Shown here: piece after piece, positions 1 through 52,309 of the stretch | How positions within the stretch are numbered: position 1 is the stretch's first letter | Layout: each line of letters begins with the position of its first letter | Source of the DNA: Alphaproteobacteria bacterium | Lineage (GTDB): Bacteria; Pseudomonadota; Alphaproteobacteria; Bin95 | Direction: 5' to 3' | NCBI GenBank assembly: GCA_022827685.1 | Contig: JAJEIH010000086.1 | Coordinates: 1 to 52,309 of the forward strand | DNA length: 52,309 nucleotides | Translations under genes and position numbers: made by a program | The notes under the pieces: generated by a model | What the model saw: only the letters and a program-made list of their open reading frames with translations | Told to the model about the DNA's origin: nothing | Database searches by the model: none

Positions 1-47
1 GCGCGGCTCGCGCGCCTGATTGCGCGCGCGAGACGCAGGGCGCACCT
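1..47. repeat. Left copy of a 47-bp inverted repeat shared with the right end
   Basis: Positions 1-47 are the reverse complement of 52042-52088. The first 38 bases match exactly, and the remaining 9 match except for two C/T differences. The repeat contains a GC-rich self-complementary core: CTCGCGCGC and GCGCGCGAG are 8 bases apart when read on the right-hand copy. The match runs into base 1, so the left copy may extend beyond the window. The right copy lies about 117 bases before a terminase-like gene. By analogy a related gene could lie to the left in the opposite orientation, but that is inference. Confidence 0.85.
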
Positions 48-62
48 TCCCCGTCCGCTCTC

Positions 63-85
63 GCCGGGGGGTTGCGGCCCCCGGC
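63..85. terminator. GC hairpin, possible terminator
   Basis: GCCGGGGG at 63-70 pairs with CCCCCGGC at 78-85 around a 7-base loop. It lies just inside the left repeat, with no gene on either side within the window. It may end transcription of a gene left of the window. There is no clear T-run, so the role is uncertain. Confidence 0.35.
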
Positions 86-100
86 CATGCTTTCTGCAGA

Positions 101-133
101 AAAGCCGAAAGGCGGCCCCGGGAGCCGCCTTTC
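101..133. terminator. Bidirectional terminator-like hairpin
   Basis: GAAAGGCGGC at 107-116 and GCCGCCTTTC at 124-133 form a perfect 10-bp stem with a 7-base loop. Read on the minus strand, the stem is followed by GGCTTTTC, the same tail seen after the carD terminator near 8605. Read on the plus strand, it ends in a short T-rich stretch. It probably separates a gene left of the window from the region to the right. Confidence 0.6.
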
Positions 134-296
134 TCTCATGCCTATTCTACACCATTTCGCTGAAAGTCAAGTCCATGAAGGAACAGAAGATAGAAATATC
201 GGGCAATTTTCTTACAACCCATTGAACAGTCGGGACAATCTCATGCCGGCGGACCCGATTTGGGCTCATGTCTTCTTCCCATCATGCCTCCATATC

Positions 297-324
297 GTCA
301 TGCCCGGAACAAGTCGGGCATGAC
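297..324. repeat. REP-like dispersed palindrome
   Basis: GTCATGCCCG at 297-306 and CGGGCATGAC at 315-324 make a perfect 10-bp inverted repeat around an 8-base spacer. From general knowledge, elements built on GTCATGCCCG-type arms are scattered between genes in many alphaproteobacterial genomes. I see only this copy in the window. Confidence 0.65.
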
Positions 325-386
325 GGAGAGGGGTGTCCCGGCATGATGGAGAAAGGCGTTCGAGCATGATGGAGGGGCCTGCCCTG
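318..386. repeat. Degenerate 23-bp tandem repeat, three units
   Basis: GCATGAYGGAG recurs at 318, 341 and 364, exactly 23 bases apart. The rest of each unit is only loosely conserved. The first unit overlaps the right arm of the palindrome at 297-324. Just after it, 382-400 reads CCCTGGGCCTGTCGAAGGG, which resembles another dispersed intergenic repeat known from alphaproteobacteria. Confidence 0.6.
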
Positions 387-649
387 GGCCTGTCGAAGGG
401 GGAGCAGACGGGAGACGTCGCGCGCCCCCGAAATCCTGGCCGACCCCCAGGTCGAAAGAGGCGGCGGCTCCGCCATCGGTTCCGGTCGGCGATTGCCGGT
501 ATTGCGTCGGGCGGTCCCCGATTGTTGAATTCGGCGCGCTCCGTCGTAAGCTCCGATGCACGGCTGCATCCGGCATTCGCCGCCGCAGGCAAACCGGGGG
601 CGTCGGGCGGATAGAGCCGCGCAACAGGAGACGGGGGAGGCAAGGCGGG

Positions 650-2242
650 ATGAGCCGCTTCGACTATATCGTTATCGGGGCCGGGTCCGCCGGCTGCGTC
701 ATGGCCAATCGCCTCAGCGAAAACCCGGAGACCAGCGTGCTTCTGCTGGAGGCGGGCGGACGCGACCTCAACCCGTTCATCCATATCCCCGCCGGCTTCT
801 TCAAGACGCTCTACGACACCTCCGTCAACTGGTGCTACGCCACGGAGAAGGAGGAGAACAGCGGCAACCGGGCCATCCACTGGCCGCGCGGCAAGGTGCT
901 CGGCGGCTCGTCCGCCATCAACGGCCATCTCATCGTGCGCGGCCAGCCGGAGGACTATGACGGCTGGGCGCAGCTCGGCAATCGCGGCTGGTCCTATGAC
1001 GAGGTGCTGCCCTACTTCAAGAGGTTCGAGAACCGGGCGGGCGGCGACCCGGAGATCCGGGGCAAGGGTGGTCCGATCAATGTCATCGACCCCATAGAGC
1101 AGCATCCGCTGACGCGGCTCTTCATGGAGGCCTGCGTCGAGGCCGGCATCCCGCGCAACGGCGACTACAATGACGGCGAGCAGGAAGGTGTGGGCTATTT
1201 CCAGCACGCCATCCGCAACGGCCGCCGGGAGAGCACCGCACGGACCTATCTTCGCCAGACGGACGGCCGGACGAACCTTCGGGTGGAGACCCATGCGCTT
1301 GCGCAGCGTCTCGTTGTCGAGGACGGCCGTGTCGCGGGGGTCGTGTTCCGGCAGGGCAATACCGTCCGCGAGGTCCGCGCCAATGCCGAGGTCATCCTCT
1401 CGTCGGGATCCATCGCCTCGCCGCAACTCCTTGAGTTATCGGGTATAGGAGACGCGGAACGGCTGAAGCCGCTCGGCATCGAGCCGGTGCATCACCTGCC
1501 CGGCGTCGGCGAGAACCTGCAGGACCACTATGTCGCCCGCATCTGCATGAAGGCGAAGGGCATCCGCACCTTCAACGAGCGTTCGAAGGGGCTGCCGCTG
1601 CTCTGGGAGACCGTGCGCTACGCGACGACGCGGACCGGGCTGCTCACCGCTGCCCCCGGCAATGTCAGCGCTTCGGTCAGGATCATGCCGGGCGTGGCGA
1701 CGCCGGACGTGCAATACAGCTTCGCGCCCGCAAGCTACAAGGACGGCGTCATCAGCGTGCTCGACGACTATCCCGGCATGACTCTCGGCTTCTGGCAGCA
1801 CCGGCCGGAGAGCGTCGGCTCGATCCACATCGCCGCCAACGATCCGGACCGCCACCCGGTCATCCGCCCGAACTACCTCGCCACGCAGACCGACTGCGAC
1901 ACCATGACGGGCGCGCTGAAGCTCGCGCGAAAGATATTCGAGCAGCCGGCCATCGCGCCCTATATCGAGTGCGAAACCATACCGGGCGCCGAACGGACGA
2001 GCGACGACGAACTGCTTCACTACTGCCGCAGCAACGGTGCCACGGTTTACCACCCCATCGGCACCTGCAAGATGGGCGACGACCCGATGGCCGTCGTCGA
2101 CCCCTCGCTGCGCCTGCGCGGGCTGGAGGGGCTCCGGGTGGTGGACGCCTCGGTGATGCCGCGCATGGTCTCGGCCAACACCAATGCGGCCGTGCTGATG
2201 ATCGCGGAGAAGGCGGCGGACATGATAAAGGCGGGAGCCTGA
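650..2242 (+). CDS. GMC-family FAD-dependent oxidoreductase (choline dehydrogenase-like)
   Basis: This 530-residue protein has the full GMC layout. There is an N-terminal Rossmann motif GAGSAG at residues 10-15 followed by the E-A-G-G ribose-binding end. GMC signature 1 lies around GSSAINGHLIVRG and signature 2 around GSIASPQLLELSGIG. The catalytic pair is His468 in VYHPIGTCKMG and Asn512 in SANTNAA. The family oxidises alcohols with FAD; substrates range from choline to aryl and polyethylene-glycol alcohols, so the substrate is not predictable. There is no signal peptide, so it is probably cytoplasmic. Its stop lies 32 bases before pcaH, so the three genes probably form one operon, hinting at an aromatic or aryl-alcohol substrate. 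A close paralogue lies at 35110-36747. Confidence 0.93.
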   Translation: MSRFDYIVIGAGSAGCVMANRLSENPETSVLLLEAGGRDLNPFIHIPAGFFKTLYDTSVNWCYATEKEENSGNRAIHWPRGKVLGGSSAINGHLIVRGQPEDYDGWAQLGNRGWSYDEVLPYFKRFENRAGGDPEIRGKGGPINVIDPIEQHPLTRLFMEACVEAGIPRNGDYNDGEQEGVGYFQHAIRNGRRESTARTYLRQTDGRTNLRVETHALAQRLVVEDGRVAGVVFRQGNTVREVRANAEVILSSGSIASPQLLELSGIGDAERLKPLGIEPVHHLPGVGENLQDHYVARICMKAKGIRTFNERSKGLPLLWETVRYATTRTGLLTAAPGNVSASVRIMPGVATPDVQYSFAPASYKDGVISVLDDYPGMTLGFWQHRPESVGSIHIAANDPDRHPVIRPNYLATQTDCDTMTGALKLARKIFEQPAIAPYIECETIPGAERTSDDELLHYCRSNGATVYHPIGTCKMGDDPMAVVDPSLRLRGLEGLRVVDASVMPRMVSANTNAAVLMIAEKAADMIKAGA

Positions 2243-2274
2243 AGCGGCTCCGGCCGTCAACCGGGAGAAGAAGC

Positions 2275-2979
2275 ATGGTCGAATACGCCCCCTATCCCGA
2301 AGACACGCAACCGGCGGTCGATTCCGAGCGCTATTTCCGCACGAGCCAGCTCGCGCCCTCGCAGCCGTTCGTGGAAGCGCCGGTGACGCTGTCGGAGATT
2401 ACCGGGCCGCTTTTCACGCGCGAGGGCGTGTCGCCGGAGGAAGCGGACCTCACAGCCGGCGGCAAGGCGCTCGGCCAGCTGATGGTCCTTGCCGGCCAGG
2501 TCCGCGACGAGGATGCGCGCCCGCTCCCGGGCGTGCTGGTGGAGGCCTGGCAGGCGAATGCGTCCGGCAAGTACCGCCATCCCGTGGACGGGCGCGATGC
2601 GCCGCTGGACCCGCACTTCGTCGGCGGAGGGCGTGCGGTGACCGATGCGGAAGGCCGCTACCGCTTCGTCACCATCAAGCCCGGCGCCTATCCGGTTCCC
2701 AATTCCGGCAATTGGTGGCGCCCGCCGCATATCCACCTGTCGATCTACGGCTATGCGTTCCTGAGCCGGATGATTACCCAGGTCTATTTCCCGGGCGACC
2801 CGCTGAACGAACTCGACTCGATCTTCATGTCCGTGCCGGACGCTGGCGCGCGGGACCGGCTCGTCGCCCGGCCCGAAGTGTCATACGGCCTGCACGAACA
2901 CGCGCTCGGCTACGGGTTCGACATCGTCATGCGGGGCCGGGACCAGACGCCGATGGACGAGGAAAGGGCCGCGGCATGA
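2275..2979 (+). CDS. pcaH: Protocatechuate 3,4-dioxygenase beta subunit
   Basis: This 234-residue protein belongs to the intradiol ring-cleavage dioxygenases. It opens protocatechuate to 3-carboxy-cis,cis-muconate using non-haem Fe(III). The four iron ligands are all visible: Tyr100 (GKYRH), Tyr139 (GAYPVPN), and His152 and His154 (RPPHIHL). Arg149, just before the histidines, matches the family's conserved Arg. The size fits the catalytic beta chain. I chose the ATG at 2275 because it follows the sequence GAGAAGA and removes an upstream stretch that only overlaps the oxidoreductase gene out of frame. Its TGA overlaps the ATG of pcaG (ATGA), which implies translational coupling and co-assembly. 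No other beta-ketoadipate genes (pcaB, C, D, I, J, F) are in the window. Confidence 0.95.
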   Translation: MVEYAPYPEDTQPAVDSERYFRTSQLAPSQPFVEAPVTLSEITGPLFTREGVSPEEADLTAGGKALGQLMVLAGQVRDEDARPLPGVLVEAWQANASGKYRHPVDGRDAPLDPHFVGGGRAVTDAEGRYRFVTIKPGAYPVPNSGNWWRPPHIHLSIYGYAFLSRMITQVYFPGDPLNELDSIFMSVPDAGARDRLVARPEVSYGLHEHALGYGFDIVMRGRDQTPMDEERAAA

Positions 2980-3536
2980 GCATTGCGCCGACGGCTTCTC
3001 AGACGCTCGGGCCGTTCTTCAACTACGCCCTGCCGTTCAATGCCGACCTGACCGGCGGCGGCAAGGCCGAAGGGCGCGGCATCGTGCTGCGGGGCCGGGT
3101 CACGGATGTCAACGCCGCGCCCGTCCGCGACGCGCTTGTCGAGATCTGGCAGGCGAATGCTGCTGGCGGCTACGCGCATCCGCTCGACAGGGACGAGGCG
3201 CGCCCGCGCGACCCCCATTTCAGCGGCTTCGGCCGGGTCCTGACGAATGCCGAGGGCGTCTTCGCCTTCACGACGGTGATGCCGGGCCCGGTTCCCTTCG
3301 AGGGCAACCGCTGGCAGGCGCCGCATGTGTCGGTCGCGGTGTTCTCCGCCGGACTGCTGCGGCGGGTGCGGACCCGCGCCTACTTCCCCGGCGAGGAACT
3401 GAACGCGGACGACCCCGTGCTGGCGGCAGTGCCCGACGGGCGCAGGGCGCTGCTGGTCGCGGAGGCCGAGGACGGCGGCTACCGCTTCGACATCCGCCTC
3501 CGGGGCGAGAACGAGACGCCGTTCTTCGGCGACTGA
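2976..3536 (+). CDS. pcaG: Protocatechuate 3,4-dioxygenase alpha subunit
   Basis: This 186-residue intradiol dioxygenase-like protein lacks the iron ligands, as expected for the alpha chain. The position of the beta-chain histidines reads RWQAPHVSVAVF. It keeps the alpha-type opening with SQTLGPFFNYAL and the ending ENETPFF. With PcaH it should form the alpha-beta unit of the oligomeric enzyme and contribute part of the substrate pocket. It starts inside the pcaH stop codon (ATGA overlap at 2976-2979). It ends nine bases from the convergent gene at 3546. Confidence 0.95.
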   Translation: MSIAPTASQTLGPFFNYALPFNADLTGGGKAEGRGIVLRGRVTDVNAAPVRDALVEIWQANAAGGYAHPLDRDEARPRDPHFSGFGRVLTNAEGVFAFTTVMPGPVPFEGNRWQAPHVSVAVFSAGLLRRVRTRAYFPGEELNADDPVLAAVPDGRRALLVAEAEDGGYRFDIRLRGENETPFFGD

Positions 3537-3545
3537 GCCGGCGTC

Positions 3546-4391
3546 TCAGGGGCGCGGCCCGAGGCTCTCCGCCAGGGTATCGAGCTCCTTCAGGCTCTCG
3601 GCTTCGTCAACGGACGGCAGCATGAAGACCGCCCGCGCCACGCTCGCGGCCTCGGCCCTGTCGAGCAGCGATTGGTCGGGCGCCACGCCGAACAGCGTCA
3701 CGGCGATTTCATCCGGGTTGCGGCCCGCTTCGGCGGCCATCTGCCGGAAGCGGGGCAGGAGCTCCAGAACGTCCTGGTTGCGCCCGCCTATCGGCATCCA
3801 GCCGTCGCCATAGGCGATCGCCCGGCGCGCGCCCCAGGGAAAGGCGCCGCCGACGATCACCGGCGGGTGCGGGCGCTGCACCGGCTTCGGCCATTGCGCC
3901 ATGGAATCGAAATCGACGAACTCGCCGTGGAACTCCGCCTTGGCCTCGGTCCAGATCGTCTTCATGGCCGCAACACGCTCCTCCATGAGCGCGAAGCGCG
4001 TCGAGAACTCGGTGCCGTGATCGGCCATCTCCTCCGCGTTCCAGCCGCCGCCGATCCCGAACAGGAAACGCCCGCCGGACAGGCGGTCGATGGTGGAAAC
4101 TTCCTTGGCCGTATAGATCGGGTCGCGCTGCACGACGAGGCATATGCCGGTCCCGAGCCTGATGCGGGAGGTGACGGCGGCCGCGCCGGCGAGCGCCAGG
4201 AACGGGTCCATCACGTCGTAATACTGCTTCGGCAGGTCGGCGCCGCCCGGCCAGGGGGACCGGCGCGACCACGGAATATGCGAGTGCTCCGGGAGCCAGA
4301 AGGACTCGAACCCCCTCTCTTCGGCCGCGAGGGCAAGGGCGGCCGGCGCAATGGAATAGTCCGTCGGGAAATGGGCGATGCCGTAGTCCAT
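3546..4391 (-). CDS. Luciferase-like (LLM class) flavin-dependent oxidoreductase
   Basis: This 281-residue protein has the bacterial-luciferase TIM-barrel pattern. Visible motifs include AEERGFESFWLPEHSHIP near the N-terminus, IRLGTGICLVVQRDP, the flavin-site stretch GRFLFGIGGGWNAEEM, and RPHPPVIVGGAF. The closest family I recognise is the set often named F420-dependent LLM oxidoreductases. That name does not establish F420 use here, and FMN is equally possible. The ATG at 4391 is preceded by AAGGA. The gene is convergent with pcaG and divergent from the helicase gene; the 216 bases between it and the helicase show no further gene. The substrate is unknown. Confidence 0.88.
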   Translation of the reverse strand: MDYGIAHFPTDYSIAPAALALAAEERGFESFWLPEHSHIPWSRRSPWPGGADLPKQYYDVMDPFLALAGAAAVTSRIRLGTGICLVVQRDPIYTAKEVSTIDRLSGGRFLFGIGGGWNAEEMADHGTEFSTRFALMEERVAAMKTIWTEAKAEFHGEFVDFDSMAQWPKPVQRPHPPVIVGGAFPWGARRAIAYGDGWMPIGGRNQDVLELLPRFRQMAAEAGRNPDEIAVTLFGVAPDQSLLDRAEAASVARAVFMLPSVDEAESLKELDTLAESLGPRP

Positions 4392-4607
4392 GGGGTTTTC
4401 GTCCTTCTGCCGTGGCGGAGAGCCGGGAAAGGCACCCTACCCGATTTCCGGCAATCGCGAAGCGGCCGCCGAAACCGGAACGAAGCGAGCCGGGCGACAC
4501 GCGCAGCCTGAGGCGAATGCCGCCCTTCAGGACATCGACCCGCATTGCCGCATCATCCACAAGGAATTGCCCTTGAACTGCCACGGAATCGGACCGACTC
4601 TTCCCTC

Positions 4608-7076
4608 ATGCGGGCAATCGACGAGCCCGCGCGGGTGACCGCGCTACTCGGGCCGACCAATACCGGCAAAACCTATGCCGCCGTGCAACGCATGCTCGCG
4701 CACGAGTCCGGCATGATCGGTTTCCCGCTGCGTCTGCTCGCGCGGGAGAATTACGACCGCGTCGTTGCCGTCAAGGGCCCCGGCGCGGTGGCGCTGGTGA
4801 CAGGCGAGGAAAAGCTGATCCCGCCCAGGGCGCGCTATTTCGTCTGCACCACCGAATCCATGCCGCTCGACCGGCCCGTCGCCTTCCTCGCGGTGGACGA
4901 AGTGCAGATGGCGGCGGACCCCGAGCGCGGCCATATCGTCACCAATCGCCTGCTCCATGCGCGCGGCGGGCACGAGACGATGTTCCTCGGCGCGGAGACG
5001 ATCCGGCCCCTGTTGCGCCAGCTGGCGCCCGAGGCGGTTGTCGAAGACCGGCCCCGCTTCTCGCGGCTCGACTATTCGGGCTACCGCAAGGTCACGCGCC
5101 TGCCGCCGCGCTCCGCCGTGGTCGCCTTCTCCGCCGGCGAGGTTTATCGCCTGGCGGAGCTCGTCCGCCGGCAGCGGGGCGGCACTGCCGTGGTGCTGGG
5201 CGCGCTCAGCCCGCGCGCGCGGAACGCCCAGGTCGGCATGTACCAGGCGGGAGAGGTGGACTACCTGGTCGCTACAGACGCCATCGGCATGGGCCTCAAC
5301 ATGGATGTGCGCCATGTCGCCTTCTCCGCGCTCGGCAAATTCGACGGACGGCGCATGCGCAGGCTGGCGGCGGCCGAGGTCGGCCAGATCGCCGGGCGCG
5401 CCGGACGCCATGTCGCCGACGGCACATTCGGCGTCACCGCCGAGCAGCGCCCGATGGACGAGCGCATCGTCGCGCGGGTCGAGGACCACCGCTTCGAGCC
5501 CCTGCAAACCGTCTTCTGGCGCAATGACGATCTCGACTTTTCGAGCGTCGATGCGCTGCTGGCGAGCCTTGGCCGCCCGCCACCCCTGCCCTTCCTGGTG
5601 CCGGGGCGGGACGGCGAGGACCAGCAGGCGCTCGCCGTGCTGGCGCGCGACGCCGAGGTCAGGGCGGCGGCGGTCGGCCCCGACAGGGTCGCCATGTTGT
5701 GGGAGGTCTGCCAGGTGCCGGACTTCCGCAAGACGCTGACCGACGCCCATGCGCATCTGCTCGCGCGCGTTTACCGCTATCTGGTCGATTGCAGCGGCCG
5801 GCTGCCGGAGGACTGGGTGGCGCGGCAGGTCGGCCGGCTGGAGCGCACGGACGGCGACATCGACACGCTTATGGCGCGCATCGCAGGCGTGCGCACCTGG
5901 ACCTACATCGCCTATCGGGCTGCATGGCTCGACGATGCGGCCGGCTGGCAGGAGCGCACCCGGCGGCTGGAAGACCTGCTGTCGGACGCATTGCACGAAC
6001 GGCTGACCCAGAGATTCGTGGACCGGCGCACGGCCGTGCTGGCCAAACGCCTCAGGGAAGGCGGAGACCTCATGGGGGCGGTGACGCGCGACGGGTCCGT
6101 ATTCCTCGAAGGCGAGACGGTCGGGCGGCTGGACGGCTTCCGCTACACCGCGGCCCAGGCCGAGCGCGGCGGCCGGCCGCTCGCGCTGGCCACCCAGCGC
6201 GTGCTGAGACAGGAAGCGGCGCGGAGGGTGGATGCGCTGGCCGCGGCGTCCGACGACAGCTTCGCGCTGGACGCCGGAGGCCGGGTCCTCTGGAACGACG
6301 AATCGGTCGCCCGCCTGACGGCCGGCGCGACGGCCCTTTCGCCCGAAATGCGCGTCCTGCCTTCGGACCTGCTGGAAACGGCGCCCCGGCGGCGCGTGGA
6401 AATGCGACTGCGGGAGTGGAACTCGGGCCTGATTGCCCGCGACCTCGCTCCGCTCGTGGCGCTTGCCGGGGCGAACGGCCTGTCCGGCCGCGCCCGTGGA
6501 ATCGCGTATCGGCTCGCCGAAGCGCTCGGAACGCTCAGGCGCAGCGCGGTCGCGGACCTCGCCGGCTCATTGTCGCGCGCGGACCGGCAGGCGCTGGGGC
6601 GGCTGGGTGTGCGCATCGGCCGTGTCTCGCTGTTTGTCCCGGCCATGCAGAAGGCTCGCGCCGCCGGGCTGCTGGACCTGCTCTGGCGCGTCCACCGGGG
6701 CAATGACGGCGAGCCTTTGGCCGCCGGCCGGCAGACGCTGGCGCTGGATCCGGCCATACCTACCGACCGCTATGCCGCTTCCGGCTATCTCGTTGCAGGC
6801 CCGCTGGCGCTCCGGGCGCCTGCGCTGGAGCGGCTGGCGGATGCCGCTGCCGGCCTTGCAGAGCAGGGGCCGTTCGTGCCCACGCTGCATCTCGCCCGGC
6901 TGGCCGGTTGCGATCTCGACGATGTGTCGGCCGTGCTCACGGACATCGGCTATGAGGCAACCGACACTGCAACCGGCATGCAGATGACGCGCAGCCGCCC
7001 GAAGCCGCTTCGCCGGGCGCGCGCCAGGCCCGGTTCGCCCTTCGCGAAGCTCGCCGCGTTCAAGGCCGGATTGTGA
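4608..7076 (+). CDS. Suv3-like superfamily 2 RNA helicase
   Basis: This 822-residue protein has superfamily 2 helicase motifs in its first third: Walker A GPTNTGKT at 15-22, Walker B DEVQ at 97-100, and motif VI QIAGRAGR near 260-267. The spacing and the DEVQM box resemble mitochondrial Suv3, the RNA helicase of the degradosome, for which alphaproteobacteria carry homologues. The long C-terminal part is less conserved and ends in a basic tail. I chose the ATG at 4608, which places Walker A close to the N-terminus as in Suv3. Its TGA overlaps the GTG start of the S4-domain gene. A role in RNA turnover or ribosome-related RNA remodelling is inferred from the family and the neighbouring RNA-binding gene. 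Confidence 0.9.
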   Translation: MRAIDEPARVTALLGPTNTGKTYAAVQRMLAHESGMIGFPLRLLARENYDRVVAVKGPGAVALVTGEEKLIPPRARYFVCTTESMPLDRPVAFLAVDEVQMAADPERGHIVTNRLLHARGGHETMFLGAETIRPLLRQLAPEAVVEDRPRFSRLDYSGYRKVTRLPPRSAVVAFSAGEVYRLAELVRRQRGGTAVVLGALSPRARNAQVGMYQAGEVDYLVATDAIGMGLNMDVRHVAFSALGKFDGRRMRRLAAAEVGQIAGRAGRHVADGTFGVTAEQRPMDERIVARVEDHRFEPLQTVFWRNDDLDFSSVDALLASLGRPPPLPFLVPGRDGEDQQALAVLARDAEVRAAAVGPDRVAMLWEVCQVPDFRKTLTDAHAHLLARVYRYLVDCSGRLPEDWVARQVGRLERTDGDIDTLMARIAGVRTWTYIAYRAAWLDDAAGWQERTRRLEDLLSDALHERLTQRFVDRRTAVLAKRLREGGDLMGAVTRDGSVFLEGETVGRLDGFRYTAAQAERGGRPLALATQRVLRQEAARRVDALAAASDDSFALDAGGRVLWNDESVARLTAGATALSPEMRVLPSDLLETAPRRRVEMRLREWNSGLIARDLAPLVALAGANGLSGRARGIAYRLAEALGTLRRSAVADLAGSLSRADRQALGRLGVRIGRVSLFVPAMQKARAAGLLDLLWRVHRGNDGEPLAAGRQTLALDPAIPTDRYAASGYLVAGPLALRAPALERLADAAAGLAEQGPFVPTLHLARLAGCDLDDVSAVLTDIGYEATDTATGMQMTRSRPKPLRRARARPGSPFAKLAAFKAGL

Positions 7077-7345
7077 ACGAGTCGCCGGCAGGCCAGAGGC
7101 TTGATCGGTGGCTGTGGTGCGCGCGCTTTTTCAAGACGCGCGGGCTGGCCACGAAGCTCTGCCAGGCCGGGAGGGTGCGTGTGAACCGCCGACCGGTACA
7201 GAAGGCCCATCACATTCTCCGGGTGGGCGACATACTGACTTTTCCCCAGGCGGGCAGCATCCGGGTCGTGCGGGTCGAGGCGCTGGCAGAGCGGCGCGGG
7301 CCCGCACCCGAGGCGGCCCGTCTTTACGCCAACCTCGACGGTTGA
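7073..7345 (+). CDS. S4-domain RNA-binding protein (Hsp15-like)
   Basis: This 90-residue basic protein is almost entirely an S4 domain: [19 protein letters not shown], followed by a Gly-Arg-Val-Arg-Val-Asn turn and the GDILTF strand. In Hsp15, such proteins bind stalled 50S subunits carrying nascent chains. It starts at GTG 7073, overlapping the helicase stop as GTGA, so the two are probably translated together. The pairing of a helicase and an S4 protein suggests a shared RNA or ribosome task. The S4 gene's stop codon overlaps a TTGACA hexamer that may serve the next gene. Confidence 0.92.
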
Positions 7346-7369
7346 CAGGCCCGGCCCGGCTGCTAAATG
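7342..7369 (+). promoter_or_regulatory. Candidate promoter for fdxA
   Basis: TTGACA at 7342-7347 overlaps the stop codon of the S4 gene. It is followed 16 bases later by TAAATG (7364-7369), a weak -10. The first base of fdxA is 47 bases downstream of the -10. This would allow the ferredoxin to be expressed separately from the helicase-S4 pair. Confidence 0.35.
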
Positions 7370-7415
7370 GCGCCTTCCACTGTGCCGCTTCGCGCGCAGC
7401 CCGGAGACATTGCCT

Positions 7416-7748
7416 ATGACCTATATCGTCAACGACGCCTGCATCCGGTGCAAATACACGGACTGCGTCGAAGTATGCCCGGTCGATTGCTTCTATGAAG
7501 GCGAGAACATGCTGGTCATACATCCCGACGAGTGCATCGATTGCGGCGTCTGCGAGCCCGAATGCCCGGTCGAGGCGATCAAGCCGGACACCGACCCCGG
7601 CATGGAGGAATGGGTCGAATTCAACCGGCGCTACTCCGAGAGCTGGCCGAACATCACCTACCGCAAGGACGCGCCGCCTGACGCCGAGTCCTGGGAAGGC
7701 GTGGAAGGCAAGCTGGAAGCGCATTTCAGCCCCAATCCCGGCGGCTGA
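7416..7748 (+). CDS. fdxA: Seven-iron ferredoxin, 3Fe-4S/4Fe-4S type
   Basis: This 110-residue ferredoxin has cysteines at 9, 12, 17, 21 and 25 and at 40, 43, 46 and 50. That is the pattern that binds one 3Fe-4S and one 4Fe-4S cluster. The length and the C-terminal extension after the clusters match the FdxA family, small electron carriers common in alphaproteobacteria. I chose ATG 7416 rather than an upstream TTG at 7410, because MTYIVNDAC is the family's usual start. It lies between the S4 gene and carD, an order I associate with this lineage. The redox partner is unknown. Confidence 0.96.
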
Positions 7749-8046
7749 GGCCGGCGCGCGCCAGCCGGCGCGCGCAGGACCCGGCGACATCGCATGGCAT
7801 GTCGCGTTTCTCCCGGCCGTCTTCCCGCCTTTCGGGGCGAAGCCGCCGCCGGCCGCTCCGGTGACGGGAGAAAGGCGCCGCAAGGCTCGCCATCCGGTTG
7901 AATTTATGCTAAAGTCGCGCGTGGGTTTTGGAGGAAACCCGGCCAGCCGCAGCAGATCGTCGGCGCATTCGCTCGCCGGAAACGGCACAGCGTCTCGCGC
8001 TCCCGGTTGGTGTATCGTTACGGAGTTTGGGGGCCAACAGGACAGG
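7749..8046. other. Structured fdxA-carD intergenic region
   Basis: No gene is visible. Directly after fdxA comes a GC-rich stretch with two copies of GCCGGCGCGCGC. Further on, TTTCTCCCG at 7807-7815 is repeated inverted as CGGGAGAAA at 7865-7873, enclosing 49 GC-rich bases. A TATGCT hexamer at 7905-7910 could be a -10 for carD, but I find no matching -35. The region could hold the fdxA terminator and the carD leader. Confidence 0.45.
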
Positions 8047-8544
8047 ATGACAAAGCGCGCGAATTTCAAGGCAGGCAATCACGTGGTCTATCCGGCGCAT
8101 GGCGTCGGCAAGGTTCTCGCCGTCGAGGAGCAGGCAATTTCCGGTTACGAACTGGAGATGCTGGTCATCGAGTTCGAGAAGGAAAAGATGCTCCTGCGCA
8201 TCCCGACGGCAAAGGTGCAGACGGCGGGTCTGAGGACGCTGTCCACAAAAAAGGAAATGCAGAACGCATTAAAAACCCTGAAGGGAAAGGTGCGTATCAA
8301 GCGGACGATGTGGAGCCGGCGGGCCCAGGAGTACGAAGCGAAGATCAACTCCGGCGATCCGAACCTTATCGCCGAGGTGGTGCGGGACCTGCATCGCAAC
8401 GCGGACCAGCCGGACCAGTCCTACAGCGAGCGCCAGATCTATCAGGCCGCGCTCGAACGACTGAGCCGGGAACTCGCGGTGGTGGAGAAAATCGACGAGG
8501 ACAAAGCCGTCAAGAGAGTGGAAATGGTCTTGCAGGCCGCTTGA
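8047..8544 (+). CDS. carD: CarD-family RNA polymerase-binding transcription regulator
   Basis: This 165-residue protein begins with the CarD/TRCF RNA-polymerase-interacting domain (FKAGNHVVYPAHGVGKV). The C-terminal helical domain carries the conserved Trp in RTMWSRRAQEYEAKI. CarD/CdnL proteins bind the RNA polymerase beta subunit and stabilise open complexes through that Trp, mostly at rRNA and housekeeping promoters. The ATG at 8047 is preceded by ACAGG. It is followed by a strong terminator at 8572 and then by the sigma-factor gene. I am sure of the family; the specific regulon is unknown. Confidence 0.95.
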   Translation: MTKRANFKAGNHVVYPAHGVGKVLAVEEQAISGYELEMLVIEFEKEKMLLRIPTAKVQTAGLRTLSTKKEMQNALKTLKGKVRIKRTMWSRRAQEYEAKINSGDPNLIAEVVRDLHRNADQPDQSYSERQIYQAALERLSRELAVVEKIDEDKAVKRVEMVLQAA

Positions 8545-8571
8545 CCCGATAGCGACAACATATCGCATCGA

Positions 8572-8613
8572 AAGGCGGTCTGCTCGGGGATGGGCAGACC
8601 GCCTTCGGCTTTT
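8572..8613 (+). terminator. Rho-independent terminator after carD
   Basis: AAGGCGGTCTGC at 8572-8583 pairs perfectly with GCAGACCGCCTT at 8594-8605 around a 10-base loop. CGGC and a run of four T follow. It lies 28 bases after the carD stop and separates carD from the sigma-factor gene. Confidence 0.85.
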
Positions 8614-8720
8614 CGGGGGACGGACCCGAATGACCGGTTGAATAACCGCGCGATGCTGCCCACCTCTTGAACAGCGGTGCGCCCGTCCGGGAACCGGAAC
8701 GTGGCGCGGGAAGGAACGGG

Positions 8721-9605
8721 ATGAGCTACCTGGACCGGTCGGCCAACAGCAGGGGGGCGTTGAATTTCGTCCGCCATGCGATGAGTACGCCCCTGCTCAC
8801 TCGCGAGCGCGAACAGGAACTGGCGCTGCGCTGGCGCGACCTGAAGGACGAGACGGCCCTGCACGAACTTGTCAACGCCTATGCGCGCCTGGTTGCGGCC
8901 ACGGCCGCGAAATACCGCAATTACGGCCTGCCCATGGCGGACCTGATGCAGGAGGGCTCCGTCGGCCTGATGCAGGCCGCGGCCCGTTTCGAGCCGGAGC
9001 GGGAGGTTCGTTTCTCGACCTACGCCTCCTGGTGGATCCGCTCGGCAATGCAAGATTACGTCCTGCGCAACTGGTCCATCGTCCGTACGGGCTCCACCTC
9101 GTCCCAGAAGTCGCTGTTCTTCAACCTGCGCCGGCTGCGCGCCCGCATCGAGGGGCGCACGGGCCAGCCTCTCGACGACCGGGGACGGGAGCGCATTGCC
9201 GCCGAACTCAAGGTCGCGACCAGCGATGTGGAATCCATGGAGAGCCGGCTTACCGGAGCCGACCGCTCGCTCGATGCTCCCGTCGGCGAGGACGGTGACG
9301 AGACCTGGGTGCATTTCCTGGCGGATCAGCGCCCGTCTCCCGAAGACAACGCCATGGAGCATCTCGACGGCGACGAGCGCGCGCGCTGGATCAGGGAAGC
9401 ACTGGCTGAACTGCCGGCTCGCGAGGCAAAGATAATTCGCGAGCGGTTGCTGGAAGACGATGCCCGCACGCTGGAATCGCTCGGACGGGAGCTCGGCGTG
9501 AGCAAGGAGCGCGTCCGCCAGCTGGAGGCCCGCGCGTTGACGAAGCTGCGCCGCAGCCTGGAATCTCTCTGGCGCGCCGACGGCAACGCCCTGCCCGACG
9601 CATAG
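8721..9605 (+). CDS. rpoH: RNA polymerase sigma factor, RpoH (sigma-32) type
   Basis: This 294-residue group 2/3 sigma-70 factor has region 2 with the DLMQEGSVGLMQAAARFEPE stretch and the STYASWWIRSAMQDYV recognition helix. The RpoH-box-like sequence QKSLFFNLR lies at 129-137. Region 4 ends in the helix-turn-helix LGVSKERVRQLEARAL. The box Q-[KR]-x-LFFNLR is the hallmark of heat-shock sigma factors. I chose ATG 8721, preceded by AAGGA, over an in-frame upstream ATG. Many alphaproteobacteria have two RpoH paralogues; I cannot tell which this is. It is probably transcribed alone, since carD has its own terminator. Confidence 0.92.
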   Translation: MSYLDRSANSRGALNFVRHAMSTPLLTREREQELALRWRDLKDETALHELVNAYARLVAATAAKYRNYGLPMADLMQEGSVGLMQAAARFEPEREVRFSTYASWWIRSAMQDYVLRNWSIVRTGSTSSQKSLFFNLRRLRARIEGRTGQPLDDRGRERIAAELKVATSDVESMESRLTGADRSLDAPVGEDGDETWVHFLADQRPSPEDNAMEHLDGDERARWIREALAELPAREAKIIRERLLEDDARTLESLGRELGVSKERVRQLEARALTKLRRSLESLWRADGNALPDA

Positions 9606-9653
9606 CCGCATAGCTGCGCCGCGCCTGCACGCTACAATGGGCCTCTGCGACGA

Positions 9654-9671
9654 GCCGGCAAAAACGCCGGC
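9654..9671 (+). terminator. Weak hairpin after rpoH
   Basis: GCCGGC at 9654-9659 and GCCGGC at 9666-9671 flank an AAAAAC loop. There is no T-run, so it may be only a weak or Rho-dependent end signal. Confidence 0.3.
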
Positions 9672-9710
9672 CCGGGAGGGGCCCGTGCGCGGGAAGACGG
9701 CGACACCCAG

Positions 9711-10677
<967 letters not shown>

Positions 10678-10694
<17 letters not shown>

Positions 10695-11646
10695 ACCGGT
10701 CTGGGCCGTCGTTACCCCGGTCTACGAAGACGGCGATTCCTTTGCCTCGCTTTGCCGGGACCTCGCGCGCCTCGACGCCGGCGTGTCGCTGGAGGTCCTT
10801 GCGGTGGACGATGGAACGATCGGGGCGCCGCCGGTGGTCGATGCCATCCGGGATGCCGGGCTGGCCGGCCGGATCGTCCGCCTGAAGCGCAACAGCGGGC
10901 ACCAGACGGCGATCTGGGTCGGCCTCGCCGTGGCCGCGTCGGAGCCGCGCTATGCCGGCGCGATCGTCATGGACAGCGACGGCGAAGACCGGCCCGAGAA
11001 CGTGCCGCAACTGGTTGCCGCTATCGGGACGGATTGCAACGCGGTCGTCGCGCGGCGGGGACGACGGACGGAGTCCCTGCCCTTCCGGCTCTTCTACCGG
11101 CTCTACCGGCGCTTCTTCCGCCTGTTGACGGGCCGGGAGATCCGGTTCGGCAATTTCTGCGCCCTCGACCGCCGCGCCCTGCTGCGCCTTACCGCCATGC
11201 AGGAGACGCGCATCCACCTCGCAGCGGCGCTCATCAAGTCCAGGCTGCGGCGCGTCGAAATCTCGTGCGACCGGGGTGCCCGATACGATGGCCGTTCGCG
11301 CATGAATTTCTACGACCTTGCGCTGCACGGCATCCGGGCGGTCGCGGTGTTCGACGACGCCGTGCTGACCAGAATGGGCGCCGTATGCGCCGGGGCGGCT
11401 GTCTCCGGCGTTCTGGTCTTTATGGCGGGCGTCGTCCTGAAGCTTTCCGGCCAGACGCCGCCGGGATGGCTCACCTTCGTGACGGGCTTCCTGGTCCTGG
11501 TCTTTCTCCAGACCGCGATCCTGAGCCTGGTCGCGCTTATCATGAACGCGCTCGGCTACCGCTCGCCGGCGGACCTCGACGCGGCCGCGGCTTCGCTCAT
11601 CCTGGAGACCGAAACGACCGGGCTCGACAGTTCACGCGATGCGTGA
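10678..11646 (+). CDS. GT2 polyprenyl-phosphate glycosyltransferase (ArnC/DPM1-like), membrane-anchored
   Basis: This 322-residue protein has a GT2 domain with VDDG at 43-46 and the DxD-type nucleotide-sugar site DSD at 99-101. Two strongly hydrophobic segments follow in the last 100 residues ([20 protein letters not shown] and a second near [18 protein letters not shown]). That layout matches ArnC, GtrB and dolichyl-phosphate mannose synthase-like enzymes, which load a sugar onto undecaprenyl phosphate at the inner membrane. The start ATG at 10678 lies inside the UXS gene. The gene overlaps the GtrA gene by 8 bases. The donor is inferred to be UDP-xylose from the upstream gene. Confidence 0.87.
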
Positions 11647-12046
11647 GGAAGCCGGCCGAATCGCTCGTTTCATCCTGAACGGGCTGTTCGCCACCGCCGT
11701 CCATTACGGCGTGCTTGCGGGCCTGATCGAGGGCGCTGGACTGGGCTCGGCAGCCCTCGCGAATGCGCTCGCGGCCGTCTGCGGCATCGCGGTTTCCTAT
11801 GCCGGCAACCGCACATTCGTGCTGAGGAGCCGCGCCCCCCATCGCCGGGCGGGCACGCGCTTCCTCGCCTGCTACGCGGCCGTCGTCTCCCTGCATGGCG
11901 GCGCGATGGCGCTCTGGGCGGACATCGGCGGGCTGGACTACCGGATCGGCTTCCTGCTCTTCACGGGCGCGGCGGCGGTCCTGACCTATCTGCTGAACCG
12001 CTTCTTCGTCTTCAGGGAACCCGGGGCGGGACTGCCGTCCACGTGA
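11639..12046 (+). CDS. GtrA-like small membrane protein, presumed flippase
   Basis: This 135-residue protein has about four transmembrane segments and the GtrA signature: RFILNGLFATAVHYGV at the start and two NRTFV/NRFFVF motifs. GtrA proteins are thought to move polyprenyl-phosphate-linked sugars across the inner membrane, together with a GtrB-type transferase like the gene just upstream. It overlaps that gene by 8 bases. Its last 35 bases overlap, tail to tail, the 3' end of the GT39 gene on the other strand. Confidence 0.87.
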   Translation: MREEAGRIARFILNGLFATAVHYGVLAGLIEGAGLGSAALANALAAVCGIAVSYAGNRTFVLRSRAPHRRAGTRFLACYAAVVSLHGGAMALWADIGGLDYRIGFLLFTGAAAVLTYLLNRFFVFREPGAGLPST

Positions 12047-13478
12047 TCCGGATCGGCCGGGCCGTAGCGGAGCCGCTCCACCGGAAGGTCTCCTCCGTTG
12101 TCGTCCGCCCGGCAGCCAACGCAACCAGGCCCGGCGCGGGCTCCGAGCCCGTCCGCCACACGACCAGCGCGCCCTTGCGCCCAATGTCTTCCGCGGAGAC
12201 CCAGGGCGCTTTTCGTTCGTCGGCATCGATGGACACCGAAGGCCCGCCCGGCGCCGCCAGCGCGACCAGACCGGCTTCCCAGACCGGCCCGGCGACGATC
12301 TTCGGCATGGCGCCGGTCTCATTCTCGTATGCGCGCAGCAGCCGGGCAGCGATCTCCTCCTGCGGCCAGACGACCCGCGAGGGCTTGTCCGACCGCTCGG
12401 CGCGGAGCAGGACCGACGCCGCATAGGCCGCGGGCAACAGCGCCAGCAGCACAGCAGCGAACAGGGCGATCCGCGCGAGCCTCCGGCCCCCGAACCGTCC
12501 CGGCAACAGCGCCAGCAGCAGCAGGCCGGAGAGGTTGAACATCGGCATGCCCCACATGTCCTTCAGACCCATGCCGGTTACCCCGGCTGCCAGCGCTGCC
12601 AGAAACGCGGGCAGAAGGCCCATGACGAGAAGGAAGCGCCGGGCCCGCGCCTCCCCCGGGGGCAACCGGGCCGCGCCTCTGCCTGCCAGGCCGGCCCCGA
12701 GCGCCATCAGGAGGAAAACGGCATGGTCCGCCGCCTGCGTCAGCAGGAACGAGAGCGGCCCATCCGGCCTGCCGGATCCGGCCCGCGCCAGCGCGTAGTC
12801 GAGCGGCAGGAAGCCGGTTTCGACCAGATACTGCGCCTGCGGCGCGGCGACGACGGCGAAGACCGCAAGCGCCGCCCAGGGTCCGATGCGGGCAAGCTGC
12901 GCGCGGGCCTGCGCATCCAGCAATATCCAGAGGCCCGCCGCCGCCAGAAGCAGGCCGGAGGAGTATTTCGCCCAGAGCGACAGGCCGGCGAAGACGCCCA
13001 GCAGCAGCCACCAGACGATCCGCCCGCTCGCGGCCGAACGCCAGAGCGCCAGGCATGTCCACGCCCAAAGCGGCATCTGTACCAGGTTGTGGTTCACTTC
13101 CGGCGTCGGCCAGGAATAGTAGAAGACGCCGGTCAGCAGGAGCGTTCCCGCCGCCGCCCGGCCCGGCCCCAGCAGGTCGCGGCCAAGCAGATAGACGGCG
13201 GCGAAGCTCGCGGCGACGCAGGCTTGCGCCAGCAGGTAGGCCGGCCAGAGCGCGCCGAAGGAGAGGAGCCGCACGGCTTCCAGCAGCAGTCCCGGCAGGT
13301 TGGGGTGCTTGTAGGTCGCAACCACGCCTTCCCGGCCCCAGACCAGCATCTCGACGACATCCAGCGGCGGCGCGCTGTGGGTAAGCGCAGGCGCCAGAGT
13401 CCAGACGAGCGCCTGCGCGGCGCACAGCACAGCAACCGCGCGTCCGGGTCGCGACAGGATGCTTTCGGAACGGATCAT
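12012..13478 (-). CDS. GT39-family (ArnT-like) membrane glycosyltransferase
   Basis: This 488-residue protein has many hydrophobic segments. The first periplasmic loop carries Asp40 and Glu43 (PLDVVEMLVW), the acidic site typical of the GT39/ArnT fold, followed by the conserved H-P-N-L-P-G stretch. Such enzymes use a polyprenyl-phosphate sugar as donor and act on the periplasmic face. The last 100 residues form a soluble periplasmic part. It faces the GtrA gene and overlaps it by 35 bases. The likely job is the final transfer of the sugar made by the UXS-GT2-GtrA set onto a lipid or glycan acceptor, which is unidentified. It lies 35 bases after the MaoC gene on the same strand. Confidence 0.85.
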   Translation of the reverse strand: MIRSESILSRPGRAVAVLCAAQALVWTLAPALTHSAPPLDVVEMLVWGREGVVATYKHPNLPGLLLEAVRLLSFGALWPAYLLAQACVAASFAAVYLLGRDLLGPGRAAAGTLLLTGVFYYSWPTPEVNHNLVQMPLWAWTCLALWRSAASGRIVWWLLLGVFAGLSLWAKYSSGLLLAAAGLWILLDAQARAQLARIGPWAALAVFAVVAAPQAQYLVETGFLPLDYALARAGSGRPDGPLSFLLTQAADHAVFLLMALGAGLAGRGAARLPPGEARARRFLLVMGLLPAFLAALAAGVTGMGLKDMWGMPMFNLSGLLLLALLPGRFGGRRLARIALFAAVLLALLPAAYAASVLLRAERSDKPSRVVWPQEEIAARLLRAYENETGAMPKIVAGPVWEAGLVALAAPGGPSVSIDADERKAPWVSAEDIGRKGALVVWRTGSEPAPGLVALAAGRTTTEETFRWSGSATARPIRITWTAVPPRVP

Positions 13479-13513
13479 TGCGGCGAGAACTGCGGGCGCC
13501 CGGCGCAGCGCCC

Positions 13514-13978
13514 CTAGCCGCTATCCGGCCTGCGCTGGATGACCGGCATGAGCACGCCGGTCAATGCCGCTTCGTTGTACTGGTTCCTTGCGCAGAAGGA
13601 CATGCGCATGTTGCCCCGGCCGGGATGCGAGGACGGCAGCAATTCCAGGATCTTGCAGCCGACCCGGAGCGTGTCGCCCGGCCGCACGGCGCGCAGCCAG
13701 CGCAACTCGTCGATGCCCTTTCCGCCCAGATTGCCGGAGCCGAACACCCGCGCCTGGACAAGCAGGCGAAAGACGACCGACAGCGTGTGGAACCCGCTCG
13801 CCACCAGACCGCCATAGATGCTCTCGACGGCGCGTTCCCGGTCCAGATGGAAGTATTGCGGGTCGTATTGCAGCGCGAAGTCGATGATGCTGCTTTCGGT
13901 GAAGGTGTAGCCGTCCGTTTCGAAGCGCTGGCCGACCGTGAAATCGTCGAACCAGCGCCCGGTATCTCCCGCTTCCAT
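13514..13978 (-). CDS. MaoC-like hot-dog dehydratase
   Basis: This 154-residue protein has a single hot-dog domain. Its layout matches MaoC: WFDDFTVGQRFETDGYTFTESSIIDFALQYDPQYFHLD holds the Asp and His of the hydratase motif, followed by the GGLVASGFHT helix. MaoC proteins hydrate enoyl-CoA thioesters or act in related thioester chemistry. Its ATG overlaps the TAA of the VOC gene by one base (TAATG), so the two are coupled. It belongs to a minus-strand unit with VOC and crotonase genes. The substrate is not determinable. Confidence 0.88.
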   Translation of the reverse strand: MEAGDTGRWFDDFTVGQRFETDGYTFTESSIIDFALQYDPQYFHLDRERAVESIYGGLVASGFHTLSVVFRLLVQARVFGSGNLGGKGIDELRWLRAVRPGDTLRVGCKILELLPSSHPGRGNMRMSFCARNQYNEAALTGVLMPVIQRRPDSG

Positions 13979-14418
13979 TACCAGGAGCCGGTGTTCTCCA
14001 TCGACGCCCAGGGCTCGGCCGGGTTGCGCGGGCCGCCCGCCTGCAGCAGCTCGATGGAAATGCCGTCCGGCGAGCGGATGAACGCCATATAGCCGTCTCG
14101 CGGCGGGCGGTTGACGGTCACCCCGGCGTCGGAAAGGGACTGGCAGAGGCCGTAAATGTCATCGACCTCGAAGGCGAGATGGCCGAAATTCCGCCCTCCC
14201 TTGTAGTCCTCGGGGTCCCAGTTATAGGTGAGTTCCAGAACCGGCGCCTTCGCGTCGCGGGCCACGGCCTCGTCCGCCGACGCGGCGAGGAAGATATTCG
14301 TGTAGCGGCCTTTTTCGCTTTCGGTGCGCCGGGTTTCGACCATGCCCAGCAGGCCGCAATAGAAGGCGAGCGACTTGTCGAGGTCCGAAACGCGGACCAT
14401 GGTGTGCAGATAGCGCAT
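13978..14418 (-). CDS. Glyoxalase/VOC-family protein (lactoylglutathione lyase-like)
   Basis: This 146-residue protein has two beta-alpha-beta-beta-beta modules. It begins MRYLHTMVRVSDLDKSLAFY and has conserved His6, Glu in the ELTYNWD strand, His in FGHLAFEV and Glu in ISIELLQ. These four positions match the metal ligands of glyoxalase I, and the YNWD stretch is typical of GloA. It would convert the methylglyoxal-glutathione hemithioacetal, but related VOC enzymes act on other substrates and the neighbours are CoA-ester genes. It follows the crotonase gene by 50 bases. Confidence 0.86.
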   Translation of the reverse strand: MRYLHTMVRVSDLDKSLAFYCGLLGMVETRRTESEKGRYTNIFLAASADEAVARDAKAPVLELTYNWDPEDYKGGRNFGHLAFEVDDIYGLCQSLSDAGVTVNRPPRDGYMAFIRSPDGISIELLQAGGPRNPAEPWASMENTGSW

Positions 14419-14468
14419 GGCTGGAAATCTCCTGGATTGGATCGGGCCGGCGGCAGAATAGGCGCGGC

Positions 14469-15245
14469 CTAGCGCCCTTGGAAGACCGGCGCCCGTTTCT
14501 CCATGAAGGCCGTGCGGCCCTCGCGGTAATCCTCGCTCTCCGACGCCTGCATCTGGAGGTCGCGGTAGCTGTCTTCGGTCTCGGCCATGCGGCCGGCGGC
14601 GACGGCGTTGAGCCCGATCTTGTGGCCCATGATGGAGAGCGGCGCGTTGCCTGCCATGGAGTCCGCGAACTCGATCGCGGCCTCGACCGGGTCGGCGTCC
14701 ACCAGCATGTCCACCAGGCCCATGTCCGCAGCCTCCTCCGCCGTGAAGCGCTTGGCCGTGTACATGATCTTCTTGGCGTTGGTGACGCCGACGATGCTGG
14801 CGAGCTTCTGCAACCCGTCCATGCCATAGACGATGGAGAGGCGCGCCGCCGGGACGCCGAAACGCCCGCTGCGGTCCGAAACGCGGAAATCCGCGCAGAC
14901 GATCAACCCGCAGCCCCCGCCGACCGCATAGCCGCGGATCGCGGCGATGACGGGCTTGGATACTTCTGCAATGCCGTGCTCGGCCGCGAGCACGGCGCGG
15001 GCATAGTCCGCCGCCTGGTCGGCGTCGCCCCGCACCTCGGCGAATTCCGAGATGTCGGCCCCGGTGCAGAAATTCTCGCCCGCGCCCGTGAGCACGATGG
15101 CCCGCACGTCGCTGTCCTCGTCCAGCTCGCCGAACAACCGGCCGAGCTCGAACCACATCGCCTTGGTGCAGCAATTCTTCTTCTGCGGACGGTTGATGGT
15201 GACCACCGCGACCTGGCCCTGCCGGCGAAGCTTGATTTCGTCCAT
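14469..15245 (-). CDS. Crotonase-fold enoyl-CoA hydratase/isomerase family protein
   Basis: This 258-residue protein shows the oxyanion-hole stretches GENFCTGADISEF and AAIRGYAVGGGCGLIVCADF. The position that carries the first catalytic Glu in true hydratases (usually near G-x-P-E) reads FGVPAARLSIVYG, so that Glu is missing. The enzyme may be an isomerase, hydrolase or lyase of the superfamily rather than a classic hydratase. Its ATG at 15245 is preceded by AGGGAG. It heads the minus-strand unit crotonase-VOC-MaoC and is divergent from the CaiB/BaiF gene. Confidence 0.88.
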   Translation of the reverse strand: MDEIKLRRQGQVAVVTINRPQKKNCCTKAMWFELGRLFGELDEDSDVRAIVLTGAGENFCTGADISEFAEVRGDADQAADYARAVLAAEHGIAEVSKPVIAAIRGYAVGGGCGLIVCADFRVSDRSGRFGVPAARLSIVYGMDGLQKLASIVGVTNAKKIMYTAKRFTAEEAADMGLVDMLVDADPVEAAIEFADSMAGNAPLSIMGHKIGLNAVAAGRMAETEDSYRDLQMQASESEDYREGRTAFMEKRAPVFQGR

Positions 15246-15306
15246 GGAACCCGTTTCTCCCTGTCGGCCGCCCCCGTTATGCCGCGCCGGCGCCGCCCTT
15301 GCCAAG

Positions 15307-15340
15307 AGAAACCGGTTGGCGACAATGGCCGCAGGTTTCT
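15307..15340. promoter_or_regulatory. Inverted repeat between divergent CoA-ester genes
   Basis: AGAAACC at 15307-15313 and GGTTTCT at 15334-15340 are separated by 20 bases, in the 114-base gap between the divergent crotonase and CaiB/BaiF genes. It could be a two-half-site operator for both genes. The arms are short, so this is tentative. Confidence 0.3.
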
Positions 15341-15359
15341 TGAGGGAGGCAGGAACGCC

Positions 15360-16532
15360 ATGGCCGGGGCACTGGAAGGGCTTAGAGTCATCGACTTCAC
15401 GACCAATCTTTCGGGGCCCTATTGCGCGATGCTGCTCGCCGACCAGGGCGCCGACGTCATCAAGGTGGAGCGTCCCGAGGGCGAAGCGATGCGCCAGACG
15501 CCGCCCTTCGTGGAGGGCGAGAGCGCGCCCTTCATGCTCTGGAACCGCAACAAGCGCTCCATCACCCTCGACCTCAAGGCCGACGACGGCTTCCAGGCCG
15601 CCTGGGACCTCTGCATTTCGGCCGATATCGTGGTCGAGAACTTCCGGCCCGGCGTCATGGCGCGGCTCGGCCTCGGTTACGAAGCGCTTTCGGCCGAGAA
15701 CCCGGGACTGGTGATGACCTCGATCTCCGGCTTCGGGCAGGACGGACCCTACGGCACCCGCGGCGGTTTCGACCTGATTACCCAGGCCATGTCCGGCCTC
15801 GCCGCGATCAACGGCCCGGAGGACGGCCCGCCCTTCCGCCTGCCCATCGCCATATCCGATGTCGGCGCCGGCATGTTCGGGGCCTACGCCACCATGGTCG
15901 CCATCCACGGCCGCACCGGGACCGGCAAGGGCCAGCATGTGGACGTGTCGCTCTACGAGAGCGCCATGTCGTTCTGCGTCTATGAGGCGGCGGGCTATTT
16001 CGCGACCGGCAAGACGCCGGAGCGCATCGGCCAGCGCCACCGCGGCAGCTCCCCCTACCAGATACTCAAGGCGAAGGACGGCTATCTCGCGGTCGGCGGC
16101 GCGCAGCAGAACCTCTGGTTCCGCATCTGCAACGTGCTCGGCCGGCCCGACCTGCCGGAGGACCCGCGCTTCAGGACGCGCGCCGACCGGGTGGCGAACA
16201 ATGACGAGCTGATCGAGATCTTCGAGGCCGTGATGCAGACCCGCACGCGGGACGAATGGCTGGCCGAACTCGAGGAGGTGGGCGTGCCGGCAGGCCCGGT
16301 GATGGATCACGGCGAGGTGTTCACCGACCCGCACACGCTGGCCCGGGACATGGTGGTGGAGCTGGACCACCCGGCCGTCGGGAAGATGAACACCATCGGC
16401 ACGCCGGTGAAGCTCGCCTCGACGCCGGGCGCCATCGACCGGCCCGCACCGCTTCTCGGCGAGCACACGCAAGAGGTCCTGGCCGAACTCGCCGCCCGCA
16501 AACGCGCTCCGCTGGCTGCCGCGGAGGAATAG
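15360..16532 (+). CDS. CaiB/BaiF family (class III) CoA-transferase
   Basis: This 390-residue protein shows the class III CoA-transferase pattern. It begins with LEGLRVIDFTTNLSGPYCAMLLADQGADVIKVE, then has WNRNKRSITLDLK, SGFGQDGPYGTRGGFDLI, a candidate catalytic Asp in PIAISDVGAGM, and a C-terminal DPHTLARDM. Members move CoA between carboxylic acids. The ATG at 15360 has a good ribosome site (GGGAGG). The neighbouring crotonase and MaoC genes suggest it activates an acid for beta-oxidation-like steps. The substrate is unknown. Confidence 0.92.
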   Translation: MAGALEGLRVIDFTTNLSGPYCAMLLADQGADVIKVERPEGEAMRQTPPFVEGESAPFMLWNRNKRSITLDLKADDGFQAAWDLCISADIVVENFRPGVMARLGLGYEALSAENPGLVMTSISGFGQDGPYGTRGGFDLITQAMSGLAAINGPEDGPPFRLPIAISDVGAGMFGAYATMVAIHGRTGTGKGQHVDVSLYESAMSFCVYEAAGYFATGKTPERIGQRHRGSSPYQILKAKDGYLAVGGAQQNLWFRICNVLGRPDLPEDPRFRTRADRVANNDELIEIFEAVMQTRTRDEWLAELEEVGVPAGPVMDHGEVFTDPHTLARDMVVELDHPAVGKMNTIGTPVKLASTPGAIDRPAPLLGEHTQEVLAELAARKRAPLAAAEE

Positions 16533-16540
16533 CCCTCCGC
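16521..16540 (+). terminator. Hairpin over the end of the CaiB/BaiF gene
   Basis: GCGGAGG at 16521-16527 and CCTCCGC at 16534-16540 form a perfect 7-bp stem whose 6-base loop contains the stop codon. It probably helps end the transcript before the tRNA gene. Confidence 0.4.
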
Positions 16541-16544
16541 GTTC

Positions 16545-16573
16545 TCGACAGGCGGCGCGGAAAGGGATAAATC
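16545..16573 (+). promoter_or_regulatory. Candidate tRNA-Lys promoter
   Basis: TCGACA at 16545-16550 and TAAATC at 16568-16573, 17 bases apart, lie 14 bases before the tRNA. The distance suits a tRNA promoter, but the hexamers are only partial matches. Confidence 0.3.
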
Positions 16574-16587
16574 TCGCTTCCCCGGTG

Positions 16588-16663
<76 letters not shown>

Positions 16664-16699
16664 CCCATCGAAAACGGGCCGGTTCGGCGGGAGGCAGGC

Positions 16700-17866
16700 A
16701 TGGCGCTCAAGGACAGTGCGGACGGAATCCTGAAGGCTGCGGTTTCGAGGGGCGATGTGCCCGGGGTCGTGGCGGGCGCGACCACGGCGGAAGGAACCGT
16801 TTACGAAGGCGGTTTCGGCGAACGCGCCGTCGGCGGCGGCACCGCCATGACGCCCGACACAGTAGGCTGGATCGCATCCATGACCAAGGCCGTCACCGGC
16901 GCGGCGGCCATGCAGCTGGTCGAGCAGGGCAGGCTGGAACTCGATGGACCGGCAAGCGCGGTCATCCCGTATCTGGGCGAAGTCGGGGTGCTGGAGGGCT
17001 TCGACGGTGACGGCCAGCCGAAGACGCGCCCGCCCAGGCGGCCGATCACGCTGCGCCACCTGCTGACCCACACCTCGGGCTATGTGTACGAGATCTGGAA
17101 CACGGACATCCTCGCCTACCAGGAAGCGAAAGGCGTGCCCCAGATCACGAGCTGCGAGAACGCGGCGCTGACCACGCCGCTGCTGTTCGATCCGGGCGAG
17201 CGCTGGGACTACGGCATCGGCATCGACTGGGCCGGCAAGATGGTCGAGGCGGTGAGCGGGCAGCGGCTCGGGCAATACATGAAGGAGAACATCTTCGACC
17301 CGCTCGGCATGGGCGACACCGCCTTCCGGATCACGCCGGCCATGCAGGAGCGGATGGCAACCGTGCATGTGCGCGGCGAGGACGGCGCCTGGATGGGGAT
17401 GGAGTTCACCGTCGAGCAGGACCCCGAGTTCGAGATGGGCGGCGGCGGCCTCTACTCCACCGTCGGCGACTATCTCAAGTTCATCCGCATGATCCTGAAC
17501 AAGGGCGCGGCGAACGGCCACCGGGTGCTCCGGCCGGAAACCGTGGAGGCCATGTCGGTCAACAGCATCGGCGACAACCGGGTCGTCAATCTTGCGACCG
17601 CCATGCCGCCCTACTCCAACGATGCGGAGTTCTTCCCCGGCATGGAGAAGACCTGGGGCCTGACCTTCATGATCAACAACGAAGAGGCGCCGACGGGCCG
17701 CAGCGCCGGCAGCCTCGCCTGGGCCGGCCTCGCCAACTCCTATTTCTGGATCGACCCGGCAAAGGGCATCGGCGGCGCCTACCTCACCCAGGTCCTGCCC
17801 TTCGCCGACGAGAAGTCCCTGCCGCTCTATCTGGACTTCGAGACGGCGGTTTACCGGAACCTGTAG
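16700..17866 (+). CDS. Beta-lactamase-fold serine hydrolase (EstB-like)
   Basis: This 388-residue protein of the class C beta-lactamase/esterase family has its SxxK nucleophile motif at Ser60-Met-Thr-Lys63 (WIASMTKAV). Other typical stretches are LRHLLTHTSGYVYEIWN, ERWDYGIGIDWAGK with the Tyr of the second motif, and GGGGLYSTVGDYLKF. It has no obvious signal peptide, so a cytoplasmic esterase or amidase is more likely than a secreted beta-lactamase. The ATG at 16700 follows GGGAGG. It is convergent with the acyl-CoA synthetase gene, 21 bases away. The substrate is unknown; cleavage of an ester to feed the synthetase is a guess. Confidence 0.9.
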   Translation: MALKDSADGILKAAVSRGDVPGVVAGATTAEGTVYEGGFGERAVGGGTAMTPDTVGWIASMTKAVTGAAAMQLVEQGRLELDGPASAVIPYLGEVGVLEGFDGDGQPKTRPPRRPITLRHLLTHTSGYVYEIWNTDILAYQEAKGVPQITSCENAALTTPLLFDPGERWDYGIGIDWAGKMVEAVSGQRLGQYMKENIFDPLGMGDTAFRITPAMQERMATVHVRGEDGAWMGMEFTVEQDPEFEMGGGGLYSTVGDYLKFIRMILNKGAANGHRVLRPETVEAMSVNSIGDNRVVNLATAMPPYSNDAEFFPGMEKTWGLTFMINNEEAPTGRSAGSLAWAGLANSYFWIDPAKGIGGAYLTQVLPFADEKSLPLYLDFETAVYRNL

Positions 17867-17887
17867 CTCCAACGAAAGGTCGCGCGG

Positions 17888-19495
17888 CTACGCGGTCTCC
17901 GCCGCATAGTCCTCCGCCAGCTGGAACTTCCGGATCTTGCCGGAGCCGGTCAGCGGGAAGGCGGGGACCTCGCGCCACACGACGGGGGTCTTCTGCGGCG
18001 AGAGGTGGGCGCGGCAGTGGCGGCGGAGTTCCTGCGGATCCATCTCCCGGCCCGGCTCCATGCGCACGAAGCAGGCGACGATCTCGCCCCACCTGTCGTC
18101 CGGCAGGCCGACCACGGCGACCTCCGCCACGTCGGGATGCTCCAGCAGCGTGTTCTCGATCTCGGCCGGGAACAGGTTCTCGCCGCCCCGGATAATCATC
18201 TCCTTCACCCGCCCGGTAATGCGCAGATAGCCCTGCCGGTCGAGCGTGCCGAGATCGCCCGTATGCAGCCAGCCGTCGGCGTCGATGGCGTCCGCGGTCG
18301 CCGAAGGGTTGTCGTGGTAGCCGATCATCACGCAGTAGCCGCGCGTGCATATTTCGCCGACCTCCCCGACGGGCATCACCCGGTTCCCGCCATCCACGCT
18401 GCGGATCGAGACCTCCGTCTGCGGCATCGGCAGGCCCGCCGTGTTGCAGACGATGTCGAGGCTTTCGCCCAGATGGTGCATGGTGACGAGGGGCGAGGCC
18501 TCGGTCTGGCCGTAAACGGTCTCGAATTCGCAGCCGAAGCGTTCCCTGGCGTTGCGCACCAGTTCGGGCGCGACCATCGAGCCGCCGGAAACCGCGATTT
18601 CTACCGAGGAGAGATCGAACGGCTCCTGGTCGAGGCATTCCATCATCGCGACCAGCATGGTCGGCACGCCCAGGATCGCCGTCACCTTCTCGCGCTCCAT
18701 CAGCCGCAGGATCGCCGCCGGGTCGAACAGCTTGACGAGATACATCGCGCAGCCCGCCTGGAGCGCGCCGAGCGTAATCAGACCGCAGCCGCTGGTGTGG
18801 AACATCGGCATGAAGTTCGCCCAGACCGAGTCCGGCCGCGTGCCCGCACGGACGGCGCAGTAGCGCGCATTGTTGGTGAGCGAGCGGTGCGACAGCACGG
18901 CGCCCTTGGGGAAGCCGGTCGTGCCGGAGGTGTACTGGATCTGCGCGGCATGGTCCGGCGTGACTTCGGGCAATTCCGCCGGGCGGCCCCCGATACGGTA
19001 GAGCGCGTCGGCATCGTCAAGATCGACGAGTTCCCGGACGGCTTCGAGGCCGTCGGCTGCCGCAACGGCGATCTCCGCCATCGGATTGCCCCGGTAGCTT
19101 TCCACCGAGAACAGCGCGGAGGCGCCCGACTGCTCCATCACATAGCGCAGTTCGGCCGCCTGGTAGGAGGGGTTGGCCGTCACCAGGATGAGGCCGGCGA
19201 GCCCGCAGGCATATTCCATCAGCACCCATTCCGGCACGTTGGGCGCCCACACCACCAGCCGCTCGCCCGGCGCGAAGCGCGACGCCAGCGCCTTCCCGAG
19301 CCGCTCGCTGTCCGCCAGCAGTTCCGCATAGGTCCAGCGCCGCCCGTTCCCGCCGTCGAGATTCACCTCCACCAGCGCCGTGCAATCGCCGCGTCTGGCC
19401 GCCATGTCCCGCAACTGGCCGCCGACCGTCGTCTCCAGCACGACATCGTCGGTCTGGGCGGGAATGTAGGATTCGATGAGGTCGAAGCTGTACAT
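17888..19495 (-). CDS. AMP-dependent acyl-CoA synthetase (fatty-acyl/aryl-CoA ligase family)
   Basis: This 535-residue ANL-superfamily enzyme has the P-loop YTSGTTGFPKGAVLSH, A5 motif YGQTEASP, and the hinge region TGDLGTLDRQGYLRITGRVK. The ENLFPAEIE stretch and the terminal catalytic Lys in GSGKIRKF follow. It activates a carboxylic acid to an acyl-AMP and then an acyl-CoA. The sequence resembles medium-chain fatty-acyl-CoA synthases, but chain preference cannot be read directly. I prefer the ATG at 19495 to an upstream in-frame one because MYSFDLIESYIPAQ is a typical start. It lies 53 bases after the aconitase X small-subunit gene on the same strand. Confidence 0.93.
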   Translation of the reverse strand: MYSFDLIESYIPAQTDDVVLETTVGGQLRDMAARRGDCTALVEVNLDGGNGRRWTYAELLADSERLGKALASRFAPGERLVVWAPNVPEWVLMEYACGLAGLILVTANPSYQAAELRYVMEQSGASALFSVESYRGNPMAEIAVAAADGLEAVRELVDLDDADALYRIGGRPAELPEVTPDHAAQIQYTSGTTGFPKGAVLSHRSLTNNARYCAVRAGTRPDSVWANFMPMFHTSGCGLITLGALQAGCAMYLVKLFDPAAILRLMEREKVTAILGVPTMLVAMMECLDQEPFDLSSVEIAVSGGSMVAPELVRNARERFGCEFETVYGQTEASPLVTMHHLGESLDIVCNTAGLPMPQTEVSIRSVDGGNRVMPVGEVGEICTRGYCVMIGYHDNPSATADAIDADGWLHTGDLGTLDRQGYLRITGRVKEMIIRGGENLFPAEIENTLLEHPDVAEVAVVGLPDDRWGEIVACFVRMEPGREMDPQELRRHCRAHLSPQKTPVVWREVPAFPLTGSGKIRKFQLAEDYAAETA

Positions 19496-19548
19496 GGCGG
19501 GTGTTCCCCAAGGTCGACGCGGAAGCCTTGTTTGAGAAACCGTGCCCG

Positions 19549-19980
19549 TCAAGTTTCGACGGTCGCGGCCTGCTTTTTCACCGTCACCAGACCGGCGGGC
19601 GGGTCGACGATGACGCGGTCGCCGGTGGCGATCAGGCGGGTGATGTCGCCGTCTTCGAAGCGGTCGCAGAGCGCCATGCCGGCGAAGGCGGCGCCCTGCG
19701 CCAGAATGGTGTTGGCGGCATTGAACAGGATCGCCTTCGGCGCAAGGCCGCGTTCCGTCATCTCGCGCAGCATCCAGGCCGACGCAACGCCGCCCTTGGC
19801 CGTGTTCAGCACCAGCACCCTGTCCACATAGGAGAGCCCGGCGAGCTTGTGGCCCGGCCGCGAGAAGGTGCCGGCGAGCCGGTCGAGGTCGTAGCGGGCG
19901 GAGAAATCGTCGGCCGCCACCAGCGCCTCGCCCTCGACCCTCGGCCCGATGCCGGGATGGCAGCGCAGGAGGAGCGTCAC
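19549..19980 (-). CDS. Aconitase X swivel domain, small subunit (DUF126)
   Basis: This 143-residue protein is the separate swivel domain of aconitase X. Typical features are a GEALV strand near the start, SRPGHKLAGLSYVDRVLV, then KGGVASAW and PKAILFNAANTILAQGAAF. In characterised two-subunit relatives, a Ser in the loop after the GKG-like turn is catalytic; the only serine there is in GGVASAW. It starts at GTG 19980, overlapping the large-subunit stop (GTGA), so the subunits are co-translated. Known activities are cis-3-hydroxy-L-proline dehydratase in bacteria and mevalonate-5-phosphate dehydratase in archaea. The loop differs enough that the substrate here is open. Confidence 0.88.
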   Translation of the reverse strand: MTLLLRCHPGIGPRVEGEALVAADDFSARYDLDRLAGTFSRPGHKLAGLSYVDRVLVLNTAKGGVASAWMLREMTERGLAPKAILFNAANTILAQGAAFAGMALCDRFEDGDITRLIATGDRVIVDPPAGLVTVKKQAATVET

Positions 19981-21221
19981 GGGACGCGCCCCGTTACGGC
20001 CGCCGTCACACAATCCTCCATGCTCGCCAGCGCCGGCCGGTAGCCGTAGCCGCCAAGGATGTTGACGATCTTGACCGAGTTGCTGAGCAGGCGCGTCCAG
20101 CCGTTCGCCTCGCCGATCTCGCGGGCATACTGGTTGTAGAAGCAGGTGCCGCGCAGCACGACGGCGCCCGCCGCCTCGATCCGCCCGACGATGCCGAGCC
20201 GCTCGCAGTCCGCCGCCACGGTGGGCGAGGTGCAGACGACGAGCGCCGTCCGCTCGTGGACATGGCGGTCCTCCAGAAGGTCGGCGACGCGCGCCATCTC
20301 CACATGGCTCAATTGCGGCGCGGCGAACACGACGACATCCACCTCGTCGCCGCTCGCGCCGAAATTGCCGTGCAAGCCCTCCAGCTCCTTCCGGCCGATC
20401 TCGACCGGCTCCGGCGGCGGGCCGTCGCAGACCGATTCCAGGTCCGGCGCCTCCGGCGTCACGCCGGCGATATGGAAGAGCGGCGTCGAGCCGAAGCTCG
20501 CCATGGCGGCGCCGAAATGCTTCATCTCGTCCGAGGTCGGCGCGCCCTCGATGCCCTCCAGCACCGGCACTTCCCAGTAGGAGCCGCAGAGCCGCCCGAT
20601 CAGCCCGCCGAGCACGCCCCAATCGGTCAGCCCTTCCGGGCGCTCGCTGACGATGAAGCGCCTGGTCGCGCGCCGGTTGCGGTCGAGATGCAGGCCGTAG
20701 CGCGGCGTCCGCCCGGTGAGGCCGGCAGCCAATGCCGAGGGACCGCCCTCGAAATTGGAGCGCGCGCCGAGCACGCTGTTGCAGTAGATCACCACGCCCG
20801 TATCGCCATAAGCGACATGCTCGCCCCGCACCGGCGGCATGATCGTCTGGTAGGTGACGCAGCTGTCGGTCATCAATATGCCGAGCGCCGTGCAGGCGGC
20901 GATCGTGCGCCGTTCGAGGTCCGCCATCTCCTCGGTCTGGCCGAGCGGCCTGTAGTGCGAGAGGTCCACGCCGCGCGGGTCGGTGAGCATCGGCACGGCG
21001 ACACGGCGGTCCGTTTCAGGATGGGCCGCAAGTCCCTCCAGGAACGCCACGCCGGCCTCGCCGAGCGACTCCGTGTCGGCCATCATGTGCGCCTGGGCGA
21101 CAGGCACGAAGTCCGCCGCATCGAACATGCGCCCGACCTCCATCATGTGCTCGACGGCCCAGCGCCGGGGCTCGCCCGTCTCCCCGGCCAGCATGGCCTT
21201 CTCTTCGTCGTTCAGCTTCAC
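19977..21221 (-). CDS. Aconitase X catalytic domain, large subunit (DUF521)
   Basis: This 414-residue protein carries the catalytic domain of aconitase X. Cys121 lies in LMTDSCVTYQ, the Asn148-Ser149 pair in CNSVLGARSNFEGG, and further cysteines are in LRGTCFYNQ and MEDCVTAAV. These fit an Fe-S-dependent dehydratase. It starts at GTG 21221, preceded by GGGAGG. It overlaps the small-subunit gene by four bases. The downstream acyl-CoA synthetase and the upstream MaoC-like and DUF3604 genes, all on the minus strand, suggest a catabolic unit. I see no proline reductase or racemase that would support hydroxyproline use. Confidence 0.9.
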   Translation of the reverse strand: MKLNDEEKAMLAGETGEPRRWAVEHMMEVGRMFDAADFVPVAQAHMMADTESLGEAGVAFLEGLAAHPETDRRVAVPMLTDPRGVDLSHYRPLGQTEEMADLERRTIAACTALGILMTDSCVTYQTIMPPVRGEHVAYGDTGVVIYCNSVLGARSNFEGGPSALAAGLTGRTPRYGLHLDRNRRATRRFIVSERPEGLTDWGVLGGLIGRLCGSYWEVPVLEGIEGAPTSDEMKHFGAAMASFGSTPLFHIAGVTPEAPDLESVCDGPPPEPVEIGRKELEGLHGNFGASGDEVDVVVFAAPQLSHVEMARVADLLEDRHVHERTALVVCTSPTVAADCERLGIVGRIEAAGAVVLRGTCFYNQYAREIGEANGWTRLLSNSVKIVNILGGYGYRPALASMEDCVTAAVTGRVP

Positions 21222-21286
21222 CGGCCGGGAACCCTCCCCTCGACAGGGAGCGACCTTACATGCCAGGCCTGCCAGGCACTACAGGC

Positions 21287-22051
21287 CTATGGCAGCGAAT
21301 ATTCCGCCTCCGAAACCGGCTTTCCCTCGGGATTGACGAGGCGCATGCGGCCGTTGCGGCGCTGGAGACCCAGGCGGTCGTCCCAGAACATCGGGCGCAG
21401 GAAACGGATGGCGAGGTCGAGGCGCTCGGGCATGCCGTCCCCGGCAAGCGCGGCAACATAGTAGTGGATGCCCATGAGGCCCGCGGCTATCGGCGCCCGG
21501 AAGCCGTAGCGCGCCGCGACCTCGGGGTCGTTGTGGATCGCGTTCAGCGTATCGTCGCTGTAAGCCGCCACGCCTTCCGGCGTCAGCCGGTGTTCGGCGA
21601 CCTGCTCGAAGCCGTCTTCATCGGGAACGGGCGCCCCGCCCCCGCCGGGGCCGCGCTTGCGCGCCGGATCGGGGCGCAGGCCGGAGCGTTCCGTCCGGCA
21701 GACCTCCCTGCCCTCGCGGTCGCGGTAGCTGAACCGGCACCAGACCCGCCGCCCCCGCGGCACGGCCTCGATCCGCGTGACCTCGCCCGCTACCGTCAGC
21801 GGCTCGTCCAGGCGCACGGCGCGATGCAGGCGGAAGCGCTGCGTCATATGCACCTGCCCGAGAATCGAGATGCCGGATTCGTGCATGGCCTTGAGCGCGC
21901 CATGCCCGAGGAAGGTCGGGTCGGCCAGGTTTCCATAGCGCCCGGCGTCGATGCCGGCCGCGCCGAGTTTCGCTTCCTGGAATACGCGTTCGACCGCGAA
22001 TTCCACGGTGTTGAACGCAAAACCCGCTTCCAGCAGTTCATCCCCTTGCAT
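21287..22051 (-). CDS. Double hot-dog MaoC-like dehydratase
   Basis: This 254-residue protein appears to hold two hot-dog halves. The C-terminal half contains YSDDTLNAIHNDPEVA, which gives the Asp and His of the hydratase motif, and then APIAAGLMGIHYYVAALAG. The N-terminal half includes LGHGALKAMHESG and a strand set ending RRVWCRFSYRDR. The ATG at 22051 has AGGAGG 12 bases upstream, so I prefer it to an ATG about 90 bases further up. It follows the DUF3604 gene by 44 bases on the same strand. Hydration or dehydration of a CoA thioester is the likely reaction; the substrate is unknown. Confidence 0.82.
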   Translation of the reverse strand: MQGDELLEAGFAFNTVEFAVERVFQEAKLGAAGIDAGRYGNLADPTFLGHGALKAMHESGISILGQVHMTQRFRLHRAVRLDEPLTVAGEVTRIEAVPRGRRVWCRFSYRDREGREVCRTERSGLRPDPARKRGPGGGGAPVPDEDGFEQVAEHRLTPEGVAAYSDDTLNAIHNDPEVAARYGFRAPIAAGLMGIHYYVAALAGDGMPERLDLAIRFLRPMFWDDRLGLQRRNGRMRLVNPEGKPVSEAEYSLP

Positions 22052-22095
22052 CGGCTTCGCCCTCCTGTCCTGCGCCGATGCCGGCGTCCCCTCGG

Positions 22096-24414
22096 TCAGC
22101 GCGGCCAGTCGTCCTCGCGATAGATGAACATCGGGCTGCTCCACGCCTGGAAGCCGTCCTCGGTGAACACCGACACCCAGATCGGATTGTCGCCCTTCGC
22201 AGTGAGCGGCACCTCCAGCTCCGTCGAAAACTCACGACAGGAGAGCTCCTCCGGCAGGCGGAACACCCTGATCCGCCGCTCGAGGCCGCCCGCTTCCATC
22301 ACCCAGTCCTCGAGGCCGATCTCGGAGAGCGGATGGTCGAGCGCGCCGAGATTGCTGGTCAGGTGGAACATGCTGTCCGGCGTCTCGTCGAGCCAGGCAT
22401 CGAAGCCCCCGAAATTCCCGGTGGTGATGGCGTCGAACACGACCGTGTCCGGCCCCCTCTGTTCCAACAGCCGTTCCTTGTTCCAGGCGTTGATGGGCTC
22501 CAGGCGCAGGATCGACGCATGCTGGAAGCGCGCCCGTCCCTTCCAGTTGGTCTCGCGCCCGCGCCCCCGGTATTCGGCGCCGCTCCACAAGACGCGGATG
22601 CGGGAGCCGAGCGCGTCCGCGCCGTGGGGACGGAGCGTGCGGAACACCTCCGTGCCGTTGCGGACCTCGATCCGCTCAATGGGCGCCTGCGTCATGACTT
22701 CCAGCGACAGCGTGACGGCGCCGTCGTCCGTCTGCGCGATGTCGCCCATCATGATCTCGCCGACGGGCCGGGACGCCTCGCCCTCGAAGGCGTGCGGGTC
22801 GCGCTCGAACAGGTTTCCGCCGGTGGCGAACCGGGCGCGGACATCGAGGTGCATGCGCGTGCCGGTGGTGCCGTAGGTGTGGCGGCGCTGCACGGCGTCC
22901 ATGATGCCGTCGCGGCTGAGCTCCGTCGCGTAGAAGCAGGTGAGCCCCCCATAGGCCCCGAAGGTGGAGGCGCCCGGATAGCTCGCTCCCGGCCGGCCCT
23001 TGTGGCCGTCGCTGTTGCAGACCACGCCCGAGCGGTGCCCGAGCGGGAAGCCGTCCGTCAGCAGCCACTCGAAGGTGCCCCAGGCCGAGTGGATCTCCAT
23101 CGCGGCTTCCCGGCGCGGGTCGTGCGCATAGGCGATGTCGGCGTAGCGGCCGCCCACATGCGCGTAGATGAAACAGTCCTCCCCAGCCAGCATCTCGAAC
23201 AGGCGGTTGGCGTTAGGCGCGTCCGTGTCGAGGTCGGAGCGGTCGGTCAGCAGGGCGTGCGAGGAACGGTGGATCGGCCGGCCCTCGCGGCGGAAATAGA
23301 CATTTCTGTCGCCGCCGACGGCCGTGTTGCCCGACCATTCATAGCCGGGGAAGGTGACGAAGCGGCCGTCCTGGTGGTGCTCCGCCGTCAGTTCGTTCAC
23401 ATGCTCCCAGAAGGTGTTGTTGACCTGGAAGTCGTTGGCCTGGTGGGCGGTCGCGTCCAGGAAGGACTTGTTGCGGGCGAAGTCGAAATACTGCCGGGCC
23501 GTGGTGATGCCGATGCTCTCGCCGCTCTGCCCGTGCAGGTCGCCCCAATAGCCGCCGAACGGGCCGTCGCGAACCACGAGCGGGTGCGACTCAGCCGCCA
23601 GTCCTCCGTCCGGGTCGCGCACCGCGATGCGCAATGTGCCCGGCTCGCCGACGGTGAGGCCCTCGAAGCAGATCGACTTGCGGCCGAGCGGATATTCGAC
23701 TTCTGCCGGCAGGCCGGACACCGGCATGGTGCATTCCAGCGTGAACCGCCCGCTGGCCCGGTCGGTCGGGTTGCCCCAGACATCCTCCGCCTTCAGGCCG
23801 AACTGGAACGTCTCGCCGGGGCGGCGGAGCGACGGCAGCACCGCGCGCCAGCAGACCGGCGGCCCCGGCACGACGGAAATCGCCGGCGAGTTGGGAATCG
23901 GCACATGGTGGCCGACGGCGCAGACATCGGCAAGGACGCGGAACTGGAAATCCATTTCCACCATCGTCTGCATCCGCATGCCGGGCGAGCCGCCGGAGGT
24001 GTCGCCGAAGGTGATGTGGATGGTATCGCCCTCGCGCAGGAAGCCGCCCATGACATGCGCGGTGAGCGCCTTCCAGCGCGGGCGCGGCGCGCCGTGCGAG
24101 ACGTAGGAGAGCCGGATCGGCACGCCCTTGCTGGAGCGCGCCGTGACGTAGTTGTAGCCGGCGGGGTCATCCATCTGGAGACTGCCCCAGTCGCCGAGCG
24201 AGCGGAACGAGACCCGGATGCTGCCCGTGTCGTCGAGGCCGTAGCGCCCGACCGTATAGACCAGTTCGAAGGTCTGGAGGCTGCGCACCTCGACGGGGTC
24301 GCCCGGACGGAGTTCCGCATAGCCGTAGAGGACCGGGTCCGCGCCCGGCTGCACCGCCGGCCAGGCCTCGCCCATCATCTCGTCCGCAAGCGGCCCGTCC
24401 CTGAATTCTTTCAT
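22096..24414 (-). CDS. DUF3604 family protein, putative PHP-like metal-dependent hydrolase
   Basis: This 772-residue protein matches the DUF3604 family, whose function is not established. The N-terminal third is beta-rich. The middle part has histidine and aspartate motifs resembling the PHP metal-hydrolase fold: YWGDLHGQSGES, TAHQANDF, TFPGYEWSG, CFIYAHVGG and VVCNSDGHKG. The C-terminal part again looks beta-rich. The Asp-x-His, His, Glu and Asp-x-His pattern suggests a multi-metal site. There is no signal peptide from the chosen ATG at 24414, which follows GGGAG. It heads the minus-strand unit DUF3604, MaoC, AcnX and acyl-CoA synthetase. Confidence 0.85.
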   Translation of the reverse strand: MKEFRDGPLADEMMGEAWPAVQPGADPVLYGYAELRPGDPVEVRSLQTFELVYTVGRYGLDDTGSIRVSFRSLGDWGSLQMDDPAGYNYVTARSSKGVPIRLSYVSHGAPRPRWKALTAHVMGGFLREGDTIHITFGDTSGGSPGMRMQTMVEMDFQFRVLADVCAVGHHVPIPNSPAISVVPGPPVCWRAVLPSLRRPGETFQFGLKAEDVWGNPTDRASGRFTLECTMPVSGLPAEVEYPLGRKSICFEGLTVGEPGTLRIAVRDPDGGLAAESHPLVVRDGPFGGYWGDLHGQSGESIGITTARQYFDFARNKSFLDATAHQANDFQVNNTFWEHVNELTAEHHQDGRFVTFPGYEWSGNTAVGGDRNVYFRREGRPIHRSSHALLTDRSDLDTDAPNANRLFEMLAGEDCFIYAHVGGRYADIAYAHDPRREAAMEIHSAWGTFEWLLTDGFPLGHRSGVVCNSDGHKGRPGASYPGASTFGAYGGLTCFYATELSRDGIMDAVQRRHTYGTTGTRMHLDVRARFATGGNLFERDPHAFEGEASRPVGEIMMGDIAQTDDGAVTLSLEVMTQAPIERIEVRNGTEVFRTLRPHGADALGSRIRVLWSGAEYRGRGRETNWKGRARFQHASILRLEPINAWNKERLLEQRGPDTVVFDAITTGNFGGFDAWLDETPDSMFHLTSNLGALDHPLSEIGLEDWVMEAGGLERRIRVFRLPEELSCREFSTELEVPLTAKGDNPIWVSVFTEDGFQAWSSPMFIYREDDWPR

Positions 24415-24540
24415 CTTCGGCTCCCGGCTTCCGGGCGGCGCGGGGGTTCCCGCGACGCTCCTCGCAGCCCGACTCATAGCCGACCCGCGTGCGCCGGCAA
24501 AGGCGGCATGCCGGAGCCTTCGTCGGTCCGCGCCTCGGGA

Positions 24541-24939
24541 TCAGGCCAGCGTATCGACCAGTTGCGATTCGACGATTCTGCGATCCCGGGTCAGAAGCGT
24601 AGCGCCGGTCACGCGGGCGGTTGCAACCAGAATGCGATCTGCCGGATCGCGATGAAAGAAGTCCGGTAACGAAGCCAGCTCGGCCGCCACCGCCGGCGAG
24701 ATTCCCTGTCGCCGCACCAGTGGACGCGCGACTGCCTTTTCCAGCCACTCCCGCAGAGGAATCGCCAGGCGAATGCGGCCCAGGTCGTGCAGCATCGCCA
24801 CTTCCCACAGCGAAATATCGGAGACCAGCAACGGCGAGTCCGCATTTGCGGACGCGATCGCCTCCCGCTGTTGCCGGGACAGCCGATCGCGGTCTCCATG
24901 CCACCAGAGCAGTATATGCGTGTCCAGCAGCGCCCTCAC
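24541..24939 (-). CDS. vapC: PIN-domain ribonuclease toxin (VapC-like)
   Basis: This 132-residue PIN protein has its acidic site at Asp6 (LLDTHILLWW), Glu46 (SLWEVAML), Asp98/Asp101 (RDPADRILVATA) and Asp119 (LLTRDRRI). The LWW and SLWEVA variants are typical of the Phd-associated PIN group. Such toxins cut tRNA or rRNA until held by the antitoxin. Its ATG overlaps the antitoxin stop (ATGA at 24939-24936), so the two are coupled. The 126 bases between its stop and the DUF3604 start are empty. Confidence 0.92.
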   Translation of the reverse strand: MRALLDTHILLWWHGDRDRLSRQQREAIASANADSPLLVSDISLWEVAMLHDLGRIRLAIPLREWLEKAVARPLVRRQGISPAVAAELASLPDFFHRDPADRILVATARVTGATLLTRDRRIVESQLVDTLA

Positions 24940-25175
24940 CGCTTCAGGCTGTCCCAGCGGTCCTCCGGAAACACCGGCTCAACGATGTCGTCGAGAACGA
25001 CAACCGTTCCCTCCAGTTCGGTCTGGGGGTACCGTTCGTTCTCGCCGGTCGCGCGCGTCAACTCTGCAACCGGCCGCCCGCGTTTCAGGATCACGACCCG
25101 TTCGCCCGTCTCGTATACGCGGTCGAGAATGGCGAGGCATCGCGCCTTGAAGTCGGATGCGTTGATTACCGTCAT
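24936..25175 (-). CDS. Phd/YefM-type antitoxin
   Basis: This 79-residue protein has the Phd/YefM DNA-binding N-terminus: VINASDFKARCLAILDRV, then a GERVVILKRGRPVAEL strand pair. The acidic, flexible C-terminus would wrap the PIN toxin. I start it at ATG 25175; longer versions upstream lack family similarity. It overlaps the toxin gene by four bases. Antitoxins of this type bind their own promoter, and direct repeats just upstream could be the site. Confidence 0.9.
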   Translation of the reverse strand: MTVINASDFKARCLAILDRVYETGERVVILKRGRPVAELTRATGENERYPQTELEGTVVVLDDIVEPVFPEDRWDSLKR

Positions 25176-25176
25176 C

Positions 25177-25210
25177 TGACTAGTGTTCGTGACTGGTCGG
25201 ATGATGTCAA
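25177..25210 (-). promoter_or_regulatory. Candidate promoter and operator of the toxin-antitoxin pair
   Basis: On the minus strand TTGACA (25210-25205) is followed after 17 bases by AACACT (25187-25182), a fair -35 and a weak -10. Overlapping this are two direct copies of TGACTRGT on the plus strand at 25177-25184 and 25190-25197, 13 bases apart. They sit where an antitoxin operator would be expected. Confidence 0.4.
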
Positions 25211-25214
25211 GATT

Positions 25215-25237
25215 GGCCGCCGGCCGCGCCGGCGGCC
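25215..25237. other. Strong GC hairpin upstream of the toxin-antitoxin pair
   Basis: GGCCGCCGGC at 25215-25224 and GCCGGCGGCC at 25228-25237 form a perfect 10-bp stem with a 3-base loop. It lies just outside the candidate toxin-antitoxin promoter. Neither side has a T-run, so it may insulate rather than terminate. The rest of 25176-25476 shows no gene; TATAGT at 25434-25439 could be a -10 for the next gene. Confidence 0.45.
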
Positions 25238-25476
25238 GCAAAAGCGTCAGGCTGGAGGAGCAGGCGCCAATCGCCGAGACCGGCTGCGAGCCGATTTCCG
25301 CGCCCGAACCGCCCCCCCAATGCCATGACCGCGCGCACGCGGGAAGCCCGGCAATGAAATCGGGAGAAGCGTGATAAGCTGGCACCGGGAGGCGGCGCCG
25401 CGGAGCCGAATGGGGGTCGCGGCGCATTGCCTCTATAGTCGCCGGAGCAACCGCCCGGCGGGAGGCCTGGGGACGC

Positions 25477-26133
25477 ATGATCCACTACACCTACTGGCGC
25501 AGCACCGCCGCCTACCGGGTGCCCATCGCGCTCAACCTCAAGGGCGTGCCCCACGAGTCCGCCTATGTGCATCTCTCGCGCGGCGGCGGCGAGCACAAGC
25601 AGGCGTCCTACCGCGCGAAGAACCCGCAGGGCCTCGTGCCGGCGCTGGAGGTGGACGGCACGGTCTTCGGGCAGTCGCTCGCGATCCTCGAATATCTGGA
25701 GGAGACGCACCCGGAGCCGCCACTGTTGCCGAAGGACGCGGTCGAACGGGGGCGCGTGCGGGCGCTGGCCGGCCTGATCGCCTGCGACATGCACCCGGTG
25801 AACAACCTCCGCATCCAGATCTATCTCCGCCGGCAGATGGGATGCAGCCAGGACCAGGTGCTCGCCTGGTACCGGCACTGGATCGCCGAAGGCTTCGGCG
25901 GCATCGAGCCGGAACTCGCCCGGACGGCGGGCGCATGCTGCTTCGGCGACGCGATCACCATGGCGGATGTCTGCCTCATCCCGCAGGTCTTCAACGCCCG
26001 GCGCTTCGACTGCGACCTCTCGCCCTATCCGAACATCACTGCCATCGATGCGCGGCTGGCCGCCCACCCCGCCTTCGCGGCGGCCGCGCCGCTGGCGCAG
26101 GAAGACGCCGAACCGGACAACGATCCGGGCTGA
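25477..26133 (+). CDS. maiA: Glutathione S-transferase zeta, maleylacetoacetate isomerase-type
   Basis: This 218-residue GST has the zeta-class N-terminus YTYWRSTAAYRVPIALNLKG, in which the usual Ser-Ser-Cys active-site trio reads Ser-Thr-Ala. The thioredoxin-like half continues with NPQGLVPALEVDG and QSLAILEYLEE. The helical half has ITMADVCLIPQVFNA and a C-terminus rich in Pro and Ala. Maleylacetoacetate isomerase acts in tyrosine and homogentisate breakdown. Here no homogentisate dioxygenase or fumarylacetoacetase is nearby, so another maleyl-type substrate is possible. It is followed by an aldo/keto reductase gene after 49 bases. Confidence 0.87.
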   Translation: MIHYTYWRSTAAYRVPIALNLKGVPHESAYVHLSRGGGEHKQASYRAKNPQGLVPALEVDGTVFGQSLAILEYLEETHPEPPLLPKDAVERGRVRALAGLIACDMHPVNNLRIQIYLRRQMGCSQDQVLAWYRHWIAEGFGGIEPELARTAGACCFGDAITMADVCLIPQVFNARRFDCDLSPYPNITAIDARLAAHPAFAAAAPLAQEDAEPDNDPG

Positions 26134-26182
26134 CGGCAACGACACCAATCGTTCATTACGGAACTTCCGGAGGCCCTGCCCC

Positions 26183-27172
26183 ATGAACCGGCGACGTTTC
26201 GGCCGCACGAATATCGAGATTTCCGAACTCACGCTCGGCGGCGGCTTCGTCGGCGGCCTGCTGCTGCACAAGCCGGACGAGGTGAAGCGGGAGTGCATCG
26301 CAGCCTGCCTCGACGCGGGCATGAACTGGATCGACACGGCCGCGGACTATGGCGGCGGCGAATCCGAGAAGGCGATCAGCTGGCTGATCGGCGAACTGCC
26401 GGCGGACAGGCGGCCCCGCATCAGCACCAAGGTCCGGCTCGACGCCTCGCGGCGCGACAACTTCCCGGACCAGGTACGCGCGTCGATGGAGGGCAGCCTG
26501 GAGCGGCTCAAGGTGGACCGGGTGGACCTGCTGATCCTCCACAACCCGCTGGTGCCGGAGCCCGACAACGCAACCTTGACGCTCGACGAGGCGCTCCGCG
26601 TCATGGACTGCTTCGACGAACTGCGCGGCGAGGGCCTGTTCGACCATGTGGGCTTCACCGCGCTCGGCGACGGCCCAACCGTCCGCGCCGCCGTCGCGTC
26701 GGGCCGCTTCGACATGGCGCAGGTCTATTACAACATGCTGAACCCGACGGCCGGCTTCGCCCTTGGCGGCGGGATGGGCGCCGGCTGGTCGGACTCGGAC
26801 TTCACCGGCCTGCTGGACGCCTGCCGGGAGCACGATGTGGGCGTGATGAACATCCGCATTTTCGCAGCCGGCGTGCTGGCGGCGGACGAGCGCCACGGGC
26901 GCGAAATCCCGATCACGGCCAATGCCGGAATGGAAGCGGAGGAAGCCCGTACCCGCGCGGTGCTGGGCGCGCTCGGCGAACGCGGCGAAACCCGCTCGCA
27001 GACGGCGGTCCGCTTCGGCCTCAGCCACCCGGCGGTCTCGACCGTGGTGTTCGGCGTCGCCGAGATGGCGCATGTCCACCAGGCGCTTGCGGCCCCCGGC
27101 CTCGGGCCGCTGGAGGAGGACGCGCTCGCCGCGCTCCGCCGCGCCTGGGCTTCCGATGCCTTCCGCGGTTAG
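26183..27172 (+). CDS. Aldo/keto reductase
   Basis: This 329-residue TIM-barrel oxidoreductase has the catalytic tetrad visible: Asp and Tyr in NWIDTAADYGGG, Lys in RISTKVRL, and His in LLILHNPL. The sequence type is close to the D-threo-aldose/pyridoxal dehydrogenase-like group of AKRs. The ATG at 26183 has CGGAGG 10 bases upstream. It lies between maiA and an FAD oxidoreductase on the plus strand, 9 bases before the latter. NAD(P)-dependent reduction or oxidation of a sugar or aldehyde is likely. Confidence 0.9.
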   Translation: MNRRRFGRTNIEISELTLGGGFVGGLLLHKPDEVKRECIAACLDAGMNWIDTAADYGGGESEKAISWLIGELPADRRPRISTKVRLDASRRDNFPDQVRASMEGSLERLKVDRVDLLILHNPLVPEPDNATLTLDEALRVMDCFDELRGEGLFDHVGFTALGDGPTVRAAVASGRFDMAQVYYNMLNPTAGFALGGGMGAGWSDSDFTGLLDACREHDVGVMNIRIFAAGVLAADERHGREIPITANAGMEAEEARTRAVLGALGERGETRSQTAVRFGLSHPAVSTVVFGVAEMAHVHQALAAPGLGPLEEDALAALRRAWASDAFRG

Positions 27173-27181
27173 GGTGCGCCG

Positions 27182-28447
27182 TTGACCGCCGACCACACAG
27201 ACTACGACGTTATCGTCGCCGGCGGCGGGTCGGCCGGCGTGGCGGCCGCCGTCGCCAGCGCGCGCATGGGCGCCAGAACCCTTCTTCTCGAACGCTACAA
27301 CTGCCTGGGCGGCGCGGCGACGATGCGCAATGTCGTCACCTATTGCGGCCTCTACACGCTTGGCGAGACCCCGCGCCGTGTCGTCGGCGGCATCGCCGAA
27401 GAGGTGATGCAGGGCCTGCGCAGGCAGGGCGCCGTCAGCGGGCCGCACCGGCATCGGGGCGTGTTCGTCACCTTCGAGCCGGAAGCGTTGAAACCCGTCC
27501 TCGACGACATGGCCGCCGCCGCCGGCGTGACGGTGATGTTCTCAAGTTTCGTTGCAGGCGCGGCGCGGAACGACGGCCGGATCGCGACCGTCACCGTCGC
27601 CGGCCATTCGGGCCTGGAGACCTTCTCCGCCAACGCCTTCGTGGACTGCACCGGCGAAGGCGACCTCGCGGCCTTCGCCGGGGCCAGCACCCGCTACGGC
27701 AACGGTGCGGACGTGAATCTCGGCACGCTCGGCACGCGGTTCGGCGGCATCGCGCCGTCCGTCCCCGTTACGGCCGAACGAATTGCGGCGGCGGTCGCGG
27801 ATTTCGGGCCGCGGGCCAGGGCGCTCACCAAGGACCGCGGCGTGGTCCCGCGCCTGCCCATATCGGGCGATGCCGTCGTCTATCTCGCCTCGGAGGACTA
27901 TGACCCGCGCGACAGCCTCTCCATGTCGGCAGCGGAAGCCCGGGGCCGGCGGCAGGCCTGGGTCTATCTGGAAGTGCTCCGGACGATCGAGGGCTGCGAG
28001 AACGCTTATCTCGTCGCAACGGGCCCCGAATTCGGCACGCGCGAATCACGCCATCTCAACTGCATGCGGCAACTCGCCTGGGCTGACATCGAGAACCGCG
28101 CCCGGTTCGAGGACTGCATCGCGCTCGGCGGCTGGGGCGCGGAATGGCACGACCGCGCCACATATGAGAGCAGCTTCGACTACCCGCCGGGCCGCGGCGC
28201 TTACGAGATACCGCTCGGCTGCCTGCGCAGCGCGGACACGGCGAACCTGTTCTGCGCCGGGCGCCTCGCCGACGGCGACCGGAAGGCCGGCGCCGCCATC
28301 CGGGTCATGGGCACCGCCTTCGCCACCGGCCAGGCCGCCGGCATCGCGGCCGCGCTCGAAGCCGACGGGCGCTTTGCGGTCTCCGCCGTGCAGGCCGCGC
28401 TGAAGCGGCAGGACGCAATCCTCGACCCCGCCGACATCCCGGGGTGA
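27182..28447 (+). CDS. FAD-dependent oxidoreductase (FAD_oxidored family)
   Basis: This 421-residue protein starts with a Rossmann fold (VIVAGGGSAGVAAAVASARMG) ending in the LLLERYNCLGG stretch, typical of the FAD_oxidored family. A second FAD contact is FVDCTGEGDLAAFAG. The C-terminal part contains IPLGCLRSADTANLFCAGR, then MGTAFATGQAAGIAAAL. It begins with TTG 27182, nine bases after the reductase stop; a poor ribosome site suggests coupling to that gene. The substrate is unknown. It is convergent with the carbamoylase gene across 19 bases. Confidence 0.88.
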   Translation: MTADHTDYDVIVAGGGSAGVAAAVASARMGARTLLLERYNCLGGAATMRNVVTYCGLYTLGETPRRVVGGIAEEVMQGLRRQGAVSGPHRHRGVFVTFEPEALKPVLDDMAAAAGVTVMFSSFVAGAARNDGRIATVTVAGHSGLETFSANAFVDCTGEGDLAAFAGASTRYGNGADVNLGTLGTRFGGIAPSVPVTAERIAAAVADFGPRARALTKDRGVVPRLPISGDAVVYLASEDYDPRDSLSMSAAEARGRRQAWVYLEVLRTIEGCENAYLVATGPEFGTRESRHLNCMRQLAWADIENRARFEDCIALGGWGAEWHDRATYESSFDYPPGRGAYEIPLGCLRSADTANLFCAGRLADGDRKAGAAIRVMGTAFATGQAAGIAAALEADGRFAVSAVQAALKRQDAILDPADIPG

Positions 28448-28466
28448 AGGGGGACAAAAGGCGGCG

Positions 28467-29390
28467 CTATTCCTTCGGCGCGGCGATCAGGCCGTAATGC
28501 TGCGGCTGGCGGTGCAGGGCGAAATCGAAGATCTGGCGGCGGATTTCGTCGCAGCGGTCGAGGTCGCAATCGGCCACCACCACCTCGTCGTCCACGCCCT
28601 GGGCCATGGCGACGATCTCGCCCGTCGGCGCGACGATGACGCTCTGGCCGATGAGGTCGCAGCCCTCCTCCCGGCCCGCCTTGGCGACGCCCACCACCCA
28701 GTTGCCGTTCTGGTAGGCGCCGGCCTGCATGGAGAGGTGGTTGTGGAACCACATCAGGTGGTCGTGCTCGGGCACCGGCGGGTTGTGGGTCGGGGTGTTG
28801 TAGCCGAGCATGACCAGATCGACCCCCTGCAGGCCCATCACCCGGTAGGTCTCCGGCCAGCGGCGGTCGTTGCAGATGCACATGCCCATCCTGCCGCCGA
28901 AGGCCTCGAATACGGGGAAGCCCAGGTCGCCGGGCTCGAAATAGGCCTTCTCCAGATGCTGGAACGGCCGCCAGGGCTCGTGCTCGGCATGGCCGGGCAG
29001 ATGGACCTTGCGGTATTTGCCGACGATCCCGCCCTTGCCGTCCACCAGGATCGAGGTGTTGAACCGCCGTTTGCCGCCGCCCGGTTCGCGGACGAGTTCC
29101 GCATAGCCGAGATAGAAGCCCACCCCGAGTTCCGCCGCCAGTTCAAACAGCGGGCGCACGGCCGCATTCGGCATTTCGGTCTCGTAGAAGGCGTCGAGCT
29201 CCGCTTCGTCCTCCAGATACCAGCGCGGAAAGAAGCTCGTAAGCGCGAGTTCGGGAAAGACCACGACCTGCGCGCCCTTGGCATAGGCCTCGCGCATCAT
29301 CTCGCACATGCGCGCGACGCAGGACTGGCGCGACTCCTCGCGGGCGATGGGGCCCATCTGGGCGGCGGCAACGCCTATCCGTCTGGCCAT
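28467..29390 (-). CDS. hyuC: N-carbamoyl-D-amino-acid hydrolase (D-carbamoylase)
   Basis: This 307-residue nitrilase-superfamily amidohydrolase has its triad at Glu47 (VVFPELAL), Lys128 (KYRKVHLPG) and Cys173 (CICNDRRWPE). Much of the protein follows the Agrobacterium D-carbamoylase closely, for example TSFFPRW, HEPWRPFQHLEKAYFEPGD, YNTPTHNPPVPEHDH and the terminal HRQPQHYGLI. That enzyme hydrolyses N-carbamoyl-D-amino acids to free D-amino acids, CO2 and ammonia. It lies 19 bases after the last ABC-transporter gene on the same strand, so it probably belongs to the importer operon. No D-hydantoinase (HyuH/DhT) is present; the hyuAB pair at 47907-51785 is a different family. Confidence 0.94.
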   Translation of the reverse strand: MARRIGVAAAQMGPIAREESRQSCVARMCEMMREAYAKGAQVVVFPELALTSFFPRWYLEDEAELDAFYETEMPNAAVRPLFELAAELGVGFYLGYAELVREPGGGKRRFNTSILVDGKGGIVGKYRKVHLPGHAEHEPWRPFQHLEKAYFEPGDLGFPVFEAFGGRMGMCICNDRRWPETYRVMGLQGVDLVMLGYNTPTHNPPVPEHDHLMWFHNHLSMQAGAYQNGNWVVGVAKAGREEGCDLIGQSVIVAPTGEIVAMAQGVDDEVVVADCDLDRCDEIRRQIFDFALHRQPQHYGLIAAPKE

Positions 29391-29409
29391 GGCGGTCTCC
29401 TTCCGGGCT

Positions 29410-30401
<992 letters not shown>

Positions 30402-30405
<4 letters not shown>

Positions 30406-31409
30406 GCCGCCTGCTCCGCCACCCGTTCCCATTCCCAGCACGCGACAAGGCGGCCCCCGTCCCGATCTTCAAGCTCCGGCACCTCGGCCCGGCACCTGTC
30501 CTGCGCGAAGGGACAGCGCGGCGCGAAGGTGCAGCCCGGCATTTCCTGCCTGAGCGACGGCACCACGCCCGGTATCTCTGCAAGGCGTCCTCTCCCGCCC
30601 GCGAGCGCCCGCGCGGCGAGCTTGGGGATCGAGCCCATGAGGCCGAGCGTGTAGGGATGCAGCGGCCGCGCGAAGAGGTCCGCCACCGCCGCCTCTTCCA
30701 CCTTGCGCCCGGCATACATGACCACGACGCGCTGCGCCGTCTCCGCCACCACGCCCAGATCGTGGGTGATGAACACGATGGCCGCGCCGATCTGCTCCTT
30801 CAACTGGAGCATGAGGTCCAGAATCTGGGCCTGGATCGTGACATCGAGCGCGGTGGTCGGCTCGTCGGCAATCAGGATCGACGGGTTGCAGGCAAGCGCC
30901 ATGGCGATCATCACCCGCTGGCGCATGCCGCCCGAAAGCTGGTGGGGATATTCGCTGGCGCGGCGCCGGGGCTCGGGTATCTGCACGATGTCCAGCATCT
31001 CCACCGCGCGCTCGGCGGCGGCGCGGCGGCCGAGGCCCTGGTGCAGCTCCAGCGATTCCGCAATCTGGCGGCCCACCGGCATGACGGGATTGAGCGAGGT
31101 CATCGGCTCCTGGAAGATCATGGAAATCCGGTTGCCCCGGATATCCCGCATCCGCTCTTCGGTCGCCTGTAACAGGTCCTCGCCGTCGAACAGGATACGC
31201 CCCGCCTCGATTTTCGCAGGCGGAACGGGCAGCAGGCGGAGCACGGACATGGCCGTCACGCTCTTGCCGCAGCCGGACTCGCCGACGATGGAAAGCGTCT
31301 CGCCCCTGTCCACCCGGATCGACACGCCGTCCACGGCCCGCACGATGCCGTCGCGGGTGTGGAAATGCGTCTTGAGGCCGTCGATCTCGAGGATTGCGCC
31401 GTTCGCCAT
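30402..31409 (-). CDS. Dipeptide/oligopeptide ABC transporter ATPase (DppD type)
   Basis: This 335-residue ATPase has Walker [11 protein letters not shown]-loop region [13 protein letters not shown], signature LSGGMRQRV and Walker [13 protein letters not shown]. Its C-terminal cysteine cluster is [14 protein letters not shown]. It is the partner of the DppF-type ATPase encoded immediately downstream with a four-base overlap. It lies four bases after the inner permease gene, so all five transport genes appear to form one transcript. Confidence 0.93.
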
Positions 31410-31413
31410 CGGA

Positions 31414-32313
31414 CTACATCCGCCGGGCGATGCGGGGGTCGAGGGAGTCGCGCAGCCCGTCTCCGAGTATGTTCACCGCCAGGACGGTGACGGCCAGGAA
31501 GATGCCGGGGAAGAAGATCATCCAGGGCGCGAACTGGAAGTAGGTCCGCCCCTCGGCCATGATGTTGCCCCAGCTCGGGATTTCGGGCGGCGTGCCGGCC
31601 CCGAGGAAGGACAGGATCGCCTCGATCACCACCGCCGAGGCGCACACATAGGTCGCCTGCACGATCAGCGGGGCGAGCGTGTTCGGCAGGATGTGCTTCA
31701 GCAGGATCTTGGGCAGTTTCGTCCCGACCGAGACGGCGGCCTCCACATAGGGCTGTTCGCGCACGGTCAGCACAACGGCGCGGACGAGGCGCACGACGCG
31801 CGGAATCTCCGGGATCGAGATCGCGATGATGACATTCACGATGCTGGCGCCGGCCAGGCTGATGAGGGCGATTGCGAGCAGCACGCCCGGTATGGCCATC
31901 AGGCCGTCCATGACCCGCATCACGACCGCATCGACCCAGCGGATATAGCCCGCCACCAGGCCGACCGAGAGCCCGATCACGGTGCTGATTACCGCCACCG
32001 CAAGCCCCACCATGAGCGAGATCTGGCCCCCGTAAATGGTGCGCGCATAGACGTCGCGGCCGAGGAAGTCGGCGCCGAACCAGAAGGCTTCGCTGGGCGG
32101 CTTCAGGCGGTTGATCGGGTTGAGCCTGAGCGGGTCGGGGGCAATCAGGGGCGCCGCCACCGCAGCCAGGGCCATGAGGATCAGGATGCCCCCTCCGACG
32201 ATCACGGTCGGGTGGCGGCGCGAATATTCCCGGAAGCGCGCCCAGGCGTCGGGGCGCGGGCCCTCGTCCTCGACCTCGCCGGGGAACGCGGCGACTTGCG
32301 GCGCGTCGGCCAT
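31414..32313 (-). CDS. Dipeptide/oligopeptide ABC transporter permease (DppC type)
   Basis: This 299-residue membrane protein has an N-terminal cytoplasmic segment of about 35 residues and then about six transmembrane helices. It contains the DppC-type [22 protein letters not shown] stretch (here split by the window's reading) and the EAA loop [21 protein letters not shown], which contacts the ATPase. The ATG at 32313 shares one base with the TGA of the other permease gene (TGATG). It forms the pore with the DppB-type subunit. Confidence 0.92.
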
Positions 32314-33254
32314 CAGTAGCGGATCCTCGGGTCGAGAACGGTGTAGGAGAGGTCGATGACGAGGTTCACGATCACATAGGCGCCCGAGAAGATCAGGATG
32401 ACGCCCTGGATGATCGGGTAGTCGCGCCGCAGCACGGCGTCGATGGTGAGCCGCCCGAGGCCCGGAATGTTGAAGACGCTCTCCGTCACCACCACGCCGC
32501 CGATCAGGAGCGCGATGCCGATGCCGATGATGGTGACGATGGGCACCGAGGCGTTGCGGAGCGCGTGGCGGATGAGGAGCGCGTTGTTGTCGAGGCCCTT
32601 CGCTCTCGCCGTGCGCATGTAGTCCTCGGTCAGCACCTCCAGCATGCTGGCCCGGGTGATGCGGGCGATGAGCGCCACATAGATGATGCCGAGCGCGACC
32701 GTGGGCAGCGTTATGGAGCGCAGGAACGGCCAGAACCCCTCGCCGATGGGCTTGTAGCCCTGCACAGGGAACCAGCCCAGCGTGATCGAGAAGAGCCACA
32801 TCATGGCGTAGCCGATGACGAAGACCGGCACCGAGAAGCCCAGCACGGCGAAGACCATGATGACCCGGTCCGTCAGCGTGCCCGCGCGCCAGGCCGCGAT
32901 CACGCCCATCGGCACGGCGACGAGGATGGCGAAGATGATGGTGGCGATGGCGAGCGCGAGCGTCGGCTCGAGCCGCTGGCCGATCAGCTTGGCGACCGGC
33001 AGGTTGGAGAAGATCGAGGTGCCGAGATCGCCCGAGAGCAACGCCCCCACCCAGCTGAAGAACTGGACATGGAGCGGCTCATTCAGGCCGAGATTCTCCC
33101 GGATTTTCTCGATGTCCTCGGGCCGCGCATAGTCGCCGGCGATGACCACGGCAGGGTCGCCCGGCGTCAGGTGCAGCAGCAGGAAGACGGCAATGCCCAC
33201 GACCGCCATGACGGGCAGCGTCGCCAGCAGCCGGCGGGCGATATAGGCGTACAT
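32313..33254 (-). CDS. Dipeptide/oligopeptide ABC transporter permease (DppB type)
   Basis: This 313-residue protein begins YIARRLLATLPVMAVVGIAVF, the usual DppB N-terminal helix. It continues with LLHLTPGDPAVVIAGDYA, six helices and the EAA region. Its C-terminus LVIDLSYTVLDPRIRY is diagnostic. It follows the binding-protein gene after 65 bases that contain a strong hairpin, a common way to lower permease expression relative to the binding protein. Confidence 0.93.
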   Translation of the reverse strand: MYAYIARRLLATLPVMAVVGIAVFLLLHLTPGDPAVVIAGDYARPEDIEKIRENLGLNEPLHVQFFSWVGALLSGDLGTSIFSNLPVAKLIGQRLEPTLALAIATIIFAILVAVPMGVIAAWRAGTLTDRVIMVFAVLGFSVPVFVIGYAMMWLFSITLGWFPVQGYKPIGEGFWPFLRSITLPTVALGIIYVALIARITRASMLEVLTEDYMRTARAKGLDNNALLIRHALRNASVPIVTIIGIGIALLIGGVVVTESVFNIPGLGRLTIDAVLRRDYPIIQGVILIFSGAYVIVNLVIDLSYTVLDPRIRY

Positions 33255-33266
33255 TCAGGTCCGATC

Positions 33267-33308
33267 CGAAAAAGACGCCGCCGGGCGGGAACGGCCCCGC
33301 CCGGCGGC
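33267..33308 (-). terminator. Intra-operon hairpin with T-run between binding protein and permease genes
   Basis: A perfect 13-bp stem is formed by 33277-33289 and 33296-33308 with a 6-base loop. On the minus strand it is followed by GTCTTTTTCGG. This has the form of an intrinsic terminator. Within an ABC operon it would let some transcripts end, or protect the binding-protein mRNA, giving more binding protein than permease. Confidence 0.8.
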
Positions 33309-33319
33309 TCCGGAACTCG

Positions 33320-34927
33320 TCATCCGGAGTCCTTGGAGATATTCCAGAAGAACGGCACCGGCGAGACCAGCACGCCCTTCAGGCCCTTGCGCCAGGCCAC
33401 CGGCTGGAACCACTGGCCATAGTTCACATAAGGCACCACGTGGTCGAAGAGGCGGCCCTGCAACTCGTCGATGATCGCCTTCTTCTTCATCGGGTCCGCT
33501 TCGCGGGCAAAATCGTCGCGAAGCATCTCGGTCTTCTCGTCCGTCGGCCAGCCGAACCAGGCCCTTTCGACACCGCCGCCCGACACGCCGATATTGGCGA
33601 TAGGCGAGGTGGCGTCCGCACCCGTCGCATAGGTGTGGAAGATGTTCCAGCCGCCGTCGGCCGGGCTCTTCTTTTCCGCGCGCCGGGAGGTCAGCGTGGA
33701 CCAGTCCATCGCCTGCACTTCCACATCCATGCCGATGTCGCGCAGCACCTGCGCCGTCACCAGCGCAGCGGCGTTCAGCACCGGAATGTCCGTGGACTGC
33801 ATCAGGATGATCTTCTCACCCTTGTAGCCAGCCTCGGCGAGGAGCTGTTTGGCCATCTCCGGATCGTGCGACTGGAGCGCCCCGACCCCGACATCCGACT
33901 CGTTCGGCGTGCCGCAGATGAAGTAGGCGGCGCATTCCTTGTAGAGCTTGGGGTCGCCGACGATGGCTTGCAGATACACCGCCTGGTTCACGGCGTAGAG
34001 CAGCGCCTGGCGCGCCTTCGGGTTGTCGAAGGGCGGGTGCAGGTGGTTCGGCCGGAGCCAGCCCTGCGTGCCGAGCGGGTCGATCACCGCGAGTTCGACA
34101 TTCTCGTCCTGCTCCAGCAGCTGCACCATATCGACGGCCGGGGTCTCCCAGAGATCGACCTCGCCGTTGATGAGCGCGTTCATCGCCGTCGCGGGGTCGG
34201 GGATGTAGATCCACTCGACCCGGTCGAAATGCACGACCTTGCCGCCGGCGGCGCCTGAAGCGGGCTCGCTGCGCGGCACATAGTCCTCGTTCTTTGCATA
34301 AACGACCTTGGCGCCCGGCACCCACTCTTCCTTGACGAAGCGGAACGGCCCGGAGCCGATGACTTCCGGCACCTGCTGGTTCGGGTCCGTCTCGGCGTGC
34401 TCCTTCTTCATCATGAAGGGGGTGTTGGAGCTGATCTTGCCGATCGAGTCGAGGACCAGGCCGTAAGGCTCGTTGAGCGTGAGCGTGAAGGTCTTGTCGT
34501 CGACCGCCTTCAGCTCCTTGGTGAAGTCCATGAGCTTCTGGCCCATGCCGTCCTTCTGGCCCCAGCGTTTGATGGAGGCCACGCAGTCCTCGGCCTTCAC
34601 CGGGTCGCCGTCATGCCATTTGAGGCCGTCGCGCAAGGTGAAGGTATAGACGAGGCCGTCGTCGCTGACGGAATGCTCGCCGACCATCTGCGGGTGGATG
34701 TTCAGCTTTTCGTCCTGGGCGAAAAGCGTGTCGTACACCATGTAGCCGTGGTTGCGAGTGATGTAGGCCGTGGTCCAGATCGGATCCAGGTTCTTCAGGT
34801 CGGCATGCGGCACGATGCGCAGCACCGACTCCGCCGATGCCGGCCCGACGCCGAGGCCCAGCGCCATCGGCGCCGCAGCCAGCGCGGCAAGCGCCGCGCG
34901 CCGTGTCGCGGTTAAGAGTCGTGGCAT
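33320..34927 (-). CDS. ABC transporter substrate-binding protein (family 5, peptide type)
   Basis: This 535-residue periplasmic protein has a signal peptide with a twin-arginine-like start (TATRRAALAALAAAPMALGLG, cleaved near ASA). The family 5 pattern follows: LRIVPHADLKNLDPIWTTAYITRNH, then LRDGLKWHDGDPVKAEDCVAS and IGSGPFRFVKEEWVPG. Family members bind di- and oligopeptides, opines, glutathione or other amino-acid derivatives. The ATG at 34927 has GGAGGA upstream. As first gene of the importer and carbamoylase operon it probably sets its specificity, perhaps for an N-carbamoyl or peptide-like compound. Confidence 0.93.
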   Translation of the reverse strand: MPRLLTATRRAALAALAAAPMALGLGVGPASAESVLRIVPHADLKNLDPIWTTAYITRNHGYMVYDTLFAQDEKLNIHPQMVGEHSVSDDGLVYTFTLRDGLKWHDGDPVKAEDCVASIKRWGQKDGMGQKLMDFTKELKAVDDKTFTLTLNEPYGLVLDSIGKISSNTPFMMKKEHAETDPNQQVPEVIGSGPFRFVKEEWVPGAKVVYAKNEDYVPRSEPASGAAGGKVVHFDRVEWIYIPDPATAMNALINGEVDLWETPAVDMVQLLEQDENVELAVIDPLGTQGWLRPNHLHPPFDNPKARQALLYAVNQAVYLQAIVGDPKLYKECAAYFICGTPNESDVGVGALQSHDPEMAKQLLAEAGYKGEKIILMQSTDIPVLNAAALVTAQVLRDIGMDVEVQAMDWSTLTSRRAEKKSPADGGWNIFHTYATGADATSPIANIGVSGGGVERAWFGWPTDEKTEMLRDDFAREADPMKKKAIIDELQGRLFDHVVPYVNYGQWFQPVAWRKGLKGVLVSPVPFFWNISKDSG

Positions 34928-35050
34928 GTTCCCTTGTCCTCCTCTTGACTCCCGAGTCGGCCGTCCAGCACCGCTGCCGAGCCGGCCGAGCGGCAATGCA
35001 AGCACGGTTACGCTTGCTTGTCGATGTTGCCAGCGGACGTCCTGTAGGCG

Positions 35051-35076
35051 GCAATGTCGCGGGCCCGCGACATTGC
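35051..35076. promoter_or_regulatory. 26-bp perfect palindrome between divergent operons
   Basis: GCAATGTCGCGGG (35051-35063) is followed immediately by its exact reverse complement (35064-35076). It lies in the 182-base gap between the minus-strand importer operon (start 34927) and the plus-strand GMC gene (start 35110). The lack of a loop suits a site for a dimeric regulator more than a terminator. TTGCGC at 35073-35078 and TATGGT at 35095-35100, 16 bases apart, could be a plus-strand promoter abutting the palindrome. Only nine bases would then separate the -10 from the ATG, implying a leaderless or very short 5' end. Confidence 0.6.
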
Positions 35077-35109
35077 GCGGCGGCGCGCCTCCTCTATGGT
35101 CCTTCGTCC

Positions 35110-36747
35110 ATGACCGACAGCTTCGACTATGTGATCGTCGGCTCCGGCACGGCCGGGTCCGTGCTGGCCGCCCGGCTGGCGGCAGGCGGCATCCATTCCG
35201 TGTGCGTGCTGGAGGCCGGGCCGCCGGACCGCCATCCGTTCATCCACATCCCGGCCGGCTTCATGAAGACGCTGACGAACCCGGCGGTGAACTGGCTCTA
35301 TTCCACCGAGCCGAGCGAGTGGACCGGCGGCCGGCGCATCCTGGCGGCGCGCGGCAAGACGCTCGGCGGCTCCAGCTCGATCAACGGCCATATCTACAAT
35401 CGCGGCCAGCGGCTCGACTATGACGGCTGGGCGCAGCTCGGCAATCGCGGCTGGGGCTATGCCGACGTGCTGCCCTATTTCAAGCGCACGGAGAGGCGCA
35501 TCGGCGAGGGCGACGACACCTTCCGCGGGCGCGAGGGCGGCCTGGTCGTGACCGACAACCCCTACCGCCACCCGCTCTGCGAGGCGTTCATCGAGGGCGC
35601 CGTCGGGCTCGGCATTCCCCGCAACCCGGACTACAACGGCGCCGAGCAGGACGGCGTCGGCTATTTCCAGCGCGCGATCCACAACGGCCGGCGGGTGAGC
35701 GCGGCGCGCGGTTTCCTGCATCCGGCCATGCGCAAGCGCGGCAACATGCTGGACGTGCGCACCCACGCCCATGCGACGAGCATCCTGTTCAAGGGCAGGC
35801 GCGCCGTCGGCGTGCGCTACCGGACCGACGGCAACCCCTACGAGGTGCGCGCCCGCCGCGAGGTCATCCTCTGCGGCGGCACGGTCAACTCGCCCCAATT
35901 GCTGCAGGTCTCGGGCGTGGGGCCGCCCGAATTGCTGCGCAGCCACGGCATCCCCGTGCATCACGCGCTGCCCGGCGTCGGCGAGAACCTGCACGACCAC
36001 TATGCCGTCCGGATCGTCGCGCGGGTCAGGGACATGGAGACGATCAACCAGCGCGTCCGGGGTCCCGCCTTCCTGGCGGAAGCCGCCCGCTACTTCGCCG
36101 GCGGCACGAGCGTGCTGGGGCTCGCGCCGTCGCTGGTGCATGTGTTCTGGAAGTCCGACCCGTCGCTCGACAAGGGCGACCTCCAGATGACCTTTACGCC
36201 GGCCAGCTACAGGGAAGGCGTGCAGGCCGCGCTCGACGACCATCCCGCCATGACGATCGCGCCCTGGCAGCAGCGGCCGGAGAGTCGGGGCCATATCCGC
36301 ATCACCTCCGCCGACCCCCTGGCGCCGCCCGAAATCCAGCCCAACTACCTCGCCCACGAGATGGACCGGCAGGTGCTGTTGAAAGGGCTTAGGCTGGCCC
36401 GCCGCCTGCTGCGCACGCCGGAGCTGGCGCCCTACAACGCCGGAGAGGAGTATCCGGGCGACGGCGTCGAGAGCGACGACGAGTGGCTCGACGTCGCCCG
36501 CCAGCGGGGCACCACCACCTTCCACCTGGTGGGGAGCTGCCATATGGGGCCGGACACCGATCCGCTCGCCGTTGTGGACGACAGCCTGCGCATCCGTGGG
36601 CTGGACGGCCTCCGGGTCGCCGACGCCTCGATCATTCCGCGCATGCCGTCGGCCAATACCAACGCCGCCACCTTCATGATCGCGGAGAAGGCGGCCGACA
36701 TGATCCTCGACCGGGCGGCGCCCCCGCCCGTCACCCTTCCCGACTGA
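35110..36747 (+). CDS. GMC-family FAD-dependent oxidoreductase, second copy
   Basis: This 545-residue protein is laid out like the protein encoded at 650-2242. The Rossmann motif GSGTAG is at 11-16, GMC signature 1 is around LGGSSSINGHIYNRG, and signature 2 is GGTVNSPQLLQVSGVG. The active pair is His472 (TFHLVGSCHMG) and Asn518 (SANTNAA). The Pro after the His in the first copy is Leu here. Long shared stretches such as DYDGWAQLGNRGW mark the two as paralogues. No ribosome site precedes the ATG at 35110. It is followed after 17 bases by a TRAP permease gene, which suggests that it works on an imported alcohol or acid precursor. Confidence 0.93.
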   Translation: MTDSFDYVIVGSGTAGSVLAARLAAGGIHSVCVLEAGPPDRHPFIHIPAGFMKTLTNPAVNWLYSTEPSEWTGGRRILAARGKTLGGSSSINGHIYNRGQRLDYDGWAQLGNRGWGYADVLPYFKRTERRIGEGDDTFRGREGGLVVTDNPYRHPLCEAFIEGAVGLGIPRNPDYNGAEQDGVGYFQRAIHNGRRVSAARGFLHPAMRKRGNMLDVRTHAHATSILFKGRRAVGVRYRTDGNPYEVRARREVILCGGTVNSPQLLQVSGVGPPELLRSHGIPVHHALPGVGENLHDHYAVRIVARVRDMETINQRVRGPAFLAEAARYFAGGTSVLGLAPSLVHVFWKSDPSLDKGDLQMTFTPASYREGVQAALDDHPAMTIAPWQQRPESRGHIRITSADPLAPPEIQPNYLAHEMDRQVLLKGLRLARRLLRTPELAPYNAGEEYPGDGVESDDEWLDVARQRGTTTFHLVGSCHMGPDTDPLAVVDDSLRIRGLDGLRVADASIIPRMPSANTNAATFMIAEKAADMILDRAAPPPVTLPD

Positions 36748-36764
36748 CAGGACAAGCCCGGACC

Positions 36765-38129
36765 ATGTCCGCAGCCGACTTCCTGCCGCTGTTCATGTTC
36801 GCGGCGCTCGCCGCCTTCCTGTTCACCGGCTTCCCTGTCGCGTTCGGGCTCGCCGGCCTGACGATCCTGTTCGGCATCGTCGGCAATCTCATGGGCGTGT
36901 TCGAATACATCGAGTTCACCAACATGGTGTACCGCATCTGGGGCGGGGTCGCGGAGAACCTGGTGCTTACTGCCGTGCCGACCTTCGTCTTCATGGGCGT
37001 GATGATGGAGCGGAGCGGCATCGCGCAGGACCTGCTCTACTGCCTCCAGGTGCTGCTGAAGCGCGTGCCCGGCGGCCTTGCGCTGTCCGTGACCGTCATG
37101 GGCACGATCATGGCGGCGATGACCGGCATCATCGGCGCGTCCGTCACGCTGATGAGCGTGCTCGCCCTGCCCCACATGCTGAAGGCGAAATACGACCATG
37201 CGCTCGCCTGCGGCACGATCTGCGCCGCCGGCACGCTCGGCATCCTCATTCCGCCCTCGATCCTGCTGGTCATCATGGGCGACCTGATGGCGGTCTCGGT
37301 CGGCAACCTCTTCCTCGCCGCGCTCTTCCCCGGCCTGCTGCTCTCCGGGCTCTACTTCGTCTATATCTCGTCCTACTCCGCCATCCGCCCGCAGGTGGCC
37401 CCGCCGCTGTCGGACCTCGACACGCCGCAGACCGTTCCGGCCTATGCGGGCATGCTGCTCAAGGGCTTCATCCCGCCGGCGGTGCTGATCCTGATGATCA
37501 AGGTCGCGATCTTCGGCGGCTGGGCGACGCCGACCGAGGGCGGGGCGGTCGGCGCCTTCGGCGCAACGCTGCTCGCAATCGCCAACGGGCGCTTCACGCT
37601 CGAGCTGATGAAGGACTGCTGCGACCGCACGGCGCTCACGGTCGCGATGATCTTCTTCGTCTTCGTCGGCGCCACCGGCTTCTCCTATGTCTTCCGCTCG
37701 CTCGGCGGCGACGAGGTGGTGGACCACCTCATCCTCTCGGTCGGGCTGGGAAACTGGGGCCTGCTGATCGTGCTCATGGCGATTGTGTTCGTGCTGGGCT
37801 TCTTCCTCGACTGGGTGGAGATCACGCTGATCGTGCTGCCCGTCTTCCTGCCCATCGTCGACATGCTGACCTTCGGCGCGCATGTGCCGGATCACGAGGT
37901 CGTTTACTGGTTCGCCATCCTGATCGCGGTCAACCTCCAGACCTCCTTCCTCACGCCCCCCTTCGGCTTCGCGCTCTTCTACATGAAAGGCGTGGCGCCG
38001 CCGGAAGTGAAGCTGACCGCGATTTACAAGGGCATCGTGCCCTTCGTGATCCTGCAGGTGATCGGCCTCACGACGGTCATCGTCTGGCCCGATATCGCGC
38101 TCTGGCTGCCCCGCCAATTGCTGGACTGA
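36765..38129 (+). CDS. TRAP transporter large permease (DctM type)
   Basis: This 454-residue integral membrane protein has about a dozen hydrophobic segments and typical DctM stretches. These include [14 protein letters not shown] near the start, [33 protein letters not shown], and the terminal [19 protein letters not shown] systems import organic acids with a DctP binding protein and small DctQ permease, using ion gradients. Neither partner is in the window, so they may be encoded elsewhere, or this permease may work alone. The ATG at 36765 lies 17 bases after the GMC gene. Confidence 0.92.
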
Positions 38130-38169
38130 CCGCTTGCCCCCGCCGGCCCGTTCGGGCGACACTGGCGCC

Positions 38170-39225
38170 ATGAACGACGCTCCGGATTCCGGCGGACCCG
38201 GCGGCGGACCGGCGGTTCGCGCGGAATGGGAGGCCACGGCGCCGACCAGGCGGGAGACGGTGCCGGCGCTGGAAGAGATACTGAACGAGCCGTTCAGGGT
38301 GCTCGACCACGGCTTCGTGCGCGTCGTCGATTACATGGGCAGCGACAACGCCATCGTGCAGGCGGCGCGCGTTTCCTACGGCAAGGGCACCAAGCGCAGC
38401 TCCACCGACGCGGCGCTCATCCGCTACCTGCTCCGCCACCGCCACACCACGCCGTTCGAGATGTGCGAGATCAAGCTCCACATCAAGCTGCCGATCTTCG
38501 TTGCGCGCCAGTGGATCCGGCACCGGACGGCGAATGTGAACGAGTATTCCGCCCGCTATTCGAAGATGGCTCAGGAGTATTACATTCCTGAGCCTGAATA
38601 TCTGAAGTCCGTGCTGGACGAGCAAAAGCAAAGCCGTCGCGAACGGGAAGCTCAGTTGGACTTGTTCGAACCTGTGCAGCAGGAACCAGCACTCTCGTTG
38701 GCGGCCCAGTCAACCTCCAACAAGCAGGGTCGGGAAGGCCGGTTGACGGAGGCGGAGGTGCATGATTCTCTTTCGCGGCTTCACTGGGTTTCAAGTCGGA
38801 CCTACGGGGTTTACAAGAACCTGCTGAACGAAAACGACGACGGCGAGAAAATCCGGGAAGATCGGTTAGGAATTGCACGCGAGCTCGCCCGCTCGGTCCT
38901 GCCAGTCAACTACTACACCCAATTTTATTGGAAATGCGACCTCCACAATCTGCTGCATTTCCTTTCGCTGCGAGCTGACAAACAACACGCGCAATACGAA
39001 ATCTACGAGTATGCAAATGTCATCCTCGAAAAGATTGTGAGGCGCTGGGTCCCGGTGACATACCAAGCCTTCCAAGACTATGTGCATCAGGCGGAGTCTC
39101 TTTCAGCCGGCGCACTCGACGTGGTGCGGCGCATGATCGGGGGCGAACAGGTGACGCAGGACAGCAGCAGCCTCTCCCCGCGCGAATGGCGCGAATTGAT
39201 GACCATTCTGGACCGGGAGCCATAG
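38170..39225 (+). CDS. thyX: Flavin-dependent thymidylate synthase
   Basis: This 351-residue ThyX has the signature RHR at 117-119 with Ser127 and Arg129 ([13 protein letters not shown]). The C-terminal substrate-binding region contains [14 protein letters not shown]. It methylates dUMP to dTMP using FAD and methylene-tetrahydrofolate. It is longer than most ThyX proteins: an insertion of about 30 residues rich in Gln and Glu follows [10 protein letters not shown]. Base composition is uneven. By hand count, 38341-38460 is about 70% GC, 38641-38700 is 55%, 38881-39060 is 51% and 39121-39180 is 70%. This suggests the middle came from elsewhere. The start at 38170 has no clear ribosome site. Confidence 0.94.
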
Positions 39226-39253
39226 CTTCCGCCTTTAACCCTCGGAGAAAGCA

Positions 39254-39664
39254 ATGAAAATCGAACTCCACCACATCAATGTCTGCACGAAGAACGTGCC
39301 CGGGCTGGACGAATTCTACCGCTCGGTCTTCGGCATGGAGACCATGGAGGGGCGCGAAGGCAACCGGAACCTGAACCAGGGCTATTCGGGCGGCGTCTCC
39401 TTCCTGACCGACGGGCGCACCGAATTCCACCTCGCCACGCAGGACCTCGGCGTCGGGCACCGCATGGGCCACGCCGTCAACCCGCTCGAGCGCGGGCATA
39501 TCGCCTTCCGCACGGACGACATCGAGGCGGTCAAGCAGCGCCTGACGGACCTCGGCATTCCCTTCTCGGACTACGGCGCCTGGGCCATGGGCGGCTGGTA
39601 CCAGATTTTCTTCCAGGACCCGGAAGGCACGATCATCGAGATACACCAGCCCGGCTACGAATAA
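39254..39664 (+). CDS. VOC-family protein (glyoxalase/dioxygenase superfamily)
   Basis: This 136-residue protein has one VOC domain. Candidate metal ligands are His7 (LHHINVC), the His in RGHIAFRTDD and the Glu in TIIEIHQ. It resembles small VOC proteins of unknown substrate rather than glyoxalase I. The ATG at 39254 is preceded by GGAGAAA. It lies 28 bases after thyX and 48 before an aldo/keto reductase gene. Confidence 0.87.
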   Translation: MKIELHHINVCTKNVPGLDEFYRSVFGMETMEGREGNRNLNQGYSGGVSFLTDGRTEFHLATQDLGVGHRMGHAVNPLERGHIAFRTDDIEAVKQRLTDLGIPFSDYGAWAMGGWYQIFFQDPEGTIIEIHQPGYE

Positions 39665-39712
39665 CGACCGCCGGGCTATACTGCCTCCGCCTTCACACGG
39701 GATATCGACATC

Positions 39713-40657
39713 ATGCAGTTTCGCAATCTGGGCCGGTCCGGCCTGCAGGTCTCGCTTGTCGGCGTCGGCTGCAACAATTTCGGCCAGCGGCTCGACCAGG
39801 CCGGCACCGACGCCGTCGTCCATGCCGCGCTCGACGCCGGCATCACGCTGTTCGACACCGCCGACATCTATGGCGGGCGGGGCAAGTCGGAGGAGTATCT
39901 CGGCAAGTCGCTGGGACCGCGCCGCAAGGACGTCGTGCTCGCCAGCAAATTCGGGATGCGCATGGCGGACGGGCCCTACGGCATCGGCGCGGCGCGCTGG
40001 TACATCATGCACGCGGTCGAGGCGAGCCTCCGGCGGCTCGGCACGGACTGGATCGACCTCTACCAGCTTCACCAGCCCGACCCGCTGACCCCCATCGAGG
40101 AGACGCTGCGCGCGCTCGACGACCTCATCCGCCAGGGCAAGGTGCGCTATATCGGCCATTCCAATTTCTCCGCCTGGCAGACGGTTGAGGCGGAACTGAC
40201 CGCACAGATGCACGGCCTCAACGCCTTCGTCTCCGCGCAGGACGAATACAGCCTCGCCATGCGCGGCCTCGAAGACGACCGCCTGGCGATGATGGAGAAA
40301 TACGACCTCGGCCTCCTGCCCTTCTTCCCGCTGGCGAGCGGCCTGCTCACCGGCAAGCATGGCGACAAGCCGCTCGCGGGAACGCGCATGGCGGATTCGA
40401 GACGCTTCATCGACCGCTACTGGACGGACGCCAATCTCGCCATGGTGCGGGAACTCACCGCCTTCGCCCGCGAGCGCGGCCATTCCATGCTGGACCTCGC
40501 CATGTCGTGGCTGGCGGCGCGCCCGCAGGTTTCCAGCGTCATCGCCGGCGCCATGTCGCCCGAGCAGATCCGGACCAACGCCACCGCCTGCGACTGGACG
40601 ATGACCACGGACGAACTGGCGGCCATCGACGAGATCTGGACCCGCACGCACTCATGA
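39713..40657 (+). CDS. Aldo/keto reductase
   Basis: This 314-residue AKR has catalytic Asp and Tyr in LFDTADIYGGRG, Lys in VLASKFGMR and His in LYQLHQPDP. The sequence is of the general aldehyde/ketone reductase type related to voltage-channel beta subunits and YhdN. TATACT at 39676-39681 is a possible -10 for its own promoter. Its TGA overlaps the ATG of the aminotransferase gene (ATGA), so the pair is co-translated. The substrate is unknown. Confidence 0.9.
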   Translation: MQFRNLGRSGLQVSLVGVGCNNFGQRLDQAGTDAVVHAALDAGITLFDTADIYGGRGKSEEYLGKSLGPRRKDVVLASKFGMRMADGPYGIGAARWYIMHAVEASLRRLGTDWIDLYQLHQPDPLTPIEETLRALDDLIRQGKVRYIGHSNFSAWQTVEAELTAQMHGLNAFVSAQDEYSLAMRGLEDDRLAMMEKYDLGLLPFFPLASGLLTGKHGDKPLAGTRMADSRRFIDRYWTDANLAMVRELTAFARERGHSMLDLAMSWLAARPQVSSVIAGAMSPEQIRTNATACDWTMTTDELAAIDEIWTRTHS

Positions 40658-41835
40658 ACATGCCGCGCGCCGCCGGGCGGCCCTTCATGGCCCTGCCGGG
40701 GCCGACCAACATCCCGGAGCCGATCCTCCGGGCGATGGACCGCCCGACCGAGGACTTCAACAGCCCGGCGTTCGAGGCGCTGGCGGACGGCTGCTACCGG
40801 GACCTGAAACGGGTGTTCGGGACCGAGGGCACCATCCTCTGCTGGGCCTCCTCCGGCCACGGCGCATGGGAAAGCACCATCGTCAACCTCTTCCGGGCCG
40901 GCGATACCATCGTCATCCCGGAGACCGGCGCCTTCTCGACCTGGTGGACGGAGATGGCGGCGTTGTTCGGGGTCGAGGTGATTTCGCTTCCGGGCGACTG
41001 GCGCACGGCAGCCGACCCGGACGCAATCGAGGACGTGCTGCGGAAGGACACAGGCCGGCGGATCAAGGCGGTCGGAATCGTCCACAGCGAGACCTCGACC
41101 GGCGTGCTGAGCGATGTGGCGGCCGTGCGCCGGGCGATGGACGCGGCCGGCCACGATGCGCTGCTGATGGTCGATACCATCTCCTCGCTCGCCTCGATGG
41201 ACTACCGCATGGACGAATGGCGCGTCGATGTCACCGTCGGCGGCTCGCAGAAGGGGCTGATGCTGCCGACCGGCCTCGGCATTGTCGGCCTGAACGACCA
41301 GGCGCTCGCCATCGCCAGGGAGGGCGGCTCGCCGCGCCGCTACTGGAGCTGGCAGCGCATGCTGGACCTCGGCAGCGACCTGCCGAAATTCCCGGGCACC
41401 GCGCCGACGCAGATTTTCTCCGGCATGCGGGTGGCGCTCGACCTGCTGTTCGAGGAGGGACTCGACAATGTGTTCGCCCGCCACCGCCGGATGGCGGACC
41501 TCGTGCGGCTAGCGGTCGAGGAATGGGGGCTGGAGCTCAATGCGCTGAGGCCCGAAGAACGCTCCGACACGGTAACCGCCGTCCGCTGGCCCGAAGGCCA
41601 TGACCCGAACGCCTTCCGCGACAGCCTGCGCGACCGTTTCAATGTCGCCGTCAGCCACGGCCTGCTCGATCTCGCCGGCAAGATCGTCCGCATCGGCCAT
41701 CTGGGCGACCTGAACGAGACGATGGTCCTCGGCCTGCTCGGCGCCGTCGAGGCCAATCTCGCGATAGACGGCGTGCCCCACACGCCGGGCGGCACGCAGG
41801 CGGCTATAGAGCGCGTAGCGGCAAACGGGGTCTGA
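40654..41835 (+). CDS. Class V aminotransferase (alanine/serine-glyoxylate type)
   Basis: This 393-residue PLP enzyme has the cofactor Lys200 in TVGGSQKGLMLPTGLG and the GPTNIPEPILRAMDRP opening typical of alanine-glyoxylate and serine-glyoxylate aminotransferases. SSGHGAWE near residue 67 contacts the PLP phosphate. It transfers an amino group to glyoxylate or a related oxo acid. It is coupled by a four-base overlap to the aldo/keto reductase gene. It is convergent with the MetE-like gene, only four bases away. Confidence 0.92.
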   Translation: MNMPRAAGRPFMALPGPTNIPEPILRAMDRPTEDFNSPAFEALADGCYRDLKRVFGTEGTILCWASSGHGAWESTIVNLFRAGDTIVIPETGAFSTWWTEMAALFGVEVISLPGDWRTAADPDAIEDVLRKDTGRRIKAVGIVHSETSTGVLSDVAAVRRAMDAAGHDALLMVDTISSLASMDYRMDEWRVDVTVGGSQKGLMLPTGLGIVGLNDQALAIAREGGSPRRYWSWQRMLDLGSDLPKFPGTAPTQIFSGMRVALDLLFEEGLDNVFARHRRMADLVRLAVEEWGLELNALRPEERSDTVTAVRWPEGHDPNAFRDSLRDRFNVAVSHGLLDLAGKIVRIGHLGDLNETMVLGLLGAVEANLAIDGVPHTPGGTQAAIERVAANGV

Positions 41836-41839
41836 AGCC

Positions 41840-42997
41840 CTATCCGATTCCCAGCCGCTCGCTGGCAATCCGCGCGCCTTCCGCCATGGTGCGGAGCTTG
41901 GCCCAGACCACGTCCTCCGGCACCCGGCCCATGCCGGCGGAGGTGTCGAAGCCGCAATCGGTCCCGGCCTGGATGCGCGCCGGGTCGCCTACCGCGCGGG
42001 CCGCGCGCTCCAGCCGCTCGGCGACCGTCTCGGGATGCTCGACATAGTTGGTCGTGGTGTCGATCACGCCCGCGACCAGATACTGGTCCGGGGCCAGCGG
42101 CGAGCGGCGCAGTTCCTCGACCTCGTGCTGGTGGCGGGGATTGGCGAAAGGCAGCACCAGCCCTCCCACATCGGCCTTGAGCAGGATCGGCAGCACGTCG
42201 CGGAGCTCGACATCCATGTCGTGCGGCCCCTCATAGTTCCCCCAGCAGACATGCAGCCGCACCCGCTCGCGCGGCACATTCGCCAGCGCGCCGTTGAGCG
42301 TCTCGATCACGAGTTCCACCCAGTCCTGGAAGGCGCGGAGAGGCTCGTCGGCGAACAGGAAATGGCGTTCCATCGCAAGGTCGGGCGCGTCGATCTGCAA
42401 CAGCCATCCGTTTTCGACGATCGCCTCGTATTCGACCCGCAACGCTTCCGCGACATCGGCCAGATAGGCTTTGCGCTCGGCATAGTGCCCGCTCTTCATG
42501 GCTGAGACCACGATGCCCGGCGAAGCCGCCGTCATGAAGGGCTGCTCGAAGCCGCCGGCCGCCCCGTCGAGCGCCCGGCGGAAGGTCTCGCACTCGTCTT
42601 CGAGCGGCCCCCGGTCCACATAGCGGACCCGGCCGAGGTTCATCGGCGGCTCCATGTTGGAAACCGCTTCGGCGCGCACGCGCAGGAATGTCTCGTATTC
42701 GCGCACCAGCCCCGGATAGCGGAACACGTCCCGGCGACCGGGCCGCTTCCAGCTTCCGCCGAAGCCGCTCATGCGGTGCTGGACATAGAGGAAGAAGCCC
42801 TCGCGCTGCTGCTCGCCATTGTTGCCGACCGTGACGCCCGCCTCGATCTGCCGGGCGACGATGGCGCCGGTCGCCTCGCGGCCCGCGGCCGCCAGGGCGT
42901 CGGCGTCCACATGGCCGCCCTGGGCGCGGCGCGCATAGAGGCCGGTGAGTTCCAGCGGACGGGGCAGGCTGCCGGCATGCGTGGTGGGGATGCCCAT
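41840..42997 (-). CDS. MetE-like core methyltransferase (cobalamin-independent methionine synthase, C-terminal type)
   Basis: This 385-residue protein corresponds to the catalytic half of MetE. The zinc ligands are His249 and Cys251 (RLHVCWGNY) and Cys348 (GTDCGFDT). The N-terminus THAGSLPRP and [10 protein letters not shown] are also typical. Full-length MetE has about 750 residues with an N-terminal folate-binding duplicate, absent here. Such core proteins can use methylcobalamin or other methyl donors, or act on other thiols or epoxides. The ATG at 42997 follows GGAGG. The role here is open. Confidence 0.9.
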
Positions 42998-43226
42998 GGA
43001 TTTTCGCCTCCGGCTTCAGCGGATCGACAAGGCGGCATGCGCATTCTTCCCCAACGCGGCGGCGCAAGAAAGTCCCCCCGGCCCGCCCGGCCGCCATCCC
43101 GACCGGGCTTGCGCGGGCCGCGGGTTGGGCATACCGTTTTTCCGCCCGCAACCGGTTGCGGGCATGAAGACGAACGGCAGCAATCTCGACAGGCCGGCAT
43201 CTTCGATGCGGCCGCCGGTGGACCCC
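42998..43226. other. Intergenic region with a 20-bp palindrome before msrB
   Basis: GCCCGCAACC at 43144-43153 is followed directly by GGTTGCGGGC at 43154-43163, ending at an in-frame ATG (43164) of msrB. TTGCGC near 43107 with a CATACC-like -10 could be a promoter. The palindrome may be an operator or a leader hairpin. No gene is seen. Confidence 0.5.
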
Positions 43227-43646
43227 ATGACCGACATTCTCGACAGAGCGCCTCCCCGAACCGAACTCAGCGACGCCGAATGGCGCCGCCGGCTCACGCC
43301 CGAGCAATACAAGGTGACGCGCCGCCACGGCACAGAACGCCCCTTCGCCAACGAGTACCACGCGACCAAGACGCCCGGCACCTATCGCTGCATTTGCTGC
43401 GATGTGCCGCTGTTCGAAAGCGGGACCAAATTCGACAGCGGCACCGGCTGGCCGTCCTTCACGCGGCCCGTTTCGGCCGAAGCCGTGGCGGAAAAGGTGG
43501 ACCGGAGCTGGTTCATGACCCGCACGGAGGTGCTCTGCGCCGGGTGCGACGCGCATCTGGGCCACGTCTTCCCGGACGGGCCGCCGCCGACGGGGCTCCG
43601 CTACTGCATGAACTCGGCCTCGCTCCGCCTGGAGCCGAAAGAGTAG
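43227..43646 (+). CDS. msrB: Peptide-methionine (R)-S-oxide reductase
   Basis: This 139-residue MsrB has zinc-binding pairs Cys55/Cys58 (RCICCDV) and Cys104/Cys107 ([10 protein letters not shown]), the fold stretch SGTGWPSF, and catalytic Cys127 in RYCMNSASL. It repairs methionine-R-sulfoxide in proteins. I chose ATG 43227; an in-frame ATG at 43164 would add 21 residues without clear family similarity. It lies next to methionine-related MetE-like but on the other strand. No msrA is in the window. Confidence 0.95.
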
Positions 43647-43687
43647 CCGTTCCCCGACACCGCCCGAACACGAGGAAAGACGCCCCC

Positions 43688-44008
43688 ATGCTCTACGAAC
43701 TGCGCACCTACAACGCTGCGCCCGGCAAGATCGATGCGCTCAATGCCCGCTTCCGGGACCACACATGCAGCCTCTTCGCCAAGCACGGCATCGGCGTCGC
43801 CGGCTTCTGGATCAACCGGGCGGACCCGAACCAGCTCATCTATATCTGCACCTTCGAGGACGCAGCGCAGATGGAGCGCGCCTGGGCGTCCTTCCGCGAC
43901 GATCCCGACTGGCAGAAGGCAAGAGCCGAGAGCGAGCGCGACGGCTCCCTGGTTGCCTCCATCGAAAGCGTGGTCATGGACCCGACCGACTACTCGACGG
44001 CGACCTAG
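43688..44008 (+). CDS. NIPSNAP-family protein
   Basis: This 106-residue protein has the NIPSNAP pattern MLYELRTYNAAPGKIDAL, a ferredoxin-like alpha/beta fold with the central HGIGVAGFW strand and a Trp-rich helix near AWASFRDDPDWQKA. The family's biochemical role is unclear; members often accompany monooxygenase and acyl-CoA genes. The ATG at 43688 has GAGGAAA upstream. It starts the plus-strand run NIPSNAP, HpaB-type monooxygenase, acyl-CoA dehydrogenase and acyl-CoA dehydrogenase. Confidence 0.87.
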   Translation: MLYELRTYNAAPGKIDALNARFRDHTCSLFAKHGIGVAGFWINRADPNQLIYICTFEDAAQMERAWASFRDDPDWQKARAESERDGSLVASIESVVMDPTDYSTAT

Positions 44009-44035
44009 ACGAAGGAGGCCGGAGACCGCCGGACC

Positions 44036-45514
44036 ATGGGGGGCGCGGCCAAGGACGCCGCCGAGCATCTGGCGAGCCTTGAGGACGGGCGCGCCGTCTG
44101 GCTGGACGGCGCCCGCGTCGAAAACCCGTCCGCGCACCCCGCCTTCCGCAACGCCGTGCGCTCCGCCGCCGGGCTTTACGGCTACCAGGCCGACCCCGCC
44201 AATCTGGAGGCGATGACCTTCCCCTCCCCCACGGCCAGGCGGCGGGTCAACCGCGCCTGGCAGATGCCGACATCGCTGGAGGAACTCCTCCAGCGCCGCC
44301 GCGCGATGACGGCCTGGGCCGAATGCCATGCGGGCTTCATGGGCCGCGCGCCGGACCATCTGGCGTCCGCGGTCACCGGGCAGATCATGGGGCTGGAGGT
44401 GTTCGAGGCCTACGACCCGGAGCGCGCGCGGGCCTTCCACGACTATTTCATCCATGCGCGCGACAACGACCTCTACCTCACCTATGTCATCGTCAACCCG
44501 CAGCTCGACCGCTCGAAGAGCACCGGCGAGCAAGGCGGCGACAGCCCCATGCTCCGCATCGTGGACGAGGACGTGGAAGGCGTGACGGTGCGCGGCGGCA
44601 AGATGCTCGGCACCGCGGCCGTGCTCGCCAACGAGATGTTCGTGGCGCATCTCCAGCCGCTGAAGCCCGACGAGGAAGATTACGCCATCAGCTTCGCGGT
44701 CCCGATGGCGGCGAAGGGCCTCCGGCTGCTGGCGCGCAAGTCCTACGAGGGGCGCGCGCTTTCGACCTTCGACGACCCGCTCGCCTCGCGCTTCGACGAG
44801 AATGACGGGCTGGTCTGGTTCGACGATGTGAAGGTGCCGTGGGAGCGCGTCTTCGTCCATCGCAGCCCCGCCATGTGCGCGCGCCAGTTCCACGCCACGC
44901 CCGGCCACATCTACCAGAACTACCAGGCGCAGATCCGCCTCGCGGTGAAGTTCAAATTCCTCGTCGGGCTGGCGCGCCGCATCTGCGAGACCATCGGCAC
45001 CGTGAAAATGCCGCCGGTGGCCGAGACGCTGGGGATGCTGGCGGCGCAGGCAACGGCGGTCGAGACCATGCTCCACGGTATGGAGGCGAAGGGCAGGCAG
45101 CGCGGCAGGTATTTCGTGCCGGACGCCCATTCCGTCTATGCCGCCCAGGCCTATTGCCAGGCGCTCTATCCGCGCATGGTCGAGCGGGTACGCGGCCTTG
45201 CCGGCGGCGCGCTCATCATGCTGCCCTCCTCCGAGCGCGACCTCGCCGACCCCGAGCTCGCCGGCATCCTGCAAAGCGTCCAGCAGTCAGCCGACGGCGC
45301 GCCGCCGGTCGAGCGCGTGCGCCTGATGAAGCTCGCCTGGGACGCGCTCGGCTCGGAATTCGCGGGCCGGCAGACGCAATACGAGATGTTCTATGCCGGC
45401 GCGCCCTTCGTCACGCGCGGCCACGCCTTCCGCACCTATGACTGGGAGGGGGCCGAAGCGCTGGTCGCGGCCGTCTCCGGCTCCGCCGAAGAAACGAGGA
45501 CCGACCCCGCATGA
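44036..45514 (+). CDS. HpaB-type flavin-dependent monooxygenase (4-hydroxyphenylacetate 3-hydroxylase family)
   Basis: This 492-residue protein belongs to the HpaB/PheA/TftD family. It shows an N-terminal LEDGRAVWLDG, the HARDNDLYLTYVIVNPQLDRS stretch (just over one line of text here), and RFDENDGLVWFDDVKVPWERVF. It keeps only one Cys where 4-hydroxybutyryl-CoA dehydratase relatives have an iron-sulfur set, so I favour a monooxygenase using FADH2. No HpaC flavin reductase is in the window. The ATG at 44036 is preceded by GGAG. Its end overlaps the next dehydrogenase gene by four bases. A phenolic or CoA-linked substrate is possible. Confidence 0.87.
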   Translation: MGGAAKDAAEHLASLEDGRAVWLDGARVENPSAHPAFRNAVRSAAGLYGYQADPANLEAMTFPSPTARRRVNRAWQMPTSLEELLQRRRAMTAWAECHAGFMGRAPDHLASAVTGQIMGLEVFEAYDPERARAFHDYFIHARDNDLYLTYVIVNPQLDRSKSTGEQGGDSPMLRIVDEDVEGVTVRGGKMLGTAAVLANEMFVAHLQPLKPDEEDYAISFAVPMAAKGLRLLARKSYEGRALSTFDDPLASRFDENDGLVWFDDVKVPWERVFVHRSPAMCARQFHATPGHIYQNYQAQIRLAVKFKFLVGLARRICETIGTVKMPPVAETLGMLAAQATAVETMLHGMEAKGRQRGRYFVPDAHSVYAAQAYCQALYPRMVERVRGLAGGALIMLPSSERDLADPELAGILQSVQQSADGAPPVERVRLMKLAWDALGSEFAGRQTQYEMFYAGAPFVTRGHAFRTYDWEGAEALVAAVSGSAEETRTDPA

Positions 45515-46638
45515 AATTCAGCTTTTCCGAGGAGCAGACCGAGTTCCGCAACATGCTCCGCCGTTTCCTGAACGACCGTTCGCCGACAACCGAGGTGCGC
45601 CGCGTCATGGAGACCGAGTCCGGCTACGATGCGGAGGTGTGGCGGATGATGGCGGAGGAGCTGGGCGTCGCCGCGATCCACATTCCGGAGGCCTATGGCG
45701 GGGCCGGCTTCGGCGTCTCCGAACTCGCCATCGCCGCCGAGGAGGCGGGCCGCGCGCTGCTGCCCTCGCCCTTTTTCGGCTCGACCGTCATGGCGGCGAC
45801 CGCCATTGCGGAAGCCGGGACCGACGCCCAGAAACAGGCCCTCCTGCCCGGCATCGCGAGCGGTGGGACGATCGCGGCGCTCGCCGCGGCCGAGCCCGGA
45901 ACCGGGTGGAACGCCGACGCCTTCACGGCGACCGCGCGCCCCGACAACGGCTCCTGGAGGCTCGCGGGGCGCAAGAGCTACGTGCTGGACGGCATGGCTG
46001 CAAGCCTCGTGGTCGCGGCGGCGCGGCTGCCCGACGGCGGGCTCGGCCTGTTCAGCCTGCCGGCGGACAGCGCCGGGCTCGCGCGCCGGCCGCTGCAATC
46101 CATGGACCCGACGCGCCGGCTGGCGCAGATGGATTTCGACGGCGCTCCGGCCGACCTGCTCGGCGGGCCGGAAGCCGGCGCCCCGGCATGGGCTCGGACG
46201 CTCGACGTCGCCGCGGTCTGCCTGGCGGGCGAGATGGTCGGCGGCGCGGAGCGGCTGCGCGAGGATGCGCTCGAATATGTCTCGATGCGGATGCAGTTCG
46301 GCCGTTCCATCGCCTCCTTCCAGGTCACCAAGCACAAGGCGGCGGACATGCTGCTGGAGGTCGAGCTGGCCAAGGCCGCCGCCTACTACGCCGCCGCCGC
46401 AGCCGACGATGACGACGAGGTGGACCAGCCGCTTCCTGCGCTCGCCTCGCTCGCCAAGGCCACCGCCTCCGACACCTACATGCAGACCGCCATCCACGCC
46501 GTGCAGATGCATGGCGGCATCGGCTTCACCCACGACAACGACACGCAGCTCTGGTTCAAGCGCGCCAAGGCGAGCGAAGCCTTTCTCGGCACCGCCGCCG
46601 ACCACCGCGAACGCATGCTGCAGCACTGGAATGCCTGA
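45511..46638 (+). CDS. Acyl-CoA dehydrogenase, small subunit-like
   Basis: This 375-residue acyl-CoA dehydrogenase has the N-terminal helical domain, beta domain and C-terminal helices. FAD-contact stretches include MQFGRSIASFQVTKHKAADM and MHGGIGFTHDNDTQLWFKRA. It begins inside the monooxygenase stop codon (ATGA). Sequence type and pairing with the next gene resemble the two-gene PimC/PimD or FadE28/FadE29 dehydrogenases, which can act as mixed oligomers. Alpha-beta dehydrogenation of an unusual acyl-CoA is likely. Confidence 0.88.
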   Translation: MKFSFSEEQTEFRNMLRRFLNDRSPTTEVRRVMETESGYDAEVWRMMAEELGVAAIHIPEAYGGAGFGVSELAIAAEEAGRALLPSPFFGSTVMAATAIAEAGTDAQKQALLPGIASGGTIAALAAAEPGTGWNADAFTATARPDNGSWRLAGRKSYVLDGMAASLVVAAARLPDGGLGLFSLPADSAGLARRPLQSMDPTRRLAQMDFDGAPADLLGGPEAGAPAWARTLDVAAVCLAGEMVGGAERLREDALEYVSMRMQFGRSIASFQVTKHKAADMLLEVELAKAAAYYAAAAADDDDEVDQPLPALASLAKATASDTYMQTAIHAVQMHGGIGFTHDNDTQLWFKRAKASEAFLGTAADHRERMLQHWNA

Positions 46639-46639
46639 C

Positions 46640-47896
46640 ATGACCGACTTCACCGAAGACGACATCCGCGCCCAGGTCCGCGCGTGGCTGACGGACAACT
46701 GGGACCCGGAGCGGGGCCTCGTCGAGTGGCGCAACATGCTGATCGAGTCCGGCTGGGGCGTGCCGCACTGGCCGGAGGAGTGGCACGGACGCGGCCTGCC
46801 GGTCGGCATGGCGCCGGTGGTCGAGGAGGAGTTCGACAAGGGGGGCGCGGTCGGCGTCGCCAAAATGGGCATCCGCACGCTCGCCGCCGCCACGATCCTG
46901 GAGCACGGCACGGACCTGCACAAGCAGCGCTTCCTGCGCGGCATCCTCACCGGCGAGGAGACCTGGTGCCAGCTCTTCAGCGAGCCCGGCAGCGGGTCCG
47001 ACCTTGCCGGGGCCGTGACGCGCGCCGATTTCCAGGGCGGCAAGTGGGTCATCAACGGCCAGAAGGTCTGGAACACCAGCGCCCACCACGCCGATTTCGG
47101 CCTGCTGCTGGCGCGGACCGACTGGGACGCGGTCAAGCATCAGGGCCTCAGCTATTTCCTGCTCGACATGCGCCAGCCGGGCGTCGAGGTCCACCAGCTC
47201 AGGCAGATGAACGGCCATGCCTCCTTCAACCAGGTGTTCTTCACCGACGCCGTGGTGGAGCCGGAATACCAGATCGGCGGGCTCGGCGAGGGCTGGAAGG
47301 TCGCGACGACCACGCTCATGCACGAGCGGCGCGGCGCGGACGGCGTGCGCCGCTACGCCACCGGCAGCGACCGGCCGGGGCGCATCTACGAGGAGGAGCG
47401 GGCCGAGGTCGCGACCGTCATGGCGCCCTATGTCTGGTATCCGCAGCGCACCGGCCGCGCCGACCTGCTGATCGAGCGCGCGAAGGCGGCGGGCCGCTGG
47501 GACGACCCGGCGGTGCGCCAGGAGGTCGCGAAGGCGCTGACCCTTGCCCGGACCGCGGAATGGACGGCGCGGCGCGCCCGCGAGGCGCAGCAGCTTGGCC
47601 TGCCGCAGGGGCCGGAGGGGTCCATCGGCAAGCTCGCCGCCAGCATCGTCGCGCGGGCCTGCGCCAGGGCGCACACCATGATCGCCGGCCCCGACGCCAT
47701 GCTGACCGGCGAGGACGACGGCACGGGCGGGGTGGTCGCGGAAATCCTGGTCTCGACCCCGGCGATCTCGATTGCCGGCGGCACGGACGAGATTCAGCGC
47801 AACATCATCTCCGAGCGCATCCTCTCCATGCCCAAGGAGGCCCGCCACGACACCGACCGCCCCTTCCGCGACGTGCCGCGGAACCAGGTCGGCTGA
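46640..47896 (+). CDS. Acyl-CoA dehydrogenase, large subunit-like
   Basis: This 418-residue acyl-CoA dehydrogenase shows GWGVPHWPEEWHGRG, the FSEPGSGSDLAGAVTRA substrate-side stretch, GQKVWNTSAHHADFGLLLART and the C-terminal AISIAGGTDEIQRNIISERIL. It belongs to the group that contains pimeloyl-CoA and steroid side-chain dehydrogenases. I start it at ATG 46640, one base after the upstream stop codon; another in-frame ATG lies at 46631. It pairs with the previous gene. It ends ten bases from the convergent hyuB gene. Confidence 0.88.
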   Translation: MTDFTEDDIRAQVRAWLTDNWDPERGLVEWRNMLIESGWGVPHWPEEWHGRGLPVGMAPVVEEEFDKGGAVGVAKMGIRTLAAATILEHGTDLHKQRFLRGILTGEETWCQLFSEPGSGSDLAGAVTRADFQGGKWVINGQKVWNTSAHHADFGLLLARTDWDAVKHQGLSYFLLDMRQPGVEVHQLRQMNGHASFNQVFFTDAVVEPEYQIGGLGEGWKVATTTLMHERRGADGVRRYATGSDRPGRIYEEERAEVATVMAPYVWYPQRTGRADLLIERAKAAGRWDDPAVRQEVAKALTLARTAEWTARRAREAQQLGLPQGPEGSIGKLAASIVARACARAHTMIAGPDAMLTGEDDGTGGVVAEILVSTPAISIAGGTDEIQRNIISERILSMPKEARHDTDRPFRDVPRNQVG

Positions 47897-47906
47897 CGCG
47901 CGGCTC

Positions 47907-49646
47907 CTACCCCGGCTTCCGCGCCCGGGCGCGGAGGCGGCGGGTCGCCTCGGCATCGACGGTCATCGCCGCCCCGTCGATGACGACGCCGTAGTCTTCC
48001 CCGGCGCTTTCGACCGACACATAGCCCTGCTCGACATCGGCGAGCACCCGTTCCGGCTCGCGCTCAAGCGGGTCGCCATATCCGCCCCCGCCGCTCAGCA
48101 CGAACCGCACGCGGTCGCCGGGGGCGAGGCGCCGGTAAACCCCGTGATCGACCGCCCCGCCATTGTGCCAGAGGCCGCTCCCGCGCCCGTTCCGGCCGCC
48201 GAGGCGGCCGAACACCGGGAAGGGGCCGTCCTCGGTGCGGCCGCTGAGGCGCACCGAGCTCTCGACATCGCGGGCGCGCTCGTTGCCGCCGTCGAGGATG
48301 GCGAACTCGATCTCCTGGCCGAGCCCGCCCCGGTTGCGGCCCGGCCCTCCCGAATCGGTGCGGAGCTCCTTGCGGACATAGTACATCCGCGCCTCGTTCT
48401 CGGTGACCTCGACGGGGATGTTGCGCGTGTTGTTGGGGAAGCAGAGGCAGGCATAGCCGTCATGCCGGGCGCTCGCGCCGAAGCCGCCGCTGTGCTGCGC
48501 GATCGCGAGGAACGACCGGCCGTCCGCGTGGCGGCCGTGAAGATAGACCTCGTTGGCCGGACAGCCGCCGTTCGAGGCGAGTATCGACTCCGGCATGACG
48601 GCTTCCATCGTCGCGAAGACGATTTCGGGGAAGAGGTGCGAGATCATCGTCCGGCCCCAGGTGGCGGCCGGCGGGCGGGAGTTGACGATGGTGCCCTCCG
48701 GCGCAATCACCCGGATGGGCCTGAGCCCGCCCTCATTGTTCGGCACATGGGGGTCGAGCGCGAGCTTGACCGGGTAGGCGGTGTAGGAGCGCGTCATGTT
48801 GTAGGAGCAGTTGATCGCCGCCCCGACCTCGCCCGACGAGCCCGAGTAATCGACGGTGATCCCGTCGCCCGCCACCGTGACATCGACCTTCACCACGACC
48901 TCGTCGTCGCAGCCCGGGACCTTCGGGAGCACCGCCACATTGCGGTAAGACCCGTCGGGCAGCGCCGCAATCTTGCGCCGCAGGCTGGACTCGGTACGGT
49001 CGATGACCTCGGCCCCGAGCGCTTCCAGCCCGTCCAGCCGGTATTCCTCCAGCAGCCCCTTCAGCCCCCGCGCGCAGACATTGTTGGCGACGAGCTGCGC
49101 GCGGACATCGCCCAGCACCTTGTCCGGCACCCGGATATTGGCCCGCATGAAGTCGAACACGGTCTCGTTCAGCCGCCCCTCGTCGAAGAGCTTGAGGATC
49201 GGGATTTTCAGCCCCTCCTCGTACATGTCCTTCGATTCGAGGGTGGACATCCGTCCCCCCATGTCGAGATGGTGGACGATGCACAGCGTGTAGCCGACGA
49301 CCCGGCCGCGGTGGAAGATCGGGGCTGCGATCGAGATGTCGATGAGGTGGCCACTCGCGATCCAGGGATCGTTGGTGATGATGGCGTCGCCCGGCCTGAG
49401 CGTTTCAGGAGGGTATTTCGCGATGAAATTGCGCAGCACTTCGGGAACGATGCCGAGGAACCCCGCCGTCGTGACCGTCGAGTGCGAGAGCATCCGCGCG
49501 TCGGCGTCGAACAGCGCGCAGCAGAAGTCGTGATACTCCTTCACGGACGGCGTGTAGGCGGTGCGCATGAGCCCCGTCGCCGCCTCGTCCACGATCGTGA
49601 TGAGGCGGTTCCAGAGGATCTGGATGGTGACGGGGTCGAGCTGCAT
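47907..49646 (-). CDS. hyuB: Hydantoinase B/oxoprolinase family protein
   Basis: This 579-residue protein carries the HyuB pattern: TIQILWNRLITIVDEAATGL at the start, PGDAIITNDPWIASGHLIDIS, EGLKIPILKLFDEGRLN, and the Gly-rich LSGGGGYGDPLEREPERV end. HyuB works with HyuA in ATP-dependent opening of cyclic amides such as N-methylhydantoin or 5-oxoproline; the same fold occurs in acetone carboxylases. It follows hyuA by three bases. No acetone-carboxylase gamma gene is seen, so a cyclic amide is the better guess. Confidence 0.93.
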   Translation of the reverse strand: MQLDPVTIQILWNRLITIVDEAATGLMRTAYTPSVKEYHDFCCALFDADARMLSHSTVTTAGFLGIVPEVLRNFIAKYPPETLRPGDAIITNDPWIASGHLIDISIAAPIFHRGRVVGYTLCIVHHLDMGGRMSTLESKDMYEEGLKIPILKLFDEGRLNETVFDFMRANIRVPDKVLGDVRAQLVANNVCARGLKGLLEEYRLDGLEALGAEVIDRTESSLRRKIAALPDGSYRNVAVLPKVPGCDDEVVVKVDVTVAGDGITVDYSGSSGEVGAAINCSYNMTRSYTAYPVKLALDPHVPNNEGGLRPIRVIAPEGTIVNSRPPAATWGRTMISHLFPEIVFATMEAVMPESILASNGGCPANEVYLHGRHADGRSFLAIAQHSGGFGASARHDGYACLCFPNNTRNIPVEVTENEARMYYVRKELRTDSGGPGRNRGGLGQEIEFAILDGGNERARDVESSVRLSGRTEDGPFPVFGRLGGRNGRGSGLWHNGGAVDHGVYRRLAPGDRVRFVLSGGGGYGDPLEREPERVLADVEQGYVSVESAGEDYGVVIDGAAMTVDAEATRRLRARARKPG

Positions 49647-49649
49647 CGG

Positions 49650-51785
49650 CTATCTCCGCCCGAACGCCGCCGGGTGAGGCGTCTCGTCGGCATCGTCACC
49701 GGAGACGGCAGGCCGGCGGATGACAAGGTCCACCGCGAGGCAGCCGAGCGGGTCCACGCGCAGCCGGTCGCCGGGGCCGATGACGGTCGTCGATTCCGGC
49801 TCTTCGATGACCGCGGGCCCGGCGATCTCCTGTCCGATGCGCAGCGCCGCCCGCTCATACACCGGCGCCCGCTCCATGCCGGCGCCCGCCGGGACATGGA
49901 TGTCGCGCCATGCCTTGGGCGGGGCGTCGGCCTTCGCCGGCGGCCGGGCGAGCTCAAGCGCGGGCGGGGGCTGGCTCACATGCACCCGGATGCTTGCGAG
50001 CTCGACGGGGTTGTCATCGTCCACCTTTCCATAATGCGAACGGTAGAGCGCCTCGAAGCGCGCCTCCCAGTCAGCCTTCGTCGAGGAGGTGTCGCACGGT
50101 TCCGGGACTTCGATCTCGAGCGGGTAGTCCTGGCCCGAATAGCGCAGATCGACGCTGCGGCGCACGATAGGGGCGGCGCCGTCCGGCATCAGGTCTCCGG
50201 CCTCGGCTTCAAGGGCGCGGAACCCGGCTTCGACCGCGGCGAGGTCCACCGCCTCCAGGATCTGCCTCACGGCCCGGCTCCGCTCGAACGCGACCGGGGC
50301 GGCGAGCAGCCCGAGCGACGACATGACGCCTGAATGGGGCGGCACGACGAGGCGCGGGCAGCCGAGCTTGCGAGCCAGCCCGGCCGCGTGGACGGGCCCG
50401 GCCCCGCCGAACGCGACCATTGACAGTTCGGGCGGCGCCTTGCCCTTCTCGGCGACATAAATCCGGGCCGCCGCCGCCATGTTCTCGTTGACGATCTCGT
50501 GGACGCCTGCCGCCGCTTCCAGAGTCGTGAGTCCGGTCGCCTCCGCGAGATGCTTGCCCACGGCCCGCTCCGCCGCGGCACGGTCGAGCGCCATGCGCCC
50601 GCCGAGGAAGTAGCCGGGGTTGAGGTAGCCGAGCAGGAGATCCGCGTCCGTCACCGTCGGCGCCGCGCCGCCCAGGCCGTAGCATGCGGGTCCGGGCGCG
50701 GAACCGGCGCTTTCGGGCCCGACCCGGATGAGGCCGAGATCGTCCACCCGGGCGATGCTGCCGCCTCCCGCCCCGATTTCGAGCAGGTCATAGACCGGCA
50801 CCGCAGCGGGGAGGCCGCTCCCCGACTTGAACCGGTGCTGGCGGTCCACCTCGTAGCTGCGGGTCCGGGCGGCCCGGCCGTTCTCGATGATGCAGAGCTT
50901 CGCGGTCGTTCCCCCCATGTCGAAGGAAAGCAGGCTGTCGATCCCCGCGAGACGCCCGAAATACGCCGCCGCCTCCACCCCGGCGGCCGGTCCCGACTCG
51001 ACGATCTGGACCGGCACCCGTTTCGCCGTCTCGACCGTCGCGGTGCCGCCGTTCGACAGCATGACGAAAAGCCGCTCCCGATAACCGCGTCCGGCCAGCC
51101 CCTCCGCCAGCCGCTCCAGATAGCCCTCCGCAACCCCCTTCACATAGGCGTCGAGCACGGTGGTCGAGGTGCGTTCGTATTCCTTGGGCTCGGGATGCAC
51201 CTCGTGCGACAGCGACACGGTGACCGCCGGAAGCTCCTCGCGCAGGATCTCCGCCGCGCGGCGTTCATGGACGCTGTTTCGATAGGAATGGAGGAACGAG
51301 ACCGCAACGGCGCCGACGCCCTCGTCGCGGAAGACGGCCGCCGCCTGCCGGACGGCCGCCTCGTCCACGGGAAGGAGCACCGCGCCGTCCGCGAGCACCC
51401 GTTCCGGAACGCCGAGCCGCAGCCGGCGGGGGACCAGCGGCTCGGGCAGGCGGATGAACATGTCGTAGATGTCGTAGCGAACCTCGCGGGCCAGTTCGAG
51501 GATGTCGCGGAAGCCCCCGGTCGTGAGCAGTCCGGTCTTCGCCCCCTTGCGTTCGAGGATGGTGTTGGTGACGAGGGTCGTCGCGTGGATCACCTCGGAA
51601 GTCCGGCCCAGCAGATCGGGAATCGCGCCGGAGAGGTCGCCGATGCCGCGCATCACCGACTCCTCGGGCGCATGTGCGGAGGTCAGGGTCTTCTCGACCC
51701 GGATAGCGCCGTCGGCATCGTTGACCAGCGCGAAGTCGGAAAAGGTCCCGCCTATGTCGATACCCAGGCGATAGCTGTTGGTCAC
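49650..51785 (-). CDS. hyuA: Hydantoinase A/oxoprolinase family protein, ATP-binding
   Basis: This 711-residue HyuA has the actin-like ATPase motifs LGIDIGGTFSDFALV at the start and LLSFDMGGTTAKLCI mid-protein, and GAGGGSIARVDDLGLIRVGPESAG. It couples ATP use to ring opening with HyuB. It starts at GTG 51785; the C-terminal part after about residue 520 is the domain linking to HyuB. No transporter or racemase lies next to it. The D-carbamoylase gene at 28467 is unlinked. Confidence 0.93.
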   Translation of the reverse strand: MTNSYRLGIDIGGTFSDFALVNDADGAIRVEKTLTSAHAPEESVMRGIGDLSGAIPDLLGRTSEVIHATTLVTNTILERKGAKTGLLTTGGFRDILELAREVRYDIYDMFIRLPEPLVPRRLRLGVPERVLADGAVLLPVDEAAVRQAAAVFRDEGVGAVAVSFLHSYRNSVHERRAAEILREELPAVTVSLSHEVHPEPKEYERTSTTVLDAYVKGVAEGYLERLAEGLAGRGYRERLFVMLSNGGTATVETAKRVPVQIVESGPAAGVEAAAYFGRLAGIDSLLSFDMGGTTAKLCIIENGRAARTRSYEVDRQHRFKSGSGLPAAVPVYDLLEIGAGGGSIARVDDLGLIRVGPESAGSAPGPACYGLGGAAPTVTDADLLLGYLNPGYFLGGRMALDRAAAERAVGKHLAEATGLTTLEAAAGVHEIVNENMAAAARIYVAEKGKAPPELSMVAFGGAGPVHAAGLARKLGCPRLVVPPHSGVMSSLGLLAAPVAFERSRAVRQILEAVDLAAVEAGFRALEAEAGDLMPDGAAPIVRRSVDLRYSGQDYPLEIEVPEPCDTSSTKADWEARFEALYRSHYGKVDDDNPVELASIRVHVSQPPPALELARPPAKADAPPKAWRDIHVPAGAGMERAPVYERAALRIGQEIAGPAVIEEPESTTVIGPGDRLRVDPLGCLAVDLVIRRPAVSGDDADETPHPAAFGRR

Positions 51786-51889
51786 GTAGCGAGTCCCGAG
51801 GTTCGCGGCATCCGAAGCAATCCGCCGCCGCCGGCAGCGCGCCCGGCATCCGACTGTAACAATGCAGTCTTCGTCCGGGCAAGCAAGTC

Positions 51890-51905
51890 AATTGTTCCCA
51901 CAATT
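51890..51905. promoter_or_regulatory. Candidate operator upstream of hyuA
   Basis: AATTGT at 51890-51895 and ACAATT at 51900-51905 form a perfect inverted repeat with a 4-base spacer. The TTGT-ACAA shape is like GntR-family operators. It overlaps a minus-strand TTGACT (51891-51886) that could be a -35 for hyuA. No GntR gene is in the window. Confidence 0.45.
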
Positions 51906-52041
51906 TAAGTAATATTTCTCTGTTTGGGGCTTGCATTCTCAGAAACAGTGGTATGATGGGTCCGAGGGAGGCGAAGTCCGCGCGGACCGCTTCCCGCCCG
52001 CGCCGTCCGGTGCGGAACGACCCCGATTCAGCCGACAGGCG

Positions 52042-52088
52042 AGGTGTGTCCTGCGTCTCGCGCGCGCAATCAGGCGCGCGAGCCGCGC
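52042..52088. repeat. Right copy of the 47-bp inverted repeat
   Basis: This is the reverse complement of positions 1-47, with two differences. The segment 52051-52088 is an exact copy. It contains a GC palindrome (CTCGCGCGC and GCGCGCGAG) able to form a stem with an 8-base loop. It lies about 117 bases before the partial gene at the edge. Confidence 0.85.
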
Positions 52089-52205
52089 CGCCGCGATACG
52101 CCCGCCCCCGCCGGCGCAGGCGCGCGCGGGATACGCGCGAAACAGGGTCGCTCCGGTGCCGGGGCGGCAGGGCCGTCGAACCGAAGCGGAATGAAGGAGT
52201 TGCCC

Positions 52206-52309
52206 ATGCCCATCATCGACCCCGCCGTCGCGCTTTCCACCCGGCAGGAAGCCTTCTGCCGCCACTATGCCGTCTCCGGCAATGCCGCCGGCGCCGCAAG
52301 GCAGGCCGG
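52206..52309 (+). CDS. Terminase-small-subunit-like protein, 5' end only
   Basis: The frame is open from ATG 52206 to the edge, about 34 residues. AAGGAG at 52193-52198 is a good ribosome site. The visible STRQEAFCRHYAVSGNAAGA matches the N-terminal helix-turn-helix pattern of phage terminase small subunits (usually L-T-x-x-Q-x-x-F-C, then G-N-A-x-x-A). With so little sequence the family call is tentative. It could be a stand-alone DNA-binding gene rather than part of a prophage; no other phage gene is in the window. Confidence 0.55.
   Translation, partial: MPIIDPAVALSTRQEAFCRHYAVSGNAAGAARQA

Follow-up and report, generated by a model that had tools for sequence, protein, structure and literature searches.

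The stretch of DNA analysed here (the window; 52,309 nucleotides of one contig) carries a block of four genes which, with a probability of about one half, represents a genus-level catabolic operon in which a NIPSNAP-HpaB module has been placed before an older, independently conserved module of two acyl-CoA dehydrogenase genes (ACAD1-ACAD2). This arrangement, conserved within a single genus of uncultured Alphaproteobacteria, points to a new catabolic operon of small size composed of known kinds of enzymes. The block and its upstream neighbor comprise the following genes:

43230..43646 (start not fixed), plus strand: MsrB (SelR), upstream of the block (Pfam PF01641)
43688..44008, plus strand: NIPSNAP-family protein, 106 aa (Pfam PF07978, E 2e-18)
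44036..45514, plus strand: HpaB-type oxygenase of a two-component flavin monooxygenase, 492 aa (Pfam PF11794/PF03241)
45511..46638, plus strand: ACAD1, proposed non-catalytic (beta-like) acyl-CoA dehydrogenase subunit, 375 aa (PDB match, alignment)
46640..47896, plus strand: ACAD2, proposed catalytic (alpha-like) acyl-CoA dehydrogenase subunit, 418 aa (PDB matches, Glu229)

The four genes are real, and the families which the initial annotation had assigned to these plus-strand genes were borne out by Pfam domain matches. The HpaB gene contains the HpaB_N and HpaB domains at full length (E 2e-84 and 1e-55; 284.1 and 188.4 bits, cut-offs 35 and 25). MsrB is the left neighbor of the block in the genus and probably stands outside the pathway. 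The genes HyuB/HyuA (47907-51785, minus strand) were rejected as members, as they do not lie beside the block in the genomes G005 or G004. Neither a CoA ligase nor a transporter is encoded among the block genes. Outside the window, genes were called by our own ORF scoring with provisional starts.

Conservation of the Block within the Genus

The intergenic distances are +27 bp (NIPSNAP-HpaB), -4 bp (HpaB-ACAD1) and +1 bp (ACAD1-ACAD2), so that of the overlaps mentioned in the initial annotation the one of 4 bp between HpaB and ACAD1 stands and the other two junctions have none. The -4 junction is kept in all six genus loci showing it and the +1 junction in five out of five. Likewise, the block order is retained in 6/6 genus loci with a contig reaching ACAD1 and in all four HpaB-carrying genus genomes whose contig extends to ACAD2; it is more than chance. 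The NIPSNAP gene is present in seven of the eight genus genomes and absent from G007 only. Values of dN/dS against the window genes amounted to 0.08-0.12 for HpaB, 0.07-0.13 for ACAD1, 0.11-0.12 for ACAD2 and 0-0.26 for NIPSNAP; all four genes are under purifying selection. Overlapping genes usually have common regulation, and in the proposed operon all four genes would be co-transcribed, with HpaB and ACAD1 translationally coupled.

Separate Inheritance of the Two Modules

Genome G007, which belongs to the same genus, lacks both NIPSNAP and HpaB, and the distance from MsrB to ACAD1-ACAD2 is 72 bp there. ACAD1 and ACAD2 were adjacent in all of 20 other fetched loci, none of which contained HpaB; FMO-like genes were located beside the pair in three of these 20 loci. 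NIPSNAP was found near none of the 92 HpaB relatives from outside the genus, and in five genomes (G012, G013, G199, G292, and G369) the ACAD pair and HpaB lie on separate contigs. A search for the same four genes elsewhere, as had been recommended earlier, detected them together nowhere outside the genus in the examined neighborhoods of HpaB relatives and ACAD pairs, the order being a feature of the genus. Neighborhoods of NIPSNAP and AA_synth in sister genera revealed no link to HpaB, plasmid searches with ACAD1 and ACAD2 yielded only relatives below 60% identity, and the literature on NIPSNAP together with ACAD and a monooxygenase gave nothing of use.

Outside the family, one genus with both the ACAD pair and HpaB was observed while 0.44 were expected (P 0.37); for this comparison 17 of 31 genomes were counted as clade members (at least 50% identity, including the split copy of G012), the remaining ones with HpaB copies at 35-43% identity being left out of the clade, and the f1 genomes were taken as five, as read from the listings. 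Since co-occurrence outside the family is near chance, the case for a joint function comes solely from the window's genus. It is conceivable, though doubtful, that the genes are neighbors without a shared pathway, NIPSNAP-HpaB having been inserted between MsrB and the ACAD pair with the promoter alone in common and with unrelated substrates. The separate inheritance of the modules outside the genus and their chance-level co-occurrence agree with such an insertion, which is opposed by the invariable retention of the 4-bp overlap and by the purifying selection acting on HpaB across the genus.

The Acyl-CoA Dehydrogenase Pair

The best PDB match of ACAD1 is 6wy8_A (Tcur3481, E 9e-46) and those of ACAD2 are Tcur3483 (6wy9/6wy8) and FadE26 (4x28), Tcur3481 and Tcur3483 being the two subunits of one PDB entry. 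Glu229 of ACAD2, located in an HER motif, aligns with Glu247 of FadE26 and is kept in 24/24 orthologues, whereas ACAD1 carries Leu359 at the site of the catalytic Glu of ordinary (MCAD-type) acyl-CoA dehydrogenases (Leu in 22 and Phe in two of 24). Because a catalytic-type Glu occurs in ACAD2 only and the best matches are two chains of one heteromer, the pair looks, as judged from its sequences, like an alpha2beta2 dehydrogenase. Together with the constant adjacency of both genes, this strengthens the earlier view that the pair resembles mixed-oligomer dehydrogenases. Like Tcur3481/3483, FadE26-FadE27, IpdE1-IpdE2 and PimC/PimD it consists of two adjacent unlike subunits with the catalytic-type Glu on one of them; unlike IpdE1-IpdE2 and PimC/PimD it remains below every NCBIfam equivalog cut-off (IpdE2 190.8 vs. 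450, PimD 165.4 vs. 652.7, PimC 173.4 vs. 623.85). In steroid alpha2beta2 ACADs a Pro-x-Pro stretch (ChsE4 Pro89/Pro91) widens the pocket (PMC11153573). In contrast to the steroid side-chain enzymes, ACAD2 has no Pro in the aligned stretch, by which a steroid-type substrate appears weakened. In the proposed operon ACAD1-ACAD2 would act as an alpha2beta2 heterotetramer which desaturates an acyl-CoA.

Active Site and Family Position of HpaB

In the alignment to E. coli HpaB (6qyh), R104-H108-Y150 of the window enzyme take the place of the phenol-site Arg-Tyr-His, which corresponds to the substrate triad R113-Y117-H155 with roles as given in PMC10816480. The R-H-Y arrangement was present in 98/98 clade rows of an alignment of HpaB stretches >380 aa, a filter that dropped the incomplete G002 and G012 copies as well as one copy in L067. 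Genomes had been scanned with the patterns WDA[VIL]GSEF and GR[SA]PDH[VL]AS, which kept 80 of 569 confirmed relatives and in part selected for His108, but not for Tyr150; eight plasmid HpaB copies, which were found without a scan pattern, are likewise R-H-Y. This branch was seen in Alpha-, Beta- and Gammaproteobacteria; the HpaB tree was computed rapidly with IQ-TREE and has long branches in its outgroup. Database records label members of the branch as 4-hydroxyphenylacetate 3-hydroxylase domain proteins, and in the literature searched no published account of it was found.

That the enzyme simply hydroxylates phenols in the ortho position, as 4-hydroxyphenylacetate hydroxylases do, is very unlikely, even though its best PDB match (9lft, E 5e-79) is a 4-hydroxyphenylacetate 3-monooxygenase: the NCBIfam HpaB equivalogs TIGR02309 (298.5 vs. 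480.2) and TIGR02310 (249 vs. 885.2) are not reached, Tyr and His of the phenol site are swapped, and the neighboring genes are not of the catechol-pathway type, in contrast to those of the outgroup L191. Triad and neighbor genes argue against the 4-hydroxyphenylacetate 3-hydroxylase function annotated for the branch. With the group D two-component flavin monooxygenases (HpaB family) the window enzyme shares the full-length pair of HpaB domains and relatives that adjoin a flavin reductase; it differs from them by R-H-Y, by the missing local reductase and by the pairing with acyl-CoA dehydrogenases.

The lack of a reductase and the presence of CoA genes would also suit an enzyme like 4-hydroxybutyryl-CoA dehydratase, which needs no reductase and to which a family relationship can be recognized (1u8v, E 2e-22). 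The iron-sulfur ligands of this dehydratase are Cys and His residues including Cys-x3-Cys. This pattern is absent in the window HpaB (97 is Cys, 101 is Phe), Cys is rare at these columns of the clade, and many relatives have kept reductases; the assignment was rejected as highly improbable.

The Probable Flavin Reductase Partner

The block itself is devoid of a flavin reductase; the window genome encodes one HpaB and two Flavin_Reduct genes, the latter both on other contigs. That the absence is a trait of this kind of HpaB is not supported: 58 of 92 relatives from outside the genus (52 of the 74 with full flanks) have a flavin reductase gene no more than 3 kb away, and in G013, from the same family, the HpaB gene directly overlaps one. 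The occurrence of the monooxygenase with hpaC in relatives, named in the initial annotation as evidence against its reading, was consequently observed in part. As reductases are found near many relatives, the window HpaB is probably served by one encoded elsewhere. The proposed candidate is the HsaB/HpaC-like reductase on contig C46, which would supply reduced FAD. It was detected in 13 of 14 genomes of the order, including the HpaB-less G007, and is therefore to be regarded as general and not HpaB-specific; in G004, which carries HpaB, it was not found.

Neighboring Genes and the Possible Substrate

Genes near the HpaB relatives encode flavin reductase, cupin, amidase and DUF2848, and often amide-cleaving enzymes. 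Within the window's HpaB subclade, MarR (20), AA_synth (19) and Amidohydro_1 (17) accumulate in 34 loci, that is 34 of 35 non-genus rows with the second copy in L115 left out. Pseudolabrys sp. Root1462 (locus L052) is an example of a cultured relative that carries the operon in full. Uptake genes also lie beside HpaB relatives; the name Liv-type permease is a reading of the sequence and not of a family scan. An operon of flavin reductase, HpaB, cupin, amidase and DUF2848 occurs in various bacteria, among them Burkholderiales such as Caballeronia sp. NK8. Its HpaB falls into the clade of the window enzyme, at about 54-61% identity, and is likewise R-H-Y; unlike this operon, the window HpaB has no cupin, amidase, DUF2848 or reductase nearby. 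As no AA_synth gene and, in a search without positive control, no orthologue of the subclade amidohydrolase were found in the window genome, the pathway of the relatives may not carry over.

According to the initial annotation, HpaB could hydroxylate a CoA-linked substrate made or used by the ACAD pair. This found no direct support and appears unlikely. The direct coupling of HpaB to the pair is consistent with it, as are the CoA genes adjoining the block in G005 (enoyl-CoA hydratase, a third ACAD and an FlK-like thioesterase) and G004 (enoyl-CoA hydratase and ACAD), which precede it and fit CoA metabolism at the site. Yet HpaB relatives adjoin amidase, amidohydrolase, AA_synth and uptake genes, and the CoA-acting relatives 6vjr and 1u8v are the weakest PDB matches among those listed. 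The reductases and amide-cleaving genes of the relatives favor a free cyclic or N-heterocyclic acid, which we infer to be a more likely substrate than a phenol or a CoA thioester. Pyrrole-2-carboxylate monooxygenase (EC 1.14.13.130) is a member of the HpaB family according to PMC6165268, a likeness by family and not by sequence comparison. Literature searches on pyrrole-2-carboxylate genes and on DUF2848 gave nothing of use. The kpi cluster of Arthrobacter IN13 was rejected as a match, its monooxygenase being PF01494 and not HpaB (PMC7356986).

In the operon proposed here HpaB would hydroxylate a free cyclic acid, more probably N-heterocyclic or lactam-forming than phenolic, whereupon enzymes outside the block would open the ring and activate the acid to its CoA ester, with NIPSNAP possibly helping with an intermediate.

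Implications for the HpaB Family

In a large HpaB branch two active-site residues have traded places and certain operons recur, and the block in the window would be a second, genus-specific use of R-H-Y HpaB, beside an acyl-CoA dehydrogenase pair. A single screen of substrates may be of help in naming both uses. Tentatively, the R-H-Y branch may be an undescribed group of the HpaB fold which attacks N-heterocyclic carboxylates instead of phenols and whose ring-opened product is passed, in this genus, to a dedicated alpha2beta2 ACAD; if true, this would constitute a new route from N-heterocycles to acyl-CoA.

Organization and Conservation of the Block

The initial annotation had named four plus-strand genes of particular families, and this observation was largely right, as all four are present at 43688-47896:

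43688-44008, plus strand, NIPSNAP, first gene of the block
44036-45514, plus strand, HpaB-type oxygenase, second gene
45511-46638, plus strand, acyl-CoA dehydrogenase ACAD1, third gene
46640-47896, plus strand, acyl-CoA dehydrogenase ACAD2, fourth gene
47907-51785, converging on the block from downstream, hydantoinase-type HyuB and HyuA

Of the several overlaps claimed only one was confirmed (HpaB/ACAD1, 4 bp), the other junctions being gaps of 27 bp (NIPSNAP/HpaB) and 1 bp (ACAD1/ACAD2). An MsrB gene lies 5' of the block. HyuB and HyuA are nearest to caprolactamase, far below the NCBIfam cut-offs, and are not beside the block in two relatives from the genus, G005 and G004.

NIPSNAP and HpaB were present in seven of the eight genus genomes compared (G000-G007) and missing from G007. 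The order NIPSNAP-HpaB-ACAD1 was found in all six loci whose contig reaches ACAD1 (the G002 contig ends within HpaB), and ACAD2 follows in the four of these that continue past ACAD1. The 4-bp overlap is retained in 6/6 loci and the 1-bp gap in 5/5, including G007. Compared with the window, the genus copies gave dN/dS values of 0.08-0.12 for HpaB, 0.07-0.13 for ACAD1 (where the lowest value, 0.07, covers a stretch of 56 codons) and 0.11-0.12 for ACAD2. The block genes are kept by selection.

Two Modules with Separate Inheritance

A search of the whole G007 genome found neither NIPSNAP nor HpaB, and the locus (L138:1605-3263) consists of MsrB, 72 bp, ACAD1 and ACAD2. Since MsrB is joined directly to the dehydrogenases, the two genes were acquired or lost together as one unit. 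Among the genus copies compared, those of G007 have diverged furthest for both ACAD1 (89%) and ACAD2 (90%), which fits a gain that would have followed the split of G007.

ACAD2 orthologues (E 1e-90 or better) occurred in 22 of 385 alphaproteobacterial genomes, and 20 of these regions, all except the window and G004, were fetched. ACAD1 adjoins ACAD2 in every one of them and HpaB is near none; in five genomes (G012, G013, G199, G292, G369) HpaB and the pair are both present on separate contigs. Clade HpaB (identity of at least 50%) and the pair occur together in seven genomes, of which three lie outside the family, all in a single genus. At genus level this co-occurrence is not above chance (1 shared vs 0.44 expected, P 0.37); by genome, P is 0.016, a value inflated by kinship. 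The G012 HpaB pieces lie at two contig ends (L026:8294-9097, L027:7454-8146), one match having an internal TGA; either the gene was split in assembly or it is broken.

The Dehydrogenase Pair

The proposed mixed-oligomer dehydrogenase gained sequence support. In the PDB, ACAD1 matches Tcur3481 best and ACAD2 matches Tcur3483 best, and these are the two chains of 6wy8/6wy9. Glu229 of ACAD2, in a HER motif, aligns with FadE26 residue 247, which we take to be the catalytic base of that enzyme, and is conserved in 24/24 orthologues; ACAD1 carries Leu (22/24) or Phe (2/24) at the usual Glu site. PMC11153573 places the isoalloxazine end of FAD, together with the catalytic Glu, in the alpha subunit of this type and gives the beta subunit the contacts with the ADP-ribose end. 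The nearest NCBIfam models, all far below cut-off, are IpdE2 and PimD for ACAD1 and PimC for ACAD2, and the Pro-x-Pro of steroid enzymes is absent from ACAD2. The pair is best read as a putative heteromeric dehydrogenase for some bulky or unusual acyl-CoA.

Neighbors of the pair varied, including a class III aminotransferase with a nitroreductase (3/20 loci, one genus), CoA-transferase and carboxyl transferase. FMO-like monooxygenase genes within about 8 kb at three of the 20 loci (L146, L149 and L150, other alphaproteobacteria) hint at an alicyclic substrate.

Upstream of the block in G005 lie genes for a FlK-like thioesterase, an enoyl-CoA hydratase, a DUF7508 protein and a third acyl-CoA dehydrogenase; G004 has the same hydratase and dehydrogenase, and G002 a dehydrogenase at that place. 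The window instead carries aminotransferase, aldo-keto reductase and MetE-like genes upstream. The CoA genes of the relatives support CoA chemistry near the pair and not the CoA-linked hydroxylation by HpaB that had been considered, which is not supported. The class V aminotransferase of the window (40507-41835), which shares a run with the aldo-keto reductase and a glyoxalase-family gene, has as its closest match BhcA, the L-aspartate-glyoxylate aminotransferase, with 392 bits vs a cut-off of 650.

The HpaB Branch and Its Neighbors

The window HpaB scores below both NCBIfam HpaB equivalogs. Arg113, Tyr117 and His155 of E. coli HpaB (6qyh), described as substrate residues in a passage of PMC10816480, align with Arg104, His108 and Tyr150. 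This Arg-His-Tyr (R-H-Y) triad occurs in 98/98 rows with at least 40% identity to the window (alignment of 105 rows), where the count for His108 is biased because the genome-scan pattern contained it; Tyr150 lay outside the pattern. Eight plasmid copies found without the pattern likewise carry Arg-His-Tyr, and the seven outgroup rows have Arg-Tyr-His (3), Arg-Phe-His (3) or Arg-Phe-Cys (1).

In the tree, most of the clade falls into two subclades, one of 54 rows (46 with reductase) vs one of 41 including the window (10 with reductase). The former shows a reductase-HpaB-cupin run, which is frequently accompanied by amidase and DUF2848 genes and by a branched-chain-type ABC transporter. Recurrent neighbors in the window's subclade (34 loci) are MarR (20), AA_synth PF06684 (19), Amidohydro_1 (17), a Liv-type permease named from a reading of the sequence (14), reductase (9) and cupin (6). 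Among the 92 non-genus clade rows, NIPSNAP was never found within 3 kb, and a cupin was found in 60 (55 of the 74 with full flanks). A recurrent uncharacterised operon (L044:8367-13407, L049:8356-13552, L052:8329-13319) combines AA_synth (PF06684), R-H-Y HpaB, Amidohydro_1, cupin and DUF2848; a MarR gene and a Liv-type ABC transporter lie close by.

The amide-cleaving neighbors of HpaB relatives suggest that N-heterocyclic or lactam compounds may be the substrates. The closest named lead is pyrrole-2-carboxylate monooxygenase, a group D enzyme listed in a part of the review PMC6165268.

Reductase Supply

As initially annotated, no flavin reductase was found within the block. A reductase-free reaction is not supported, as relatives carry a reductase within 3 kb in 58/92 non-genus clade rows (52/74 with full flanks); in G013, of the same family as the window, it overlaps HpaB. 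According to a portion of the same review, HpaB has no direct interaction with its reductase (PMC6165268); therefore a reductase encoded elsewhere can serve HpaB, and a missing local gene does not prove that the reaction runs without one. A single HpaB gene is present in the window genome (4.3 Mb, 98.95% complete), along with two Flavin_Reduct genes, one on contig C46 and the other on C109. The C46 reductase is similar to the HsaB, FerA and HpaC reductases, with scores below cut-off; it occurs in 13 of 14 order genomes, with no match in G004, and is present even in HpaB-less G007, and is therefore a general reductase. The C109 gene occurs in 9/14 and is missing from G007 and from HpaB-bearing G001, G003 and G004.

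Standing of the Finding

Confidence in the full mechanism of the block is moderate, because the substrate is unassigned and the joint function rests on one genus. In the open-licence literature we found no paper on HpaB with acyl-CoA dehydrogenase and NIPSNAP, on the set of HpaB, reductase, amidase and cupin, or, searching DUF2848, on these gene sets; a search for NIPSNAP, acyl-CoA dehydrogenase and monooxygenase gave no NIPSNAP among the 20 matches listed of 213. Each of the enzyme kinds is already known; it is the joining of the modules and the R-H-Y branch that appear to be undescribed in the open-licence literature searched.
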